DNA from: Posidoniimonas corsicana
GTDB lineage: Bacteria; Planctomycetota; Planctomycetia; Pirellulales; Lacipirellulaceae
DNA length: 64,000 bases
Reading direction: 5' to 3'
Assembly (NCBI RefSeq): GCF_007859765.1
Contig: NZ_SIHJ01000001.1
Coordinates: forward strand, 1,694,067-1,758,066
A program made the position numbers and the translations under genes. The notes beneath the pieces are model-generated. The model was not told the DNA's origin and ran no database searches. It saw nothing but the letters and a program-made list of their open reading frames with translations. This document shows positions 1 through 64,000 of this stretch, piece by piece (position 1 is the first letter of the stretch; each line of letters begins with the position of its first letter).

Positions 1-707
1 TTGGCGACCGATCGTCGGGCAACTCGATCGCCAGCGGCTTCGTCATCCAGAACGCGGCCGAGCCGCGGCTCAACAACCTGTTCCTGTTCACGGACTTCTC
101 GTCGAAGACCAACGGCTCTGCCGCACGCGACGGGGAGCTTTTCTTCTCTGATTTCGACGAGATGCTCTCAGCGGTCACCGACCTGTCGCCAGACGACCCG
201 TCGCGCGACGAGCCGGGCGAGCTGACGCAGGCCACGGTCGGCAAGCTGCGGCTCGCCCTCGACCACGACAACAACCCCGGCACGCCGGCCCAGGTGTACG
301 ACGGGTTCATCGACCTGTTGAACTCCTCGCGGTCGGACGTGCGGATCGGCCGCGGCCCGCAGGGCGAGGTGTACTTCTCGTCCAAGCGGAACGGCGTGAT
401 CTACCTGGCGACCGACACGCTGCCCCTGGCCGGCGACTTCAACCGTGACGGGCAGGTGGACGCGGCCGACTACACCGTTTGGCGGGACACGCTGGGCGAC
501 GCCGGCTACCTGCTGGCGGCGGACGCCGACCTCAATGGCGTCGTCGACCAGGCAGACTACGCGGTGTGGCGAGAAAACTATGGCGCCCCGTCAAACGCCT
601 CGGCCGGTCCGTCCGCCGCGCCTGAGCCCGCCGCCGCGCTGTTGGCGCTGGCCGCAGTTGCGGCGTCTTGCCCGATGACGCGATGGGGACGGCGCCCGCG
701 GTGCTGA
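1..707 (+). CDS. Secreted propeller-like protein with dockerin and PEP-CTERM-like tail (5' truncated)
   Basis: The reading frame is open from base 3 and the gene begins before the window, leaving 234 residues. The visible N-terminal part (NNLFLFTDF, then GRGPQGEVYF and GVIYL) resembles the last blades of PQQ-dependent sugar dehydrogenase-like beta-propellers; this is inference from pattern only. It is followed by a dockerin-like pair. The first loop is DFNRDGQVDAADY. The second, DADLNGVVDQADY, also keeps all the acidic calcium-ligand positions, unlike most dockerin domains in this window. The C-terminus has AAPEP, a hydrophobic stretch and a basic end, as in PEP-CTERM sorting tails, finishing in Cys. 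It is probably exported and surface-sorted. The enzymatic part cannot be judged without the missing N-terminus. Confidence 0.75.
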   Translation, partial: GDRSSGNSIASGFVIQNAAEPRLNNLFLFTDFSSKTNGSAARDGELFFSDFDEMLSAVTDLSPDDPSRDEPGELTQATVGKLRLALDHDNNPGTPAQVYDGFIDLLNSSRSDVRIGRGPQGEVYFSSKRNGVIYLATDTLPLAGDFNRDGQVDAADYTVWRDTLGDAGYLLAADADLNGVVDQADYAVWRENYGAPSNASAGPSAAPEPAAALLALAAVAASCPMTRWGRRPRC

Positions 708-787
708 ACCCATGGCGACGCCAATCCTCCGCCGATTTGTCGGGCACGCCCAAAGTTTCGGGCGGGCGGATCGAATAGATTGGTGTG

Positions 788-1342
788 ATGCGCGTCGTGG
801 AGAACACCACCGAACGACTGGTCCTGAGGGGCGTGCCCGGGAGCGTGGTGTGGATGGTCTTCGCGACGCTGCTCGGCGTAGGGATCATGGCGGCCACGGG
901 GTGGTTCGGCTGGGCGACAACGCGGGAGATCGGCGGCTACCTGCAGCTCGTCCCGCTTGGCCTGGGCTTCCTGATGGGCGCCGCGTTCTTCCTGATCGGT
1001 GTGGTGACGCTGGCGGTCGGCCGGGTGCGGCTGGTGCTCGACCGCGTGACCGGCGAGGGCCGCTACGACGCCTACTCGCCGGTGATCGAGGTCGGCAAGC
1101 CCTGCACGTTCCGCCTGGACCACATCGACAGCGTCACGATCGAGCGGCACGAGGAGGCCCGTCCCCGCAACGACGACCACGGCGGCTTCCCCGCCAAGGT
1201 CTGCCGCGCCCGGCTGCGTGTCCGCAAGCCGCGCCGCGCGATCGTGCTCGACGAGACCGAGAACGGCCAGGAGCAACGCGTGCAGTCCACCGCCGAAGCG
1301 GTGGCCGCCTGGCTGGGGACGGAGGTCGCCAGTCACGGCTGA
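788..1342 (+). CDS. Small membrane protein, unknown function
   Basis: A protein of 184 residues starting at ATG 788; an adjacent in-frame GTG at 785 is an alternative. Two hydrophobic segments at about residues 20-45 and 55-80 are separated by a short polar link (WATTREIGGY), predicting a two-pass inner-membrane protein. A soluble C-terminal half of about 100 residues is rich in Arg, Glu and His, resembling bacterial PH-like domains that follow two TM helices, but I do not recognise a named family. It sits between two exported-protein genes with no obvious operon partner. A long reading frame on the opposite strand covers the same bases but has no membrane or motif logic, so the + strand reading is preferred. 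Confidence 0.6.
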   Translation: MRVVENTTERLVLRGVPGSVVWMVFATLLGVGIMAATGWFGWATTREIGGYLQLVPLGLGFLMGAAFFLIGVVTLAVGRVRLVLDRVTGEGRYDAYSPVIEVGKPCTFRLDHIDSVTIERHEEARPRNDDHGGFPAKVCRARLRVRKPRRAIVLDETENGQEQRVQSTAEAVAAWLGTEVASHG

Positions 1343-1400
1343 TGCAGAGGCCGATCGCGCTCTCTGCGTGTCTCCTCCGAGACTAGGGAGCGGCGGCATC

Positions 1401-3008
1401 ATGCCTCAGACTCTGACAGTGTTGGTTTCCCTCTCACGCCTGATGCGCCAACCGGTAGGCAGCCTTCCCGACGGCGGTCCGGCGGCGCCAGGCGGTGCGG
1501 GCCGGTGTATCTGCTGCCTCGCGTTGGCTGTGCTCGCTGTAGCCGCCTGCAGCCACACTCAGGCCGCGGATGAAGCCGGCGGCTATGCCGTCTACCCAAG
1601 CCGCGGCGCAACCAACGTCAACCCGGACACCCACCTGCGGATCAAGTTCGGCAGCCCGCCGGCTGCGGGGACGAGCGGCATGATCCGCGTGTACGATGCC
1701 CAGACCAATGAGCTCGTCGACAGCCTCGACATGAGCATCTCCGCGGGGCCAAACCCGTCGCTCACCATCGCGAAGAAGGAGCGGGCCGAGCGCGCCGCCG
1801 CGGGGCTGCCCGAGCCGCCGTACCAGGAGATGGTCATTGGCGGATTTGAGGGGTTCCACTTCTACCCGGTGATCGTTCGCGGCAAGGTGGCGACGATCGA
1901 CCTGCACAGCCACGTGCTGGACTACGGCCGCCGGTACCGAGTGGAGATCGACCCCGGCGTGATCGAGCACGATGGCTTCACCGGAATCGGTTCCGGCGCG
2001 GGCTGGTCCTTCAGCACCAAGGCCGACGCGCCGAGTCCAGACGCTACGCGTCTGACGGTTGACGCAGGCGGCGGGGACTTCAGCACGCTGCAGGGCGCCA
2101 TCGAATTTGTGCCCGACAATCCCGCCGAGCCGGTGACGATCGATGTCAAACGCGGCGTGTACGAGGAGATCGTCTTCTTCCGCAACAAGTCCAAGCTGAC
2201 CATCCGGGGCGAGGACCGCGACGCCACGGTCGTCGGGTACGGCAACAACAGCGCGTTCAACCCCGGCCGCAACGGCCTCTCCTACCGGCCGGCGTTCTCT
2301 GCGCTGGACTCGAGCGAGATCCGCTTGGCCAACTTCACGATCAACAACTACAGCCTGGGACAGGCCGAGGCGTTGAAGGTGACCGGCGATCGTAACTCGG
2401 TCGAGCGGATGACGCTCAACGGCTCGGGCGACGCGCTGACGCTGCGGGGAACCATCTACCTGGTCGACTCAAAGCTCACCGGGCACGGCGACTCGATCCT
2501 CAGCTACGGCTCGGCGTTCTTCGAGCGGTGCGAGCTGCGGTCGATCGGGCCGCTGCAGTGGATCCGCAATCCCGAGGGCGCCCACGGGCACGTCTTCAAG
2601 GATTGCGTGATCGTTGGGAGCGATGAGCCGCTCCCCTGGTCGGTAACCGACGCCAACCCCGCCGGCTACAAGACGCCCGCGGTGCTGGCCCGGCTGCCCA
2701 ACAACCACGGCCAGAACTACCCGTTCGCCGAGTTCGTGCTGATCGACTGCCGGATGAGCGGGATCGTCCCCGAGGGCGTGGTCTCGGTCGAGCCCGAGGA
2801 GACCTTCAGCTGGGAGAATGTCCGGTTCTGGGAGCACAACACGATGGACCTGAACGGCGATCCGCTGGACCTGTCTAAGCGGCACCCGATCATGCGCGAG
2901 CTGAAGACGCCCGAAGATGTGGCGCTCATCGATCGCTACTCTGACCCGGCTCAGGTGCTCAACGGCTGGACGCCGGAGCCGCGGTCGATCGATCTAGAAC
3001 CGCGCTGA
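1401..3008 (+). CDS. Secreted pectinesterase-like protein with Ig-like N-terminal domain
   Basis: From ATG 1401 this gives 535 residues; ATG 1443 is an alternative start. The N-terminus has a hydrophobic secretion segment with a possible lipobox (VAACS, Cys about residue 50). Next comes a bacterial Ig-like/SbsA-like domain (YPSRGATNVNPDTHLRIKF), then a right-handed beta-helix starting at VDAGGGDFSTLQGAIEFVP. Family features of CE8 pectin methylesterases are visible: GVYEEIV, QAEALKV, GSGDAL (general-acid Asp position) and GHGDSI (nucleophile Asp position), with ARLPNN as a possible counterpart of the Arg-bearing LGRPW motif. The GDVDFIFG motif is not canonical, so activity on pectin is likely but unproven. 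The gene ends 8 bases from the convergent stop of the next gene. Confidence 0.8.
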   Translation: MPQTLTVLVSLSRLMRQPVGSLPDGGPAAPGGAGRCICCLALAVLAVAACSHTQAADEAGGYAVYPSRGATNVNPDTHLRIKFGSPPAAGTSGMIRVYDAQTNELVDSLDMSISAGPNPSLTIAKKERAERAAAGLPEPPYQEMVIGGFEGFHFYPVIVRGKVATIDLHSHVLDYGRRYRVEIDPGVIEHDGFTGIGSGAGWSFSTKADAPSPDATRLTVDAGGGDFSTLQGAIEFVPDNPAEPVTIDVKRGVYEEIVFFRNKSKLTIRGEDRDATVVGYGNNSAFNPGRNGLSYRPAFSALDSSEIRLANFTINNYSLGQAEALKVTGDRNSVERMTLNGSGDALTLRGTIYLVDSKLTGHGDSILSYGSAFFERCELRSIGPLQWIRNPEGAHGHVFKDCVIVGSDEPLPWSVTDANPAGYKTPAVLARLPNNHGQNYPFAEFVLIDCRMSGIVPEGVVSVEPEETFSWENVRFWEHNTMDLNGDPLDLSKRHPIMRELKTPEDVALIDRYSDPAQVLNGWTPEPRSIDLEPR

Positions 3009-3016
3009 ATCACCCG

Positions 3017-6000
3017 TCAGCCCTGGCGATCGACCGTCCGCCACCAGTTGTCTATCAGCGCCCTGAGCGGCGGGGCCGACGCTCCCGGCGCCTCGTCGTT
3101 GGGCTCGGCGTCGGCGAGCTCCGCTGCGGCCGCGTCCTGACTGGGTGGGGTAGTCGGGCGCAGGGCCAACAGCAGCGGGTCGCTGGTCGGCGACCAAGCG
3201 GCCAACGCTTGGTCCAACGCTGCATTTGCAGCCGCGGCGGTCGGCGCTGCTGAAAGCGATGAGGCGAGTGGGGCGGCTTGCGGCGCGAGCTCCGTTGGCG
3301 TGTCGCGTCCCTCGGCGGGGGGCGGCGCCAGGTTGTCCCGCCACACCGTGTAGTCGGCGGCGTCGATTCGGCCGTCGCCGTTTCCGTCGGCCCGCAGGTC
3401 GGTGGTGGAGCCGTAGGTCGACCTCCACACGCCGTGGTTCGTAGCGGTGGCGGCGCCGTCGGCGTTGTAGTCGCCGGGCGCCGCGGTCCACGCGTCCCGC
3501 CACACGGTGTAGTCGGCCGCGTCGACGCGGCCGTCGCGGTTGCCGTCCGCCCGCAGGTCGGTGGTCGAACCGTAGGTCGACCGCCACAGGGCGTGGTCGG
3601 ACGCGGTCACGAATCCGTCGGCGTCGTAGTCGCCGGGGGTGGGGATCGCGTCAAGCGGCAGGGCCCACACCTCGCGGCCGTGGACGCCGTCGTCGGCGTG
3701 GTAGAACAGCCGCCCGCCGGCCACGCTGTAGGTGCGCGGCTGAGAGCTTTGCGGTCCGGGCCAAACGTCGTGCAGCAGGACGGTACCGGCGGCGGTCCCG
3801 TCGGTCCGCCACGCCTCGCGGCCGTGCTCCGGGTCGTAGCCCGTGAAGTAGACGTAGTCGCCGTGTCGGTACACGTCCGTCGACGACGGCACGCCGTCGT
3901 CCTCGCCGGCGGCGATGTCGGTCAGCAGCCGCGGCATCGACTGGCCGCTCTCGAGCACCCACCACTCGCGGCCATGAACGCCGTCGTCGGCGATGAACAG
4001 CACGCGGTCGCCCAGCACGTGCGCGGCCGTCGGGAACGAATCCGCTTCGCCCGGGCGGATGTCCATGACCAGCTCACCGCTCTCCGGCGTGCCCTGGTTT
4101 CGCCACAGCTCGTAGCCGTGTTCGGCGGTCTCGATGCGGAAGTAGTAGTAGCCGTCCTGCTCGAACAGTGGGAGGAACGTGGACGAGTTTTCGTGCGCCG
4201 GGGTGAACTCGGTCAGCGGTCGCGTGCCGTCGACCGTGCCGTCGGTGTACCACATATCGTAGTCGCCGACGTTGTTGTCGCGGCGGCTGAAGATCACGCC
4301 CTCGCCGAACGGTCGCATCCAAGCGATGGTGCGCGCGTCGGCGAGCTTGGTCCAGGCGCCGGTCGCGAGGTCCTGCACGTACAGGTCCTCGCGGTAGATG
4401 TTGCCGAAGTGGTAGAAGACGCGGCCGTCCTGCTCGACGGGGGGGAAGCTGAAGTCGCCGTTGGTCCCGTTCACCTGGTAGGACCGCCGGACCAGCTGGA
4501 AACCGCCGCCGTCGTTGCGGAACAGTCCGGCGTCGTCGCCGATCGCCCCCTCGAGGTACAGCGCGCCGTTCTCCACCCGGATGCGGGTCGCCCGCACGCC
4601 TTCGACCTGTTCGGCGGTTCCGTCGGGGGCTACCCTCCACAACTGGTGGACTAGCCCGATGATTCCCGGCCGGCCGGCGATGAAGTACAGCGAGCCGTCG
4701 AACTCGGTCAGGTCTTGCGGCCTCTGGGTCCCCGTGGGGGCCACCCGCCGCGTGCCGGCGGGCGAGCCGTCCGAGGCCCACAGCTCGGCGCCGCTGGCGC
4801 CCACGCCGACCGCGAAGTAGTGCTCGCCATTGAACTCCAAGGAGTTACGCCCGCCGTAGTACAGGGTGGAGCCGTCGGTGCGCGCGTCGAGGTCAACGAC
4901 CACCGCCGTCCCCGCGTCCGTGCCGTCGGTGGCCCACACCGCGTGCCCGGCCTGCCCGTCCCAGCCGTTGTAGTAGGCCCGGCCCCCGGCCACGATGAAC
5001 GGAGTGTCTTCGTGGATCTGTCCGAGCTGAGCCAGCGTGTTGTCGGCGAGGTTGACGGCCCACAGGTCGCCCAGACCGGTGGAGGGGGAGCTAAAGCTGG
5101 TGAAACTGAGCACCCGGTAGTCGCCGACGCGGATCCCGGCAGTCGAGATCAGGCTCGAGTCGACCGCCCCGATGTCGCTCACCCCTGCCGGCGTGAGCCT
5201 CCAGACCGCGTGCTCGCGGGTTTGCACAAAGGTCAGCGTCAGGCCGGCGGCGCCCTCATCGTACACGGCCGGCCACGTGGTCTCGCGGAACAACGCCGGT
5301 GTGTCGACCGCCGTTGTGCCAGCGGCAGTGCCGTCGCTCAGCAGCACCTGCCAGTCGAGATAGTGGTTGGAGTTCACTCCTCGGTTGGCGGCCACGATGT
5401 AAACCTGACCGCCCGCTTCGTAAAGTCGCATCCACTCGCGTGACAGCCCAGGCGTCAGGTTGACGAGTGCCGCGGCCTGCGGGTCGTACTTCATCGCCGT
5501 GCGTCCGCCGGCGCTGTTGGTCGCTGTGAAGAAAACGGCGCCGTCGTGGATGAGGAAGTCCTGCGGGTTGGAAGACAGCGGGTTGCCGGTCGTTGAGCTC
5601 CCCAGAAGCGCGTCCGCCGCTAGCGACGTAGCGCCGGTGGCGGCGTGGGTGCGGTGCAGCTCACGGCCGTAGAGAGTTGAAGTGGCCGCGTAGTACACGT
5701 AGTCCCCCACCACCGACATGCCGGTGGGCGCCGGGACGTTGGCGTCGCCGGGGTAGAACTCGTGGGCCAGCGTGGTGTTCTGCTCGGTCCCGTCTGACCG
5801 CCACAGCTCCGGCCCGTGCTCGCCGTCGTTGGCGGTGAAGTAGACCCAGCCGCCGGTGGCGATCAGGCTCGTGGGCCTCGAGGACGATCCGCCCGCCCAG
5901 ATGTCCTTAACGAGCCCGGCGTCACCGGCGGCGTCGACCTTCCACAGCTCGTGGCCGTGGTCGTCGTCGTAGGCTGAGAAGAGCAGCTCGCCGCCGAGCT

Positions 6001-6487
6001 CGGCGGAGTAGATAAACGACAGGTGCCGATCGGCGGCGACCGACAGCTTGGTCCCAGTCGCCGTGCCGTCGGTTAGCCAGAGGTTATCGCCGCGCGACAC
6101 GAGCATCCGATCGCCCCACGGGCGGAACGATGTCTGTGCGCTGGGGGCGGCGATGACTAGCGTCGCCTCATCGACGCCAGGGTCGAACGACCAGATCCCG
6201 TCGCCGTTGCTGAATAGCAGGTAGCCGCCAACCCGCCACAGCCCCTCCGGCGAGACGAACCGATCGTCGACTACCGCCTGGGGCTCGCCGAGGGGCGGGA
6301 CCCGCCACAGGTCGCCATCCTGTTGGAAGTAGACGTCCCCGCCGATCGACGCGAACGCGTCCGGCCCGTCGCCGAGCGGCGTCGTGTTGAGGTCGATCAG
6401 CTGCGCCGCGGTGAGCAGCTGCCGCGTTTCGAGCGGCTCGAAGCTCAGCCGTGATCGGCGCCGGGGGGAGGGGGGGCGGCTGGGCAA
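3017..6487 (-). CDS. ELW-repeat surface protein with LEPR-XLL N-terminus and tandem dockerin-like domains
   Basis: A protein of 1156 residues. The start is a TTG at 6487, the only start codon before the LEPR-XLL-like motif FEPLETRQLL (about residues 16-25), a planctomycete export-associated N-terminus. The body has about eleven propeller-type repeats with the hyperbolic ELWxxDGT signature (GPELWRSDGTEQNT, GAELWASDGS, GREAWRTDGTAAGT), as found in large extracellular proteins of aquatic bacteria. Near residue 950-1060 are two consecutive dockerin-like modules (GDYDADGF and GDYNADGA). A Pro/Ala-rich tail of about 110 residues follows, with no PEP-CTERM segment. It is probably an extracellular scaffold or adhesin-like protein. 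Its gene lies 198 bases downstream of the xylanase gene on the same strand. Confidence 0.8.
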   Translation of the reverse strand: MPSRPPSPRRRSRLSFEPLETRQLLTAAQLIDLNTTPLGDGPDAFASIGGDVYFQQDGDLWRVPPLGEPQAVVDDRFVSPEGLWRVGGYLLFSNGDGIWSFDPGVDEATLVIAAPSAQTSFRPWGDRMLVSRGDNLWLTDGTATGTKLSVAADRHLSFIYSAELGGELLFSAYDDDHGHELWKVDAAGDAGLVKDIWAGGSSSRPTSLIATGGWVYFTANDGEHGPELWRSDGTEQNTTLAHEFYPGDANVPAPTGMSVVGDYVYYAATSTLYGRELHRTHAATGATSLAADALLGSSTTGNPLSSNPQDFLIHDGAVFFTATNSAGGRTAMKYDPQAAALVNLTPGLSREWMRLYEAGGQVYIVAANRGVNSNHYLDWQVLLSDGTAAGTTAVDTPALFRETTWPAVYDEGAAGLTLTFVQTREHAVWRLTPAGVSDIGAVDSSLISTAGIRVGDYRVLSFTSFSSPSTGLGDLWAVNLADNTLAQLGQIHEDTPFIVAGGRAYYNGWDGQAGHAVWATDGTDAGTAVVVDLDARTDGSTLYYGGRNSLEFNGEHYFAVGVGASGAELWASDGSPAGTRRVAPTGTQRPQDLTEFDGSLYFIAGRPGIIGLVHQLWRVAPDGTAEQVEGVRATRIRVENGALYLEGAIGDDAGLFRNDGGGFQLVRRSYQVNGTNGDFSFPPVEQDGRVFYHFGNIYREDLYVQDLATGAWTKLADARTIAWMRPFGEGVIFSRRDNNVGDYDMWYTDGTVDGTRPLTEFTPAHENSSTFLPLFEQDGYYYFRIETAEHGYELWRNQGTPESGELVMDIRPGEADSFPTAAHVLGDRVLFIADDGVHGREWWVLESGQSMPRLLTDIAAGEDDGVPSSTDVYRHGDYVYFTGYDPEHGREAWRTDGTAAGTVLLHDVWPGPQSSQPRTYSVAGGRLFYHADDGVHGREVWALPLDAIPTPGDYDADGFVTASDHALWRSTYGSTTDLRADGNRDGRVDAADYTVWRDAWTAAPGDYNADGAATATNHGVWRSTYGSTTDLRADGNGDGRIDAADYTVWRDNLAPPPAEGRDTPTELAPQAAPLASSLSAAPTAAAANAALDQALAAWSPTSDPLLLALRPTTPPSQDAAAAELADAEPNDEAPGASAPPLRALIDNWWRTVDRQG
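3320..3637 (-). repeat. Tandem 159-bp duplication encoding two dockerin-like modules
   Basis: Two adjacent units, 3320-3478 and 3479-3637, are offset by exactly 159 bases (for example gtagtcgccggg at 3467 and 3626). Each encodes 53 residues containing WRSTYGSTTDLRADG followed by an AADYTVWRD dockerin loop. The DNA is still closely similar in the core, indicating a recent in-frame duplication. The unit nearer the C-terminus has lost the last acidic calcium ligand of its first loop (TASD becomes TATN). Confidence 0.85.
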
Positions 6488-6685
6488 GGGGACGGGCTCA
6501 TCGGGAGGTACGTCGGCTGCCTCCCATTGTAAGTGCCCGCTGCGGCTGCCGCCACGCGGGCGTTCAGTAGCCGTACAACCGCCGTTTCAGGCGAAAGCAT
6601 GCTGGGTAGAGTGGACTCTCGGCGATCAACGAAGTGGGCTGGCCGACTGACGGCAGCCGCACGAGCTGTTTTCCCTGCCGCGTGC

Positions 6686-8707
6686 CTATCGCGCCCGACA
6701 GCCCGCGCCGCACAGCAACGCTATCGCAGCAAGGGCTGCGGCCGTGGCCTCCGGCGCCGGGTCGGCGGCCGTTGCTTGCATGGCGCCGTAGTTGCCTCGC
6801 CAGGTGAGGTAGTCGGGCTGGGAGTAGAGGCTCCCCAGCCCGTCGCGCCAGACGGTGTAGTCGGCGGCGTCGACCACGCCGTCTCGGTTGAAGTCGCCTG
6901 GCAGGACAGCGTACGCCGTCTGCAGGGTGAGGTCTAAGTCGTCCAGGAGTTCAATGCCGGAGAAGGTGTACTCCTCGCCGTCGATCGTGACGACGATCTC
7001 GTAGTCCCCGTCGAATGCCCTGAGGGCGAATTCTCCGACGTCGTCGGCGAGGCCTTCCTCGTCGGTCATCCACTCGTCCAGGACGAGGTCGCGCCACACC
7101 TCGACGGCGGGCGTCTCGGACCAGTCTTGGTTGAACATGGCTGAATCGGGCCGCCAGTGCCGCCCCTCCCAGAAGCCCCACATGATGAACCCCTCCACCG
7201 CCTCGTGCGCGAACGTGGCGGTCAGGAAGTCGCGCAGGTACTCCGCCTTGAGGGTCTCGTTGTCGTCGTTCAGGTCGAACTCGGTGATGGTGATCGGCAG
7301 TCCGGTCGCGTCGTGGAACATGTCCAGCACGTCCCACACGGTCTGCGGGTCGCTACCGCCGACGCCGTCAAAGTCCGTCAAAGAGAAGTCGTGGAAGTGG
7401 GCCTGCATCCCGATGCCGTCGATCTGGGCGCCGCGGTCGACGAGTCCCTGGATGGATTTGAGGTAGCGTTGCCGCTTCGATCTCTCGTCGTCGGAGATGA
7501 TGTTGAACTCGTTGATGAAGAGCTTTGAGTCCGGGTCGGCTTCGTGGGCAGCGGCGAACCACGTGTCCATGATCGGCTCGCCGTAGATGTTGAGCACGTC
7601 GTTATTGGTGCCGATTTCGTTAACGACGTCCCAGTCGACGACCCTGCCGTCCGTGGCGGTCGCCACCTCCTCGATGTGGTCCAGCACCTCCTGCTGCAAC
7701 TGATCGCGCGCGGACTGGTCGCCCGACTGCGCGGGGGCGATCAGCGGGTCGAGGTACGACGGCAGGTTCTGCGACCCCGGCCAGATTAGCACGTGGCCGC
7801 GTGACTCGAGCCCGTTCTGCTGCAGCCAGTCGATCGCCTGCACGCTCTCGGCGAGCGACCACCCCGGCCCCCAGTCGCCCGCCAGTGGCTGCCACTTGAG
7901 TCCGTTCTCGAGGGTGGCGGTGTTGAAAAGCTCGAGCACCGTGTCGCGGTAGATCTTGTCGTTAGCGGACCCACCCAGCAGCTGGTCCACAGCAACGGCT
8001 GTTCCAAACTGGAAGGCCTGCCGTGTCTGGCGGACGCGAACCGTGGCGCCCGGCGTCGGCTGACCGGCCGCATCGGTCACGCGGAGCGTCAGGTCCGACT
8101 TGCGGTGCTGATCAATGCGCTGCGCGGCCTCCGCCCGCCAGGGCGAGTTGGGGTCGCGTCCGCCGTAGTTGACCGGCGGGTCGGGCGCCTCGATCTCGGC
8201 GTTCCACAGGTTGACGTTGAACGGCCCGTCGCTGCCCGGCTGGCCGGAGAAGCCCCAGCCGCGGACGCTGGAAAAATCGAAGTCGCCGTACGAGCCGGAA
8301 CTGGGCGACTCGATGGAGAGCGGCAAGTCGTAGAAGCCGAACTGGCCGGGGGCCGAGGGCACGGTTGTGTCGACCTCGTATTGCAGCGACCCGCCGTGCG
8401 AGTCGAACAGGTCGATTGTGAAGTAGTCCGTGCCGTGACCCTCGAGTGGGTTGTAGCGGACGTTGAGTGATCCGGCCGACGCGGCGGTCAGGTCAAGTGG
8501 CGTGGAAAAGTCCGACGACGCAACTCCGAACCCGTCCGAGTCAAAGTACCTCGCGGCGAACGGCCCCAACTCCTCCGCGAGGCCGTCGATGAGGACGTCC
8601 ATCCCCCGGTTGTTGAAGTCGTTCAGAAGGTAGGTCTGCTGCCCATCCGCCCGCCAGGCGAAAACAGCGACGAACACCGCGGCCAGCACCAGGTTGCATC
8701 GCGGCAT
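6686..8707 (-). CDS. Secreted GH10 endo-1,4-beta-xylanase with N-terminal accessory domains and dockerin
   Basis: 673 residues from ATG 8707, chosen because GGAGGGG lies just upstream and a signal peptide follows directly (MPRCNLVLAA to WRADGQ). Residues about 25-175 form a beta-sandwich region likely to be carbohydrate-binding. A short beta domain follows at about 203-245 (LTLRVTDAAGQPTPGATVRV), as precedes many planctomycete GH10 modules. The GH10 barrel occupies about 245-570, with DWDVVNE giving the predicted acid/base Glu364 and ITEFD giving the predicted nucleophile Glu476. A dockerin-like loop (DFNRDGVVDAADY) follows near residue 605, then a degenerate PEP-CTERM tail (APEA). It should hydrolyse xylan outside the cell. 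It is downstream of the DUF1559-lipoprotein pair, with a 71-base gap. Confidence 0.92.
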   Translation of the reverse strand: MPRCNLVLAAVFVAVFAWRADGQQTYLLNDFNNRGMDVLIDGLAEELGPFAARYFDSDGFGVASSDFSTPLDLTAASAGSLNVRYNPLEGHGTDYFTIDLFDSHGGSLQYEVDTTVPSAPGQFGFYDLPLSIESPSSGSYGDFDFSSVRGWGFSGQPGSDGPFNVNLWNAEIEAPDPPVNYGGRDPNSPWRAEAAQRIDQHRKSDLTLRVTDAAGQPTPGATVRVRQTRQAFQFGTAVAVDQLLGGSANDKIYRDTVLELFNTATLENGLKWQPLAGDWGPGWSLAESVQAIDWLQQNGLESRGHVLIWPGSQNLPSYLDPLIAPAQSGDQSARDQLQQEVLDHIEEVATATDGRVVDWDVVNEIGTNNDVLNIYGEPIMDTWFAAAHEADPDSKLFINEFNIISDDERSKRQRYLKSIQGLVDRGAQIDGIGMQAHFHDFSLTDFDGVGGSDPQTVWDVLDMFHDATGLPITITEFDLNDDNETLKAEYLRDFLTATFAHEAVEGFIMWGFWEGRHWRPDSAMFNQDWSETPAVEVWRDLVLDEWMTDEEGLADDVGEFALRAFDGDYEIVVTIDGEEYTFSGIELLDDLDLTLQTAYAVLPGDFNRDGVVDAADYTVWRDGLGSLYSQPDYLTWRGNYGAMQATAADPAPEATAAALAAIALLCGAGCRAR

Positions 8708-8778
8708 GTGCCCCTCCGGTTCGAACAGTCGGTGCGTACGAGTGCGCCGCAAATGGGCCGCCTTGAGCAGCGACGCTG

Positions 8779-9216
8779 CTAGCCCTTGTCGCTCGACAGC
8801 GCGACGTCGATGGTCTGTCGGCCGGGCGTGACATCGAAGCTCAGGCCGGACGTGTCGGTGCGGAGGTACGGCTCGGGCACGAGCGGGATCGGCTCCTGCA
8901 TCGAACGCTCGCCCGGCGCGACCTTCTCCTCCGGCTCGAAAACCTGGACCGATACATCGTACTTCCCGGAGTCGACGCCCCGCTCATGCTTGGTCTTCAG
9001 GAAGTACGCACCATCGGCAGCGATCGCGCCGACCGCGGGGTTGGCCATCGCGCCCGATGGCGCAAACGTGATCACGCCGGGCCCGATCGGCGCACCGTCA
9101 AGCGTCACCACGCCAGAGACGTCGGCGTCGTACGGGCTGCGCGAGCACCCGGCGGGCAGCGCGAGGAGCAGGCAGCCGGCCAGGGTGGCGAGCAGCGGGC
9201 GATTGGCACGCGTCAT
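8779..9216 (-). CDS. Small lipoprotein with transthyretin/carboxypeptidase-regulatory-like domain
   Basis: 145 residues. The N-terminus has a lipoprotein signal ending LALPAGCS, with the lipidated Cys near residue 25. The mature part ([20 protein letters not shown], then a glycine-rich beta region and FDVTPG) matches the small beta-sandwich lipoproteins that accompany DUF1559 genes in planctomycetes. Its ATG (9216) overlaps the stop of the upstream DUF1559 gene by four bases (ATGA), implying translational coupling. Function is unknown; a periplasmic partner of the DUF1559 filament-like protein is an inference from the repeated gene pairing, which occurs again at 47.6-49.3 kb. Confidence 0.8.
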
Positions 9217-10313
9217 TGCAGTTCGATCTCTCCGCCTTCTCTGGTCGACATCGCCCGGTAGTTGAGGTGGTCGATGTTGTTGGTGATGAACGAGACGGAG
9301 CCGTCGACCATCGCAAAGTTGACCCCGCCCGGGTGGAAGCTGCGGAAGCCCCTGATGCGTGGCCAGCAGTCGCGGCCGCCGGTCCCGTTAGTGCCGGTGC
9401 AGAAACCAGACTCCTGGTAGTTCCAGTTGAGCTCGATGCCGGTGATCGCCCAGTCGCCGTCGCTGGACCAAGCGGCGCTGTTGTTGTCCAGCGGCGAGGC
9501 CTCGCCCACCAGAAACGTCTTGCTTGTTCCGTCGGTGACCTGCCGCATCTTGACGCCGCCCTTGTAGTAGGTGGTGCGCCAGAACATGCCGACGCAGTCG
9601 GTGCCGTTGTAGCAGCGGAAGCTCGGGTCGTAGGTCCAGAACCCGATCGGGTTCTCTGGCGATGGCTGCTCGAAGTCCCCGTCGCCGGCGTTGCCCTTGT
9701 AGGAGGTCGTGGCGACCAGGGCTGGCGCACCGACCACGTTGGCGCTGCTGCTGAACGGGAACTGGTCGGTCCGCGGGCCGATGAACTCGTCACTCGGGCA
9801 GTTCAGCACCGCGGGCTGCTGCGCCAGGGCGTTTCGCAGCGCCGGGTCGTTGGCGTTGAGCCCGGTGCGGAGCACAGGCCAGCGGCCCTCCAGGAATGGG
9901 GCAAACACGTCCATCAGCGGCTGCTCTTCCAGGTAGGGGAGCACGCGCACAATCCACCCCCCGCCGTCCGGGCCGCCGGGCGCCCCGCCTGGCCCGGCTG
10001 GGAACTTGCGGTACGCCTCGGCGATGCCGATCCACCGCCCGGCGGTGCGGTCCGCTAGGTTGATCTCTCGCAGCGGCGTGGTCCCGGCGTAGTAGTCCTC
10101 GTCGACCGGGAAGTGGCCCATCTGGTCGTGGTGGTTGATGGCCGCGAGGGCGACGTTCTTGAGGTTCGCGACGCAGTTCGCGCGGCGCGCCGCCTCACGG
10201 GCGGACTGCACCGCGGGCAGCAGGAGCGAGATCAGGATTCCAATGATCGCGATCACCACCAGCAGTTCAACGAGCGTGAAGCCGGTTGGCGAGGGGGTAC
10301 GGGTCCTTTTCAT
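9213..10313 (-). CDS. DUF1559 prepilin-like protein
   Basis: 366 residues from ATG 10313, placed six bases after a GGAGG ribosome site; the ATG at 10319 abuts that site and is less likely. The N-terminus is a type IV prepilin/pseudopilin signal ([19 protein letters not shown]), cleaved and methylated after the Gly. It continues into [17 protein letters not shown] and [14 protein letters not shown], the hallmark of DUF1559. The C-terminal [13 protein letters not shown] region (residues about 325-340) is also typical. These proteins form a large planctomycete family of unknown job, probably anchored in or assembled at the inner membrane. It is followed by the coupled lipoprotein gene. Confidence 0.9.
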
Positions 10314-10416
10314 GTCCATCCTCCAGTCGACATTTCGCGGCGGTGCGAGCAGCGCCGACGCCACGCGGCACGGCGTTCTCCACGCCGCCAACGGATGAGT
10401 GGTTTTGGATCGCGGG

Positions 10417-12198
10417 TCAACAGCACGGGCGAGCACGGCGGCGTCGGGCGGCGAGCGGGCCGGCCGCTGCTGCTAGCAACCACACACACGCGGGCTCGGG
10501 CGCCGCCGATGCGACGCCGCCTTGCGATGCGCCGTAGTTGTCGCGCCAGACCTCGTAGTCGGACGCGGTGAACTCCGAACCGAGCCCGTCACGCCACACC
10601 GTGTAGTCGGCGGCGTCAACGGTTCCGTCGCCGTTGAAGTCGCCCGGCAACGCGGGCGAGGGGAGACGGATCTCGATATACTCAATCTCAACGCCGACGA
10701 GCCCGGCGTCTGGGTTGGTGACGATCCCCATGTAATACAGGTTGAAGTCATCCAGCAGCCCGTCGCCGGGGTTCACGAACTCGAACGCCTGCTGAGAGGT
10801 GAAGTCGGCGAGCGGGATCTGGAGCGTGGTGAACGCGTCCTCGCTCAGGTCGGCGGTCTGGACCTCGTAGCGGTACTCCTCGCCGCCAACCCCAGCCGAG
10901 TCGTCACCGTCCATATCGTTCAGCACCACGCCGAACGACGCGGCCCGATCGCCGGCCTCCTGCGCGTTGGGGTTGAGGGGAACGAGTTTCGCCCGGATCT
11001 CAACGGTCGCCTCGTTGCCGTCGAACACCTGGTACCCCGGCTCCTGCCAGATGCCGAAGCCGCCGGTCTCGTCGTCGTCGTCGGTCTGGATGATCAGGTT
11101 GGTGAAGCCGTTCTGGTCGAACCTCTGCAGCTGGTCCAGCTCGCGGATGACCCGGAACTCGGAGTCCGCATTGTCGATGGCGCCGGACCCATCGGGGTTG
11201 GTTTGAGTGGAGAAGGGCGTGCCGAACCGCCGGCTGATGCCGCTCATCGCGTCCAGCCGCCCGACGAGCGTCGGGTCCGGGTTGATCGGGACAACGGTGA
11301 TCCGCTTCACCTCGATGTGCAGGCGTCCGACAATCGACTCGTCGTCGGTGAACGCGCTCTGGATATGAACCTGGCCGATGCCGTTGGGCGCTAGGTCCTC
11401 AAAGGTCCCGAAGTCGATCGCGCCCTCCCCCTGGATCGTGTTGAGCCCCTGGAAAGTCTGGTCGCCGCTGTTGAACAGGAAGGTCGGCCCAGTAAAGGTC
11501 CAGTCCGGGCCAACGCCACCGGCGCCGTCGCTAAGGGGCGTTGAGATCGTTACAAAACCATCGGAGTCCTTCTGGTTGGCGTCGTAGAACTCCTGGATGG
11601 TCATGCCGTTGCCCTGGTCGTCCGTGTAGCCGAAGCCCCACTGGTGCTGCTCGCCGGACCGCTTGCCCTCGCCGAAGCCTGGCAGCCCGTCGCGGTCCTC
11701 CACGACGAAGCCGTCGTGTGTGTCGAATTGGATATTGAAGACCGGCGCCTCGTTGGTCGGCAGCGGACGGTACACGACCTGGATCTCGTAGTTGTCCGGG
11801 TTGAAGTTGTGCCCGAAGCCGGCGCGGTCAAGGATGGGGAAGTCGTCCGCCTTGATGTCGAACACGTGGCCTGTGAGCTGGTCGAAGGGCGATTCGCTGT
11901 TCAGCGCCGAGTTGTACCCGGCGCCGCTGCCGTTCATCAGATCGCCGCCGCTAGCCGCGTCGGAGTCGTACACGAACGCGCCGTACGGGCCCACCGAGCT
12001 GACCTGGGTGGTGTCGGCGCCGTTGTACGAGAAGTCTCCGAATCCACCCCAGCCCGGTTGCCCGGTGGTGTTGTTGACGATCAGACCGTTGAAGGTCGCC
12101 GGCACGACGCTGTCTGCCTGAGCCGTTCGAACGAACAGGGCGAGGCCTGCGACGCCGCACAGCAGAATCGCCGGGCGTACTGAGCGCGTGAAGTTCAT
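10417..12198 (-). CDS. Secreted dockerin/PEP-CTERM protein with beta-sandwich domains
   Basis: 593 residues from ATG 12198, preceded by GGAGG at eight bases. A signal peptide ends near ARTAQADS. The N-terminal part has the motif [15 protein letters not shown], which recurs in related form in the proteins at 12.4 and 56.6 kb. A second beta-sandwich-like region contains [20 protein letters not shown], consistent with a carbohydrate-binding or adhesion role, but no family is recognised. A dockerin-like loop [13 protein letters not shown] and [11 protein letters not shown] precede the tail AAPEP, a hydrophobic segment, RRRR and a terminal Cys pair. It lies 103 bases upstream of the DUF1559 gene on the same strand. 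Confidence 0.75.
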
Positions 12199-12401
12199 CC
12201 AAGAAGCCTCCGCAAGGTGATGCATGGTTGGTCTGATTCGTGCCCCGAACCGACAGTCGCTTGCCCTACGGCTTGCCGGGATCCAGGTGCCCCGGTCACG
12301 CCGATCTCTCGACGCCCGACTCCACGAGTGTGCTAGAACGCAGCCAGAAGAGCTTGGCTCGCTCAATCTTCCGTTTGATTTCGTGCGCCCGCAGGCGCCG
12401 T

Positions 12402-13109
12402 CTACCGTCGACGACCGACGCCCATGGCGGCTACCGCCAGTCCAAACAACGCCAGGCTGGCAGGTTCCGGAATGGTGTAGATCCGCACCCAGTCGACTTC
12501 AACGTTGAGCCTGTCCGACGATCCAAACACGCTCTGGATCTGAATCTGATTCAATCCCGGGTTGTTCTCGCCGTCGCCGACACCCTGCGAGTTCTGCATG
12601 AACCCAAAGTTTGTCGCGTCCACCGAAATAAGATGGAACTCGCCGTCGTCGGGGATGCTGTTGAGGTCGAAATTGAACTGGTACTCCTCGGCGGTTTGCC
12701 CCAGAACGTCCACGTCGCGGTAGACGGTGTTGATGGTGCCGGCGGCGTTGTTGCCCAGCTTCCTGACTCGCATCTCCCACCAGGAGACCGCTGGGTCGAA
12801 ATCGATCGGCTGCAGGATTACCACGCCCGGCGCGATCTCTACCTGGGGGCCGTAGTCAACGCCGATGCCGCCGAACAACCCGTTGGACCCGTCGTCATCG
12901 GTCTGAACATCGAAGATTAGGCTGTCGGGGCCGTCGGTAATCGCGCCCGCAACGCTCAGGTCGCCGAACGTAAACGACCCGAATCCGTTTTGTGGGTTCG
13001 TCGGGATGGTCTGCTCCGAGAACTCAGCAATCAACACCTGGGCCGAGGCAGGCGACGCGGTGGCCGCCACACCTATGGTGGCCAGCACCGCAGCAATTAG
13101 TCGTTTCAT
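12402..13109 (-). CDS. PEP-CTERM secreted protein, unknown function
   Basis: 235 residues from ATG 13109, with GGAG eight bases upstream. It has a clear signal peptide (MKRLIAAVLATIGVAA to ASAQ) and a single beta-rich domain containing NPQNGFGSFTFGDLSV, DVQTDDDGSNGLFGGIGVDYG and NQIQIQSVFGSSDRLNVEVDWVRIY. The last segment is reminiscent of laminin-G-like or carbohydrate-binding folds. The C-terminus is textbook PEP-CTERM: IPEP, a hydrophobic helix, then RRR. No dockerin is present. The GFGSF motif and the QIQSVF/HIQSAF motif are shared with the next downstream protein, suggesting paralogous domains. It is the first gene of the - strand run that leads to the xylanase. Confidence 0.75.
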   Translation of the reverse strand: MKRLIAAVLATIGVAATASPASAQVLIAEFSEQTIPTNPQNGFGSFTFGDLSVAGAITDGPDSLIFDVQTDDDGSNGLFGGIGVDYGPQVEIAPGVVILQPIDFDPAVSWWEMRVRKLGNNAAGTINTVYRDVDVLGQTAEEYQFNFDLNSIPDDGEFHLISVDATNFGFMQNSQGVGDGENNPGLNQIQIQSVFGSSDRLNVEVDWVRIYTIPEPASLALFGLAVAAMGVGRRR

Positions 13110-13678
13110 GAGGTCACTCCACCAGAAAAGGGTGTCGAATCAAACACACAAACGAGGCGCCATCTACCTATCGTTCCTGGGGTCGTTCATTCGCATTGAC
13201 TTGAGGCTCGTCGGCTTGGGCCGCAGGGCTGCTCAAGTACTTTAGCAACAGCACTCAATCGTCAAGTCCAGACATCTCCTAGTGCGCGGCTCAGCGTCAA
13301 GGATCGCGATCAACCCTCTGCCGACCTAGACAAGGCCTTTGCCCAACCGGGCGGCTGCTTGTGACGAGTTTCAAAACGCAAGAAAAGGGAAGCGGGCGTT
13401 GGACCGTCGTGACCAAGCCGCCTGCTCAGCCGGAATATAGAAGGGCCTTGAGCCAAGGGTCAAGGAAACTAGCGGCGTTTTGCGCAATCGCGGAACCACG
13501 AGGCGCATTCGCAACATTGTTAGTTGAGAAAGCGAAAACACCCTATACCACTGCGTGATTTCATCTGCCTGGTGTTTAGTTTTTGCACTCTCTGCCGCTG
13601 AGAAAACAGTGAAGTGGAACAGACAACGACTAAATGCCGTTGCTCCGCACTTCTTTCCGGTTGCGCCGTTGGAAGTCC
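13110..13678. other. Non-coding interval with a possible bidirectional terminator
   Basis: No convincing coding sequence is present; composition is less GC-rich than the flanks. The arms aaaacacc (13535-13542) and ggtgttt (13571-13577) can pair. On the - strand the right arm is followed by a T-rich run, so this could end the tsaE transcript. A weaker inverted pair, acttgag (13199-13205) and ctcaagt (13232-13238), lies upstream of the PEP-CTERM gene. The promoter of that gene must lie here, but I cannot define it. Confidence 0.4.
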
Positions 13679-14158
13679 CTAAGCGCCGGGTTGGCCGAGA
13701 GAGGCCTTCAATGCGGCCGCGTCTTCGGGGGGCAGGCCTGTGATCGTGACGTGCCGTGACTCGCCGTCGGTCGGCTCGATAGTGATCCGCACCGTGTTGC
13801 TCGGCAGGCAGTTGGCGACCAGGTCGCCCCATTCGACAAACGTCAGGCCGACCCCCTCGAAGTACTCGTCGGGGCCGAGGTTGAGGAACTCGTCGTCGTC
13901 CTTCAGGCGGTACGCGTCGAAGTGGTAGACCGGCCGCGTGCCGGACGTGTACTCGTTGAGCAGCACGAAGGTCGGGCTGGTCACGTCCTCGCGGGGCGTG
14001 CCGAGCGCGGCGGCAACGGCCTGCACCAGTCGGGTCTTGCCGGCGCCGAGCGTGCCGATCAGCGAAATGGTCGTGCCCGCCGGCAGCGTAGCCGCGAGTG
14101 CCTGGCCCAGGCGGTCGGTGTCGGTGAGGGAGTGGATTTCGATCTCGAGCGGATTCAC
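13679..14158 (-). CDS. tsaE: tRNA threonylcarbamoyladenosine biosynthesis ATPase TsaE
   Basis: 159 residues from a GTG start at 14158. TsaE is the ATPase that works with TsaB and TsaD to put threonylcarbamoyl on A37 of ANN-decoding tRNAs in the cytoplasm. The Walker A motif GTLGAGKT is at residues 35-42. The family motif SPTFVLLNEY is at about 61-70, HFDAYRL at 79-85 (conserved Asp81), and FVEWGD at 107-112 in the Walker B position. Length matches the family. It is 45 bases downstream of thiL, forming a likely operon; the two enzymes have no direct metabolic link. Confidence 0.95.
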   Translation of the reverse strand: MNPLEIEIHSLTDTDRLGQALAATLPAGTTISLIGTLGAGKTRLVQAVAAALGTPREDVTSPTFVLLNEYTSGTRPVYHFDAYRLKDDDEFLNLGPDEYFEGVGLTFVEWGDLVANCLPSNTVRITIEPTDGESRHVTITGLPPEDAAALKASLGQPGA

Positions 14159-14203
14159 GGGGGTGTCAACAAGTGGTTGGAGGTTGGTAGTTAGTGGATC
14201 CGG

Positions 14204-15124
14204 CTAGCCATGCCAGAAGCCCGTCGGTTCGAGAGTGGTTGTGTGTCCATCCGCTTCTCGGATCTCCATGCCTGGTCGGGCAGTGACCTCGCCCACGATC
14301 GAAAGGCCGCACTCCACGGGACTCTCGCGGAGCATGGCTTCGGCGGTTTCTCGGGGCGCGGTCAGCAGCAGCTCGAAGTCTTCGCCATCGGACAGCGCGT
14401 GGTGCAGTGGGTCGGTCCCGTCCGCGGCGGCGAGTTGCTGGGCCGCCGGCGAGACGGGTATGGCGGCTGCGTCGAGCAGGGCGCCGCGGCCGCTGGCCGC
14501 GCACAGCCGGCTGAGGTCCAGCGATAGGCCGTCGGTGATGTCCATGCCGGCGTGCAGATCGTACCGCTGGTGGAGCAGCAACGCCTCCGCTACGCGGGGC
14601 GTGAAGTCGAGGTGGCGTCCGGTGATGCTGCCGCCCAGCTCGCCGGTCACGAGGATGGCGTCGCCCGCCCGGGCGTTGCTGCGGAGCAGGGCGCCTCGGT
14701 CGGTCGGTTGGCCAAAGGCGGTGACGCTGACCGTGAGTGGCCCGTCCCAGACGTTGGTGTCGCCGCCAGCGATGATGGTTTCGAACTGCTCGGCCAGCGG
14801 CAGCATGCCGCGGTACAGGCCCTTCGCCAAGGCGAGTGGGTCCGCGTGGCCGCGGGGGAGCATTACCGAAACGACGACCGCCACCGGCTTGGCGGCCATG
14901 GCGGCCAGGTCGCTGAGGTTGGCTGCGAGGCACTTGTGGCCGATCCAGCGTGGCTCGGCCTCGTTGAGCAGGAAGTGCGAGCCGTCGCCGAGCGAGTCGG
15001 TCGTCACGACTAAGTCAGCCGTCTGGCGGAGCGACAGCACAGCGGCGTCGTCGCCCAGCCCGACCCGCAGCAGCGGGTGCGGAGGGAGCGTCTTCTGCAG
15101 CCAGTCAACGAGGTCGCGTTCCAT
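14204..15124 (-). CDS. thiL: Thiamine-monophosphate kinase ThiL
   Basis: 306 residues from ATG 15124. ThiL phosphorylates thiamine monophosphate to thiamine diphosphate, the last step of thiamine cofactor synthesis. PurM-like fold motifs are all visible: GDDAA at 24-28, TTDSLGDG at 41-48 (metal and substrate Asp), NLSDLAAMAA at 69-78, AGGDTNV, a D-I-T-D-G-L-S-L-D-L segment near residue 196, and a late GEDFELL motif. Length is usual for the family. It lies between the HtrA-type protease gene (42-base gap) and tsaE (45-base gap). No TPP riboswitch was recognised nearby. Confidence 0.95.
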   Translation of the reverse strand: MERDLVDWLQKTLPPHPLLRVGLGDDAAVLSLRQTADLVVTTDSLGDGSHFLLNEAEPRWIGHKCLAANLSDLAAMAAKPVAVVVSVMLPRGHADPLALAKGLYRGMLPLAEQFETIIAGGDTNVWDGPLTVSVTAFGQPTDRGALLRSNARAGDAILVTGELGGSITGRHLDFTPRVAEALLLHQRYDLHAGMDITDGLSLDLSRLCAASGRGALLDAAAIPVSPAAQQLAAADGTDPLHHALSDGEDFELLLTAPRETAEAMLRESPVECGLSIVGEVTARPGMEIREADGHTTTLEPTGFWHG

Positions 15125-15166
15125 GCCGCGAGTTTCGCCCGCGGCGGGCCGATGTGCAAGCGGCGT

Positions 15167-16537
15167 CTAGCGGCGGCTGGCGCTCTGCTTGCAGGCGATG
15201 TGGCCAAACAGGGTTTCGCCGTCGCGGAGGATGTAGAACTTGACCGGGCCGCGGGTGGCCAGGTTGGCCCGGGTGGTGATGTAGCGGAGGTCCTGCTCGG
15301 AGGCGGTCTCCCACTCGTGCATGCCGACCAGGATGTCGCCGTCGCGGATGCCCTGCTTAGCGGCGGGGCCGCCGGGCCGCACGTCGACGACCCGCATGCC
15401 GCCGCGGTAGCGGGTGCTGAACTTCTCAAACTCGTCGTCGGGGACCTTGGCCAGGTCCATGCCGAGCAGGTCCCAGGCGAGATCGTCGTGGCGGTCGGCC
15501 GGTTGCGAGGCAACCTGCACGCGGCGGCCACGGGCGGCCAGCGAGAGCGAGACCTCAACCTGCTGGTCGTCGCGGAGCACCTCGACCGGCACCGACTTGC
15601 CGAGCGACGTGCCCAGCAGGGCGAGCTCGATGTCGAGCGGCCGCTGGGTTTCGGAGTTGTTGACGCGACGGATCACGTCGCCGGGACGCAGGCCGCAGGC
15701 AGCCGCGGGGCCGCCGGAGGCGACACGCCGCACCACCAGCCCGGACCCGTCCGGCGTCTGGCCGGCGGTCTCGATGCCGTGCCACTTGTTCTCCATCCGC
15801 TCGATGCTCAGCAGCTCGGCGGTGACGCCGAGGGCGGCGTCGACCGGGATGGCGAAGCCGATGCCCTGGGCCCCGGCCCGCACGGCCACGTTGACGCCGA
15901 TCATCTTGCCCTCGATCGACAGCAGCGGGCCGCCGGAGTTGCCGGGGTTGATGCTGGCGTCGGTCTGGATGAGGTCGTCGTAAGACTGCGTGTCGCTGAC
16001 CTGCACGTCGCGGTGGAGCTGCGAGATGATGCCGCGGGTCACGGTGTGCTCGTAGCCGTACGCGTTGCCGATTGCGATCACCGACTCGCCGGTCATCAGG
16101 TCGCTCGAGGTGCCCAGCGTGATAGTGGGCAGCGGCCGGCCGGCGTTCACCTTGATGACCGCCAGGTCGGTGCGGGCGTCGTGGGCGACTACTTTGGCGA
16201 TGTAGTGTCGCCCGTCGTCTAGCGTGACGTTGATCTGCCGCACCCCGGCGACAACGTGGTGGTTGGTGAGGATGTAGCCCCGCGGGTCGATCACCACCCC
16301 GGTGCCCATGCCGCTGACCTCACGCGACGCCGAGTGCCCGGCGCCGGCGCCGGTCGCGGCGATAACCTTCTGGCCCTGGATGTTGACCACCGACGGCGCG
16401 GCGTCGCGGACCGCTCGGACGACCGGAGTCATCCGCAGGTCCGAGGGCTCCGCAGCCCGCGCCGTGATTGGCGCCGCCAGCAGTGTGACGGCGACCAGGG
16501 ACGCAAGGCGGGCGGCGAAAACAGGTTGGGACTGCAT
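15167..16537 (-). CDS. HtrA/Deg-family serine protease with two PDZ domains
   Basis: 456 residues from ATG 16537, chosen because a signal peptide (MQSQPVFAARLASL to ARAAEP) follows immediately. The trypsin-like S1C domain spans about 35-240. The predicted triad is His94 (TNHHVV), Asp124 (RTDLAVI) and Ser201 (NPGNSGGP). A first PDZ domain lies at about 255-345 (GLVVRRVASGGPAAACGLRPGD). A second spans about 355-450 (GMRVVDVRPGGPAAKQGIRDGD). It would act in the periplasm on misfolded proteins or as a signalling protease. It is upstream of thiL in the same direction. Two PDZ domains make it DegP/DegQ-like rather than DegS-like. Confidence 0.92.
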   Translation of the reverse strand: MQSQPVFAARLASLVAVTLLAAPITARAAEPSDLRMTPVVRAVRDAAPSVVNIQGQKVIAATGAGAGHSASREVSGMGTGVVIDPRGYILTNHHVVAGVRQINVTLDDGRHYIAKVVAHDARTDLAVIKVNAGRPLPTITLGTSSDLMTGESVIAIGNAYGYEHTVTRGIISQLHRDVQVSDTQSYDDLIQTDASINPGNSGGPLLSIEGKMIGVNVAVRAGAQGIGFAIPVDAALGVTAELLSIERMENKWHGIETAGQTPDGSGLVVRRVASGGPAAACGLRPGDVIRRVNNSETQRPLDIELALLGTSLGKSVPVEVLRDDQQVEVSLSLAARGRRVQVASQPADRHDDLAWDLLGMDLAKVPDDEFEKFSTRYRGGMRVVDVRPGGPAAKQGIRDGDILVGMHEWETASEQDLRYITTRANLATRGPVKFYILRDGETLFGHIACKQSASRR

Positions 16538-16765
16538 CGTGCGGTGACTCGGGCGGGTGCAAACTTGGGTTCCGCACATGCCAGCAAGGGCAGGGCGCCG
16601 GGCGGCACGGCGGCTAGACCGTGTCACGAAGAGTGGGATCGGCCCCCTCTCACGATCGGCTTAAGCCGTACAATTGGGCCCCGTCACAGATAGCCCAGTT
16701 TGCCACAGGGTGTTTCCGAAGCACGACTTTCGCCCCATTTCCGAGGTTTGACTGGCGGCCGCCTA

Positions 16766-17167
16766 TCACCAACCGACCGGTCCCGACGCGGGGTAGCCGA
16801 TCGGTTGCGGCGCGAACGCGGGCCGCACCGGCACCGGCAGGAACCGTCCCGGTGGACCGGGATCGACGTACGGCGGCTGCGACCCCGGGTTGGGGATCAG
16901 CGGGCAGTCACGGCACGAGATCGGGCAGTCGCCGCTGACGTAGCAACCAGCCGGTTGCGCGGCTGCTGGCGCTGGCGCGGGCTCGCTGCAGGTGCCGTCG
17001 CAAGGCGCGGCGGAGGTGTGCGACGCCGGGATCCAGTTTTCGTTGAGGTAGTCGACACAGTCGGCGGTGATCGACGGCTCGATCGGCCCGCGTGGCAGCC
17101 CAACGGTGCAGCCGGCCGCCGGGAACAGCATCGCCGCTGCGGACAGCATGAGTAGGTAGGTTTTCAT
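16766..17167 (-). CDS. Small Cys- and Pro-rich lipoprotein
   Basis: 133 residues from ATG 17167. The signal MKTYLLMLSAAAMLFPAAGC ends in a lipobox, with Cys20 as the lipidation site. The mature part contains three clustered Cys-containing stretches (APCDGTCSEP, GCYVSGDCPISCRDCP) and a Pro-rich end (PPYVDPGPPGRFLPVPVRP). I recognise no family. The Cys clusters could form disulfides in the envelope. It stands alone between the protease and polX genes, with a gap of 107 bases to polX. Confidence 0.65.
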   Translation of the reverse strand: MKTYLLMLSAAAMLFPAAGCTVGLPRGPIEPSITADCVDYLNENWIPASHTSAAPCDGTCSEPAPAPAAAQPAGCYVSGDCPISCRDCPLIPNPGSQPPYVDPGPPGRFLPVPVRPAFAPQPIGYPASGPVGW

Positions 17168-17274
17168 CGAACAACGCCAACAGGAACCGAGCGACCATCC
17201 ATGCGCACGTTTCCCCCCGCCTTTGTCGATCGGCGCCAGCGGCCCGCAGCCCCAGCCAAAGCGGCAAACTCGCC

Positions 17275-19026
17275 CTAATCAGGCAGGTCGGCCGCCTGCT
17301 TTGCTAGCAGCGGCTTCAGGTCGCGCCACGCCCGTGTGTTGGCCACGTCCGCGGCTGTCAGCCCCGCGCGGCGGGCCTGCTTGACGCCGTACTGCAGAAC
17401 GTCCATCCCCTCGGTGTGGTGCGCGTCGCTGCTGATGACGATCGGCACGCCGAGTCGCTTCGCGATGGCGCAGTGGGAGTCGTCCAGGTCGAGCCGGGCC
17501 GGATTGGCGTTGAGTTCCAGTAGCTTGTTGTGCTGGGCGGCCACCTCGATCAGCTGGTCGACGTCCAGGTCGTAGGGCTCGCGGCGGTTGATCAGCCGGC
17601 CGGTCGGATGGGCGATGATCGACACGCTCGGGTGCTGGACGGCGAACAGCAGCCGCTGCATGATTTTCTCGCGGGGCTGCTTCTGACCGTAGTGCAGGCT
17701 TGCGACCACCCAGTCGGCCTCGGCCAGAACATCGTCGTCCAAGTCCATCTCGCCTGACTCGAGGATGTCGCACTCGATGCCCTTGAGGATGACGATGTCG
17801 TCGTACTCAGGGCGGAGGCGGTCGATCTCCTCCCACTGCGCCCGCAGCCGGCCCGAGTCCAGCCCGCCGGCCATGGAGACCCGCTTCGAGTGGTCGGTGA
17901 TGGCGATGTACTCGCGGCCCCGCTGGCGGGCGGCTTCGACCATCTCGCGGAGCGTCGCCTTGCCGTCGGTCGCGTTGGTGTGCATGTGCAGGTCGCCGCG
18001 CAGGTCGGCCAGCTCGATCAGGTCGGGCATGCCGCCTTCGGAGGCGAGCTCGAACTCGCCCCGCGCCTCGCGGAGCTCAGGCGGGAAGAGCGGCAGGCCG
18101 AGCGATTGGTAGACTTCTTCCTCAGTGGCGCCCGCGACCCGCTCGCCCTGTTCCCCCTCTTCGGTCAGGCGGAACACGCCCCACTCGTTGACCCTCAGGC
18201 CCTGCTGCTTGGCGAGGCCGCGGACCTCCACGTTGTGCTCTTTGCTGCCCGTGAAGTACTGCAGCGCCGCGCCGAACGACTCGGAGGGAACCACCCGCAG
18301 GTCGACCTGCAACTGGCTGTCGAGGCGAACCGACATCTTGGTGTCGCCGCGGGCGATCACCTCGGCGACGCCGGGGAACTCGCCCAGGCGGTCCATCACC
18401 GCGCCGACGTCGGTCGAGTCGGCCAGCAGGTCGATGTCGCCGACGGTTTCCTTGCCGCGGCGGTAGCTGCCCGCCGCCTCGAGCTGCTTGACCTGCCCCA
18501 GCGGGCGGAGGTGGTCGAGCAGCGCCTGGACCACCTCATCCGCCGCCGCCCAGTAGATCCGGTCGTTGGCGCGCTCCGCCAGCGCGATGCCGGCCAGGAT
18601 CGTCTCCTCGGTCTTCTTGCCGAAGCCCTTCAGCTCGCGGACCTTGCCCTCCTCGCAGGCGGCGCGGAGCATGTCGAGCGAGGCGATGCTCAGCTCGTTG
18701 TACAGGGCGGCCGCCTTCTTGGGGCCCAGCCCCGGCACGCGGAGCATCGGCAGCACCGACGCGGGGACCTGCTGCTCGAGCTCGGCGAGCATCGGCAGCG
18801 ACCCGGTCCGCACCAGCGTGGCGATCTTCTCCGCCAGGTCCTTGCCGATTCCGTCGATGTCGGTCAGGTCGGCGCCGTCCGCCACCAGCTGTGAGAGCGG
18901 CTGCGGCAGGTCCTTCAGCTTGCGGGCGCCGTTGCGGTAGGCGCGGACCCGGAACGGGTTGGCGTTCTGAAACTCGAGCAGGTCCGCGACCTGGTCGAAC
19001 ACGGCGGAGATCTCGCGGTTGGTCAT
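17275..19026 (-). CDS. polX: DNA polymerase X family protein with PHP domain (PolX)
   Basis: 583 residues from ATG 19026. Bacterial PolX is a gap-filling repair polymerase fused to a PHP phosphoesterase that gives 3'-5' exonuclease or AP-endonuclease activity. Visible parts: an N-terminal helix-hairpin-helix region (NPFRVRAYRNGA; DIDGIGKDLAEKI; VPGLGPKKA); the nucleotidyltransferase motif GSYRRGKETVGDID with Asp197 and Asp199, and a third Asp at about 242 (LQVDLRVV); and a PHP domain from about 344 with DLHMHT (His347, His349), ITDHS, ECDI and SSDAHH. Domain order and length match the family. It is followed 48 bases upstream on the same strand by the sthA-type gene. Confidence 0.95.
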   Translation of the reverse strand: MTNREISAVFDQVADLLEFQNANPFRVRAYRNGARKLKDLPQPLSQLVADGADLTDIDGIGKDLAEKIATLVRTGSLPMLAELEQQVPASVLPMLRVPGLGPKKAAALYNELSIASLDMLRAACEEGKVRELKGFGKKTEETILAGIALAERANDRIYWAAADEVVQALLDHLRPLGQVKQLEAAGSYRRGKETVGDIDLLADSTDVGAVMDRLGEFPGVAEVIARGDTKMSVRLDSQLQVDLRVVPSESFGAALQYFTGSKEHNVEVRGLAKQQGLRVNEWGVFRLTEEGEQGERVAGATEEEVYQSLGLPLFPPELREARGEFELASEGGMPDLIELADLRGDLHMHTNATDGKATLREMVEAARQRGREYIAITDHSKRVSMAGGLDSGRLRAQWEEIDRLRPEYDDIVILKGIECDILESGEMDLDDDVLAEADWVVASLHYGQKQPREKIMQRLLFAVQHPSVSIIAHPTGRLINRREPYDLDVDQLIEVAAQHNKLLELNANPARLDLDDSHCAIAKRLGVPIVISSDAHHTEGMDVLQYGVKQARRAGLTAADVANTRAWRDLKPLLAKQAADLPD

Positions 19027-19074
19027 GCGGCGGATTGTACCACAGCGTGCCGCCGTGGTGACGCCGTCCGACCG

Positions 19075-20574
19075 CTAGATAACCGGCGCCGGGGACACGT
19101 CAACCGTCGGCGCAACCAGCGCCGGCGCGATCGGCGCTGCGCTGGGCTTTTCCGCGTCGCTGGTGAGCGGCGCCGGGGTTGGGAGCGTGTGGGTCAGCCG
19201 GACTTTGTTGAGCCCGTCGAGGGCGGCCACCTTGTAGCACTCAGCCATCGTCGGGTAGTTGAACACGGTGTCGCGGAAGTACTCGATCGTGCCGCCCAGC
19301 CGCATCACCGCCTGCCCGATGTGGACAATCTCGGTTGCGGTGTCGCCGATGCAGTGCACGCCCAAGAGCTGCAGCGTCTCGCGGTGGAACAGCAGCTTCA
19401 GCAGGCCGGTGGTGTCGCCTACGATCTGGCCGCGGGCGATTTCCGAGAACCGGGCGACGCCGGTCTCGTACGGCACACAGTCCTTGGTCAGCTCTTCCTC
19501 GTTCTTGCCCACCATCGAGATTTCGGGGACGGTGAACAGGCCGTAGGGGATGCTGTCGCTGGGTGTGAACCGCTGGTTGAACGCGTGGCTGGCGGCCTGC
19601 CGCCCCTGCTCCATCGAGGCGCTGGCCAGAGCGGGGAACCCGACAATGTCGCCCACGGCATAGATGCCGGGGACGTTGGTCTGGAAGTTCTCGTCGCACT
19701 CCAGCCGCCCCCGCTTGTCGGCGGTCAGGCCGGCCGCCTCGACATTGAGCGCCGCTGTGTCGCCTTGCCGGCCCACGCTGAACAGCACGGTCTCGCCGAC
19801 GACGCGTTTGCCGCTGGCCAGCTCGACCGCGACGGACGTGTCGTCCAGCTTGTGGATGTTCTCGACCGCCTCTCCCAGGCGGAGCGTCACCCCGAGCGAG
19901 CGGGCGTGGTAGACCAGCACGTCGATGATCTCGCGGTCGCAGAACTCGAGCAGGTTGGGGCGGCCGTCGATCAGCGTCACCTTCACGCCGAGCGTGGCGA
20001 ACATCAGCCCGTACTCAATGCCGATCACGCCGGCCCCTACCACCACCATCGACCGCGGGATGTGGTCCAGGTCGAGGAACTCATCGGAGTCAAAGACCGT
20101 GGCGCCGTCGAACGGGATGTGCGCGGGGCGGGCGGGTTTGGTGCCCGGCGCGAGGATGACGTTGTCGGCGTTGATGAGGTAGTGCTCGCCCGGCCCGCCG
20201 ATGCGGAGCGTCTGGCGATCGACAAACGACGCCTCGCCGGTGTGCACATCGACGCCGTTCCGGTCGAACTGGTCCTGCAGGACCTCCCACTCGGTGCGGC
20301 TAACCTGGCCGAGCTTGCGGCGCAGCTCGTCCATGGTGATCTGGCGCTTGTTGCGGTACAGGTCGGGGTACGCTCCGCGCTGCCGGAAGCCGGTGAGGTG
20401 GAGGATCGCCTCACGCATGGTCTTCGAGGGGATTGTGCCGGTGTGCAGGCAGACGCCGCCCACCAGCTTCCTCTCGCGCTCGATGATCGCAACCCGCTTG
20501 CCCAGCTTGGCCGCCGCGATGGCCGCCTTCTGTCCGCCGGGTCCGCTGCCAACTACCGCCAAGTCGTAACGCAT
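19075..20574 (-). CDS. sthA: Soluble pyridine nucleotide transhydrogenase (SthA-type flavoprotein)
   Basis: 499 residues from ATG 20574. The FAD motif VGSGPGG is at 8-14 and the NAD motif GAGVIGIEYG is near 185. The redox-disulfide position reads GGVCLHTGTIPSKT: Cys42 is present but the second Cys of C-x4-C is Thr47. This is as in E. coli SthA and unlike lipoamide dehydrogenase, so a Si-specific NAD(P) transhydrogenase is favoured. It would interconvert NADH and NADPH in the cytoplasm. A C-terminal extension of about 35 residues rich in Pro and Ala is unusual for the family. Probable operon order here is release-factor-like, HAD, MOSC, then this gene. Confidence 0.88.
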   Translation of the reverse strand: MRYDLAVVGSGPGGQKAAIAAAKLGKRVAIIERERKLVGGVCLHTGTIPSKTMREAILHLTGFRQRGAYPDLYRNKRQITMDELRRKLGQVSRTEWEVLQDQFDRNGVDVHTGEASFVDRQTLRIGGPGEHYLINADNVILAPGTKPARPAHIPFDGATVFDSDEFLDLDHIPRSMVVVGAGVIGIEYGLMFATLGVKVTLIDGRPNLLEFCDREIIDVLVYHARSLGVTLRLGEAVENIHKLDDTSVAVELASGKRVVGETVLFSVGRQGDTAALNVEAAGLTADKRGRLECDENFQTNVPGIYAVGDIVGFPALASASMEQGRQAASHAFNQRFTPSDSIPYGLFTVPEISMVGKNEEELTKDCVPYETGVARFSEIARGQIVGDTTGLLKLLFHRETLQLLGVHCIGDTATEIVHIGQAVMRLGGTIEYFRDTVFNYPTMAECYKVAALDGLNKVRLTHTLPTPAPLTSDAEKPSAAPIAPALVAPTVDVSPAPVI

Positions 20575-20733
20575 GGTTCCGCTGCCTGTGCCTGCATGGA
20601 TTGCGGCGTCGCTGTCGACGCCTTGGGCAAGCGTAGGTGTTGGTGTGGGCCGCCGGGGCGCCGCACGGCGGCGGATGCGGCGATTCCCGCGACGCTGCGC
20701 CGGCTGTGCCGTTCGTGCCGGTTGATCCGTCGG

Positions 20734-21486
20734 CTATACGAATGACAGCACGTCGCCGACGCGGAGGACGCCCGGTTGGCTGGCTAGGCGGGTGTTGAGC
20801 GCGGCCCGGTAGAAGTGATTGAATACGCCACGCGGCGAGGCCTCCGGCAGGCATGCTTCGCGTCGAGCAGCAAACTTCTTCTGAAAACCTGGAGTCGGTT
20901 CGCCCGTCTGCGAGTCGCGGGCAGGAACTGCGCAGCGCTGGCAGACGCCGGTTGGCAGCAGCCGCAGGGCGCCCAGCTGCACCTCTCTGCCAACCAACCG
21001 GTCCTCCCAGAAGGGCTCGGGGGCGTCGATCTCAATGTTCGCTCGCATCCGCCGCCGCGTCTCGTCGAGGTTGAGATCGAACCACTGGGCGATGGCCTCC
21101 AGGCTGGCGGTGCTGATGAGGGTCGGGCCGGGCGCGTCGGTGTCGTCGGGCAGGCCGCGGAGTTCGTCTTCAACAACGGTGCACACAAGAGAAAGTCTTC
21201 CGCCGATCCATCGCCCGACTTCCTCCGCGCCCTGGGGCAGGGGGAACCACGTGCTCTGCTGGCCGTCGCAGGCAAGCAGCACGGCGGCAGCGTCAGCGTC
21301 GAACTCGCACCGGATCCGCTGCACCGCCGCGAACCGCTTGGCGTTGACGAAGCGGCCCGCTTCGTCCTGCAGAGCGTAGCGCCGGTCGTGCCGCAGTGCG
21401 CCCGAGGCGAGCACCTCAGCCTCTTTGAGCCGCATCCCGTCGAGCGACTTGATGGGGAATACCGTGAGTCGGGTGACGCTCGGCAT
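20734..21486 (-). CDS. MOSC domain protein
   Basis: 250 residues from ATG 21486. The N-terminal MOSC beta-barrel begins TRLTVFPIKSLDG and continues HDRRYAL. The C-terminal MOSC domain contains CQRCAVPARDSQTGE, whose first Cys sits in the position proposed to bind the molybdenum cofactor or a sulfur-carrier intermediate in mARC/YcbX-type proteins. NIEIDAPEPFWEDRLVGR is also typical. It probably handles sulfur or Moco-dependent reduction of N-hydroxylated compounds; the substrate cannot be read from sequence. It lies 35 bases downstream of the HAD gene. No ferredoxin domain is present. Confidence 0.85.
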   Translation of the reverse strand: MPSVTRLTVFPIKSLDGMRLKEAEVLASGALRHDRRYALQDEAGRFVNAKRFAAVQRIRCEFDADAAAVLLACDGQQSTWFPLPQGAEEVGRWIGGRLSLVCTVVEDELRGLPDDTDAPGPTLISTASLEAIAQWFDLNLDETRRRMRANIEIDAPEPFWEDRLVGREVQLGALRLLPTGVCQRCAVPARDSQTGEPTPGFQKKFAARREACLPEASPRGVFNHFYRAALNTRLASQPGVLRVGDVLSFV

Positions 21487-21521
21487 GCTGTTTGTCGTAT
21501 CGCGTCAGGAGGAGGTGGGGG

Positions 21522-22205
21522 CTAGTTGTCGAACCAGGCGAGCAACTCGTCGCTCTGCTCAAGGGTGTCGACAAGCAGATCGGGGTTGCTGCGTGCCAGC
21601 TCATCGGCCGACTGCCCGCCGGTCGGGACGGCCACGGCCTTGGCTCCAACCGAGTGGGCGCAGGTGACGTCGTGCATCGTGTCGCCGATCACGACCACCG
21701 TGTGGGCATCCTTGGCGCCGGGCTCCCCGTGCAGGCGGACGGCGTGCTCCACCGCGATGGCGGCGATGTCGTTCCGCTCGGTGCAGTTGTCTCCGAACCC
21801 GCCAAACGGAAAGTGGTCCCAGAGGCCGTAGTAGCCAAGCTTCAGCTCAGCGGTCTGTTCGAGGTTGCCGGTGAGCAGCCCGATGAGCACGTCGCCACGC
21901 TGCCTGAGCGTGTCGAGCAGAGACTCGACGCCGGGGAGCACTCGGCCCACACACTCCTCGAGGGCCGCCGGCAGACGCTCGGCGTAGCCGTTGCGGAAAA
22001 CGTGCCAGTTCGACTCGTTCACCTCGATGCCGTGCGACCTCATCAGGTCCAGAGCGATCGCCCGATCGCTGCGGCCGGAGAACGAAACTTCCTTGGTGAT
22101 CTCGTCCACCCCGAACAGGTCGGCAAACGTCTGGGCGAATGCGACCTGGCCTGCGCCGCCGGTCTGGATCAGGGTTCCGTCGATGTCGAACAGGCAGGTC
22201 TTCAT
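21522..22205 (-). CDS. HAD-superfamily phosphatase, phosphoglycolate-phosphatase-like
   Basis: 227 residues from ATG 22205. HAD motif I is DIDGT (nucleophile Asp7, acid Asp9), motif II is LLTGN, motif III includes the Lys near KLGYYGL, and motif IV is VVIGDTMHD. A helical cap (residues about 15-85) places it among subfamily I phosphatases such as phosphoglycolate phosphatase or beta-phosphoglucomutase relatives. The substrate is not determinable here. It is flanked closely by the MOSC gene (35 bases) and the release-factor-like gene (72 bases). Confidence 0.85.
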   Translation of the reverse strand: MKTCLFDIDGTLIQTGGAGQVAFAQTFADLFGVDEITKEVSFSGRSDRAIALDLMRSHGIEVNESNWHVFRNGYAERLPAALEECVGRVLPGVESLLDTLRQRGDVLIGLLTGNLEQTAELKLGYYGLWDHFPFGGFGDNCTERNDIAAIAVEHAVRLHGEPGAKDAHTVVVIGDTMHDVTCAHSVGAKAVAVPTGGQSADELARSNPDLLVDTLEQSDELLAWFDN

Positions 22206-22277
22206 GCACTTGGGGGAAGGGGAGGGAGGCCAGGAGGTGAGACGCCTGGCAATTCTAGCCGGCGGCGTCCGCTTTCG

Positions 22278-22799
22278 TCACCGCAGGGGGGGGAGTCCCT
22301 GCTGCTCTCGCTGGCTATTGAGCAATTCGAGGGCGGCGGGCTCAATCTTCAGAAACCTTACGAGCTGAGTGCGGCTGACCCCGAGCTGCTCGGCCGCTTC
22401 GCGGTCGTCCCAATTGGCGGCGGCCAGGCGGTCCAAGCCCTCCGCCAGCAGGCTGGGAAAGTCGTCATGCGCCGGATTGACCGCTAGCTTCCCTCCCCGG
22501 GTCCTGCGGCGCCACAAGTCGGACGGCTGTTGCGAAGTGGTCGCATCCGCTGGGCCCCTGACCGCTAGCGCAAGACGTACACGCAGCCGCAGCAGCGCAA
22601 TGGCGAGGTTCTCGGCCTGGCTACGCCGCTCGCTAGCTTCGGCGACGACACCGGTTGGGCGGTGGGTGAGCTGGATCGCCGTTTCGACCTTGTTGCGGTG
22701 CTGGCCGCCGGGGCCGGACCGCCTCAGGCGACGGACCTCGCAGTCGTCTTTCAGGTCGTCTGGTGAGATTGTCGCCGGGTGGGGCGGATCGACGTGCAT
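22278..22799 (-). CDS. GGQ release-factor-domain protein with C-terminal helix-turn-helix-like segment
   Basis: 173 residues from ATG 22799. The class-I release-factor catalytic loop is clear: RRSGPGGQHRNKVETA, with Gly31-Gly32-Gln33 positioned to trigger peptidyl-tRNA hydrolysis on the ribosome. ATGVVAE-type and SQAENLAIAL segments follow as in ArfB/RF-1-like proteins. No codon-recognition domain is present, so it is probably a rescue factor rather than RF1 or RF2. Unlike ArfB, it lacks an obvious lysine-rich C-tail. Instead it has a conserved-looking acidic/helical end with DDREAAEQLGVSRTQLVRFL (about 131-150), which reads as a helix-turn-helix. Confidence 0.82.
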   Translation of the reverse strand: MHVDPPHPATISPDDLKDDCEVRRLRRSGPGGQHRNKVETAIQLTHRPTGVVAEASERRSQAENLAIALLRLRVRLALAVRGPADATTSQQPSDLWRRRTRGGKLAVNPAHDDFPSLLAEGLDRLAAANWDDREAAEQLGVSRTQLVRFLKIEPAALELLNSQREQQGLPPLR

Positions 22800-22904
22800 T
22801 TATTGCGAAACCGTGGCTTGGGGCACAATCGCCCGCAGCGTGGGCGCCGATAGACGCTTTGGACGCCTCATCCGTTTCGTAGTTCTAGCGGGGACTCTTC
22901 TGAA

Positions 22905-23393
22905 ATGACACGCCTGTTCATCGTGCTGTTCGCGGCCTGGGCCGCTACGCCGTTACTCGCCGCGGAAACGGGGCAGCAGCCGCCGGCGGCCAAGCACCAG
23001 CACACGGCCCCAGTCTTCCGTCACGTGGGCGCGGACGCCGCCTGGCATGCCGCGCAGAAGTCTCGCCGCCCGGTGCTGCTGTACATCAGCTCGGAAGACT
23101 GCCGATTCTGCGTCAAGATGCTCAAGGACACCTACTCGCACCCGCAGATTGCCGCGGCGCTGTCGAAGAGCTGCGAGCCGGTGGCTCTGATGCGTGAAGA
23201 CAACCAAGAGTTGGTTAAACACCTGCAGATCCGCGCCTACCCCACAACGGTGATCGTCGGCGCCGACGGCAAGGAGGTTACCCGTATCGAGGGCTACCTG
23301 CCGCCGCAGAAGTTCGCCGAGGCGGTGTTCGGCCCGCCGCGGCAGGCTCAGCACGCGGTGCGTCCCGCCGCCGCGACGGCCCCTGCTCGCTAG
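22905..23393 (+). CDS. Secreted thioredoxin-like protein
   Basis: 162 residues from ATG 22905. A signal peptide (MTRLFIVLFAAWAATPLLAA) precedes a thioredoxin fold. The redox motif is SSEDCRFC, with Cys66 and Cys69. The cis-proline is Pro113 in RAYPTTVIV, and VEGYLPP-like GYLPPQKF follows as in DUF255/thioredoxin_7 proteins. It would act on disulfides in the periplasm. The C-terminal 30 residues are Ala/Pro-rich and disordered. Its stop lies only ten bases from the stop of the convergent cupin-like gene, leaving no room for a separate terminator. Confidence 0.85.
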   Translation: MTRLFIVLFAAWAATPLLAAETGQQPPAAKHQHTAPVFRHVGADAAWHAAQKSRRPVLLYISSEDCRFCVKMLKDTYSHPQIAAALSKSCEPVALMREDNQELVKHLQIRAYPTTVIVGADGKEVTRIEGYLPPQKFAEAVFGPPRQAQHAVRPAAATAPAR

Positions 23394-23403
23394 CAGGCCG
23401 ACG

Positions 23404-24417
23404 CTAGCCGATCGATACCGGCTCGCCGACGGCGGGCGCCTCGGGAAGCGGCGCCACGACCGCCGGGGCCTCGGTCGAGCCGTCCAGCAGCCGCACGCCG
23501 TTGGGCGCCTGCGGGTCGATCTCGAAGCTTACCGGGTACCGGAAGCCCTCTGGGGCCTTCGGCGCCAGCCACGGCAGCCTGCGGCAGATGCGGAGGGCGG
23601 TTTCTTTGCACGCAGGGCCGAAGCCGTCGAGCTTGGTCGAGTGGAACGACCCGCCCAGGAGGTTGCGGAAGTGGCGGTTCGCCAGGTAGACGTTGTTCTT
23701 GCGGACCGCCCGGCGGGTCATGTGCTCGGTGGACAGCGAGATGTTCAGCCCCGACGTGTTCACCACCCGGTGCGGCGTGTGCTGCGGCCAGGTGATCATC
23801 TGGCCCGGTTCGACATCGTACACCTCGGCGACCTCGTCGAGCTCGGGCCGGTACTCGACCTCCTCCGCAGCGTCGCCGATGAGCACGCTCTCGATCGTCG
23901 AGTCCGGCAGCACGCCGGTTTCCAGCGGGTAGACCCACACCCGCTTCTCGCCGCGGATGTGCCACAGCATGTTCACCGGGCAGTCCATGTGGTAGTAGAC
24001 CAGCGCGGTGGGGGACGAAATCAGCAGGTTGGCCGACCTGTTGAACGTTGACAGGCCGGGGGCGGTCGCTTCTAGCTCGTCGTAGAGCTGATTGACCAGC
24101 GCGTTGTACTCGGGGTGGAAGTCCATCACCCGCCGCAGGTTCAACCACAGGCGGCCGTCACGCACCGCTTGCAGCAGGGTCGCGGCGTCGTAGTGCCCGG
24201 CGTCGCCCTCCCGCCAGTCGCCGCGGTTATTGGGGTCCACGCCCATGGTGTTGACCCCCAGCGCGCTCCGCGGGTGGGTCGTGAGCGTCTGGATGAGCCC
24301 CTCATCGGTGAACAGGTCCAGCTCTTGCAGACGGTGCCCGGCGACCAGGTTGCCGCGGTTGAGCAGGGCGGTTTGCGCGTGTGACCAGTTGTCGAGCAGC
24401 TGAGTGTCGCGTGACAT
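23404..24417 (-). CDS. JmjC/cupin-like Fe(II)-dioxygenase-type protein
   Basis: 337 residues from ATG 24417; a longer in-frame start at 24504 is possible but adds low-quality sequence. The cupin core has YYHMDCPVNMLWHIRGEKRV, with a His-X-Asp pair (His143, Asp145), and PGQMITWPQHTPHRV, supplying a distal His (213 or 216). This is the 2-His-1-carboxylate pattern of Fe(II)/2-oxoglutarate oxygenases in the cupin-8/JmjC group. The substrate is unknown. The C-terminal 40 residues are Pro/Ala/Glu-rich. No partner gene is close in the same direction. A transcriptional or peptide-hydroxylating role would be inference. Confidence 0.7.
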   Translation of the reverse strand: MSRDTQLLDNWSHAQTALLNRGNLVAGHRLQELDLFTDEGLIQTLTTHPRSALGVNTMGVDPNNRGDWREGDAGHYDAATLLQAVRDGRLWLNLRRVMDFHPEYNALVNQLYDELEATAPGLSTFNRSANLLISSPTALVYYHMDCPVNMLWHIRGEKRVWVYPLETGVLPDSTIESVLIGDAAEEVEYRPELDEVAEVYDVEPGQMITWPQHTPHRVVNTSGLNISLSTEHMTRRAVRKNNVYLANRHFRNLLGGSFHSTKLDGFGPACKETALRICRRLPWLAPKAPEGFRYPVSFEIDPQAPNGVRLLDGSTEAPAVVAPLPEAPAVGEPVSIG

Positions 24418-24818
24418 GGGTTTCCCAGACGAGGAGTGAGCGGGCGGGCTGTTTCGGACAAGTCTAGTACCCAATTCGAGGGTGCGCAGGCGTTTGTAAC
24501 CCAACTAACCGTGGCAACCGGCGCTAGCCTCCGAAGGTTGTCTGGGCGCGGCACGGCTAGTAGACTGGCCGCGTGCGGGGCCCCGTCGGCGCCAGTGCAG
24601 GTCCGACCGTCCTTCTGTTCAGAGATCTGCTAACTGGGCAACAGCGCAGTAGCTGCCTAGAACTCCGGTAGCCATGGGATTCGACCGCGTTTCCGTGGGG
24701 CCGCGGCGGACTTTGCAAGCGATTGGCACAGCCGTTGCTACTTTGGCCGCGGCCGCCGGGCCAGCAGCCGTGTGGTTTCCCTCCACCCTCCCGAACTCAT
24801 CCGACGCCGAGCTACTGA
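24418..24818. other. Intergenic region between divergent genes
   Basis: About 400 bases separate the divergently read cupin-like gene and egtD, so both promoters should lie here. I see no open frame with coding character, no clear terminator and no confident -35/-10 pair. Confidence 0.5.
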
Positions 24819-25796
24819 ATGTCAGCCATCGACGCCGCGGTCTCTACTCTCCAGCAGCTTGCCGACCCCGCCGACGACTTCCGCGCGGACGTTCTGGCAG
24901 GGTTGATGGGGAGCCCGAAACGCATCTCCAGCAAGCACCTCTACGATAAACGAGGTTCGGAACTCTTCGACCGGATCTGCGAGCTTGAGGAGTACTACCC
25001 GACCCGCTGCGAACTCGAGATCATGCGTCGGCACTCGGGAGAGATTGCCGAACAGTTTGCGGGTCCGGTTCACCTCGTTGAGTTCGGTAGCGGCAGCAGC
25101 CTCAAGACCCGCTTGCTGCTCGACCATCTTGACCCGTGTTCGACCTACCTGCCCGTCGACGTTTCTCGTGAGCACCTCGAAGCGAGTTGCGACGCGCTGC
25201 GGGCCGAATACCCGGGCCTCGCCATCCAGCCGGTGTGCGGCGACTTTACTGAGCCGCTGCCCATGCCCGAAGGTTTGGACCGGTCCGCGCCCACTGTGGT
25301 CTACTTCCCCGGGTCCACCATCGGCAACTTTGAGGAAGCCGCGGCGGTCGGGCTCTTGAGAAACATCCGCGAGATCGCCGGTGAGGACGGGCAAGCGCTG
25401 ATCGGCGTCGACCTGCGGAAGGACGCCGCCGTCGTGCACGCCGCCTACAACGACCGCGAGGGGGTGACCGCCGAGTTCACCAAGAACCTGCTGCGGCGGA
25501 TCAACCGGGAGCTGCGGGCGGACTTCCAGCTGCAAGACTTTGACTACCACGCGCACTACAACACTCACAAGGGGCGGATCGAGGCGGCGCTCGTCAGCCG
25601 TCGGGACCACCGGGTGAGTGTCGACGGCCAGCCGGTCGCGTTCGGCCGCGGCGAGGCGATCCGGACCGAGTACTCACACAAGTACACCATCCCACAGTTC
25701 GCGGCGATGGCGGAGCGCGCAGGGCTGGAGCTCGCCCGCCAGTGGAACGATACGCGACGCTACTTCGCGGTGCTGCTCCTGCGGGCGGCCCGCTAG
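24819..25796 (+). CDS. egtD: L-histidine N-alpha-methyltransferase (EgtD)
   Basis: 325 residues from ATG 24819. EgtD uses three SAM molecules to convert histidine to hercynine, the first step of ergothioneine synthesis. Family signatures: SSKHLYDKRGSELFDRICELEEYYPTR-like region (37-63); SAM-binding VEFGSGSSLKTRLLL at 87-101; TVVYFPGSTIGNF near 165-178; DLRKD near 205; and TEYSHKYTI near 288, part of the substrate site. Length is standard. The egtB gene begins 28 bases downstream, so the two are almost certainly co-transcribed and together could make hercynylcysteine sulfoxide. Confidence 0.95.
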   Translation: MSAIDAAVSTLQQLADPADDFRADVLAGLMGSPKRISSKHLYDKRGSELFDRICELEEYYPTRCELEIMRRHSGEIAEQFAGPVHLVEFGSGSSLKTRLLLDHLDPCSTYLPVDVSREHLEASCDALRAEYPGLAIQPVCGDFTEPLPMPEGLDRSAPTVVYFPGSTIGNFEEAAAVGLLRNIREIAGEDGQALIGVDLRKDAAVVHAAYNDREGVTAEFTKNLLRRINRELRADFQLQDFDYHAHYNTHKGRIEAALVSRRDHRVSVDGQPVAFGRGEAIRTEYSHKYTIPQFAAMAERAGLELARQWNDTRRYFAVLLLRAAR

Positions 25797-25824
25797 CCGC
25801 CGGGTTATCTACCGAAGGGATCAC

Positions 25825-27105
25825 GTGTCACTGCTTACCGAACCCCAGTCGGCCACCGACCGCTTCGAACGTGTCCGGCGGTTCACGGAACAGTTAACGG
25901 CCAACATCGGGCCCGAAGACTCCACCATCCAGTCGATGGCTAACGCCAGCCCGGTGAAGTGGCACCTCGCGCACACGACGTGGTTCTTCGAAACATTCGT
26001 GCTCAGTCGGGTCGGTGGCCATGAGCCGATCGACCCCGCATTCGAGTCGCTCTTCAACTCTTACTACAACACCGTGGGTGTGCCGTTCCCACGGCCGCTG
26101 CGGGGCGTGCTCAGCCGCCCGACCCTCGAGCAGGTCCACAAGTACCGCCGGGCAGTCGATCAGCGGTTGGGTGAGGCGATCGCCGAGGGGCTCTGCCAGC
26201 GGGACGCCGGCGCCGAGCGGATTATCGAGCTGGGCCTGCAGCACGAGCAGCAGCACCAGGAGCTGATCCTCACCGACATCAAGCACGCGTTCTCGATCAA
26301 CCCACTCCAGCCCGCCGTGCTGCCCGGTGGGCTAGACAACGAGCCGGCGTCGGAGACGCCCGACGACGGTTGGACCTCGTACCAGGAGGGCCGCCGTGAG
26401 ATCGGCCACAGCGGCGATTGTTTTGCCTACGACAACGAGTCCCCACGGCACCCGGTCTGGCTCTCGCCCTACCGCCTGAAGAACTCGCCGGTGACCTGCG
26501 GCGAGTTCCTGGCCTTCATCGCCGACGACGGGTACCGCCGGCCCGAGCTGTGGCTCTCGGAGGGCTGGAACACGGTGCAGGCCGAAGGCTGGAGTTCGCC
26601 GATCTACTGGCGCCGCGACGGCGACAGCTGGAGCGAGTTCACACTGGCTGGGCGGGTCGCCCTCGACCTCAACCGCCCGGCCACCCACCTGAGCTACTTC
26701 GAGGCCGACGCGTACGCCCGCTGGGCCGGCGCCCGGCTGCCGACCGAGGCCGAGTGGGAGGCCGCCGCCCAGATGCAAGCCGTCGAAGGGAACTTCGCCG
26801 ACGTGCTGATGGCCGACGGGCTGGCGCCGCACCCCGCCGCGCGGCGTCGTAGCGGTGGACCGCTCCACCGGCTCTTCGGTGACTCGTGGGAGTGGACCTC
26901 CAGCAGCTACTCGCCCTACCCAGGGTACCGCCCGCCCGCCGGCGCGCTCGGCGAGTACAACGGCAAGTTCATGTGCAATCAGTACGTGCTGCGTGGTGGT
27001 TCTTGCGCGACCTCTTCGGACCACATCCGCCCGTCCTACCGCAATTTCTTTGCGGCCGACTCGCGCTGGCAATTCGCCGGCGTCCGCCTGGCGGCGGAAG
27101 CATAG
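25825..27105 (+). CDS. egtB: Ergothioneine biosynthesis iron enzyme EgtB
   Basis: 426 residues from GTG 25825, chosen for the GAAGGGA site just upstream and the match to EgtB length. EgtB is a non-haem iron oxygenase that joins a thiol to hercynine with O2. The N-terminal DinB-like domain supplies the predicted iron ligands His50 (WHLAHTTWFFE), His140 and His144 (HEQQHQE). The C-terminal formylglycine-generating-enzyme-like domain shows PVTCGEF, YFEADAYARWAGARLPTEAEWE, GDSWEWTSS, LRGGSCAT and FAGVRLA. EgtA and EgtC are not adjacent, so it may use cysteine directly as some EgtB types do, but donor choice cannot be read here. Confidence 0.93.
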   Translation: MSLLTEPQSATDRFERVRRFTEQLTANIGPEDSTIQSMANASPVKWHLAHTTWFFETFVLSRVGGHEPIDPAFESLFNSYYNTVGVPFPRPLRGVLSRPTLEQVHKYRRAVDQRLGEAIAEGLCQRDAGAERIIELGLQHEQQHQELILTDIKHAFSINPLQPAVLPGGLDNEPASETPDDGWTSYQEGRREIGHSGDCFAYDNESPRHPVWLSPYRLKNSPVTCGEFLAFIADDGYRRPELWLSEGWNTVQAEGWSSPIYWRRDGDSWSEFTLAGRVALDLNRPATHLSYFEADAYARWAGARLPTEAEWEAAAQMQAVEGNFADVLMADGLAPHPAARRRSGGPLHRLFGDSWEWTSSSYSPYPGYRPPAGALGEYNGKFMCNQYVLRGGSCATSSDHIRPSYRNFFAADSRWQFAGVRLAAEA

Positions 27106-27483
27106 CCCAAATGACCGCCGTCCAGCGGCGCTGCGCCCGACCTGGGCGATCTTGAACCCCGGCCTGCTTGCTCTGCTTTCCGCGCCGCTGATGCGTGGGC
27201 CGCCACCTGCGTATCGACCGACCAGCATCAGTGCTCGCCGCGCGCTCACTCTTCTCATCGTATCGGCCCCACGCGAGCCGCTGCCCGGCGTTGGTCGATA
27301 GTTTGCGGCTCAATCTGGCGTGGCTAGCGCCGTGCTGGACGCAAGCGCGCCGGGCGGCACGACTGGCATGCCTATTGCATCCCTTCGTCGACCACTGAAG
27401 GACGGCTGCCAGGCGACAAGCGACCCGGGTGGATCGCCCACGCAGCCCAGCAAACTGAACCACACTTGTGAAAGGGGAATAGG
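27106..27483 (+). other. Intergenic leader region
   Basis: No credible gene is seen. The last 15 bases hold a good ribosome site (AAAGGGGAATAGG) for the following ATG at 27484. A promoter for that gene is expected but was not confidently located. Confidence 0.45.
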
Positions 27484-28674
27484 ATGCGTATCTATCACTT
27501 CTTCAGCACGATGCTGCTGGCTGGCGTTGTCACGGTTGGCGTCAACGCGCAGGACGGCATCGAGGACATCGGCGGCACTCTGAGCCGTGGCGCGAACGAC
27601 CTGGCTGGCAAGGCCCAAGTGACCGGCGACGCGGTCCGGGACACGGCCCGCAACACCGCCCAGGCCACCCGTGATGCGGTTGGTGATGCCCGCCGCGGCG
27701 CCGCCGAGAGCCTCGACAACGCCCGTCGCGACGTCCGCGAGTCCACCCAGGACGCCCGGGAGCGTTCCCGCAACCTCCGTCCGCGAGATCTTGACGCCAA
27801 CGCTCGTTCGCGTGCATCTGTCAACTTCGACGACGCCGACCGCAATGCCGACTGGCGGTTTGTCGAACGCAATGGCGCGTGGTGGTACCGCACGCCGATG
27901 AACACCTGGATGGTTCAGCGTGATGGTCGGTGGGTCAACTACCAGGGCGCCAATCAGCGTCAGTATGGCCAGCAGGGCTACGCCGATAGCCAGGTGGTGA
28001 CCAGCCAGTACGAAAACTACCAGGCGCGCACCGGAAACACCCAGGCCGGCTACGATCAAGAGTATCAGAACGACTACGCAAATCAGCAGGCGTCGTACAA
28101 CTCGGCATCGCAGTCGCAATCTCAGGTTGGCCACCAGGAGTGGATGTGCATTGACGGCCGGCGTCGGTTGGTGACGGTCACAAGCGTCCGCACCATCGGG
28201 GACTCACGCGAGGCCGGCACAATGGACCAGGGTCAGCGTCCGCAGCCTGCCGATCGACAAGACGGCACGGCCTACAGCGAGCGGGACTCGCAGCGCTACA
28301 CCGCCGCGCGTCCGCTGACGCCCCCGCCCGCTCCCTCCGCCGACCGCGCCGTGAACCGAGGCGATAACGTGAACGTGCCAGCCGCGCCTTCGCGTGAAGC
28401 CATCATGGGCGCCGCGGCCGGCGCTGGGGCGGCGGCCGCGATCGATTCCGGCGACAACGACCGCTGGGATGCAGACGCGGATGCCGAGGCTCGCACCGAC
28501 GCGGCCGTCGATGAAGCGTCCGCTGAGGCGGGCGCCGAGATTGACGCCAATGGTGAAGCCGAGGCTGATCTTGATATGAGCGACTCGGCAGAGGGCGCCA
28601 CGCCGGATGTGCCGTCTAACACCGACACGGACGCCCCGCTCGATATGAACGCGGACGACGGGGACCAGGAGTAA
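27484..28674 (+). CDS. Secreted low-complexity protein with Ala-rich repeats and acidic tail
   Basis: 396 residues from ATG 27484 with a strong ribosome site. A signal peptide (MRIYHFFSTMLLAGVVTVGVNAQ) is followed by an Ala/Asp/Arg-rich helical region at about 25-110 (GDAVRDTARNTAQATRDAVG) resembling LEA- or apolipoprotein-like amphipathic repeats. A small Trp/Tyr motif region comes next (DWRFVERNGAWWYRTPMNTW, about 121-140), a Gln/Tyr/Ser-rich stretch about 150-220, and a strongly acidic C-terminus of Asp, Glu and Ala. No enzymatic motif is visible. It probably works in the envelope or matrix. A strong terminator follows 42 bases after the stop, so it looks monocistronic. Confidence 0.75.
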   Translation: MRIYHFFSTMLLAGVVTVGVNAQDGIEDIGGTLSRGANDLAGKAQVTGDAVRDTARNTAQATRDAVGDARRGAAESLDNARRDVRESTQDARERSRNLRPRDLDANARSRASVNFDDADRNADWRFVERNGAWWYRTPMNTWMVQRDGRWVNYQGANQRQYGQQGYADSQVVTSQYENYQARTGNTQAGYDQEYQNDYANQQASYNSASQSQSQVGHQEWMCIDGRRRLVTVTSVRTIGDSREAGTMDQGQRPQPADRQDGTAYSERDSQRYTAARPLTPPPAPSADRAVNRGDNVNVPAAPSREAIMGAAAGAGAAAAIDSGDNDRWDADADAEARTDAAVDEASAEAGAEIDANGEAEADLDMSDSAEGATPDVPSNTDTDAPLDMNADDGDQE

Positions 28675-28716
28675 TTAAACCCCCTGTAGGTTAGGCCCCC
28701 CTTAAGGACCGAGACG

Positions 28717-28749
28717 AAACCCGGGCGGATCTTTGATCCGCCCGGGTTT
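28717..28749 (+). terminator. Strong intrinsic terminator hairpin
   Basis: A perfect 15-bp stem pairs 28717-28731 with 28735-28749 around a three-base loop; the right arm ends in ttt and is followed by attta. It lies 42 bases after the low-complexity gene and 21 bases before the convergent gene's stop, so it may serve both strands. Confidence 0.9.
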
Positions 28750-28770
28750 ATTTATGCGCTGACCGGTCAG

Positions 28771-29724
28771 CTACAACTCTTGAACGACCCGCAGCAACCG
28801 GCCGCCGCCTGACTCGCCAGCCTGCAGCAGCAGCGCCTCGCCCTCGGCGCCGAACGCCACCGCGAGCAGCCCGGGCGCCTGGACGATGGGCGTCGCTTTC
28901 GCCGCGGGGCGGCCACTGGCGTCCACCGCCGCATCGATGCGGTACAGGCCTTCCGCCGGCTCTTCGCCTTGTGCGGACCCGATCACGTAGAGCAGCCGCG
29001 CATAGGGCCGCGGTTGGCTCCCGTAGGTGACCGCCCAGATTCTCTCCAACCCCGTCTCGTACCGGGCGAGCGGTTGGCCGGCCGTCGGATCGGACTCGAA
29101 GAACTCAACCGCCCCGCCCGAGGCGGCGGTGAGGTAGCCCTGGGGACTCTCGCAGAGGGCATTGATTGCGCCGGATAACTCGGCGGCGGTGCGGAACCGG
29201 CTCAGCAGCCCCGAGTTGTGCCGCGCCTTGAGCATGAGCGTGGGGTTCTCACCGGCCACCGCGTACAAGAATCGCGCGCCACGGCTCAAAGACCTCATCG
29301 GTGCGGCGACGGCCGCTTCTTCCTCGTCCAACCGCCGCACGCTGCTCAGCTTGGCCGCTCCGGTCGACTGCAACGCGTAGAGGGCAACCGCCGGTCGCTG
29401 CAGTTCGACGCTGCTCCACGCGACCACGAACGCCTGCTCGGAAAGGTAGGCGACCGCCATCGGCGTCGACTCGCCGGCCGCCAACTCATCAGGCGGGGCG
29501 GGAACCACCACGCGGTCGCCGCCCGTAGCGCTCCACAGCTTCACCGCCGCGGGGTCCCGCTCGGCGATCAGCACGCCTCCCGCCGGGTTGGGCGAGGCGG
29601 CCAACGCCACCGGCGCCCGCAACCCGTCTAGCAGCACCCGCGTCTCGGCGGCGAGGAGCGGCGTCGCCAGAATGAGCAGCGCCGCGGCTGCCAGCGGCAC
29701 GCAGCGGCTAGGCGCCGGGTTCAT
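28771..29724 (-). CDS. Secreted beta-propeller-like protein, unknown function
   Basis: 317 residues from ATG 29724, which lies inside the 3' end of leuD (17-base overlap); an ATG at 29736 is an alternative. A signal peptide ([20 protein letters not shown]) precedes repeated short beta motifs ([24 protein letters not shown]-type start, [33 protein letters not shown]) that suggest a propeller of the NHL/SGL kind. No catalytic residues are evident. The overlap with leuD implies translation coupling to leucine synthesis genes, though a functional link is not obvious. Confidence 0.65.
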
Positions 29725-30304
29725 TGCTCGCCTCATAGGCGGAGATCTTGTGCTCGTGCTCGAGGGTCAGGCTGATGTGGTCCAGCCCATTGATCAGGCA
29801 GTGCCGGCGGAAGTCATCGACCTCGAACGGCGTCTCAAAGCCGTGATCGTCGGTGAGCACCCGCTCGTGCAGGTCGGCGGTCAGCTTGTACTCGGGGTGC
29901 TTTTCGGTGCGTTGGAACAGCTCTTCAACGTGGTCCTCGCCGAGCACGATCGGCAGCATGCCATTCTTGAAGCAGTTGTTGTAGAAGATGTCCGCGAAGC
30001 TGGGCGCCACGATCACGCGGAATCCGTAGTCTTCCAGCGCCCACGGCGCGTGCTCGCGGCTCGACCCGCTGCCGAAGTTGCGGCGGGCTAGCAGAACGCT
30101 GGCGCCCTGCGCCTCGGGCTTGTTCAGCTCGAAGTCCGGGTCCTCGCTGCCGTCCGGCTTCTTCCGCCAGTCCCAGAAGAGGAATTCGCCGAAGCCGGTC
30201 CGCTCAATCCGCTTGAGGAACTGCTTGGGGATGATCTGGTCGGTGTCGACATTGGCCCGGTCCATCGCGACGACTAGGCCGGTGTGTGTGGTGAAAGGGT
30301 TCAT
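29708..30304 (-). CDS. leuD: 3-Isopropylmalate dehydratase small subunit (LeuD)
   Basis: 198 residues from ATG 30304. LeuD pairs with LeuC to isomerise 2-isopropylmalate to 3-isopropylmalate in leucine synthesis. The swivelling-domain signatures are clear: [15 protein letters not shown] at about 18-32, [17 protein letters not shown] at about 74-90, and [17 protein letters not shown]. Length is typical. It begins 50 bases after the leuC stop, and its 3' end overlaps the start of the downstream secreted-protein gene. Confidence 0.97.
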
Positions 30305-30354
30305 GGCTTTCAGCTAAACGAGGTGTATAGAGAGGGCGACGCAAGAGTGGGCGT

Positions 30355-31767
30355 TCAACCCCACTCACGCACGTCGACAAAGTGACCCGCACAAGCGGCC
30401 GCCGCCGCCATCGCCGGGCTGACCAGGTGGGTCCGCCCGCCACGGCCCTGGCGGCCTTCGAAATTGCGGTTGGAGGTCGACGCGCAACGCTCGCCCGGCT
30501 CCAGCTTGTCGGGGTTCATCGCCAGGCACATGCTGCAGCCCGCCTCGCGCCACTCGAAGCCGGCCTCCTTGAAGATCTTATCCAGGCCCTCGTCCTCCGC
30601 CTGCTGCTTCACCACGCCGCTGCCCGGCACCACCATCGCGCTGACGTGCGAGGACACCTTCTTTCCCTTGGCGACCGCGGCCGCGGCCCGCAGGTCCTCG
30701 ATGCGGCCGTTGGTGCAGCTGCCGATGAACACGCGGTCGAGCTTGAGGTCGGTGATTGGGGTCCCGGCGGCGATGCCCATGTACTCCAGCGCCTGGGCGG
30801 TGGTCTTCTGGTCGGTCGGGTCGGAGAAGTCGGCCGGGTTGGGGATGCTGCTGTTGACGCTTGCGACCTGGCCGGGGTTGGTGCCCCAGCTCACCTGCGG
30901 GGCGATGTCCGCGCCGTCAAAGCGGAGTGACTTGTCGTAGGCAGCGCCCTCGTCGGTCGGCAGCTTCTTCCACTGGGCGACCGCCTTGTCCCAGTCGGCG
31001 CCCTGCGGCGCGAACTTGCGTCCCTTGATGTACTCGAAGGTGGTCTCGTCCGGCGAGATCATGCCCGCCCGGGCGCCCGCCTCGATCGACATGTTGCACA
31101 CCGTCATGCGGCCCTCCATCGACAGGCCGCGGATGGCGTCGCCGGTGTACTCGATGCAGTACCCGGTGCCGCCGGCGGTGGTCAGCTTGCCGATGAGGTA
31201 CATCACCAGGTCCTTGGCGGTAACCCCAAAGCCGAGCTCGCCGTCGACCCGCAGCTCGAGCGTCTTGGGCTTCGACTGCAGCAGCGTCTGGGTAGCGAGC
31301 ACGTGCTCGACCTCGCTGGTGCCGATGCCGAACGCCAGGGCGCCAAACGCCCCGTGCGTCGAGGTGTGGCTGTCGCCGCACACGATGGTCATGCCCGGCT
31401 GCGTGTAGCCCAGCTCGGGCCCCATCACGTGGACCACGCCCTGGTTCAGGTGCCCCAGCCCGTAGTACTGGATGTCAAACTCGGCGCAGTTGGCGGCCAG
31501 GGTGTCGATCTGCTGCTTGGAGATCGGGTCGGCGATCGGCAGGCTGCGGTCGGTGGTCGGCACGTTGTGGTCGGCGGTCGCAATGGTGCGTTCCGGACGC
31601 CGCACCTTGCGGCCGGCCAGCCGCAGGCCCTCGAACGCCTGGGCGCTGGTGACCTCGTGGACCAGTTGCAGGTCGATGTACAGGATGGTCTGGCGGCCCT
31701 CCTCAGCGTGGACGACGTGGTTGTCCCAGATCTTCTCGAACAGCGTGCGTGGGGCCGAAGCGGTCAT
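30355..31767 (-). CDS. leuC: 3-Isopropylmalate dehydratase large subunit (LeuC)
   Basis: 470 residues from ATG 31767; a longer frame to 31818 adds a non-homologous Pro/Ser stretch. LeuC carries the [4Fe-4S] cluster of the aconitase-family isomerase. Predicted cluster ligands are Cys351 (GSCTNGR), Cys411 and Cys414 (CSMC). Other family motifs: [12 protein letters not shown] at the N-terminus, [42 protein letters not shown] and the end motif [15 protein letters not shown]. LeuC leads a - strand operon with leuD and the secreted propeller-like protein. No leucine leader peptide was recognised upstream. Confidence 0.97.
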
Positions 31768-31989
31768 GTCAGTCGGGTATGAGGAAAGGGGAGGGGGCGG
31801 CGTGCCAGAGCCAATCAAAGACCCTCAGTGTAAACCGCGGGTTCGCCCACGGGTAGCCGGCGGCCCGAATGGGGCTAACGCCCTGCGGGCTTTGCGGTTA
31901 GAATGCGAACCTCGCGGGGGCCGGCACGTGTCCCCGCAGTGGGCCCTCGCCGCGATGGCCCCCGCTGCGGTCCCCCGACCGCCGCTCAA

Positions 31990-32062
31990 TGAGCCCGTAG
32001 CTCAGTCGGTAGAGCAACGGACTTTTAATCCGTGGGTCGCGCGTTCGAGTCGCGCCGGGCTC
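31990..32062 (+). tRNA. tRNA-Lys (anticodon UUU)
   Basis: A complete 73-base cloverleaf. The acceptor stem GAGCCCG (31990-31996) pairs perfectly with CGGGCTC (32055-32061), with discriminator A at 32062. The D stem is GCTC/GAGC. The anticodon stem ACGGA/TCCGT closes loop CTTTTAA with anticodon TTT at 32023-32025. The T stem GCGCG/CGCGC closes loop TTCGAGT. CCA is not encoded. This reads AAA/AAG lysine codons; its A37 is a substrate for the t6A pathway that includes tsaE. Confidence 0.98.
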
Positions 32063-32558
32063 ATTACTTTCTATCCGTATCCGAGAGGGTCTCACCTTCT
32101 CGGTTCCGTCACTTCCGTCTCTTCCGGGTCAGAGGCGCCAGATTTGACGCCTCCGCTCAACCGGACCTGCGGCGCCTCTTGAGCGGAGGCGTTGTTTGCC
32201 GGATCTCTTCGGCCAAACCTGAGGCCGCCAGTCTCGACATGTTAGGACATCGTCGTCTGGACCGCCGGTCGCAATACGCGTGATTCACGTCACGCCTGGC
32301 GAGGAGCCGCACGCACTCGAATGCTTCCCATGCTTGATGCGACTATCACGGGCTGTCCTTCTTGCCGTGTGCCTAGTGCCCTGCCGCAACCGGCCGGTGG
32401 GCGCAGAATGACTGACGCTCAGCCGCGTCGCCGTCGCGGTCTGGCTGGATCTGCTGTATACGGTGTCCCAGGGACCTAGGTCCATTGTCGATCTGCCGCA
32501 CCGTCTGAATACCGGGTGAACGTCGCGGGTGGGGCGTAGTCCTGTTGTCGAGGGGCCG
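32063..32558 (+). other. Non-coding interval after tRNA-Lys
   Basis: Nearly 500 bases with no credible gene. The first part holds the crossing inverted repeats annotated separately. The last part carries a GAGGGG ribosome site just before the ATG at 32559. The opposite strand has a long open frame through this stretch that reaches into the dehydrogenase gene, but it lacks recognisable protein features. Confidence 0.5.
32131..32192. promoter_or_regulatory. Two crossing, mutually exclusive inverted repeats (attenuator- or pseudoknot-like)
   Basis: Arm A agaggcgcc (32131-32139) is perfectly complementary to 32171-32179. Arm B acgcctccgctcaa (32147-32160) is perfectly complementary to 32179-32192. 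The pairings interleave and share base 32179, so a transcript could form either hairpin, or a pseudoknot. The 14-bp hairpin is followed by tgttt, a weak terminator-like tail. It begins 69 bases after the tRNA. Confidence 0.6.
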
Positions 32559-33560
32559 ATGAAGATTGTCCGCTGCGACCGTGAGCTCGAAACGCCGCTG
32601 GTGGATCAGACGCTGAGGGATTGGGGGCATGAGCTGCTCTTGCTGCCCGAGGACGTATCGGAGGACGGACTGTGCGCGGCGGCAGCCGATTGTGAGCTGC
32701 TGCTGATGTGCTACACGCCGGTGTCGGCCCGGGTGCTGGACGCGGCGCCTCGTCTGCGGGGTATCGTGAAGTACGGTGTTGGGATCGACGCGATCGACAT
32801 CCCGGCGGCCCACGCCCGCGGGGTCGCGGTAGTGAACATCCCGGGCTACGCGGAGGAAACGGTCGCCGAGGCCGCGTTCGCGATGCTGATTGCGCTCGCC
32901 AAAAAGCTGCCCGCGTTGGGGCGGGTCATGCAGTCGGACGGCTGGGCCTGGCCGACCGAACAGTGGTTGGCGTCCGACATTGCTGGAAAGACGCTTGGGA
33001 TCATCGGCTGCGGCAAGATAGGCGCCGCGCTGGCCCGGATGGCGGGGGCGGGCTTCCGCGCCCGGATCGTTGGTTACGACCCCCACAAGAGCCCCGAGGA
33101 GATGAACTCGGCCGGCATCGAGCCCTACGACGATCTGCACGCAATGCTCACCGAGTGCGACTTCGTCTCGCTCCACGCGGTGCTGTGCGACACGACACGC
33201 GGCCTGATCGGCGCGGCCGAACTGGCCGCGATGAAACCGACCGCCGTGCTTGTGAACACGGCCCGCGGCGCGCTGGTGGACGAGGCGGCGCTGCTCGACG
33301 CGCTCCGCCACGGCCAGATCGGCGGCGCCGGGCTGGACGTCTTCAGTCAAGAGCCGGTCGACCGCCAGACCCATCCGCTCCGTGAACTCTACACGATGGA
33401 CAACGTGATGCTGCTCCCGCATCTGGCGTTCTACACTGCCGAGGCAATGCGCCGCCTGGAGTTGGAGACGCTCGACCGCTGTCGAGAGATTATCGGCGGC
33501 CGGCCGGTAACGATCCTCTCAAACGACCCCCGCCTGCGGATGGGCGCCGCGACGCGCTGA
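32559..33560 (+). CDS. D-2-hydroxyacid dehydrogenase family protein
   Basis: 333 residues from ATG 32559, with GAGGGG upstream; GTG 32529 is an alternative. The NAD-binding motif GCGKIG (150-155 region) and the catalytic Arg236 (NTARG), Glu265 (FSQEP) and His288 (LPHLAFYT) identify the D-isomer-specific 2-hydroxyacid dehydrogenases (phosphoglycerate, glyoxylate or hydroxypyruvate reductase group). The substrate cannot be chosen from sequence. There is no ACT domain, so it is not a full-length regulated SerA. It stands alone between a non-coding stretch and the exported-protein cluster. Confidence 0.88.
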   Translation: MKIVRCDRELETPLVDQTLRDWGHELLLLPEDVSEDGLCAAAADCELLLMCYTPVSARVLDAAPRLRGIVKYGVGIDAIDIPAAHARGVAVVNIPGYAEETVAEAAFAMLIALAKKLPALGRVMQSDGWAWPTEQWLASDIAGKTLGIIGCGKIGAALARMAGAGFRARIVGYDPHKSPEEMNSAGIEPYDDLHAMLTECDFVSLHAVLCDTTRGLIGAAELAAMKPTAVLVNTARGALVDEAALLDALRHGQIGGAGLDVFSQEPVDRQTHPLRELYTMDNVMLLPHLAFYTAEAMRRLELETLDRCREIIGGRPVTILSNDPRLRMGAATR

Positions 33561-33787
33561 CCCCACGCGTTGTGTGGTTGTCACTCTGCGCATGTTCACG
33601 CGCTCATTGGGCAGCGCAGCGAACAAGTGGGAAGCCAGTGCAAACGCTGCGCGAAGAATCGGTGAATCCAGCGTGCCGTGGTCGCATTCGCACGGCCGGC
33701 GCCTAAACTCATCGTCCAATCGTCCTCACGCGGCCGAGTCATCCCCGCTCGCCGCCGCACCAGAATGGCTACCTTCGAGAGGCTGCC

Positions 33788-34873
33788 GTGCACTGCCTTG
33801 CCATGCGATCCCGCTGGATAGCGATGCTTCTACCGGCCCTGGCGCCAACCTGTTTGTTGGCGGCCGACGCCGACCGCGGGGTGGAATGGGCGCCGGTCTG
33901 TGGCGATTGGGAGGTGCGTATCGATGGCGGTGGCGAGATTTACCACGCCAACCTCAACCTTGAAATCACCAAGGGGCCGGCGGGCGCGCCGGTCGCGGGG
34001 ACGATGAAGAGCGAGGGGCGGACCGGCCGCCTCCGCTCGGCCAAGCGGAGCAAGACCGCGTACACGCTCACGTTTGCGACCAGGCGGTCGGGCGTGCCGA
34101 CCGAGGTCACCTTCGCGTTCAACCGGGTGGGCGGAAAGCTTGTCGGCGAGGTCGACTTCCAATCGGGCGGCGGCGGCCGGTCGTACGAGTTCGAAGCGAC
34201 CCGACTGGACGCAGCGCCGGCGGCGCCCGCCGTCACGACTCCCCCCAAACAACCACAGCCAGTAGCGGTGCGGCGGGTAGCTTTTCGGCAAGGAGAACAG
34301 GGCTATAGCGGCGCTATCGACACCGAAATCTGGGGCATCGCGCCCAGCAAGTCGCTGGACCGTCAGGGCACGATGACCAGCGACTCGAACAACGGCGGCG
34401 GCGAGAGCCAAGTTTTGATGCGGTTCGGCGGCGTCATCGGCGACGGCGAGCATCAGGTTCCCGCCGGCAGCCGCGTCCGCTCCGCGAAGCTCACGGTTGT
34501 GGTGTTCGACCCGGGCACGACCGTGTTCCTGCACCGCGTGCTCGCCCCCTGGGACGAGTCCGCGACCTGGGACCGCATGTCGGGCGGGCTGCGGGCCGAC
34601 GATCTAGAGGCCAGCACGCTCCGCGACGGGTTCAGCTTCGGCGAGATCAACATGGACCGACAGCTGGTCGAGTTCGACGTGACCGCGACCGCCCAGCGGT
34701 GGGCCGACGGCGAGCCGAACTACGGCTGGGTGTTCATCAACACCGGTGGCAACGGCTGGGACTTCTACTCGAGCGACTGGGTCGAACGCGACATCCGGCC
34801 CCGGCTGGAGATCGAGTTTGAGCCGCGCGGCCGGGCCGCTGACACGCCGGTGGCCGGGCTCGACCGCCGCTAG
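33788..34873 (+). CDS. Secreted protein with DNRLRE-like C-terminal domain
   Basis: 361 residues; ATG 33803 (MRSRWIAML) is an alternative to the start at 33788. A signal peptide ends near CLLAADA. Residues about 30-140 form a small beta domain (GDWEVRIDGGGEIYHANLNL, GGRSYEFEATRL). After a Pro-rich linker, residues about 165-345 form a DNRLRE/CBM96-like domain. Its signatures are VAFRQGEQGYSGAIDT, VLMRFGGVIG, the paired Trp motif around NYGWVFINTGGNGWDF, and RPRLEIEF. It heads a tight five-gene + strand cluster; the DUF1501 gene begins 31 bases downstream. The same domain type recurs at 43.8 and 45.0 kb. Confidence 0.75.
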   Translation: MHCLAMRSRWIAMLLPALAPTCLLAADADRGVEWAPVCGDWEVRIDGGGEIYHANLNLEITKGPAGAPVAGTMKSEGRTGRLRSAKRSKTAYTLTFATRRSGVPTEVTFAFNRVGGKLVGEVDFQSGGGGRSYEFEATRLDAAPAAPAVTTPPKQPQPVAVRRVAFRQGEQGYSGAIDTEIWGIAPSKSLDRQGTMTSDSNNGGGESQVLMRFGGVIGDGEHQVPAGSRVRSAKLTVVVFDPGTTVFLHRVLAPWDESATWDRMSGGLRADDLEASTLRDGFSFGEINMDRQLVEFDVTATAQRWADGEPNYGWVFINTGGNGWDFYSSDWVERDIRPRLEIEFEPRGRAADTPVAGLDRR

Positions 34874-34904
34874 CAATTCACCCCCCCCCTCAAGAGGCGA
34901 AAGC

Positions 34905-36239
34905 ATGAAGCGTCAACCTCACTCCTGTTGCGGCCCCACCGGTCACGTCGGGCGTCGCGAATTCCTGCAGGTCGGCGCGCTAACCACGCTGGGGCTTACC
35001 CTTGGCGACTTCTTCCGGCAGCGGGCCGTCGCCGAGGCGATATCGGCGGCCGCGCCGCGCTCGTCAGGACCGGCGTGCGACTCAGTGATCCAGATCTACC
35101 TGCCGGGCGGGATTGCCCACCAGGAGTTCGTCGACCCGAAGCCGGCGGCGCCTTCGGAGTACCGCGGCGAGATGGACTCGATCCCCACCTCGCTGCCGGG
35201 CGAGCGGTTTAACGAACTGATGGTCAAGACCGCCGGGGTCGCTGACAAGCTGACGGTGGTGCGTTCGATGACGCACACCGAGGCGGCCCACGAACGCGGC
35301 ACGCACAACATGATCACCGGCAACCGCCCCAGCCCGGCAATTGTCTTCCCAAGCATGGGCAGCGTGGTCGCTTCGGAGCTAGGCCCGCACAACGAGATGC
35401 CCAGCTACGTCTGCGTGCCGGGGCTGACCAGCGAGTACGCCGGCAGCGGCTACCTCAGCTCGGCGTTCGGGCCGTTTACTCTCGGCGCCGATCCTGCGCG
35501 GCGCAGCTTCAAGGTCCGCGACCTGGCGCTGCCGGAGTCGGTCTCCCCCGAGCGATTCGCCCACCGCCGCGGCCTGCTGGCGTCGGTCGACGAACACTTC
35601 AAGACCATGCAGCAGTCGCCGGCTATCGACGCGGCCGACTCGTTTTATCAGCGGGCGTACGACATGCTGCTCTCACCCTCTGCCCGCGAGGCGTTCAACC
35701 TCCGCGCGGAGTCCGGCGCGACGGTCCAACGCTACGGTCGCAGCCAGGCGGGCGCCCGGATGCTACTCGCGAGGAGGCTGATTGAGGCCGGCGTGCGGTT
35801 CGTATCGCTGAACTACGGTGACTGGGACACGCACACCTACCACTTCCGCACCACCGAGCGCATCCTGCCGCCGCTCGACCAGGCGCTCGGCGCCCTGATC
35901 GGCGATCTCGACGAACGCGGCATGCTGGACCGCACGCTGGTCATCGTGTGCAGCGAGTTCGGCCGCACGCCGATGGTCAACGCCGGCGCCGGCCGGGACC
36001 ACTGGCCCCGGGTCTTCAGCACGCTGATGGCGGGCGGGGGGCTAAAGCGGGGCTACATCCACGGCGCGTCCGACGCCTTGGCGGCCGAGCCAGACCGCGA
36101 CCCGGTCTCGCCCGAGGACCTCGCCTGCACGATCTACCGTCTGCTGGGCGTCGACGCGACGAAGGAACTAATGGCTCCGGGCAACCGTCCGCTGGATATC
36201 GTCGACGGCGGGCGGGTGGTGAGAGAGCTGATCGCCTGA
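34905..36239 (+). CDS. DUF1501 family protein with twin-arginine signal
   Basis: 444 residues from ATG 34905, behind AAGAGGCG. The N-terminus VGRREFLQVGALTTLGL is a twin-arginine signal, implying export of a folded, perhaps metal-bearing protein. The body has the DUF1501 signatures: VIQIYLPGGIAHQEFVDPK, MTHTEAAHERGTHNMITG, FVSLNYGDWDTH, RTLVIVCSEFGRTPMVN, and GRDHWPRVFSTLMAGGG. DUF1501 is related to the alkaline-phosphatase/sulfatase fold. It is nearly always next to DUF1549/DUF1553 proteins in planctomycetes, as here. Its stop overlaps the next start by one base (TGATG). Confidence 0.92.
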   Translation: MKRQPHSCCGPTGHVGRREFLQVGALTTLGLTLGDFFRQRAVAEAISAAAPRSSGPACDSVIQIYLPGGIAHQEFVDPKPAAPSEYRGEMDSIPTSLPGERFNELMVKTAGVADKLTVVRSMTHTEAAHERGTHNMITGNRPSPAIVFPSMGSVVASELGPHNEMPSYVCVPGLTSEYAGSGYLSSAFGPFTLGADPARRSFKVRDLALPESVSPERFAHRRGLLASVDEHFKTMQQSPAIDAADSFYQRAYDMLLSPSAREAFNLRAESGATVQRYGRSQAGARMLLARRLIEAGVRFVSLNYGDWDTHTYHFRTTERILPPLDQALGALIGDLDERGMLDRTLVIVCSEFGRTPMVNAGAGRDHWPRVFSTLMAGGGLKRGYIHGASDALAAEPDRDPVSPEDLACTIYRLLGVDATKELMAPGNRPLDIVDGGRVVRELIA

Positions 36240-38677
36240 TGCTTGAACTCATCCAAAGACATAACGCGGGCGCTTGGCGCCTCATGCGGGTCGTCTGCTG
36301 TCAGACAGCGGCCGTCGTGTTGATCGCCGCCAGCGCAGTCGCCCAGCCGCCGGAGATTGAGGGCTTTTCTCCGCGGGGCGTGCAGCGCGGCGCCGCCGTC
36401 GAGCTGGCGCTGGAGGGAGATCGACTCGACTCCGCGAAGAGCCTGCTCTTCGACCGACCTGGCGTGCGGTTGGTTGAGTTCCGCTCGCAAGGCGAGGGGC
36501 AGGCAGTCGCTGCGTTGGAAGACGGCAATGAGGCTACGCTTGGCGAGCACCTGTTCTGGGTCGTAGGGTCCGGCGGCGCGTCGCACCCGCAGGTGCTCCG
36601 CGTCGGCCCGTACCCCGTCGTTGAGGAAAAGGAACCCAATAACGATCTAGCGTCCGCCCAACGCGTTGAGCCGTCGGGTGAGACAGTAGCCGGCGTCATC
36701 GAGGGCGCAGACGTTGACGTGTATCGGGTTGAGCTCGAGCCGGGCCAGCGGGTGTCGGCGCAGGTCGTGGCGATGCGGCTGGGTGGGGTGTTCTTGGACG
36801 CCCACCTGGAGGTCGTCGGGCCAGACGGCCGGGTGCTGCAGGCGATGGACGACTCGCCTGTGCTAGGGCACGACCCGCACCTTTCGGTCGTTGCCGAGCA
36901 AGCCGGGACCCACTACTTCCGCGTGCGCGACGCGGCGTTCGACGGGGAGTACCTCGCGAGCTACCTGCTGCATGTGGGGCCGAGTTGCCAGCCTGTAGTC
37001 GCCTACCCGTGCGGCGGGGCGCCGGGCGAGTCGCTGTCGGCCCGATTGATTGGCGACGCAACCGGCGAGATCCACGCGACGGTTCCGTTGCCAGCTCAAT
37101 CGGATGGCTACACTGCCTACCGCCACGACGACCGGAACGGCGCGCCCTCTCTGCTGCCCGTTCGGCTGCGGGTGGTGGGCCTGCCAAACGTGCTGGAGGA
37201 CCCAGCCGGCGTGAGCGAGGCGGGGCAGCCCCCGGTAGCGTTGAACGGCGTGCTGTCGCAGTCGGGTGAGATCGACCAGTTCGGCGTGAACCTGACGGCC
37301 GGCGACCGCATTCGACTCGAACTGTTTGGCGCCCGGCTTGGTTCGCCAATCGACTCCGTCCTGCAGGTCATGGGCCCCGATGGCCGCGTGATCGCCAGCA
37401 ACGACGACGCGGCCGTGCACGACAGCGTCGTGAGCTTGACCGCTGCGGAGAGCGGCCGGCACGTGGTGAGCGTACGCGATCACCTCGACCGGGGCGGGGA
37501 GACTTTTGTCTACCGAGTGGAGATCGACACACCCCGCCCCAGCCTGGTGCTGGCGGCGGCCGGCCCCCACGCGTCGCTGCCCGAGCAGGCGCAGGGCATC
37601 ACGCTCGCGCCCGGCGGACGCACCGCGATGCTGCTCTCCGCGACACGCGGTGGGTTCCACGGGCCGGTCACCGTCGAACCGTCCGGGCTGCCAGTGGGCG
37701 TGACCGCCACGATTGAACCGCTGGCCGCAGACTCGCACCTTTGTCAGGTGGTGTTCGAAGCGAGCAGCGACGCCAAGCCGGGGGCTGCGCTGGTCGGCTT
37801 CCACGGTATTGGCCACACCGGCGCCATCCCGGTTGAGGGCGGGCTTCGACAACGGGTCGGCCTGGTCCGTGGCCAACCCCGCCGCGCGGCCTACTACGGC
37901 GTCGACACCGATCGCATGCCCCTCGTGGTGACCGAAAGCCAGCCGGTGAGCATCGCGGTCGTGCAGCCAAACGCCGCGCTGTCGCAAGACGGGCTCATGG
38001 AACTGGACGTGCGGGTTGATCGCCAACACGGGTTCGCAGGCTCGGTCACGCTTACGGCGCTGCGGCTGCCCGGCTGGGTGGAAACCAGCGAGGACGAGGT
38101 CCGCATCGGGGCGAAAGACTCGGCGGGGCGGTTTCCGCTGATCGCGTTGGACCGCGCAGCGCCGGGCGATTACCCACTGGTGTTGATCGCCACGGCGCGG
38201 GTCGACGGCGCCGAGGTCTGGACCAGCTCACAGCGTTTCACGGTTCGTGTGGAAGAACCATACGCCGTGATACAGCTTGAGCCCGGCTCGGCGTCCCAAG
38301 GGGCAGAGGCCGAAGTGCACTGCACGATCGACTGGCAACGTCTGCCAGAAGGGGAAGTCAGAGCCAGGCTGCTTGGGCTCCCTAAGCACGCGGCCGCGCC
38401 TGAAGTCACCCTCCGCTCCGGCGCCACCAGCCTGACGTTTCCGTTGAAGGTCGGCGACCAAACGCCCGCTGCCGTCCACAACACGTTGTTTGTCGAGCTG
38501 TCGATCCCAGAAGCGGGCGAGCGCCGCCGGGAGTATCACGCCCGGGGCGGCGTGTTCGAGGTTCTTAGGCGGGGCGCGCAGCCGCAGGACCTGCGGAGCC
38601 GGTTGGAGATCCTCCGGCAGTCGGCCGGCTCGACGGTCGATACGACCAACCTCTCCGTGCAAACTTCAACGGACTAG
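36239..38677 (+). CDS. Exported PPC-domain protein
   Basis: 812 residues from ATG 36239, which overlaps the DUF1501 stop; ATG 36284 would place the signal peptide at the very N-terminus. A hydrophobic export segment (CQTAAVVLIAASAVAQ) precedes an IPT/TIG-like region (FSPRGVQRGAAVELALEG). The first bacterial pre-peptidase C-terminal (PPC) domain begins at about residue 130 (EKEPNNDLASAQRV) and includes DVDVYRVELEPGQRV. A second PPC-like domain follows near 325-430 (DQFGVNLTAGDRIRLEL). Several Ig-like repeats make up the remainder. PPC domains are periplasmic binding modules. It is the middle member of the cluster, two bases before the DUF1549/1553 gene. Confidence 0.85.
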   Translation: MLELIQRHNAGAWRLMRVVCCQTAAVVLIAASAVAQPPEIEGFSPRGVQRGAAVELALEGDRLDSAKSLLFDRPGVRLVEFRSQGEGQAVAALEDGNEATLGEHLFWVVGSGGASHPQVLRVGPYPVVEEKEPNNDLASAQRVEPSGETVAGVIEGADVDVYRVELEPGQRVSAQVVAMRLGGVFLDAHLEVVGPDGRVLQAMDDSPVLGHDPHLSVVAEQAGTHYFRVRDAAFDGEYLASYLLHVGPSCQPVVAYPCGGAPGESLSARLIGDATGEIHATVPLPAQSDGYTAYRHDDRNGAPSLLPVRLRVVGLPNVLEDPAGVSEAGQPPVALNGVLSQSGEIDQFGVNLTAGDRIRLELFGARLGSPIDSVLQVMGPDGRVIASNDDAAVHDSVVSLTAAESGRHVVSVRDHLDRGGETFVYRVEIDTPRPSLVLAAAGPHASLPEQAQGITLAPGGRTAMLLSATRGGFHGPVTVEPSGLPVGVTATIEPLAADSHLCQVVFEASSDAKPGAALVGFHGIGHTGAIPVEGGLRQRVGLVRGQPRRAAYYGVDTDRMPLVVTESQPVSIAVVQPNAALSQDGLMELDVRVDRQHGFAGSVTLTALRLPGWVETSEDEVRIGAKDSAGRFPLIALDRAAPGDYPLVLIATARVDGAEVWTSSQRFTVRVEEPYAVIQLEPGSASQGAEAEVHCTIDWQRLPEGEVRARLLGLPKHAAAPEVTLRSGATSLTFPLKVGDQTPAAVHNTLFVELSIPEAGERRREYHARGGVFEVLRRGAQPQDLRSRLEILRQSAGSTVDTTNLSVQTSTD

Positions 38678-38679
38678 CG

Positions 38680-41094
38680 ATGCAACGCACCACCTGCTGT
38701 CTGGCCGCCGCTGTTTGCCTCCTTGCACACACGCACCTCAAGGCGGACGAGCTGCGGTTCTACCCCTCGGAGATCCGTCTGTCGGGCGCGCGGGACGCGC
38801 AGAGCGTGGTGGTGCACCAGGTGCTGCCCTCGGGCGCCACGCGCGACGTGACCGAAGAGGTCGACTTTGCCGTCGATCCGCCCGCTGGAATTGCAACGCT
38901 CAAGGGAGCCGTGCTCAGTCCCGCTGGGGGCGGCACGGCTACCGTCACGGCGACTCTTGACGGTCAGAGCGTGTCGGCGTTGGTGCGCGTTGAGCGGCCG
39001 GTTGACGATCCGCCTATCGGGTTGCGTCGGGAAGTGATGCCGGTGCTGATGAAAGCCGGTTGCAACGCGGGCAAGTGCCACGGCGCCGCCCGCGGGCAAA
39101 ACGGGTTCCACCTGTCGTTGTTCGGGTACGACGCGGCCGGCGACCACCACGCGATCACGAAGGAGCTTCCCGGGCGGCGGGTCAACCTGTCGCGGCCCGA
39201 CGACAGCCTGCTGCTGACAAAAGCGCTGGCCGAGGCGGCCCACGCGGGCGGGCAGCGTTTCGAGCAGGGGAGCGCGTCGCACCAAGTGCTGCGGCGGTGG
39301 ATCTCCGAGGGCGCTGAGACTGACGCCCCAGACGCCGCCACGCCAGTCGGGATCGAGCTGTTCCCGCCCGAGGCGGTGCTGGTCGGCGATGGCCAGCCAC
39401 AACGGTTGACTGTTCTGGCGACCTACTCCGACGGCGGCACGCGGGACGTGACCCCCTGGGCGGTCTACCTCAGCAACAACGACAACTCCGCCGCTGTTGA
39501 CCAGGGAGGCGTCATCCGGTCGAAGAACCCGGGCGAGGCGTTTGTTATGGCCCGGTTTGCCACCTTCACCGAGGGCGTTCCCGTGATCGTGCTGCCGGCA
39601 GGCTCAGCGGAGTCGCCCGAGCTGCCGGCGCCTTGGACCGAGGTAGACGCCGTGGTGCACGACAAGCTCCGCAAGCTGCAGATCTCGCCCTCGGGCGTCT
39701 GCACCGATGAGGAGTTCCTCCGCCGCGTCTGCATCGACCTGACCGGCGTGACGCCGTCCGTGGAGCTGCGGGAGGAATTCCTTGCCAGCACGTCTCCCGA
39801 CCGGCGGGCTGAGCTGATCGACCGTCTGATCGAGAGCGACGGCTTTACCGACGTGTGGACGATGCGGCTGGGCGAGCTGCTGCGGATCCGCACCTCCAAT
39901 CAGGTCAGCTACAAGGCGTTGCTCGGCTTCCACAACTGGGTCCGCGAGCAGGTGGCCGACAACCGCCCGCTTGACCAGCTGCTGGCGGACGTGCTGGGCA
40001 GCAGCGGGGGCACATTCGACACGCCGCCCACCAACTACTTTCAGATTGAAGCAAACACGCTGCAGCTCGCCGAGAACGTCGCGCAGACCTACCTCGGCAT
40101 GCGGATCCAGTGTGCCCAGTGTCACAACCACCCGTTCGACCGGTGGACGATGGACGACTACTACGGGTTCGTCTCGTTCTTTGCTCAGGTCGGGTTCAAG
40201 CAGTCCCGCGACCCGCGTGAGTTCATCATCTACGACTCGGGGCAGGGCGAGGTGCGGCACTTTATCGAAGGCCGGGACGTGACGCCCAAATACCTGGGCG
40301 GGCCCGCGCCCGACCTGAGCGCCGCCGACCGCCGGCAGTCGCTCGCCGACTGGATCGTCTCGGACGACAACCCTGCCTTCGCCCGCAACCTGGCCAACAT
40401 TGTCTGGGCCCACCACTTCGGCCGCGGCGTGGTCGACCCGGTCGACGATGTCCGAATCAGCAACCCGCCCAGCAACGCGGCGCTGCTGGAGCTGCTCAAG
40501 GACAAGCTGATCGAAACCAACTACGACCTCCGCGCCCTGGTGCGGCTGATCTGCAACTCCCGCACCTATCAGCTTTCCACGTTGGCGAACGACTCGAATC
40601 GCGAGGATGTCGCGAACTTTGCCAAGGCGGACGTCCGGAGGATGCGGGCCGAGTCGCTGCTAGACAGCGTCTCGCAGGTGACCGATACGGTCGACGACTT
40701 TCCCCGCCTTCCCGTAGGCGCCCGGGCGATTCAGATCGCCGACGGCTCCATCAGCAACTACTTCCTGACGACCTTCGGCCGGGCTCCGCGCGAGACGGTC
40801 TGCGCGTGCGAGGTCGACGTGAAGCCCAATCTGTCGCAGACGCTGCACCTGATCAACGGCCAGGCGACCAACGACAAGGTCACCAGCGGGGGCGTCGTAT
40901 CGAAGCTGCTTGAGCAGGGGGCGACCCCGCGCGAGGTGATCGAGAACCTCTACCTGCGGTGCTACTCCCGACCGCCGACGGATGTCGAGCTGGGTCGCCT
41001 GCTGCCGGGCATCGACGCCGACGAACCACGTGAGCGCCTGGAGGACGTGTTCTGGGCGCTGCTGAACTCTAAAGAGTTTGTCTTCAACCATTGA
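38680..41094 (+). CDS. DUF1549/DUF1553 exported protein with haem-like Cys motifs
   Basis: 804 residues from ATG 38680. A signal peptide (CLAAAVCLLAHTHLKA) leads to a Big-2-like domain (about 25-105). Next is a planctomycete-cytochrome-like segment with GCNAGKCH (Cys128, Cys133, His134; C-x4-C-H spacing), then a second Big-like domain. DUF1549 follows (VDAVVHDKLRKLQISPS, RRVCIDLTGVTPS) containing a canonical CAQCH (Cys478, Cys481, His482) in CAQCHNHPFDRW. DUF1553 closes the protein (ADWIVSDDNPAFARNLANIVW, RPPTDVELGRLL). It is probably a periplasmic, possibly haem-binding enzyme of unknown substrate. It ends overlapping the next gene's possible TTG start. Confidence 0.9.
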   Translation: MQRTTCCLAAAVCLLAHTHLKADELRFYPSEIRLSGARDAQSVVVHQVLPSGATRDVTEEVDFAVDPPAGIATLKGAVLSPAGGGTATVTATLDGQSVSALVRVERPVDDPPIGLRREVMPVLMKAGCNAGKCHGAARGQNGFHLSLFGYDAAGDHHAITKELPGRRVNLSRPDDSLLLTKALAEAAHAGGQRFEQGSASHQVLRRWISEGAETDAPDAATPVGIELFPPEAVLVGDGQPQRLTVLATYSDGGTRDVTPWAVYLSNNDNSAAVDQGGVIRSKNPGEAFVMARFATFTEGVPVIVLPAGSAESPELPAPWTEVDAVVHDKLRKLQISPSGVCTDEEFLRRVCIDLTGVTPSVELREEFLASTSPDRRAELIDRLIESDGFTDVWTMRLGELLRIRTSNQVSYKALLGFHNWVREQVADNRPLDQLLADVLGSSGGTFDTPPTNYFQIEANTLQLAENVAQTYLGMRIQCAQCHNHPFDRWTMDDYYGFVSFFAQVGFKQSRDPREFIIYDSGQGEVRHFIEGRDVTPKYLGGPAPDLSAADRRQSLADWIVSDDNPAFARNLANIVWAHHFGRGVVDPVDDVRISNPPSNAALLELLKDKLIETNYDLRALVRLICNSRTYQLSTLANDSNREDVANFAKADVRRMRAESLLDSVSQVTDTVDDFPRLPVGARAIQIADGSISNYFLTTFGRAPRETVCACEVDVKPNLSQTLHLINGQATNDKVTSGGVVSKLLEQGATPREVIENLYLRCYSRPPTDVELGRLLPGIDADEPRERLEDVFWALLNSKEFVFNH

Positions 41095-41108
41095 TCGGCC
41101 TGCTCCAG

Positions 41109-43124
41109 ATGGATTGCCGCCCACTCGCCGCCGTCGTGCGTGCCTGCATCGCCTTGCTGTTCTTTCTCTTCACCGGACACGGCGCGAGCGGTGAGCCTGT
41201 CACGTTCCTTGGCGAGGTGCGTGACGTACTCCGCAGCCACTGTGTCGGCTGCCACAACCCGAACCGGAGCGAGGCTGACCTCGACCTCTCCTCGTTCCCC
41301 GCGGTGATGGAAGGTTCGTACTCTGGCGAGGTGGTGGTCGCTGGGCAGCCGGATGAGAGTCTGCTGTACCTGGTGACCGCCCACGAGGACGAGCCCGCGA
41401 TGCCCCCCGGCGGCCGGATGATACCGCAGGAAGAACTGGAGGTCCTTAAGAGCTGGATCTCCGGCGGTCTGCTGGAGTCGCCCGATTCGACGCCGACGCC
41501 GGCGGACGCCCCGGTCGGGGCGCCGGCGTCCAGTCCTGCCGCTGCGCCGCTAGTGTTCCTTGGCGAGCGTTCCGACCCAGTGGTCGCGCTGGACGCTAGC
41601 GTGGACACCGGTGTGGTGGCAGTCGGCGGGCAGCTACAGGTGCTTCTTGTCGACATCGACAAATGGCGCCTTAAGGAGGTGCTGCCGTACCCCGAGGGCG
41701 TCCCGCAGACGCTCCGCTTCTCGCGAGACGGTTCGCTGCTGCTGGCCGGCGGCGGCGTGCACGGGCAGTCAGGAGGCGTGGTGATGTGGGATGCGCGGTC
41801 GGGCGAGCGGGTTGCGACGCGGTCCGACGAGTTTGACGCGGTCCTGGCCGTCGATATCTCACCGAGCAACGGCTCGGTCGCATGGGGCGGTCCCGACCGG
41901 AAGGTCAAGGTTTCGCCTGCTGACACGCTCGTCCCAACGCGACGGTTTGAGAAGCACACCGACTGGGTGCTCGACGCCCGGTTCTCCCCCGAGGGGCTGC
42001 TGCTGGCGTCGTCCGACCGAGCCGGCGGCGTCTATGCGGTCGAAGCCGAGTCGGGCAGCACGCTTCACTCGCTGAGGGGGCACAACGGCGCTGTGACCGC
42101 GGTCGCGTGGGTCGATCGTGGCGATACCCTGGCGACGGCGAGCGAAGACGGCACCGTGCGGCAGTGGAACATGCACACCGGCCAGCAGTCCGCCCGCTGG
42201 ACCGCGCACGCGGACGGGGTGCTTGATTTGGTCGCAACCGAGGCCGGATTGGTGACCGCCGGCCGCGACGGGCGAGTGATCGTCTGGGACGCCGACGGAA
42301 AAGCTCTGCACAAGTCTGAACCGTTGCCGTCGATGCCGACCGCTATTGCCCCACTCGGGAATGACGCCATCGCGGTTGGCTGCCTCGACGGAAGCCTGTG
42401 GAGGTGGTCCGTGGGATCCGATCAGCTGGTGGCGTTCGAGCTTGCCAACGGCGAGACGACGACCAGCCTCGCCGACCTTCCGCAAGCGGGCGCCCGCCCT
42501 CCAGAACTGTCCTCTGGTGATCGGGCCGTGCCCACGACGGCGTCGCTGTCCGTAACCGACCCCACGAGTCTTGCCGACGCCGCCGCGCTGGTGCAGCGCG
42601 TCACGTCGCTGCAGCGGGACGTTTCCGACCTGCTTGCCAGCGCGGAGAGCCTGCGTGACCAGATCGCGGAAACCGAGGAGGCGATCGCACGGCTCGAGTC
42701 AGCCATGGGCGACTCCGAGCAGACCAGGGAGCTTGAGCAGGCAGCCACAGCGTCCCGTGCGGAGTTTGAGTCTCTTGGCCAGCGGCTAGTGAGGTTGGCC
42801 GCGGTGCAGGCCAACATGGACGACGCACTCCGCGAGCTAGCGGTTGAACCGGCTTGTAGCGATGAACTACTTGTCCACGCGGCGACCTTGCAGAGGGTGG
42901 CGAGAGAAAAGATTGCCCGCGCGCTGCAGGAAGTCTCAAGGAAGCAGCAAGTCGCGCGTGAGCGTCGCGACGCGTGTGCGGAGGACTTGGCAAGTTCTAT
43001 GCAGGGTCCCTCTCCCGAGCAGCAGCGGGAGTTGGATGCCCGCCGCAGAGAACTATCAGGGCAACAAGCATTGCTGGCCGATCTCGAGGCCAGGCTGCAG
43101 ACGCTGCTTCGGGGCGCGGAATAG
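41109..43124 (+). CDS. Planctomycete cytochrome-like domain fused to WD40 propeller and coiled coil
   Basis: 671 residues from ATG 41109; a TTG at 41091 overlapping the previous stop would add six residues. After a signal peptide (LFFLFTGHGASG), residues about 30-115 are a planctomycete cytochrome C (PSC1) domain with CVGCH (Cys45, Cys48, His49). They end with PAMPPGGRMI and LKSWISGG, a possible distal Met region. A WD40-type propeller covers about 150-450 (LDARFSPEGLLLASSDRAGG, VAWVDRGDTLATASEDGTVR). Residues about 485-665 are a long Glu/Gln/Arg-rich coiled coil. It probably binds haem c in the periplasm and scaffolds partners. It is the last gene of the cluster. Confidence 0.88.
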   Translation: MDCRPLAAVVRACIALLFFLFTGHGASGEPVTFLGEVRDVLRSHCVGCHNPNRSEADLDLSSFPAVMEGSYSGEVVVAGQPDESLLYLVTAHEDEPAMPPGGRMIPQEELEVLKSWISGGLLESPDSTPTPADAPVGAPASSPAAAPLVFLGERSDPVVALDASVDTGVVAVGGQLQVLLVDIDKWRLKEVLPYPEGVPQTLRFSRDGSLLLAGGGVHGQSGGVVMWDARSGERVATRSDEFDAVLAVDISPSNGSVAWGGPDRKVKVSPADTLVPTRRFEKHTDWVLDARFSPEGLLLASSDRAGGVYAVEAESGSTLHSLRGHNGAVTAVAWVDRGDTLATASEDGTVRQWNMHTGQQSARWTAHADGVLDLVATEAGLVTAGRDGRVIVWDADGKALHKSEPLPSMPTAIAPLGNDAIAVGCLDGSLWRWSVGSDQLVAFELANGETTTSLADLPQAGARPPELSSGDRAVPTTASLSVTDPTSLADAAALVQRVTSLQRDVSDLLASAESLRDQIAETEEAIARLESAMGDSEQTRELEQAATASRAEFESLGQRLVRLAAVQANMDDALRELAVEPACSDELLVHAATLQRVAREKIARALQEVSRKQQVARERRDACAEDLASSMQGPSPEQQRELDARRRELSGQQALLADLEARLQTLLRGAE

Positions 43125-43788
43125 CGTCGCCTTCTTCAACCACACGTTGAGTGGTTTCGTGTCACCCACACCACAGCGGGGTCGCGCTGTGGCGCTCTGT
43201 GGCTCTGCTAGGCGCGACTGGCAGTCGTTCTGTCACGGGTGGCCAAGTTAAGAACGCCTTCATCTTCATCTCCGTACGCAGGGATCGGGGGTATCACCTC
43301 AAGTTCCTAATTGAAAGTGTGTTGCGCCAACAGTAGGTCCGTACGGCGTTAGCAGCGGAGGCCTTCAGGATTGCCCGCCCAGCCTATCTAGCGTCCCGCG
43401 GCGCCAGTTGGGTGACGCCTCTTCAACAATTCATTACTTGCTCTTAACACGCAAAGGCGTTGATCGGGCCGGTATGTGAAGGTTCGGCAACGCGACTGTG
43501 AGCGCGCCGCAAAGATTCGGTGAATGATTGCGCCGACCGTTGCGGACGTGAAAACCCACGGTAGTCTGTCCGCTAATTCGACGTTCGAACTTTGTCTGGC
43601 CCCGCGAGAGCGGCCCGCCTTTAGCCAACGAAGTGCGAGCAAGGAAGCCTCGGAGGATTGCTTGCTGCGGTAGTTCCGCAGCCCTTTGCCCACCCGGTCC
43701 GCTGCGTGACGAGGTCACGCAGCGTTTTGCCTACGCTCCCCAGACCTCCGTGTCGTGTGCACCGCAGAACAAGAGGCAGGAGAACACC
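43125..43788 (+). other. Non-coding interval upstream of the second exported cluster
   Basis: About 660 bases without a credible gene separate two + strand clusters. Near 43186-43210 there is a short GCGCTGTGG/GCTCTGTGG near-repeat. The last 130 bases contain two hairpins, listed separately, and an AGGAG ribosome site before the GTG at 43789. The promoter of the second cluster should lie here. Confidence 0.5.
43665..43727 (+). promoter_or_regulatory. Tandem leader hairpins, the second terminator-like
   Basis: Hairpin 1 pairs ctgcgg (43665-43670) with ccgcag (43676-43681). Hairpin 2 is a perfect 11-bp stem, 43700-43710 with 43714-43724, around a three-base loop, followed by ttttgcc. Each hairpin is followed by a YTTTGCC sequence. 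Being only 65 bases before the GTG start but 570 bases after the preceding gene, they fit a 5' leader or attenuator better than the end of the upstream cluster. Confidence 0.65.
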
Positions 43789-44952
43789 GTGAAACACCTG
43801 ATTGCAGCATCGCTATCCATCGTCGCCCTGACGCAGGCGCCCCTCCAGGCCGCCTCGGTCACCTTCCAGGAGGGCGTGAACGGCTACAGCGGGACGGTTG
43901 ACGTTGAGTACCGCTCTGATTCCGCCATCACCGCGTTCCCCAACGACGTGGCGATCTCCGTCGACCAGAACGACGGCTCCACCGGCGACCAGAACAACCG
44001 TACGCAGGGCGCCCTTAGGTTCGAGAACATCATCGGCGACGGCCCCGGGCAGGTGCCGACGAGCGAAGAGATCCTGTTCGCCGAGGTCGTGCTGTACGTC
44101 ACCAGCAACACGGCGGACGACGCCGTGATCAGCTTCAACCGGGTGCTCGGCATCGAGCAGGGCTCCAGCGATCTCGTCGACGCCGACGCCGGCATCCCCC
44201 AGGACCGGAACCGCCCGGCGGGGCCCTGGCAAGACACCGACACCTGGCAGTCGATGGGTGGCAGCGTCGTGCCACGCGTCAACCCTGAGCCGGGCATTGA
44301 CACGCTGCTGCTGCCGACCAACCCGATCGAAGTAGGCGACAGCCCCGCCCTGGCGGTCGGCAACGAGGCCCTGGCGTACGACGCCGAACCGGGCCGCACC
44401 GAGCCGCTCGACGGCCGCCTCGACCCCGACTTCAATCTGTCAGACGACGAGTTTCTGTCGATCGAGGTGACCCAGTCGGTCAAGGCCTGGCAGGCCGGCG
44501 CCGTGAACTTGGGGTGGGCGATCAACAACACCACCGGCAACGGCTGGGACTTCCTGACCTCCGACTTCGCCGTCTCGGCCTACCCGCCCGAGAGCCAGGC
44601 GGGCGTGCAGCAGCTGCTGGACCTGCTGGGCCTCACCGAGGCCGAGGCGCGGCCGAAGCTCAACGTTGTGTTCGGCGTGTCAGGAGACCTCGACGAAGAC
44701 GGCGACGTTGACGCCGACGACTACACGCTGCTCCGCAGCGGACTGGGCAACCAGCTGCCTAACCGGGGCGGGCTCGGCGACCTCGACTTCGACCGGGACG
44801 TGGACCTGGTGGACTTCGCCCGGTTCAAGGTCGCGTTCGACGAGGTGAACGGCGCCGGCGCGTTCGCGGCCATGACCGCCGCCGCGCCCGAGCCGGGTTC
44901 GGCCGTGCTGGCGTTGCTGGCTGGGGTCGTGGCGATCTTCCGCCGCCGCTAA
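43789..44952 (+). CDS. Secreted DNRLRE-like protein with dockerin and PEP-CTERM tail
   Basis: 387 residues from GTG 43789, seven bases after AGGAG. A signal peptide (VKHLIAASLSIVALTQAPLQA) leads to a DNRLRE/CBM96-like domain: VTFQEGVNGYSGTVDVEY, ALRFENIIGDGPGQVP, and GWAINNTTGNGWDFLTSDF. The domain is closely similar in layout to the protein at 33.8 kb. A dockerin-like pair follows (DEDGDVDADDYTLLRSGLGN; DFDRDVDLVDFARF). The tail is AAPEP, a hydrophobic helix and FRRR, a PEP-CTERM signal. It is the first gene of a + strand run of exported proteins; the next begins 74 bases downstream. Confidence 0.82.
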   Translation: MKHLIAASLSIVALTQAPLQAASVTFQEGVNGYSGTVDVEYRSDSAITAFPNDVAISVDQNDGSTGDQNNRTQGALRFENIIGDGPGQVPTSEEILFAEVVLYVTSNTADDAVISFNRVLGIEQGSSDLVDADAGIPQDRNRPAGPWQDTDTWQSMGGSVVPRVNPEPGIDTLLLPTNPIEVGDSPALAVGNEALAYDAEPGRTEPLDGRLDPDFNLSDDEFLSIEVTQSVKAWQAGAVNLGWAINNTTGNGWDFLTSDFAVSAYPPESQAGVQQLLDLLGLTEAEARPKLNVVFGVSGDLDEDGDVDADDYTLLRSGLGNQLPNRGGLGDLDFDRDVDLVDFARFKVAFDEVNGAGAFAAMTAAAPEPGSAVLALLAGVVAIFRRR

Positions 44953-45026
44953 CCGGCCCAACGCCGTGTTTGAACAAGACAACTCTCTGTTACCCACCGC
45001 GCACAAAGCAACTCGAGGGAATCCCC

Positions 45027-46421
45027 GTGACGACTAGAACCGCAGCGGCCGTTGGGGCGCTCGCCCTGCTGCTCGCCAATCAGGCCCACGCCCAGTTTGC
45101 TGTGACGTTCCAGAACGGCCTCACCCTTCCCACGGGTGTCGTCTACGAAGGAACCGACGATGTGGAGTTTGTGTCCGCCGACCTGACCGGCTCCGAGGAC
45201 CGCTCCGGCAACCCGACCATCACGGTCGACGGCAACGACGGCGGCAACATCGCCCAGGGCGCCATCCGCTTCAACAACTTGCTGGTGAGCCAGGGTGGCG
45301 CGATCCCCGACGAGGTCGCCACCAACCCCGACGCGTTCACAATCACCCGAGCAACCCTGTCGTTCTTCAAGACTAGCGGCACCGGATCGCAGTCGGAGAT
45401 CGCGTTTCACCGGATCATCGGGCCCAATACGCCGCCCGAACTCGGGACGCCGCGATTCTGGGAAGAGGACGACTCGTGGGCCGACCTGACCTTCAACATA
45501 TTCCCCGATGGACCCAACTCGACCTTCGTGGAGTGGCCGTTCGGCCCCGCGGATCAGTTTCAGTTCACGCCCTCGGGCACGCCGCTCTCCCCGGCCACCG
45601 GCGAGACTTCGCTGTCCGCCGACTTCTTCGACCCCAACGAGCCAAAGGTGTTCACTTTCCAGGGTCAGCAGTTTGTGATTGACGGCGGCGGCTTCACCGA
45701 GAAGACCGACGATCCGCTGTTCGGCACCACCAGCTCCGACCTTGACTCTGAAGATATCCTCTCCGCCCTTGAAGACCGCGTGCTCGACTCGACCGACCCG
45801 CTAGGCTTCTCCGAGGCGCTCGCGTTCTCTTTCTTCGAGTTCGACGCGACCGACGCGGTGATCGACTGGCTGGTCAACGGCGAGACAAACCAGGGCTGGG
45901 CGATCAGCAACAACTCAGGCGACGGCTGGGACGTGATCGCGTCCGAGCTAACCGGTAGCTTCGACCACGGCTTCTTCGACGGCGAGACCGTCATCCCCGG
46001 CGTCGAGAACCTGACCGAAGAGGATCTGCCCTACGGCGTCGCCTTCGGTGAGAACCCGGGCACGCTGACGCTGGTCGGCGAGGGCTTGCGGCCCGCGCTC
46101 ACCATCTTCTACGACGGCGCCGGCGGCGCCGCGGACCTCGACTTTGACGGCGACGCCGACCTGGACGACTTCGACGTGTTCCTCGCGGCGTTCGGCTCGG
46201 CGATCGACGGCCCGCTGACGCTCGGCGCCGCGGGCGACCTGGACTTTGACCGGGATGTCGACCCGGCGGACTTCCTGCTGTTCAAGCAGGCGTTCGCGGA
46301 CGCCAACAGCGGTATGACGCTGTCGGCCGCCCTCAACGCCAGCGCCGCCCCAGAACCAACGGCCGCCCTGCTGGCCGCGGTCGGCGGGCTCGCGTTGTTC
46401 GTCCGCCGCAACCGCACCTAG
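45027..46421 (+). CDS. Secreted DNRLRE-like protein with dockerin and PEP-CTERM tail (paralogue of preceding gene)
   Basis: 464 residues from GTG 45027, preceded by GAGGGA; an upstream TTG at 44970 is in frame but lacks a signal-peptide start. The signal VTTRTAAAVGALALLLANQAHA is followed by the same domain type as the preceding protein: VTFQNGLTLPTGVVYEGTDD, AIRFNNLLVSQGG, and NQGWAISNNSGDGWDV. The middle of the domain is expanded by about 70 residues. Dockerin-like loops are DFDGDADLDDFDVF and DFDRDVDPADFLLF. The C-terminus is AAPEP, hydrophobic, VRRNRT. The two genes look like a tandem duplication that has diverged strongly. Confidence 0.82.
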   Translation: MTTRTAAAVGALALLLANQAHAQFAVTFQNGLTLPTGVVYEGTDDVEFVSADLTGSEDRSGNPTITVDGNDGGNIAQGAIRFNNLLVSQGGAIPDEVATNPDAFTITRATLSFFKTSGTGSQSEIAFHRIIGPNTPPELGTPRFWEEDDSWADLTFNIFPDGPNSTFVEWPFGPADQFQFTPSGTPLSPATGETSLSADFFDPNEPKVFTFQGQQFVIDGGGFTEKTDDPLFGTTSSDLDSEDILSALEDRVLDSTDPLGFSEALAFSFFEFDATDAVIDWLVNGETNQGWAISNNSGDGWDVIASELTGSFDHGFFDGETVIPGVENLTEEDLPYGVAFGENPGTLTLVGEGLRPALTIFYDGAGGAADLDFDGDADLDDFDVFLAAFGSAIDGPLTLGAAGDLDFDRDVDPADFLLFKQAFADANSGMTLSAALNASAAPEPTAALLAAVGGLALFVRRNRT

Positions 46422-46486
46422 CAACCTCACGAGCCGCGAGCAATCGCACCCCTTGAGATAGCAACCTGCCACAAGGACAGAAGATC

Positions 46487-47569
46487 ATGCGTACACAACT
46501 GGCTTGCATCCTCTTGGCGACCGCGGCCGCTTTGCCTACCGGCGAAGCGTACGCGCAGGACCAGGACCTGTCGATCGTTATCAACCCCCGCACCGGCTCG
46601 GCGTCGCTCCGCAACGACAGCGGCGGCCCCCTGAGCATCGACGGCTACCTGCTGGTCGCCGCCCAAGACACGTTTGATTCCGTCGCCTGGGCCAGCCTCG
46701 AGGACAACGCGACCGCCGGCTGGCTGGAAGGCCAGGCCAACGACCAGATCATCAGCGAGGTGAACCTTGAGTCGTCGCTGTCGATCGCCGCGGGTGAGAG
46801 CATCGCCATCGGCTCGCCCTACGACGCGTTCTCGCCCAGCGAGATCGGCCAGGTCGAGCCGACCTTCGACTTTACCTACAGCGTCGAGGGCGTCGGGGTG
46901 TTCCCTGGCGAAGTTGAATTCTCGCAGCGCAACAACGTCGTGCTGGTGGTCGATCAGGCGACCGGCGAGGCTACCCTGGAGAACCAATCGGAGTTCGACG
47001 TCAGCATCGACTCGTACCTCGTGCAGTCGCCCACGGGCGTGCTTGACAGCGGCAACTGGTCCCGTCTTGCCAACACGGTAGGTGGCTGGGCCGCAAGCCC
47101 CGGGACCTCGACACGCATCGGTGAAGCCCACCTGGAGGGCGCCACGCTGCTGTCTGCCAACGGCGGCTCGCTTTCGCTCGGGTCAGCCGTCAACGCCGGC
47201 AGCCTGACCGATGAATCGGACCTGCTGTTCCAGTTCTCGATCGCCGCGGACGGCGCCGTTCCTGGACGCAGCCTGGTGGGCGGCGTGCTGTTTGGCCCGG
47301 CGGCCATCGTGCCGGACCTGCCAGGCGACTTCAACTCCGACGGCTCGGTAGACGCGGCGGACTACACCGTCTGGCGCGACGGCCTCGGCGTCACCTACCA
47401 GCAGAGCGACTACGACGTCTGGCGATCCAATTACGGTCAGACCGCTGCGAGTGGGCTGGCCGCCGCGGCGCAGGCCGCGCCAGAACCCGGTGTATCCGGC
47501 CTCCTGGCGGTTTCCACCTTGTTTGCCGGCGCCTCGCGGCGGCGTTCCCACCGCAGGGCGCGCCGCTAA
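46487..47569 (+). CDS. Secreted dockerin/PEP-CTERM protein with internally duplicated domain
   Basis: 360 residues from ATG 46487, with ACAAGGA upstream. After the signal (MRTQLACILLATAAALPT to AYAQ) there are two copies of a beta domain of about 130 residues. Copy one starts LSIVINPRTGSASLRNDSGG and includes SIDGYLLVA. Copy two starts VVLVVDQATGEATLENQSEF and includes SIDSYLVQS. Both contain LDSxxWxxL-like and LSxAxGxSxxxGS segments. A dockerin loop DFNSDGSVDAADY and DYDVWRSNYGQ follow, then AAPEP, a hydrophobic stretch and a very basic end (RRRSHRRARR). The duplicated domain is common in planctomycete exported proteins, but I know no function for it. Confidence 0.78.
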   Translation: MRTQLACILLATAAALPTGEAYAQDQDLSIVINPRTGSASLRNDSGGPLSIDGYLLVAAQDTFDSVAWASLEDNATAGWLEGQANDQIISEVNLESSLSIAAGESIAIGSPYDAFSPSEIGQVEPTFDFTYSVEGVGVFPGEVEFSQRNNVVLVVDQATGEATLENQSEFDVSIDSYLVQSPTGVLDSGNWSRLANTVGGWAASPGTSTRIGEAHLEGATLLSANGGSLSLGSAVNAGSLTDESDLLFQFSIAADGAVPGRSLVGGVLFGPAAIVPDLPGDFNSDGSVDAADYTVWRDGLGVTYQQSDYDVWRSNYGQTAASGLAAAAQAAPEPGVSGLLAVSTLFAGASRRRSHRRARR

Positions 47570-47643
47570 CCACCGTTGGCACGGCCGCCAACCCGCACTG
47601 CCTCGAGGGCGTAGCCCTTCCCTGAAGACATGAGGTTGACCCG

Positions 47644-48804
47644 ATGACGCTAATGATCCGGAAACGAATCCACCCGACTCCCCAGCAGAGCAGCCCAGGG
47701 TTCACCCTGGTGGAGCTGTTGGTCGTGATCGCCATCATCGGAGTGCTGATTGCGTTGCTCCTGCCCGCGGTGCAGGCCGCCCGCGAGGCAGCGCGGAGGG
47801 CGTCCTGCCAGAACAACCTCAAGAACGACGCCCTGGCGGTCATCAACTATGTCGAGATCGAGGGCGCGTACCCGATCGGGGTCGCCGGCGGCGACCCCAG
47901 CAAGAACTCTTCGGAGCTCGCCATCGGCAGCGAAGAGGAGCAGGAGCAGGACCAAACCTATTTCTGCGACCGCGGGCTCGGATGGATTGCCCACATACTG
48001 CCTCACCTCGAGGAGCAGGCGCTGCACGATCAGGTGTGGGACGCGTCCGGCTTGCCGGCCTCCACCCAGGCCAACTTCCCACCGCCCAACCTGCTCTACT
48101 CGGGTGCCGTGTTCCTCTCTCGCACCAACGGCGGAAAGATCGTCTGGCGTGGCGGCGACAAGCCTCTGCCAACGTTTAAGTGCCCCTCCTCGGAACTGCC
48201 CGCGATGGCCGAGGGGCATATGGGGCGGTGGGAGTGGATCAACAACTACGCCACCAGCGACTACAAGGGGTCGGGCGGCTACGGTGACCAGGGCATCTTC
48301 CAGCACAGATGCGACAACGCCACCGCACGCTTGGAGCGTATGGGCCTGATCGACCCGGTGAACGGCTACCAGGGCGGCAAGACGGGGCTCACCAGGGTGC
48401 GTCCTGCCAACATTACTGACGGACTGTCCAACACGCTGCTGATAGGCGAGTCCGCCTACTACATCGCACAGCGGAACGGCAACACCGACTGGCCAATCTG
48501 GATGGGCGGCGCTAACAGCGACGAGAACACCATCTTCAAGACCGCCCGCGACGCGCCCATCAACTGCGACATCTCGCCGAAGTCGGTCGGCAACTTCTAC
48601 GATGGACTGCAGGAAGGCGTGCCGGTGTACCTCCAATCGGGCCCGGCCGACGACGACTGCGCGTTCAGCTGGCACACCGGCGGAGCGTTCTTCGCTTTCT
48701 GCGACGGGTCCGTCCACTTCCTCCGCGAGGACATCGAGATGCAGACGTACCTCGACCTTGGCTCGCGGAACGACGGCAACGTCATCGACGACAGCGCGTT
48801 CTAG
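47644..48804 (+). CDS. DUF1559 prepilin-like protein
   Basis: 386 residues from ATG 47644; ATG 47656-region MIRKR is a possible shorter start. The type IV prepilin signal is [20 protein letters not shown], continuing [17 protein letters not shown] and LKNDALAVINY, characteristic of DUF1559. The C-terminal motif SWHTGGAFFAFCDGSVHFL matches the H-x-G-G ... C-D-G-S signature of the family. It is probably processed by a prepilin peptidase and kept at the inner membrane. A lipoprotein gene starts 50 bases downstream, the same pairing as at 8.8-10.3 kb but without the four-base overlap. Confidence 0.9.
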   Translation: MTLMIRKRIHPTPQQSSPGFTLVELLVVIAIIGVLIALLLPAVQAAREAARRASCQNNLKNDALAVINYVEIEGAYPIGVAGGDPSKNSSELAIGSEEEQEQDQTYFCDRGLGWIAHILPHLEEQALHDQVWDASGLPASTQANFPPPNLLYSGAVFLSRTNGGKIVWRGGDKPLPTFKCPSSELPAMAEGHMGRWEWINNYATSDYKGSGGYGDQGIFQHRCDNATARLERMGLIDPVNGYQGGKTGLTRVRPANITDGLSNTLLIGESAYYIAQRNGNTDWPIWMGGANSDENTIFKTARDAPINCDISPKSVGNFYDGLQEGVPVYLQSGPADDDCAFSWHTGGAFFAFCDGSVHFLREDIEMQTYLDLGSRNDGNVIDDSAF

Positions 48805-48854
48805 ACCACTGCTGGCGGCCGTGACTGGCCCGCACAACACCGACGAAGCACCTA

Positions 48855-49322
48855 GTGAAACGACAGCCAACCAGACCGGACACCGGATCGAGGACGCTTG
48901 CCGCCACGTTGACGCTGGCGCTGCTGGCGGCTTGCGGGTGCGATGACGGCGCCGTCCGCGCCGCAGGCACCGTGCTGCTCGAAGGCGCGCCGGCCGCCGG
49001 CGGCCGGTTGACCCTGACGCCCGTGAGCGGGGGGGAGCGGGCCTTCGGCATGATCGATTCGGCCGGCCGGTTCGACCTGCGGGCCCGCGACTCCAGCGGC
49101 GTAGCCCCTGGGTCCTACCGGGTGTCGTTCCGGGGCAAGCTGGACGACAGGCTCCGGGCCCGCCTGCAGCAGCGGTCGATCAACATCCCCAACGCGGGCG
49201 AGTTGACCATGGTCTACGAGAGCCCGCAGCAAGCCACCTTCGACGTGCCGCCCGAAGGCGGCGAGGACCTTCAGATCTCCATCAGCAAGTCTGAGGGCTG
49301 GCAGGTCTTTGTTAGCGAGTGA
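48855..49322 (+). CDS. Small lipoprotein paired with DUF1559 gene
   Basis: 155 residues from GTG 48855. The signal TLAATLTLALLAACGC has a lipobox with Cys about 27-29. The mature part (AAGTVLLEGAPAAGGRLTLTP, GMIDSAGRFDLRARDSSGVAPGSYRVSF) is a transthyretin-like beta-sandwich, as in the lipoprotein at 8.8 kb. It ends with VPPEGGEDLQISISK, a segment typical of these DUF1559 partners. Function unknown; the repeated pairing suggests a joint envelope role. Confidence 0.78.
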   Translation: MKRQPTRPDTGSRTLAATLTLALLAACGCDDGAVRAAGTVLLEGAPAAGGRLTLTPVSGGERAFGMIDSAGRFDLRARDSSGVAPGSYRVSFRGKLDDRLRARLQQRSINIPNAGELTMVYESPQQATFDVPPEGGEDLQISISKSEGWQVFVSE

Positions 49323-49439
49323 GTCCGCGGCTAGGTCCCGCTACGAGGTGAGAACAGCCCCAATCGTGACGCAAGAAGCTCAAGCCAACACACGTACCCA
49401 AGATTGCTAGTGACACCCTCCGAACCGAGGCAAAGACTA

Positions 49440-50939
49440 ATGAACGATGCTCCTTTAGGTTTGCGTATCGCCTCCCTCACGCCGGCTGCGCTCTTGGCGG
49501 CCGCGATCTGGTGCGGCCACTCTCCAGCCGCGACGATCTACAGCAATGGCGCCGTCAACCTGATCTCTACCGCTTCACCCGACGTCGAGGCGCAGGACGG
49601 CCCGGGCGCCACTTCGACCATCCTCAACGTGGTGTCGGGCGCCGACATCGCGGCGGCGCCTTCGGGCGACCCCAACGAGGGCCGCAGCATCGGCCTCACC
49701 GGCAGTTCGGTGCTGCTCTTCTCCGGCGGATCGGCCGCGGGCGACATCCAGGCTGCCGACAACTCGGTGGCGTTCATCGTCGGCAGCGCATCGGTAGGCG
49801 GCAACATCGAGGCGACCGGCGCCGCGGAGGTGCAGATCTCATCGAGCGCCAACATCGGCGGGAACCTGCTCATCAGCGGCGCGGCCACGGCCACCATGTT
49901 CGGCGGCGTCATCGACGACCTCGAGGCCGGCGACGACGCCGTCGTGACGTTCTCCAGCACCGCGCGTGTTGACGACGACGCGTTCTTCACCGGCTCGTCG
50001 CGGCTGGTGGCGAGCGGCGGCCGCTTCGACGACGAGCTTCAGTTCTTCGACAATACCTCGGCCCACTTCACCGGCGGCGAGGTCAACGACGACTTGGTGG
50101 TTGCCGGCTCGGCCCAGGTGGTGATCGACTACTTCCAGGTTGACGACACGATCGAAGCCAGCGACTCCTCGCACACCACGATCAATGGCGGCCTGATCTC
50201 GAACGTCGAAGCCGCCGGCAACTCGGTGGTCGAGATCAACGGCGGCGTCTTCGCGCCGGAGGGGGGCGCCATCGGCTCGTTCGGCGGTCGGGTGACCGCC
50301 ACTGGTGGCGTGTTCGGCGTCGCTGGAAGCACCGACGCGATCGAGATCCCAGCGGTCGCTGGCGGCGCCGTGCGAATCTCCGGCGTCGAAGTGGCCGGCG
50401 CCGGCGACGGGATGGCGCCGCCTGCGGTGATCGCGAACTCCCTCAATGGAAGCGTCGAGCTCAACAGCATGCGGCTGGGCGATCTCTCGGTGAATACCAT
50501 CACCGGCGCGTCGACCACGCTGCGTGATCTCGTGGCGGGCGCTGTCGCGGTTGAGCTGCAGGCCGGAACCGGCGAGATCGACATCACATCGGCCGACTCC
50601 TTGAGTGTGACAGCCGACCTGGGAAGCCGTCTGGACATCAAGGGCGGCGACTTCGGTGCGAGCGACCTCAGGGTTCTCGGCGGCAGCTCCGTGCGGATCT
50701 TCGGTTCCGACTTCCTCGTGAACGGCATTGTGCCGGTTGGGTCGTCGCAGTTCCCCTACGTGGTTCCATTTGGCTCGGGGTCGATCAGCGGAACGCTGGC
50801 CGATGGCTCGGCGTTCTCAACAACCTTCGCTCGGGCATTCGGGGGCAACACCGAAATCGTTCTGATCCCTGAGCCAGCGTCGGCTACGCTGGTGCTGCTG
50901 GCCGCCGCCTCCGCACTCATGCGGCGCCGCGGCTGCTAG
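49440..50939 (+). CDS. PEP-CTERM repeat protein, probable beta-helix or beta-solenoid
   Basis: 499 residues from ATG 49440, after CCGAGG. The signal peptide ends near GHSPAATI. About 400 residues are built of short hydrophobic/polar repeats rich in Gly, Ser, Val and Asp (NSVAFIVGSASVGGNIEATG, AEVQISSSANIGGNLLISG, TTINGGLISNVEAAGNS), consistent with a right-handed solenoid as in autotransporter-like adhesins. The C-terminus is LIPEP, a hydrophobic helix and MRRRGC: PEP-CTERM with a terminal Cys. No dockerin is present. A hairpin terminator follows at 50968. Confidence 0.75.
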   Translation: MNDAPLGLRIASLTPAALLAAAIWCGHSPAATIYSNGAVNLISTASPDVEAQDGPGATSTILNVVSGADIAAAPSGDPNEGRSIGLTGSSVLLFSGGSAAGDIQAADNSVAFIVGSASVGGNIEATGAAEVQISSSANIGGNLLISGAATATMFGGVIDDLEAGDDAVVTFSSTARVDDDAFFTGSSRLVASGGRFDDELQFFDNTSAHFTGGEVNDDLVVAGSAQVVIDYFQVDDTIEASDSSHTTINGGLISNVEAAGNSVVEINGGVFAPEGGAIGSFGGRVTATGGVFGVAGSTDAIEIPAVAGGAVRISGVEVAGAGDGMAPPAVIANSLNGSVELNSMRLGDLSVNTITGASTTLRDLVAGAVAVELQAGTGEIDITSADSLSVTADLGSRLDIKGGDFGASDLRVLGGSSVRIFGSDFLVNGIVPVGSSQFPYVVPFGSGSISGTLADGSAFSTTFARAFGGNTEIVLIPEPASATLVLLAAASALMRRRGC

Positions 50940-50967
50940 CCTGACGCCCACGTGCTGCAGTTTATCA

Positions 50968-50997
50968 CGGCGGTCGACCGGGGCAGGTCGACCGCCG
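50968..50997 (+). terminator. Hairpin terminator candidate
   Basis: A perfect 12-bp stem pairs 50968-50979 with 50986-50997 around a six-base loop, 29 bases after the stop of the repeat protein gene. Only a short, mixed T tract follows (cgtcttgctt), so termination may be partial or Rho-assisted. It separates this gene from the phosphatase gene. Confidence 0.65.
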
Positions 50998-51045
50998 CGT
51001 CTTGCTTCCATGAGTTTCCTCCTACGGTACCCCAAGCCTGACGAC

Positions 51046-52380
51046 ATGCGATCTACAATCTATTCCTTCTTCACAACGCTGCTGCTGATGACCACGGCGC
51101 CGTCCTTGGCCCACGAGGGGCACGACGCGCCGGCGCCGACCTTCACCGAAGCAGAGCAGCACACGCCCACCCCGCTGCCCGATCGCGTGGTGCTTACCTG
51201 GCCCGGAGATCCGAAGACTTCGATCGCAGTTAGCTGGCGGACGCATGCGTCGATTGCTGAATCAGTTATTGAGATCGCCCCCGGCGAGCTGCTGCGGGGC
51301 AACCTGCGGACGGGGCAGGTGCCCGGTGCGCGGGTGGTTGAAGGCGTGTGCAGCCCGTTTGATTCGGATCTGGGGACCTGGGCGCAGCACACCGTTCGGG
51401 TCGACGATCTCGCACCCGGAAAGATGCACGCCTACCGGGTGGGCGACGGAACCCACTGGAGCGAGTGGCACCAGTTCCGCACCGCCAGCGCCGAGCCCGA
51501 ACCGTTCACGTTCGTTTACTTCGGCGACGCGCAGAACGCGGTGCGTGCGATGTGGTCGCGCGTGGTTCGCGAAGCGAACCAGCACGCGCCGCGGTCGGCG
51601 TTCATGCTCCACGCCGGTGACCTGGTGAACCGCGGCAACCGCGACGCCGAGTGGGGCGAGTGGTTCGGCGCCGGCGCCTGGCTGAACGGGATGATCCCGT
51701 CCATCGCGTCGCCGGGCAACCACGAGTACGGCGAGGGCCTCTCCCGCCACTGGCGGCCGCAGTTCTCGTTCCCGCTCAACGGGCCCCCGGGACTGGAGGA
51801 GACCGTCTACTGGGTCGACTACCAGGGCGCCCGCATCATCTCTCTCAACTCCAACGAGCAGATCGAGCGGCAGACGCTGTGGCTCGACTCGGTGCTGTCC
51901 GATCCCAACCGACCGAAGTGGACCTTCGTCACCTTCCACCACCCAATCTTCTCGGCGGCCAAAGAACGCGACAACGCGCGGCTCCGCGCCGCTTGGCGGC
52001 CCGTGCTAGAGAAGCACGGCGTCGACATGGTGCTGCAGGGGCACGACCACGCCTACGCCCGGTCTGGCCTTGGCGGGCCCAAGAACGTGTCGGACGGGGT
52101 CAGCGGGAAGAGCAGCAACACCGTGTACGTGGTCAGTGTGAGCGGGCCGAAGATGTACGAGCTGCAGGAGAAGTGGGATGTGCCCCGCGTCGCCTCAGGC
52201 GTGCAGCTATTCCAGGTGATCCGCGTGTCGCCGGACGAGATCAAGTACGAGGCGCGCCTCGCCACCGGCGAGCTGTACGACTCGTTCACGCTCCGCAAGG
52301 ACGAGTCGGGCCAGGCCGAGCTCCACGAGCATGAGGTCGAGACGCCCGAGATCAACGCCAAGCAAGCGGAGGCCGAATGA
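51046..52380 (+). CDS. Secreted purple-acid-phosphatase-like metallophosphoesterase
   Basis: 444 residues from ATG 51046, chosen because the signal peptide begins there (MRSTIYSFFTTLLLMTTA to SLAHEGHD); ATG 51010 would add 12 residues. A fibronectin-III-like domain of purple acid phosphatases (VVLTWPGDPKTSIAVSWRT) is followed by a calcineurin-like domain. Metal motifs are FGDAQ, HAGDLVNRG, SPGNHEYG, FVTFHHPIFS and QGHDHAYAR, covering the five blocks of the family. It probably cleaves phosphomonoesters or diesters outside the cytoplasm. The stop overlaps the next start by four bases (ATGA), so the two are coupled. The C-terminal 20 residues are Glu-rich. Confidence 0.9.
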   Translation: MRSTIYSFFTTLLLMTTAPSLAHEGHDAPAPTFTEAEQHTPTPLPDRVVLTWPGDPKTSIAVSWRTHASIAESVIEIAPGELLRGNLRTGQVPGARVVEGVCSPFDSDLGTWAQHTVRVDDLAPGKMHAYRVGDGTHWSEWHQFRTASAEPEPFTFVYFGDAQNAVRAMWSRVVREANQHAPRSAFMLHAGDLVNRGNRDAEWGEWFGAGAWLNGMIPSIASPGNHEYGEGLSRHWRPQFSFPLNGPPGLEETVYWVDYQGARIISLNSNEQIERQTLWLDSVLSDPNRPKWTFVTFHHPIFSAAKERDNARLRAAWRPVLEKHGVDMVLQGHDHAYARSGLGGPKNVSDGVSGKSSNTVYVVSVSGPKMYELQEKWDVPRVASGVQLFQVIRVSPDEIKYEARLATGELYDSFTLRKDESGQAELHEHEVETPEINAKQAEAE

Positions 52381-53387
52381 TGCAAGACGCAAGCCCTCGG
52401 CTCGCGCCCACTTGGTGCTGCCTGCTGCTGGCCACCGCGGCGCCGATGCTCGCCAGCGAGACGACCCACCGGGTCCCCTCTGACTACAAGACGGTGCAGG
52501 CAGCGATCGACGCCGCCGCGGACGGCGACCGGGTGCTCGTGTCGCCCGGCGTCTATCGCGAGAGCCTGGTCATTGGAGGCAAGTCGGTGAAGCTCTGCTC
52601 CGAGTACACGCCCGGGGCCGACCCGCGCGTGATCGAGCGAACGGTGCTCAGCGGCGCCGTCCCGGAGGACGAGCACAACGAGGGGCGCGCCGAGCAAGTC
52701 GTGCTTATCAAGGCGGACTCGGGCGGATCGACCGAGATTGCCGGCTTCACCATCGAGGGCGGCGATGACGGCGTCTCATGCTACGCAACAGCCACAATCT
52801 GCCACAACCGCTTCGTCAACAACGTCGACGCGATCGACTTCGAAGGCGGCGGCGGGCTGTGCGAGCACAACCTGTTCGAGCGCAACGAGGACGACGCCAT
52901 CGACCTCGACCAGGCGTGCGCCGTGGTCATCCAGCACAACCACATCGTCGACAACCTGGATGACGGCATCGAGATCCGTCTGCAGCCGTTCCAAGGCGAG
53001 CCAATCGAGATCCTGGTGCGGAAGAACGTCATCGCCGGCAACGCCGAGGACGGGATTCAGATCATCGACTACCCGGGGCTGACCGATCGACGGATCCGTA
53101 TCGAGCAAAACCTGATCCTTCGCAACTCGATGGCCGGAGTCGGCTTCATGGCGGACGCCAACACCCGCGAAGACTACTCGGCGGCCGCAGTGCCCGAGCG
53201 GGTGGAGGTGACCGGCAACTCGTTCGTCGACAACAAGTACGGCCTGTCTGGAAGCGGCAACCTGCTGGTTGAGGGCAACTCGTTCACCCAGCACTCGGCC
53301 GCCGCGGTGCGTTCGGCCATCCCGCGTCCCGAGGCAAACCGGCAGAACTTGTTCTGGTCGAACCGCACTGACGCCGAGAGCCCGTAG
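52377..53387 (+). CDS. Secreted right-handed parallel beta-helix protein
   Basis: 336 residues from ATG 52377. The signal (LAPTWCCLLLATAAPMLASE) precedes a beta-helix starting VPSDYKTVQAAIDAAADGDRV and GVYRESLVIGGKSV, the usual entry motif of periplasmic copper-binding/pectate-lyase-like helices. PbH1-type coils follow: NRFVNNVDAIDFEGGG, NLFERNEDDAIDLDQ, NHIVDNLDDGIEIRL, NVIAGNAEDGIQI, NSFVDNKYGLSGSG. The repeated DDAIDLD/DDGIEI acidic pairs could bind calcium. No catalytic signature is visible. Translation is probably coupled to the phosphatase gene. Confidence 0.82.
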   Translation: MMQDASPRLAPTWCCLLLATAAPMLASETTHRVPSDYKTVQAAIDAAADGDRVLVSPGVYRESLVIGGKSVKLCSEYTPGADPRVIERTVLSGAVPEDEHNEGRAEQVVLIKADSGGSTEIAGFTIEGGDDGVSCYATATICHNRFVNNVDAIDFEGGGGLCEHNLFERNEDDAIDLDQACAVVIQHNHIVDNLDDGIEIRLQPFQGEPIEILVRKNVIAGNAEDGIQIIDYPGLTDRRIRIEQNLILRNSMAGVGFMADANTREDYSAAAVPERVEVTGNSFVDNKYGLSGSGNLLVEGNSFTQHSAAAVRSAIPRPEANRQNLFWSNRTDAESP

Positions 53388-53574
53388 GACCTTGTACCGT
53401 GCTTCAAGGTTGCTGAGCGCCGTTACCGGCTTCGTTGAGAGTCCTCTTGGGTGCTACTCGGGCGGCACGCATGCGGAATCTTCGCCTGCAGAGGGAAGCT
53501 AGCGCGTGCTTGTGCACAATCGATCGGCCCCAGACGATGGGCGAGAGCAATCGGTTTAGTGACAGGCGAGACTG

Positions 53575-54450
53575 CTAGTGCTGCACCGGTGGGGACGCCG
53601 TCCGGTTGCCGTGCGTTGCCGCCTCGCTCCCCACGTGGAACATGTACGGCGCCTTACCGCCTCCGGCGCGTGACGGTTCGGCGCCGTCGAGCCGCAGGAG
53701 CGAGGCCGAGTCGAGGCGGAGCAGCGAGGCGGCCGGTTCGTCTAGATAGACGGTGACGCTGGGGTGACGACGCAAGGCCGACGCCGGCGCTTGGGCAGTG
53801 ACTTCGCCTTCCAGCGAGGCCCGCACCGCGGCGGCCTTCCGGCGGTCGGGCACGGTGCAGACGATCGACTTGCAGCGGAGGATCTCGGGCACGCTCATGC
53901 TGAGGGCGCGGCTGGGGACGCTCTCCAAGGAGTCGAACCACCCCTCCCGCCACTGCTGGGTACGGCACGCCTCGTCCAGCTCGACCACGAGGAACGGCGA
54001 CTGGCAGTCAAAGTCGGCGGGCGGGTCGTTGAAGGCCAGGTGTCCGTTCTCTCCGATGCCGACGAACGCAACGCAGATCTCTTGCTGAGAGATGATGTCG
54101 CCCAGCCGTTGGCACTCGGCAGCGGGGTCGGCCTCGCCGTTGAGCAGGTGGTACGCCCTCGGAGGAACGGGGAGCTTTGAGATGAACCGCTGCCACAGGT
54201 ACCCGCGGAACGAGGCCGGGTGATTGACGGGCAGGCCGACGTACTCGTCGAGGTGGAAGAGGGTGACGCGGCTCCAGTCGATACCGGGTTCCTCGACTAG
54301 CTGCGCCAGCATCGCGAACTGCGACGCGCCGGTCGCCAGCACGATCGACGCCTCCCCCTGGTCGGCAAGTTCACGCCGGATACGCTCCGCCCCCTCGCGT
54401 GCGGCGGCCACGCCTGCTTCGCTCGCTGCTTCGAATACCTTCACTTCCAT
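53575..54450 (-). CDS. nagB: Glucosamine-6-phosphate deaminase family protein (NagB-like)
   Basis: 291 residues from ATG 54450; longer in-frame starts give only low-complexity Arg-rich sequence. NagB converts glucosamine-6-phosphate to fructose-6-phosphate and ammonia. Asp68 in FHLDEYVGL matches the proton-abstracting Asp72 of E. coli, and His137 in [13 protein letters not shown] matches ring-opening His143. The neighbouring E. coli Asp141 and Glu148 positions are Asn135 and Asp142, as in the GENGH-type subfamily. The last 30 residues contain a duplicated ASLLRLD segment absent from the core family. It follows the phosphatase/TPR gene on the same strand, 135 bases downstream. Confidence 0.85.
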
Positions 54451-54585
54451 CACGCTTCCATCCAATTGAGTACTCGGCGTCACGCCGTGCCTAGTATTGT
54501 CTCTGCCCCGGCGTTCCGATCGCCGACGCCTGCTCATCTTGCCGATTCCCGGCCTGCGCCGGCTGGGCAAGGCTGCACTGGTTCT

Positions 54586-56526
54586 TCATGCCGACTGCTC
54601 CTGGAGCTGGTCGAGTCGACGGGTCGCGTCGCGGTGACGCGGGTCAAGCTTCAGCACCGTTCTCAGCGCCTCCGCAGCCTCGTCGTGGCAACCGAGCTCC
54701 GCCAATGCAACACCGAGCGTGTGGTGTGCGGACAGGAGTTGGGTGTCCAATCCTACCGCCTGCAGGGCGAGGTTGGAGGCCGATTGCCAGTCGCCCTGAT
54801 CGGCCGAAACCTGCGCCAGTCCCGCGAGGGCCAGCGCGTTGTCGGGGTCGGCCTCAAGCACACGCGAATAGGCGGAAACCGCGTCCGATTGCCGGTCGGT
54901 GGCCGCGTAGGCCTGTCCGGCCAGCACCAGAAACGGACCCGAGTCCGCAACGTCGGGGTCGGCGCGGTCGTATATTTCCAACGCCTCGCCGTAGCTGCCT
55001 TGCGACACGCAGAGCTGCATCATCCGGTAGGCCGCGGCGGGCGCCGACGGCGACCGATTGAGAATCCCTCGCAGGATCTGACGGCACTCGTCGAACCTCC
55101 CCAGTCGCAGGCAGCAGTGCGCGAGCTCAACGCGGCACGCCTCCTCCAGCACGGGGGTAAGCTCTGCCTGCTCGAGCAGCTGGCGCCAGGCGGCCGCCGC
55201 CGCCGGCATGTCATTGGCGTCCATCAGCGACAACGCGCGGTTGACCTCCAGCGTGGTTTGCGTGGAGCGGACGGTCGCTACCGTGTCGCTCGATGGCGCC
55301 TCGACGTACCCAAGCGCGACCAGCTGCTGCAGCACGCCCGCAGCGTCCACGGGGTCCATCTCGTAGTCGGGCGGGTGCATCCCGCTGGCACCGTCGACAT
55401 CGTCCCAGCTGGAGATCACTCTAGGGGGCGTGGCGTCGGTTAGCACCTCAAGCCACGGCCGGCCGTCCATGTCGGCGCCGACCGGCAAACCGAGCAGCTT
55501 CAGCACGGTGGGCGTGACGTCCAGCAGGCTCGCGCCGCGCAGCTCCTCGCCCGCCCGAATGCCTGGCCCGGCCGCGCAGACCACGCCCTGCTGGCGGTGC
55601 CAGCTCGTGGGGTTGTCGAAACCATTGGTCCCCGACCGCTGGGCGCCGCTGTGGAAGCCGTGGTCGCTCACCACCAGCACGGTGACGTCGTCGCCCGCCT
55701 GCTGCAGCATGGCGTCGAGCATCATGTCGTGGAACCGGTAGCAGCCGCGCACCACGTCGCGGTAGATCGCGGCGTCGCTTTCCGACACGCCCTCCATCGC
55801 CGGCGGGTGGTAGGGCATGAAGTGGTGCCCCACCTGATCGATCATGTCGAAGTACACCGCCATGAACTCCCACGGCTCGTTGGCCATCAGCGCGCACGCC
55901 GCGGCCTGGACGCTCGCCGTGCGGGCGATCAGCGTCCCCAGTTGCTCTAGTCGGCGATCCGAGTCGGTGTTGATCATCGCCGCGTTGGGGACGAACGGCA
56001 GCAGCACCTCCGCGTCCAGGTCGCGGGGGTCGACTCGAAGGTTCTTCAGCAGCGGCGCCAGCGACGCCGGGTGGCAGGCCTCGGCAGGCAGGCCGTCCGC
56101 GGCGCCGCACAGCGACTCCGGGTGGAGGAAGTAGTCGCTCACCACCGCTCCGCGGATTGGCTCGGCGGGGTGGCTCGCCAGCCAGCCGACCACGTTGGAC
56201 GCTAGGCCGCTCTGCGACAGGATGTTCCAGACCGCCTTGGTGGTGCGGCTCGTGCAGCTTACCGGGCGGACGCCGCTGCCGTCGGGTAGCGGCTCGGTAA
56301 AACCGTACACGCCGTGCTTCGCTGGCCGCTTGCCGGTGGCGATGGAGGTCCACAGCAACGGCGAGAGGATCGGTTGAATCGTGGCGAGGTTGCCACTCGC
56401 TCCCGATTCCATCAGACGCTGCAGCGCAGGCATCTCACCGGCTGCCAGCAGCGGCCGGAGGATCGTCCAGTCCGCTGCGTCCCAGCCGATGAGGAGCACC
56501 TTGTTTGCGCTGCGTGTCATCGCCAT
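54586..56526 (-). CDS. Alkaline-phosphatase-superfamily phosphodiesterase fused to TPR repeats
   Basis: 646 residues from ATG 56526 (ATG 56520 also possible). Residues about 8-380 are a type I phosphodiesterase/nucleotide pyrophosphatase-like domain. All expected metal ligands are present: Asp16 (GWDAADW), nucleophile Thr60 (LLWTS), Asp230 and His234 (DMIDQVGHH), Asp288-His289 (SDHGF) and His310 (TSWHRQ). Residues about 420-640 are TPR repeats (LAHCCLRLGRFDECRQIL, AYAATDRQSDAVSAYSRVLE, ALAGLAQVSADQGDW). No signal peptide is seen. It is probably an active cytoplasmic or membrane-associated hydrolase with a protein-docking tail. A paralogue lacking these ligands lies at 57.6 kb. Confidence 0.88.
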   Translation of the reverse strand: MAMTRSANKVLLIGWDAADWTILRPLLAAGEMPALQRLMESGASGNLATIQPILSPLLWTSIATGKRPAKHGVYGFTEPLPDGSGVRPVSCTSRTTKAVWNILSQSGLASNVVGWLASHPAEPIRGAVVSDYFLHPESLCGAADGLPAEACHPASLAPLLKNLRVDPRDLDAEVLLPFVPNAAMINTDSDRRLEQLGTLIARTASVQAAACALMANEPWEFMAVYFDMIDQVGHHFMPYHPPAMEGVSESDAAIYRDVVRGCYRFHDMMLDAMLQQAGDDVTVLVVSDHGFHSGAQRSGTNGFDNPTSWHRQQGVVCAAGPGIRAGEELRGASLLDVTPTVLKLLGLPVGADMDGRPWLEVLTDATPPRVISSWDDVDGASGMHPPDYEMDPVDAAGVLQQLVALGYVEAPSSDTVATVRSTQTTLEVNRALSLMDANDMPAAAAAWRQLLEQAELTPVLEEACRVELAHCCLRLGRFDECRQILRGILNRSPSAPAAAYRMMQLCVSQGSYGEALEIYDRADPDVADSGPFLVLAGQAYAATDRQSDAVSAYSRVLEADPDNALALAGLAQVSADQGDWQSASNLALQAVGLDTQLLSAHHTLGVALAELGCHDEAAEALRTVLKLDPRHRDATRRLDQLQEQSA

Positions 56527-56553
56527 TGCTGCCGTGCCTTTCGCCTTTGCCGG

Positions 56554-57501
56554 CTAGCCCCGAGTCCAATCGCTGCGGCGGGAACGCCCGCACACGATCA
56601 GCAGCGAGAGAGCCCCGATCGCCAACGCCGTGGGCTCGGGGACGCCGGCGCCGGCTGCGCTAGGCCCGGCCCCGGCGCCGTAGTTTTCTCGCCAGGTCGC
56701 GTACTGCGGCGCACCGATCTCGCCGCCATCGACATCGTTGGGTAGCGTGCCGGCCGGCGCGCCGGTGTTGTCCCGCCAAACGGTGTAGTCGGCCGCGTCG
56801 ACCAGCCCGTCGTCATTGTAGTCGCCGGGCAGGCCCTCGGGGCCGGTGATGCCGTAGATCTCGTCGTAGTAGTAGGCGATGCGGCCCTCGCTCTCCAGCG
56901 TGTTCAGCATGCGGATTTTCAGGAACGCGTTGTTGGCCAGGTCGTTCTCCAGGACCGCGCCGGATTGCACGAAGGCCAGGTCGGCGAACATGACCTCGTA
57001 GGAGTCGTACTCCTCGGTGAGCGTGATCGGCTCGGAGTAGACCTGGAGGCTCTCGTCCTCCCCGATGCCAGGCACCATGAATCCAATGCCCACCTCGACC
57101 GCGAACGGCCCGACGTAGGGCAGGTCGGCGTTGTTCTTGAACTTCATGTCGAGCCTCACGCCGGCGAACTCGGACAGGTCCTTCCGGTAGGGCGTGAACC
57201 GGTCACCGACGTCGACGATTCCCCAGTTGCCCGCCAGGTCGGCGGGCAGGTCGAAGTCGCCGGCGTGGAAGCGGGCGGTCAAACCGGCCGAGGCGTCCGT
57301 CGTGGCGCCGCGGTCGGTCGTAATGGTGCCGAACGAACCCCAGCCGGGCGGCGTGGTCGGGTTGGTGTCCAGGTTGGCTTCACGGTGCTGCTCGTCCGTC
57401 TCAAAGTCGTAGAGCAGCACATCGGCTTCAGACCGCGCGGCGCCGAACAGGACGGTCGCGGTCAGCAAGGTGAGGGGCGCAATAATGCCACGATTCTGCA
57501 T
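56554..57501 (-). CDS. Secreted dockerin/PEP-CTERM protein
   Basis: 315 residues from ATG 57501. The signal peptide (GIIAPLTLLTATVLFGAARSEA) precedes a single beta domain containing YDFETDEQ, PPGWGSFGTITTDRG, FAGVRLDMKFKNN and IAYYYDEIYG, which looks like a carbohydrate-binding sandwich. The GWGSFG motif is shared with proteins at 10.4 and 12.4 kb. A dockerin-like loop DYNDDGLVDAADY and QYATWRENYGA precede VPEP, a hydrophobic helix and a basic end. It lies between the two phosphatase/TPR paralogues, 27 bases from the active one and 63 from the inactive one, so co-expression is likely. Confidence 0.8.
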   Translation of the reverse strand: MQNRGIIAPLTLLTATVLFGAARSEADVLLYDFETDEQHREANLDTNPTTPPGWGSFGTITTDRGATTDASAGLTARFHAGDFDLPADLAGNWGIVDVGDRFTPYRKDLSEFAGVRLDMKFKNNADLPYVGPFAVEVGIGFMVPGIGEDESLQVYSEPITLTEEYDSYEVMFADLAFVQSGAVLENDLANNAFLKIRMLNTLESEGRIAYYYDEIYGITGPEGLPGDYNDDGLVDAADYTVWRDNTGAPAGTLPNDVDGGEIGAPQYATWRENYGAGAGPSAAGAGVPEPTALAIGALSLLIVCGRSRRSDWTRG

Positions 57502-57564
57502 CGGTAGGTTTCCTGGTAAGTCGTGGGTTCGGTCTGCTTGCTAGTTCGCCTGTGTTGTGTCGGG

Positions 57565-59364
57565 CTAAACGCCCGCCAGCTCTCGGTGTCGCACCGCCAT
57601 TGCCGCATCCCGTTTGGCGTACAGGCCGGCGAGGTGCGAGTGGGCGTCGCTGGTTCGCCACTGGTCGCGTAGGCACCGCTCGAACTCGGGGATCGCTTCC
57701 CGCTCGCGGCCCGCACGGTGTAACGCCTCGGCGAGCAGGAATCGTGCCTCGGCGTACGCCGGGGCGATCGCGAGGGCCTTGCGGGCCTCGGCGGCGGTTT
57801 GCTCGGCGTCGTCACGCTGCCACCACACGCGTGCCAGCCCGACATGGGCGGCGGCGTTGCCTGACGCGATCTCGATCGCGCGGCGCAGCGCCGCCTCGGC
57901 GGCGTCGGGGTGACCGCACTCCAGCAGCACGCTGGCGGCCTCGCCGAGCGTGTGCGGGTCTGCTTCGCGTCGGGCGGATAGCTCCATCGCAAGGGCGGAG
58001 GCCTCTGCGATGTCCTTGCTGGCGAGCGCCAACCGCGTAAGCAGCAGCTGCACCTCCACGCCCTCACGCTCGGACTTCGGCAGACGCTCGATCACACCGC
58101 GGCATTCGTCCAGGCGCCGGTCACGAAGCAGGCAGCTCGCCAGGTTGACCCCGTAGGCCGGCTCCGCTGGGCGTTCTTCCCAGAGCGTCCGCCAACACGC
58201 GATGGCGTCGGTGACACGGTTGCTGTCGTGCAGCGCGTGCGCCAGATTGAGCCGCTGGTTCCAACGCACCAGTTCCAGCTGAGACTCGTCGGCGGAGACC
58301 ACCTCTGGAGCAACCTCGAAGGAACTCCTCCGGCATTCGGCGCCACGCGGCGCGTCGGCGGCGGCATCGCGCGGGGTGAGATCGTAGGGGGATCGGCGGT
58401 CGGCGGCTTCCTGGCAGAGCATGTCGCTGAGCACGCGGCCGTCTGCGGCGGAGTCGGGCTTCAACCGCAAGAGCCGTCGCACCGTCGGGGCGATGTCGAG
58501 GATTGTCGCGCCGTAGACCTGTCGCTCGGGCTCGATGCTCGGCCCCACCGCCGCCAGGATGCCCATCTGAGCAAGCGGCGTCGACGCGCCGGCGTCGCCG
58601 CACGGGCTGGCGACGATCAAGTTAACCGCCTCACCCGCGGCAGACATCAGCTCAGCGAGCATCGCGTCGAGAAGACGCCAGGCGGACCGCGTGAGCTCAG
58701 CCCGCGTCAACGGATTCGGTGAGCAGTCAACCAGCTCTTGTACGGCGGGGTAGCATACCGCCGCCAGACGCCAGGGCTGTTCCTCGACTAAGCCGCAGGC
58801 GACCGAATGGACGTGGCACAATGCGTCGAGCACCCGCCCGAAGCGCTCGTCCGCGGAGTCTCCTGCCGCGCAGCGGCATTCGATGACGTGCTTGGCGAGG
58901 CGACCGTTCGTGTATTGAGAGTCGCGGCGAGCCTGCGTCGCTGAATGAATTTGGCGGAAGTACTCGTCGCTGGCGACGAAAGCGTGCGGTTGCTCCCCAC
59001 CAGCCGTTGCGGGCCAATTGACGACAACGGAACTCTGTTTGTCGGTCGACAACGCGTTCCAAACGGTCGGCCGTCGGACCTGTGCGGCCGCCACGCGGGA
59101 CAATCCCGTCCCTTCATCCGTGGGCTCGAAGAAGCTGCAGACGCCGTGTTTGTCGGCCCGCGTACCGGTGGACAGCGAGGTCCACAGCATGGGCGGCACG
59201 CAGGGCTTTATAGGGGCCAGGTTGCCCCACGCGCCCGCCGTCCGCAGGGCGTTCAGGGCCGGCATGGCGCCGGCGTCAAGCAGCGGCTGAAGCGCCTGCC
59301 AGTTGGCGCCGGCCCACCCCACCAGGAGCACTTTACGCTGTGTTGAGCTGCTCGTCGGCGCCAT
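57565..59364 (-). CDS. Phosphatase/TPR paralogue lacking metal ligands (predicted pseudoenzyme)
   Basis: 599 residues from ATG 59364. It aligns over its whole length with the protein at 54.6 kb: VLLVGWAGANW for LLIGWDAADW, PPMLWTSLSTGTRADKHGV for the Thr60 region, GATILDIAPTVRRLL for the end of the phosphatase domain, then TPR repeats (ASCLLRDRRLDECRGVIERL, ARVWWQRDDAEQTAAEA). The nucleophile Thr62 is kept. The Asp16 position is Ala, the DMIDQVGHH block is PAVQELVDC, SDHGF is SPCGD, and the last His is absent. The frame is intact with no stops, so this is a maintained but probably inactive protein, perhaps a binding or regulatory subunit. Confidence 0.85.
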   Translation of the reverse strand: MAPTSSSTQRKVLLVGWAGANWQALQPLLDAGAMPALNALRTAGAWGNLAPIKPCVPPMLWTSLSTGTRADKHGVCSFFEPTDEGTGLSRVAAAQVRRPTVWNALSTDKQSSVVVNWPATAGGEQPHAFVASDEYFRQIHSATQARRDSQYTNGRLAKHVIECRCAAGDSADERFGRVLDALCHVHSVACGLVEEQPWRLAAVCYPAVQELVDCSPNPLTRAELTRSAWRLLDAMLAELMSAAGEAVNLIVASPCGDAGASTPLAQMGILAAVGPSIEPERQVYGATILDIAPTVRRLLRLKPDSAADGRVLSDMLCQEAADRRSPYDLTPRDAAADAPRGAECRRSSFEVAPEVVSADESQLELVRWNQRLNLAHALHDSNRVTDAIACWRTLWEERPAEPAYGVNLASCLLRDRRLDECRGVIERLPKSEREGVEVQLLLTRLALASKDIAEASALAMELSARREADPHTLGEAASVLLECGHPDAAEAALRRAIEIASGNAAAHVGLARVWWQRDDAEQTAAEARKALAIAPAYAEARFLLAEALHRAGREREAIPEFERCLRDQWRTSDAHSHLAGLYAKRDAAMAVRHRELAGV

Positions 59365-59401
59365 GAAGGTGGTGGAACCAAGGGAGGCAAGAAAAACAAC
59401 C

Positions 59402-59446
59402 GGAAGCGGGAGGCCCTCCCGCGGGGGAGGGGCCTCCGCTTTCGAA
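59402..59446 (-). terminator. Intrinsic terminator after the PEP-CTERM gene
   Basis: A long near-perfect hairpin (stem about 18 bp with one bulge, arms built around gaggcccctccc and gggagggcctc) is followed on the - strand by ggttgtttttcttg. It lies 48 bases downstream of the stop at 59494 and just upstream of the pseudoenzyme start, so it should end the PEP-CTERM transcript and isolate the phosphatase cluster, or act as its attenuator. Confidence 0.8.
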
Positions 59447-59493
59447 TCTGTCGCGGGCCAGACCTAATCGACCCGGGCGACACGGCGCCAGCG

Positions 59494-60282
59494 CTAGGCC
59501 GCCGCCCGCTTGCGTTTAGCGGCCAGGCCGAGGCCGCCGAAACCGGCGGCCAGCAACGCCAGCGAGCTCGCCTCGGGGACCACGCCCGCGACGATCGCGA
59601 CGTCCGGCTCGCTCTGGTAGGCGTACTCGTGCAGCACGGCGGTGTACTGAGCGGGCGAACCGCCGTCGTTGAAGGTCGTCAGGCGGCCCCAGCCGTAGTG
59701 GATCTCGCCGTTGATGTTGAGGCCAAACCCCCAGTACTGCGGCTCCGAGTCGTTCCGGAAGTTGCTCGTGTTGGTCGAGACAATGCCGGTGTAGTTGGGG
59801 TAGGCGCCGTTGAGCGGCTGCTGGGCGCCGGGGCCGATCACATCGCCCGACTGGAACGAGCGGATGTAGTAGGGGTTCCCGTTCTCGGTGTTCGTGTAGT
59901 TCTGTGACAGCTCGTCGAGCGGCAGGCGGGCCTCCGGCGCGAACAGGGGATTGCCGAACACCGACATCCGCACGCCGCTGTAGGACAGCGTCGCCTGGCC
60001 GAACACAAAGTCGACCGTGCCGTTGGTGTCGAGGTCGAGGTCGGTGAAGGAACCCGCCTCGTTGTGGGCGATGCCGTCGCCAAGGTCGACGTGCACGATC
60101 GCCGCTTCGGCCGTCTGGCCCATCGAGAACGCCCCCAGACCGGCCGCCGCGGTGTAGCTAGCCAGCCGCTTGCTGTAGTCGGCGTACGACGCGCAGTGGG
60201 CGGTGATCGCGTCCCAGTAGGAGGGGCGGGCGTGGCCCGCTGGGCTGGTGGTCAGATGCTCGTCGGAGGGTGTCTTCGGCAT
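59494..60282 (-). CDS. PEP-CTERM protein
   Basis: 262 residues from ATG 60282; the longer frame upstream has no signal logic. The N-terminus is atypical: about 30 polar residues, then SYADYSKRLASYTAAAGLGAFSMGQTAEAA, a late export segment as seen in several planctomycete PEP-CTERM proteins. One domain follows (IVHVDLGDGIAHNEAGSFTDLDLDTNGTVDFVFG, with Asp-rich loops; QYWGFGLNINGEIHYGWGRL). The tail VVPEASSLALLAAGF...AKRKRAAA is a variant PEP-CTERM (PEA). Function unknown; it resembles secreted proteins with calcium-like DLDTNG loops. Confidence 0.7.
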   Translation of the reverse strand: MPKTPSDEHLTTSPAGHARPSYWDAITAHCASYADYSKRLASYTAAAGLGAFSMGQTAEAAIVHVDLGDGIAHNEAGSFTDLDLDTNGTVDFVFGQATLSYSGVRMSVFGNPLFAPEARLPLDELSQNYTNTENGNPYYIRSFQSGDVIGPGAQQPLNGAYPNYTGIVSTNTSNFRNDSEPQYWGFGLNINGEIHYGWGRLTTFNDGGSPAQYTAVLHEYAYQSEPDVAIVAGVVPEASSLALLAAGFGGLGLAAKRKRAAA

Positions 60283-61165
60283 TGGTTCGGCTCGCAGTAG
60301 AAGAAAGTGAATGGGATAACGCCCGGGTATCGCACCTCGCCTTTCGCGCGTCCAAGCCGCCTCGGGGTGTGCAGCAGCAAACGCCCCGATTCGCTGGACT
60401 CCTATCCGCCCTATCCGAGCCCGCCGCCAGTCAAGCAACCGCACCAACAAGAGTCCTGTGCGATCTGCCACGCTCGCTCAACCGGCGTTTCGCCCGTGAT
60501 TCGGCGGGAAGACCTAACGCTCGACAACCTTCCCCCCGCAGGCCTAATGTATACACTAAGGCAATCTGGATGCAATGCAATTCTGGGGCGCACGACGGAT
60601 TTCGACCCGCCGGCGTCCCCCGGATAGCCGCGGCTGCCCCGGGCGCCGTGACCGTTGCTTCAGCGATAACGCCCACAGGGGAATGGAGGCGCTGAGCGAG
60701 AAGCTGGGTGGGCGCAGACGATACATGGCTGGATCGCAGATGGAGCACGGCGTTCAGGTGAGAAGCGCCCGACCGCTGGCTGTCCAGAATCCAGCGGCTG
60801 TCGCCGATGGTTGCGCAGGGGGATTCTTGTGGGAACCGGCCACTTGGTGTGGTTTAATGGCATGTGAACTTACGTACACGCATCCAGGGAAGGCCCACCG
60901 CGGCAGCGGGCGGGCCCGGTTGCTGCTGCGCTGTTGGGTGAGCGGCCGCTCGCGTGGTTGATTTGGTCCGCTGTGTCCCGTTTCGCGGCGGCGATCGGAC
61001 AAAACCCTGGCGCCTGTTTCGGAGGCAGGCACCGTATGACATTGATCTACAAGCACTTACGAAGACCAAGGCGAAGATAGGCGCCGAGTTTTGTCCCCTC
61101 CACGCGTGTTTTTGGACAAAACGAATCGGTCAAAACCCAGGCCGGCGGGGGTGCGAGGGCGCCAG

Positions 61166-61258
61166 AGCGGAACCACGATGGCGAGACAAGTATCAATCAA
61201 AGGCGATGCTGCCGCAGGCGCGGATGCGTCGAGCCCGTCGTGGCGTTGTGGTTCCACT
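61166..61258. repeat. Imperfect inverted repeat, possible degenerate small element
   Basis: Arms of about 22 bases match at roughly 16 positions, with a perfect core ggaaccac (61169-61176) / gtggttcc (61248-61255). The span is 93 bases. No transposase remnant or target-site duplication was identified. Confidence 0.4.
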
Positions 61259-61276
61259 GAGTTGACTGTTGGATAG

Positions 61277-61326
61277 TCCGAGCGGAGCGCTCAGAACGGG
61301 GCAACACCCCGGTGCTCCTGTTCGGA
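61277..61326 (+). promoter_or_regulatory. Structured leader hairpin upstream of Gfo/Idh/MocA gene
   Basis: Three nested stems: tccga/tcgga (61277-61281, 61322-61326), ggagc/gctcc (61284-61288, 61314-61318) and cgggg/ccccg (61297-61301, 61307-61311) around a caaca loop, with internal loops between. It ends 58 bases before the ATG. It matches no riboswitch class I can name, and no T run follows. Confidence 0.45.
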
Positions 61327-61384
61327 GGAGCGTAGCGTAAAGACTCAATTCCAAGACTCCTTTCCAGAATTCGTGGGCCGAACC

Positions 61385-62413
61385 ATGTTCATCCTGAACC
61401 GAGCCGATACGTACTGCTTTGTTGCCACCGCCATTGGGGCGTTGCTGCTCTCGCCCGCCGCAACCGGGCGGTGTGCCGAGCCGGCGCAGCCGGCAACCAA
61501 GCGGGTCGCGATCATCGGCGCCGACACGAGCCACAGCGTGGCGTTCGCCAAGCTGATCAACGACCCCGCCGCAACCGGGGCTTTGGCACGCTACCGGGTG
61601 GTCGCCGTGTACCCGGGCGGGAGTGACGACATCCCCGCAAGCCGAGACCGCGTCGGAATGTTCACTGACCAACTCGCGGAGATGGGCGTCGAGGTTGTCG
61701 ACTCGCCCGAGGAAGCAGCTGACCGGGCCGACGCGGTGCTGCTGGAGAGCGTGGACGGACGCACGCACCTGGAGCTGTTCCGCCGGGTGGCGACCGGCAA
61801 GCCGGTGTTCATCGACAAGCCGGCCACCGCATCGGTCGCCGACTTCGTGGAGCTGATGGAGGTGGCCAAGAAGACCGACACCCGGTTCTTCTCTTCATCG
61901 CCGCTCCGGTTTAGCGCCAAGCTTGACGCGCTCCGCGACACGCCCGACCTCGGCCGGGTCATGGGGGCGGCGACCTCCACCCCCTACAAGACCGAGCCGC
62001 ACCACCCCGACCTGTTCTGGTACGGCATCCACGGCGTCGAAGCGCTGTACGCGATCCTGGGCCCCGGTTGCGAGAGCGTGATCCGGCAAGACACCGCTGA
62101 CGGCGCCCTGGTTGTCGGTACGTGGCGGGACGGCCGCCGCGGCATCGTCTGGGCCCTGGCGACTCAGAAGCCGGTTTACTCCTACACGATCTACGGCGAG
62201 CGCAAGACGGTCAGCACCCACGGCTTCCACGGCTACGACGCGCTGGTGGAGAGCATCTGCGAGTTCTTCGACGGCGGCGAAGCCCCCGTCCAGCCCAGCG
62301 AGACGCTGGAGATCCTCGCGATGATGGAGGCCGCGGACGAAAGCCACCGCCAGGGCGGGCGGCCGGTATCGGTCCAGTCGGTCATCGACGAAGCCGCCCA
62401 GCGGGACCAGTAG
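61385..62413 (+). CDS. Gfo/Idh/MocA family oxidoreductase
   Basis: 342 residues from ATG 61385; GTG 61373 is an alternative. A hydrophobic N-terminal segment (CFVATAIGALLLSPAATGRCAEP) suggests export or anchoring, common for planctomycete members of this family. The nucleotide-binding start is KRVAIIGADTSHSVAF, a GxGxxx variant (GADTSH) with an extra His. VFIDKPATAS matches the EKP/DKP catalytic-Lys motif. GIHGVEALYAILGPG supplies the His region of the substrate site. It probably oxidises or reduces a sugar-like compound with NAD(P). Its stop lies 16 bases from the convergent transporter gene. Confidence 0.85.
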   Translation: MFILNRADTYCFVATAIGALLLSPAATGRCAEPAQPATKRVAIIGADTSHSVAFAKLINDPAATGALARYRVVAVYPGGSDDIPASRDRVGMFTDQLAEMGVEVVDSPEEAADRADAVLLESVDGRTHLELFRRVATGKPVFIDKPATASVADFVELMEVAKKTDTRFFSSSPLRFSAKLDALRDTPDLGRVMGAATSTPYKTEPHHPDLFWYGIHGVEALYAILGPGCESVIRQDTADGALVVGTWRDGRRGIVWALATQKPVYSYTIYGERKTVSTHGFHGYDALVESICEFFDGGEAPVQPSETLEILAMMEAADESHRQGGRPVSVQSVIDEAAQRDQ

Positions 62414-62429
62414 GCAACGCGACGTTGGT

Positions 62430-63710
62430 TTACGCGAGCGTCAGAACGATCCGCCAGGCCGTGCGGACCGCGAGCGCGCACACGACTAGGGTCGCGAGCG
62501 CCGTCAGGCCGATCAGCAGCGGCTTGGCCGGCGAAGCGATCCGCCCGGCCAGCCACAGCATCACCACCGACAGCAGCGGGACCCCCAGCACGGTCAACGC
62601 CTGCGCCACAACGACCAGTTGCACCACGCTGAGCGAGGTGAGCGTGGACGCGGCTGCGCCGAGGAAGCCCAGCCCGAGCGCCGCGACCGTCAGCAACCGT
62701 GGCCAGCGGCCGCCCAGCGAGGAGCCCAAACCCAGGGAGTCGGACAGCACGACCCCGCCGACCAACGCGTTTCCCAGGAATGAACTGAACGCGGCCGCCA
62801 AGATCCCCAACGAGAGCACCAGGGTCGCTTGGTCGCCGAAGAGCGGACGCAGCTGCTCGGCCACGTCGCCGGCCGACCGCAGGGCGTCCGGATCGACCTT
62901 GCCGTGCAGCGCCGCTGCGCTGGTGGCCATCACGATCCCCGAGATGACGCCCAGGATAGCGATGCCAACGGCCGTGTCGGTTAGTGCTATTCTCGCCTGC
63001 CCGGTCGACCAGTTCTTCTCTCGCACCAGGTACGGCTGGAAGAACGCCGCCGCCACAGACAGCGTCGTCGCCACGAGCGCCTGCACCGCCCACAGGTCGT
63101 CGGTCAAGACGCCGTCGCGCAGGAACGGCAGGAACCGTGGCGTTTCTTGCCCTGCTGGAAACCCTGGCGTCAGCCCGGCGATCATTCCACTCAGTGATGG
63201 CTTGGCCAGCAACAGGTTGACTGTGAACCCGGCGAACATCGCGATCACCATCACGCTCATCAGCTTCTCCAGCGGGCGGTAGGTTTCTCGAAACCCGAAC
63301 AGCACCGCGACGATGAGCGCGTTCAGCCCCCCGAGCACCACGACATCAACCACAGGAGACCGCGCCCCGCCGGTCATGCCCAAGAACGACTCCAGCGAGG
63401 CCAGCACCGCGATGTTGTTGGACGCCTGAAACAACGCGACGATAAGAAACAGCGTCACGCCCACTGCCACGGCGGCCGCGCGGCCGAAGCGGCCCGCGAC
63501 CTCGCCGCAGGGCGTGCCGGCCACAGTGATGCCGATCAGCGCGCCGACCGCCGTTAGCCCGATCATGAGCAGGGTGGCGGTCAGCGTGACCCACAGGAAT
63601 TCGTACCCGTACTGACAGCCCACCTTAGAGCTTGCCAAGATGCTCCCAGGGCCGAGAACGATGGACGCCAGAATAATGGCGGGCCCCAGCCTGCGGATGT
63701 GCTTGATCAT
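62430..63710 (-). CDS. Nramp-related divalent-metal transporter with altered ion-binding motifs
   Basis: 426 residues from ATG 63710. About eleven transmembrane segments and the Nramp layout are visible: LGPAIILASIVLGPGSILASSK at TM1, KVGCQYGYEFLW, and a TM6 region AAFFQPYLVREK. In Mn/Fe Nramps TM1 has D-P-G-N and TM6 has A-x-x-M-P-H. Here they are Gly20-Pro-Gly-Ser and Gln225-Pro-Tyr, so the standard Asp, Asn and Met ligands are missing. The substrate may be Mg2+, another ion or something else; Mn2+ should not be assumed. A GntR/FCD regulator gene lies just upstream, 143 bases away, and may control it. Confidence 0.82.
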   Translation of the reverse strand: MIKHIRRLGPAIILASIVLGPGSILASSKVGCQYGYEFLWVTLTATLLMIGLTAVGALIGITVAGTPCGEVAGRFGRAAAVAVGVTLFLIVALFQASNNIAVLASLESFLGMTGGARSPVVDVVVLGGLNALIVAVLFGFRETYRPLEKLMSVMVIAMFAGFTVNLLLAKPSLSGMIAGLTPGFPAGQETPRFLPFLRDGVLTDDLWAVQALVATTLSVAAAFFQPYLVREKNWSTGQARIALTDTAVGIAILGVISGIVMATSAAALHGKVDPDALRSAGDVAEQLRPLFGDQATLVLSLGILAAAFSSFLGNALVGGVVLSDSLGLGSSLGGRWPRLLTVAALGLGFLGAAASTLTSLSVVQLVVVAQALTVLGVPLLSVVMLWLAGRIASPAKPLLIGLTALATLVVCALAVRTAWRIVLTLA

Positions 63711-63853
63711 GCCGTGATGCCTAGGCTGGTTCGTTCGACCGGCGACGCTCCGGCCCCGTGGGCCAGAATGCATGCAGGCATCGTAGTGCATGCAATCTCG
63801 TGGTCAACGCCCGTCGGCAGAAGCGGCGTGCTCAGCCCGCAGGGGTCGGCGGA

Positions 63854-64000
63854 TCAGATGACACGCTCCGAGAAACGCTCGACCGACGCCGCCTGCAGGT
63901 GGTTCGCCATCTCCTTGCGGGCCCGCTTGCCGTGGCCGCGGGCGATCGCCGACAGGATTGCAAGGTGCTGCTCGTACTCCTGCAGCAGGCTCGATCGGCA
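63854..64000 (-). CDS. GntR-family transcriptional regulator, FCD domain (partial)
   Basis: Only the last 48 residues are in the window; the gene continues past its right edge. The frame reads LLQEYEQHLAILSAIARGHG, then KRARKEMANHLQAASVERF and a stop at 63854. The HxxILxAIxxG and AxxxMxxHL pattern is the C-terminal end of FCD (FadR C-terminal) effector domains. Its HTH is outside the window. It is read towards the Nramp-related gene and could regulate it, but effector and target are inference. Confidence 0.75.
   Translation of the reverse strand, partial: CRSSLLQEYEQHLAILSAIARGHGKRARKEMANHLQAASVERFSERVI

Follow-up and report, generated by a model that had tools for sequence, protein, structure and literature searches.

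Why would a bacterium keep, close to a phosphatase-like gene with a complete catalytic site, a full-length paralogue whose catalytic residues have gone? The question arises in a 64,000-nucleotide stretch of the Posidoniimonas corsicana genome (contig NZ_SIHJ01000001.1, positions 1,694,067 to 1,758,066; here called the window). Two of its proteins, A and B, consist of an alkaline-phosphatase-superfamily (AlkP) domain and a TPR tail, and share 29% identity over their full length. The coordinates and uninterrupted reading frames given for both in the first-pass annotation are correct, and both genes lie on the minus strand (Table 1). The gene for a secreted protein, S, lies upstream of B, separated from it by 129 bp, and a NagB-like gene begins 15 bp past A. 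The true start of S is probably inside its ORF; its conserved N-terminal segment, KRLASYTAAAGLGAF..AEAAIVHVD, falls within 59878-60195. A scan for promoters and terminators gave signals not above chance level.

Table 1. Genes of the locus, in order of transcription (positions in the window)
Gene	Position	Strand	Description
S	59494..60471	minus	secreted PEP-CTERM protein with conserved N-terminal segment; member and seed of the S profile, whole-genome match
B	57565..59364	minus	degenerate AlkP-TPR protein, 0/7 catalytic residues, TPR tail intact
D	56554..57501	minus	secreted; dockerin-like and PEP-CTERM-like C-terminus (by eye), rare N-terminal domain 56857-57444
A	54586..56526	minus	AlkP-TPR protein, site complete
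NagB-like (Glucosamine_iso)	53575..54570	minus	PF01182, 69.5 bits

Catalytic sites and folds of the two paralogues

Both proteins match PF01663 (A with 101 bits, B with 48, cut-off 23), and TPR families match in both. The full superfamily site proposed for A holds once its nucleophile is corrected: it comprises six metal ligands (D16, D230, H234, D288, H289 and H310) and S55. The first-pass annotation had taken Thr60 as the nucleophile and had B retaining it. In profile alignments to PDB structures, which are weak matches (E 0.007 to 0.04), it is Ser55 that aligns with a Thr of phosphonoacetate hydrolase, present in 3szy and replaced by Ala in 3t02, and with the Thr in the TFPNHYTLVTG stretch of Xac NPP, while Thr60 lies opposite Leu and Tyr and is replaced by Asn in many relatives with complete sites. 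Family conservation agrees: all seven residues are kept as D-S/T-D-H-D-H-H in 128 of 152 aligned homologues, a count made without four twice-fetched loci, one truncated gene and one unaligned row, and in which a few rows are one gene present in two collections. The six other replacements in B had been named correctly (Asp16 to Ala18, Asp230 to Gln209, His234 to Asp213, Asp288 to Pro254, His289 to Cys255 and His310 to Leu264). Since Ser55 of A corresponds to Pro57 in B, B has lost all seven catalytic residues.

The predicted model of A has a pLDDT of 89.6 and a Foldseek match to Xac NPP at E 1.3e-8. The corresponding values for B are 83.2 and 4.1e-9, but its model was built from an alignment containing active copies, so the predicted fold of B is not independent evidence. 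Judged by its sequence, B is a pseudoenzyme in which the catalytic residues are gone and the frame and predicted fold are intact.

Could the replacements serve a new chemistry or ligand? They include the potentially reactive Cys255 and Asp213, set in an AlkP fold that is predicted to be intact. Such a neofunctionalisation is nevertheless highly improbable given how the B-type proteins vary: B', the counterpart of B in the Botrimarina genome G006, differs from it at six of the seven catalytic positions, sharing only the Pro at the place of Asp288, and among 109 positions identical in four B-type proteins a single one differs from the residue common to five A-type proteins. That position, Thr422, is Val in the B type and belongs to the TPR part.

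Age and maintenance of the degenerate copy

In G006 the five-gene order of the window, S, B', dockerin-like gene, A' and NagB-like gene, is retained. The A/B pair occurs in four of the five genomes that have an A-clade gene, and these four represent three genera; absence of the pair from all relatives, which the first-pass annotation would have taken as a sign of recent decay, is thus not what is found. Recent decay of B is ruled out by the synteny with G006 and by the placement of the B clade. In a mixture-model tree B, B' and the less decayed copies of genomes G023 and G034, which keep three of the seven residues, form one clade (100/95) adjacent to the A clade, unlike in a first FastTree tree, where B and B' stood beside the copies of family f3 with a support of only 0.246. 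In this tree the long branches of B and B' meet, and the orthology of the two therefore rests on synteny. These placements hint that B was derived from an A-like enzyme by a single old duplication. Other Pirellulales lineages also have dead AlkP-TPR copies. Our degenerate set of 23 rows is not a census, as matches of the order-wide search were fetched in part. One loss for all of these copies is rejected by the AU test of a single clade of the 23 rows (p 0.025, which is modest given the long branches involved).

B may still be a slowly dying duplicate that has no present function and owes its intact frame to GC-rich DNA and weak constraint. Several observations fit: the branches are long (1.43 and 1.80 for the B type vs 0.23 and 0.25 for the A type, six to seven times faster), the residues are lost by degrees (3/7, 3/7, 2/7 and 0/7 retained), the window's genus-mate G001 (97% complete) has A and lacks B, and dN/dS between B and B' is 0.54, near saturation, vs 0.37 between A and A'. 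We nonetheless judge this explanation unlikely. In random sequence with the composition of B, a stop-free frame as long as B's has a chance of about 4e-6, and both gene order and frame have been retained across a synonymous divergence near 1. The decay is also uneven along the protein: compared with G006, the TPR tail of B is conserved like that of A (identity 0.42 and 0.40), and the AlkP domain is at 0.37 in B and 0.70 in A.

A similar pattern appears in the wider degenerate set. The ratio of TPR to AlkP identity has a median of 0.98 in 11 degenerate pairs vs 0.75 in 20 canonical ones (one-sided p 0.0055; p 0.0022 without the five pairs of AlkP identity of at least 0.9), the pairs being hand-picked from the tree and some sharing a row; four of the 11 degenerate pairs lie within the canonical range, 0.68-0.81. 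Five tested pairs of degenerate copies have dN/dS values of 0.07-0.28, which shows purifying selection on their coding sequences; in the G023/G034 comparison the degenerate pair has 0.28 vs 0.10 for the active pair. Taken together, the sequence evidence supports B as an old, retained pseudoenzyme.

B might have been retained, in line with the partnership proposed in the first-pass annotation, as a protein dedicated to A, whether in a hetero-dimer, as an activator or as a substrate-presenting subunit, so that the active and the dead protein work as one functional unit. Wherever a B-clade copy occurs, in four genomes, an A-clade copy lies at a distance of 1.0-5.5 kb, and genome G263 has another tandem of an active and a dead gene (7/7 then 0/7). 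The active protein of G022 and that of G031 are left with a TPR stump (474-477 aa), while the full tail is found on the neighbouring, partly degenerate protein (6 and 5 of 7 residues), an arrangement that looks like a division of labour. Regulation of A by B is possible, but as the explanation of the pair we hold the partnership to be rather unlikely. At six degenerate loci (L139-L142, L151 and L158) the stretch fetched contains no complete AlkP-TPR gene, and in G002, G007 and G012 (92-95% complete) there are TPR-only copies and no AlkP-TPR gene was found; the only AlkP gene of G012 is of the L050 kind. A without B in G001 likewise speaks against an obligate unit.

The gene between A and B had been described as a secreted dockerin/PEP-CTERM gene. 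By eye its ends look dockerin-like and PEP-CTERM-like, but no Pfam or NCBIfam family, including the dockerin and PEP-CTERM models, matched the window protein, and its G006 orthologue, which lies between B' and A', stays below the NCBIfam cut-offs (14.9 vs 16 and 11.2 vs 29). The C-terminus of D is generic. Its N-terminal domain is found in six of 396 genomes of the order, and in five of these a copy lies about 3 kb or less from an AlkP-TPR gene of the wider A-holding clade; the match in the sixth, G390, is weak, and the order-wide AlkP-TPR search gave no match there. By these counts the association of the dockerin-like gene is non-random. The pair and the dockerin-like gene co-occur only in part, as the gene is also present in G015, G028 and G062 without B. 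D as a partner of B is ruled out, since D follows the clade that holds A. NagB-related genes occur in 39 of 43 genomes of the window's family, and adjacency to an A gene is limited to the window and G006, so a general NagB link was dropped.

The TPR tail and its secreted neighbour

The proposed tie to surface proteins is supported, on a broader basis than first suggested, through the S gene. S itself is borderline as a PEP-CTERM protein (PF07589 at 20.7 bits, exactly the cut-off; NCBIfam model at 15.5 vs 16). Across the 43 family genomes, with gene coordinates typed by hand, 38 of 42 AlkP-TPR genes (matches of at least 219 bits, weaker partial matches being left out) have S no more than 3 kb away. 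The L050-L056 group of 14 AlkP genes was counted apart; none of them has S at that distance, and the ten that were scanned gave no TPR match. Conversely, 76 of the 88 S matches in the family genomes have an AlkP-TPR gene (59) or a TPR-only gene (17) at 3 kb or less. Over many phyla, same-strand S is found within 1.5 kb of 57 of 82 genes at the best 80 of 523 loci, the other 25 being without S. Several of these loci come from the window's own family, many end near the gene, and the set leans to canonical copies because it was found by conserved motifs. The S profile came from iterative training on these very loci, with no use of position information; a planctomycete-only profile, used as a control, recovers 41 of the 82.

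The link extends to degenerate copies. S is within 200 bp of 11 of the 23 degenerate genes, including B, and only at 2.2-3.3 kb in three more; nine, which belong to families f3 and f7, lack any S match on the fetched stretch, so the link is not universal. The window has a single S for its two AlkP-TPR genes, adjoining B rather than A. Nine TPR-only genes beside S are missing the AlkP domain; they were sought only beside S, so that their linkage is by construction. The best AlkP-TPR matches of a profile made from them are degenerate copies. In partial Mantel tests, in which shared ancestry stays in, similarity of S correlates with that of the TPR tail given AlkP at 0.33 in 64 canonical loci and 0.69 in 11 degenerate ones, and with AlkP given TPR at 0.18 and -0.12. 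By this measure S similarity tracks the TPR tail and, in dead copies, not the phosphatase domain, with which it does covary at canonical loci.

The reading we favour, at a probability of about 0.48, is that the TPR tail handles S, that catalysis is optional and that B is a non-catalytic TPR adaptor. The AlkP-TPR family would have the small secreted protein S as its usual companion, and the tail would do S-related work: most probably it would bind S in the cytoplasm, perhaps at the conserved N-terminal segment, either ahead of export or in its course. A cytoplasmic location is suggested by the structural model of A, where strand 1 starts at residue 9 and leaves no room for a signal peptide. Phosphatase chemistry would be an add-on, kept in A, which is predicted still to hydrolyse some phosphate ester or diester, and lost in B. 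If the tail does the S-related work and the chemistry is an add-on, B would have been retained as a non-catalytic adaptor after one old duplication of an A-like enzyme, kept intact probably because its protein-binding tail serves the neighbouring secreted partner.

A wider proposal, which we regard as tentative and rather doubtful, is that S and AlkP-TPR proteins form an undescribed export or quality-control system in several phyla. A cytoplasmic TPR protein would recognise a dedicated segment at the N-terminus of a surface protein, the C-terminal sorting tail of which varies by phylum. The phosphatase would be dispensable and would have been inactivated or lost in more than one instance, with B as one switched-off adaptor. 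The sorting tails beside AlkP-TPR genes are PEP-CTERM in planctomycetes and T9SS in the one Bacteroidota member checked. Active enzyme, partly dead copy, fully dead copy and deleted domain, often beside the same kind of partner, make up a natural series that may reveal what an enzyme family does apart from catalysis.

Relation to known systems

We found neither a described function for the AlkP-TPR family nor an earlier description of S, of AlkP-TPR pairs or of dead AlkP-TPR proteins in the accessible part of the open-access literature; the tie to a specific secreted partner gives the family a testable hypothesis for its function. STYX and MK-STYX are members of the PTP family in eukaryotic signalling. 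B resembles them as a dead phosphatase fold retained for binding, which in B is a prediction. Their fold is unrelated: the family of B is bacterial, has the metal-dependent AlkP fold and shows a graded loss down to TPR only. Such pseudophosphatases are treated in two reviews (PMC8269279, PMC8622459).

With NPP and phosphonoacetate hydrolase (PF01663), A shares its fold and all seven residues, although it scores only 17 with the NCBIfam PhnA model (cut-off 407). The A/B family differs from these enzymes by its TPR tail, the lack of an apparent signal peptide and the linked S gene, and B further by having none of the seven catalytic residues. The XrtA/PEP-CTERM TPR protein PrsT (TIGR02917) is similar in having TPR repeats in a PEP-CTERM setting, but A and B score 48 and 67 bits with its model, far under the cut-off of 312, and to our knowledge PrsT has no AlkP domain. 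A further analogy to the proposed role is offered by SycD/LcrH. These TPR proteins are chaperones of type III secretion and keep a secreted partner bound until it is exported. Their models give weak scores of 22-23 (cut-off 104.8). AlkP-TPR proteins differ from these chaperones in that no type III system is implied, in the fused AlkP domain, and in the partner, which in the S type bears a PEP-CTERM or T9SS tail.

A block with complete and degenerate phosphatase paralogues

The window contains a block of five co-directional genes, separated by gaps of 129, 63, 27 and 15 bp, which comprises a small secreted protein (S), the degenerate paralogue B, the dockerin-like gene D, the complete paralogue A and a NagB-like gene. 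A and B, 29% identical, both combine an alkaline-phosphatase-superfamily domain (AlkP) with a TPR tail. Catalytic residues were assigned by aligning a profile built from A together with four relatives to solved structures, with weak matches (best E 0.0068). In this alignment Ser55 of A, rather than Thr60, the residue listed in the first-pass annotation, lines up with the Thr that serves as nucleophile in phosphonoacetate hydrolase and Xac NPP. Of 152 homologues drawn from many phyla, 128 have every residue of the code D-S/T-D-H-D-H-H, as corrected for Ser55. The proposed opposition of an intact and a lost site holds: A aligns with 7 of 7 catalytic residues and B, once the Ser55 position is used, with 0 of 7. 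In Foldseek both predicted models match Xac NPP, that of B having been built from an alignment including active relatives.

Genes of the block and related genes at other loci
Feature	Location	Strand	Remark
S	59494-60471	minus	first of the five
B	57565-59364	minus	PF01663 + TPR
D, dockerin-like gene	56554-57501	minus	between B and A
A	54586-56526	minus	PF01663 + TPR
NagB-like gene	53575-54570	minus	last of the five
D replacement proteins	L040:5297-6544, L041:5197-6468, L046:7610-8932		by eye
3-of-7 copies (G023, G034)	L040:10529-12493, L041:9768-11723
S arrays, Bacteroidota	L115 and L135, ~12400-15300		AlkP-TPR gene, then S genes

Age and retention of degenerate copies

The gene order of another genome, G006, is the same as in the window: S, B' (2 of 7), D', A' (7 of 7), NagB-like and NagA-like, with similar synonymous divergence across the five shared genes (0.89 to 1.27). 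In G023 and G034, which belong to another genus, A orthologues are followed about 5 kb on by degenerate copies that keep 3 of the seven residues. A mixture-model tree with the catalytic columns removed unites B, B' and these 3-of-7 copies (100/95), places a five-row A clade beside them with weak support (85/63), and nests both in a supported 16-row clade (99/95). The pair, whose absence from all relatives the first-pass annotation would have read as recent decay, is present in 4 of the 43 family genomes and in all but one of the five that have an A-clade gene; the search of these 43 did not find B in G001, of the same genus as the window. Branches of B exceed those of A six- to sevenfold in length, and dN/dS is 0.54, near saturation, for B and B' versus 0.37 for the active A and A'. 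The sequences indicate that B is old and retained. Between G023 and G034 the active copies differ by a dS of 1.32, whereas the 3-of-7 copies at the same loci differ by 0.29, a low value possibly due to recent transfer or conversion.

The D N-terminal domain has matches in 6 of 396 genomes of the order, in five of which it lies within about 3 kb of an AlkP-TPR gene of the 16-row clade; an additional copy lies elsewhere in G028, and the match in G390 is weak. D accompanies the clade that holds A. Its suggested tie to the active/dead pair stands as proximity to relatives of A and fails for B, which is missing from three of the five genomes. In G001, G023 and G034 another dockerin/PEP-CTERM-like protein, identified by eye, follows A where the window has D. 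The C-terminal, dockerin-like part of D is a generic module, for which several family genomes, that of the window among them, gave at least 52 matches (all candidates scored).

Stretches fetched from Pirellulales genomes contain 23 degenerate AlkP-TPR rows, which retain between 0 and 6 of the seven residues; a further row with 6 of 7, the distant L149, was excluded from this set. The tree requires at least four changes between complete and degenerate states, and a single common clade for degenerate copies was rejected (p 0.025). Pairs of related degenerate copies have dN/dS of 0.074, 0.22 and 0.28 and, at dS 1.8 and 1.3, of 0.18 and 0.19, a sixth pair being saturated; the active pair of G023 and G034 has 0.10. 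These values suggest that constraint on dead copies is real, yet weaker than on active ones in both direct comparisons. Six loci of genus g16 in family f3 (L155, L156, L148, L159, L160, L161) and L147 carry AlkP-TPR genes that retain 0-2 of the seven residues, the closest pair having a dN/dS of 0.074, and no S match was found near these genes in the locus stretches. In each g16 genome the order search returned a single AlkP-TPR match and therefore revealed no complete copy. The degenerate genes of L155 and L156 adjoin TPR proteins and, by eye, VCBS-like proteins.

The secreted protein and the TPR tail

The gene preceding B belongs to the S family, whose conserved N-terminal segment surrounds a Tyr shared by all 20 members aligned. 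Among seven S proteins scanned, no Pfam or NCBIfam model matched this segment; C-terminal signals are PEP-CTERM in planctomycetes and, in L115 from the Bacteroidota, a T9SS tail. Their leaders are less hydrophobic (0.8 to 1.65, mean over 17 residues) than those of two D proteins (1.9 to 2.0). Of the 43 family genomes, 22 have AlkP-TPR genes, invariably together with S, and five more have S but no AlkP-TPR gene. S lies within 3 kb of 38 of the 42 AlkP-TPR genes, and the four exceptions include A (3.4 kb) and A' (3.8 kb), with B and D intervening. None of the 14 separate AlkP genes of the L050-L056 group lies that close; these loci hold tandem pairs of complete genes (~565-660 aa, Thr nucleophile), and TPR was absent from the 10 of 14 scanned. 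Twelve of 88 S matches in family genomes have neither an AlkP-TPR nor a TPR-only neighbour. Across many phyla, in the best 80 of 523 loci, which were found by conserved motifs and lean to canonical copies, S stands beside 57 of 82 AlkP-TPR genes (25 without), or 41 (41 without) with a planctomycete-only S profile. Among the 23 degenerate genes, S lies within 200 bp of 11, at 2.2-3.3 kb from 3 and near none of the other 9. In both Bacteroidota arrays one AlkP-TPR gene precedes three S genes in a row, and the one S protein checked there has a T9SS sorting tail.

In complete pairs (n=20) conservation is higher in the AlkP domain than in the tail (median TPR/AlkP identity ratio 0.75), whereas in degenerate pairs (n=11) the domains are about equally conserved (0.98; one-sided p 0.0055), four of the 11 falling inside the range of complete ones. 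Between the window and G006, tail identity is alike for B (0.42) and A (0.40), and AlkP identity unlike (0.37 and 0.70). In correlations on related sequences, S similarity tracks tail similarity after allowing for AlkP; at complete loci S tracks both tail and AlkP, and at degenerate loci it does not track AlkP. Nine S loci lack AlkP and encode in its place a protein made up of the TPR tail plus linker; three of these genomes (G002, G007, G012) gave no AlkP-TPR match in the family-genome profile search. Among AlkP-TPR proteins the TPR-only profile scores highest on three degenerate ones (194 to 207 bits), against 133 bits for the best complete one.

Possible role of B

The most economical reading of these comparisons, with a probability of about 0.48, is that B would be an adaptor that has lost catalysis: the TPR tail would handle S, with catalysis optional. 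Alternatively, B may act on A, the active and dead proteins forming a unit. The persistence of the pair is compatible with such a role, as are split forms in G022 and G031, where the active protein has a TPR stump and the full tail is found on its partly degenerate neighbour (6 of 7 residues in G022, 5 of 7 in G031); dead copies standing alone show that it is not general, and we consider it unlikely. In the part of the open-access literature covered, we found no description of the AlkP-TPR family with S. Dead enzymes serving as adaptors are of a known kind; by the literature searched, what would be new is a graded series of loss in the AlkP-TPR family tied to a secreted partner.
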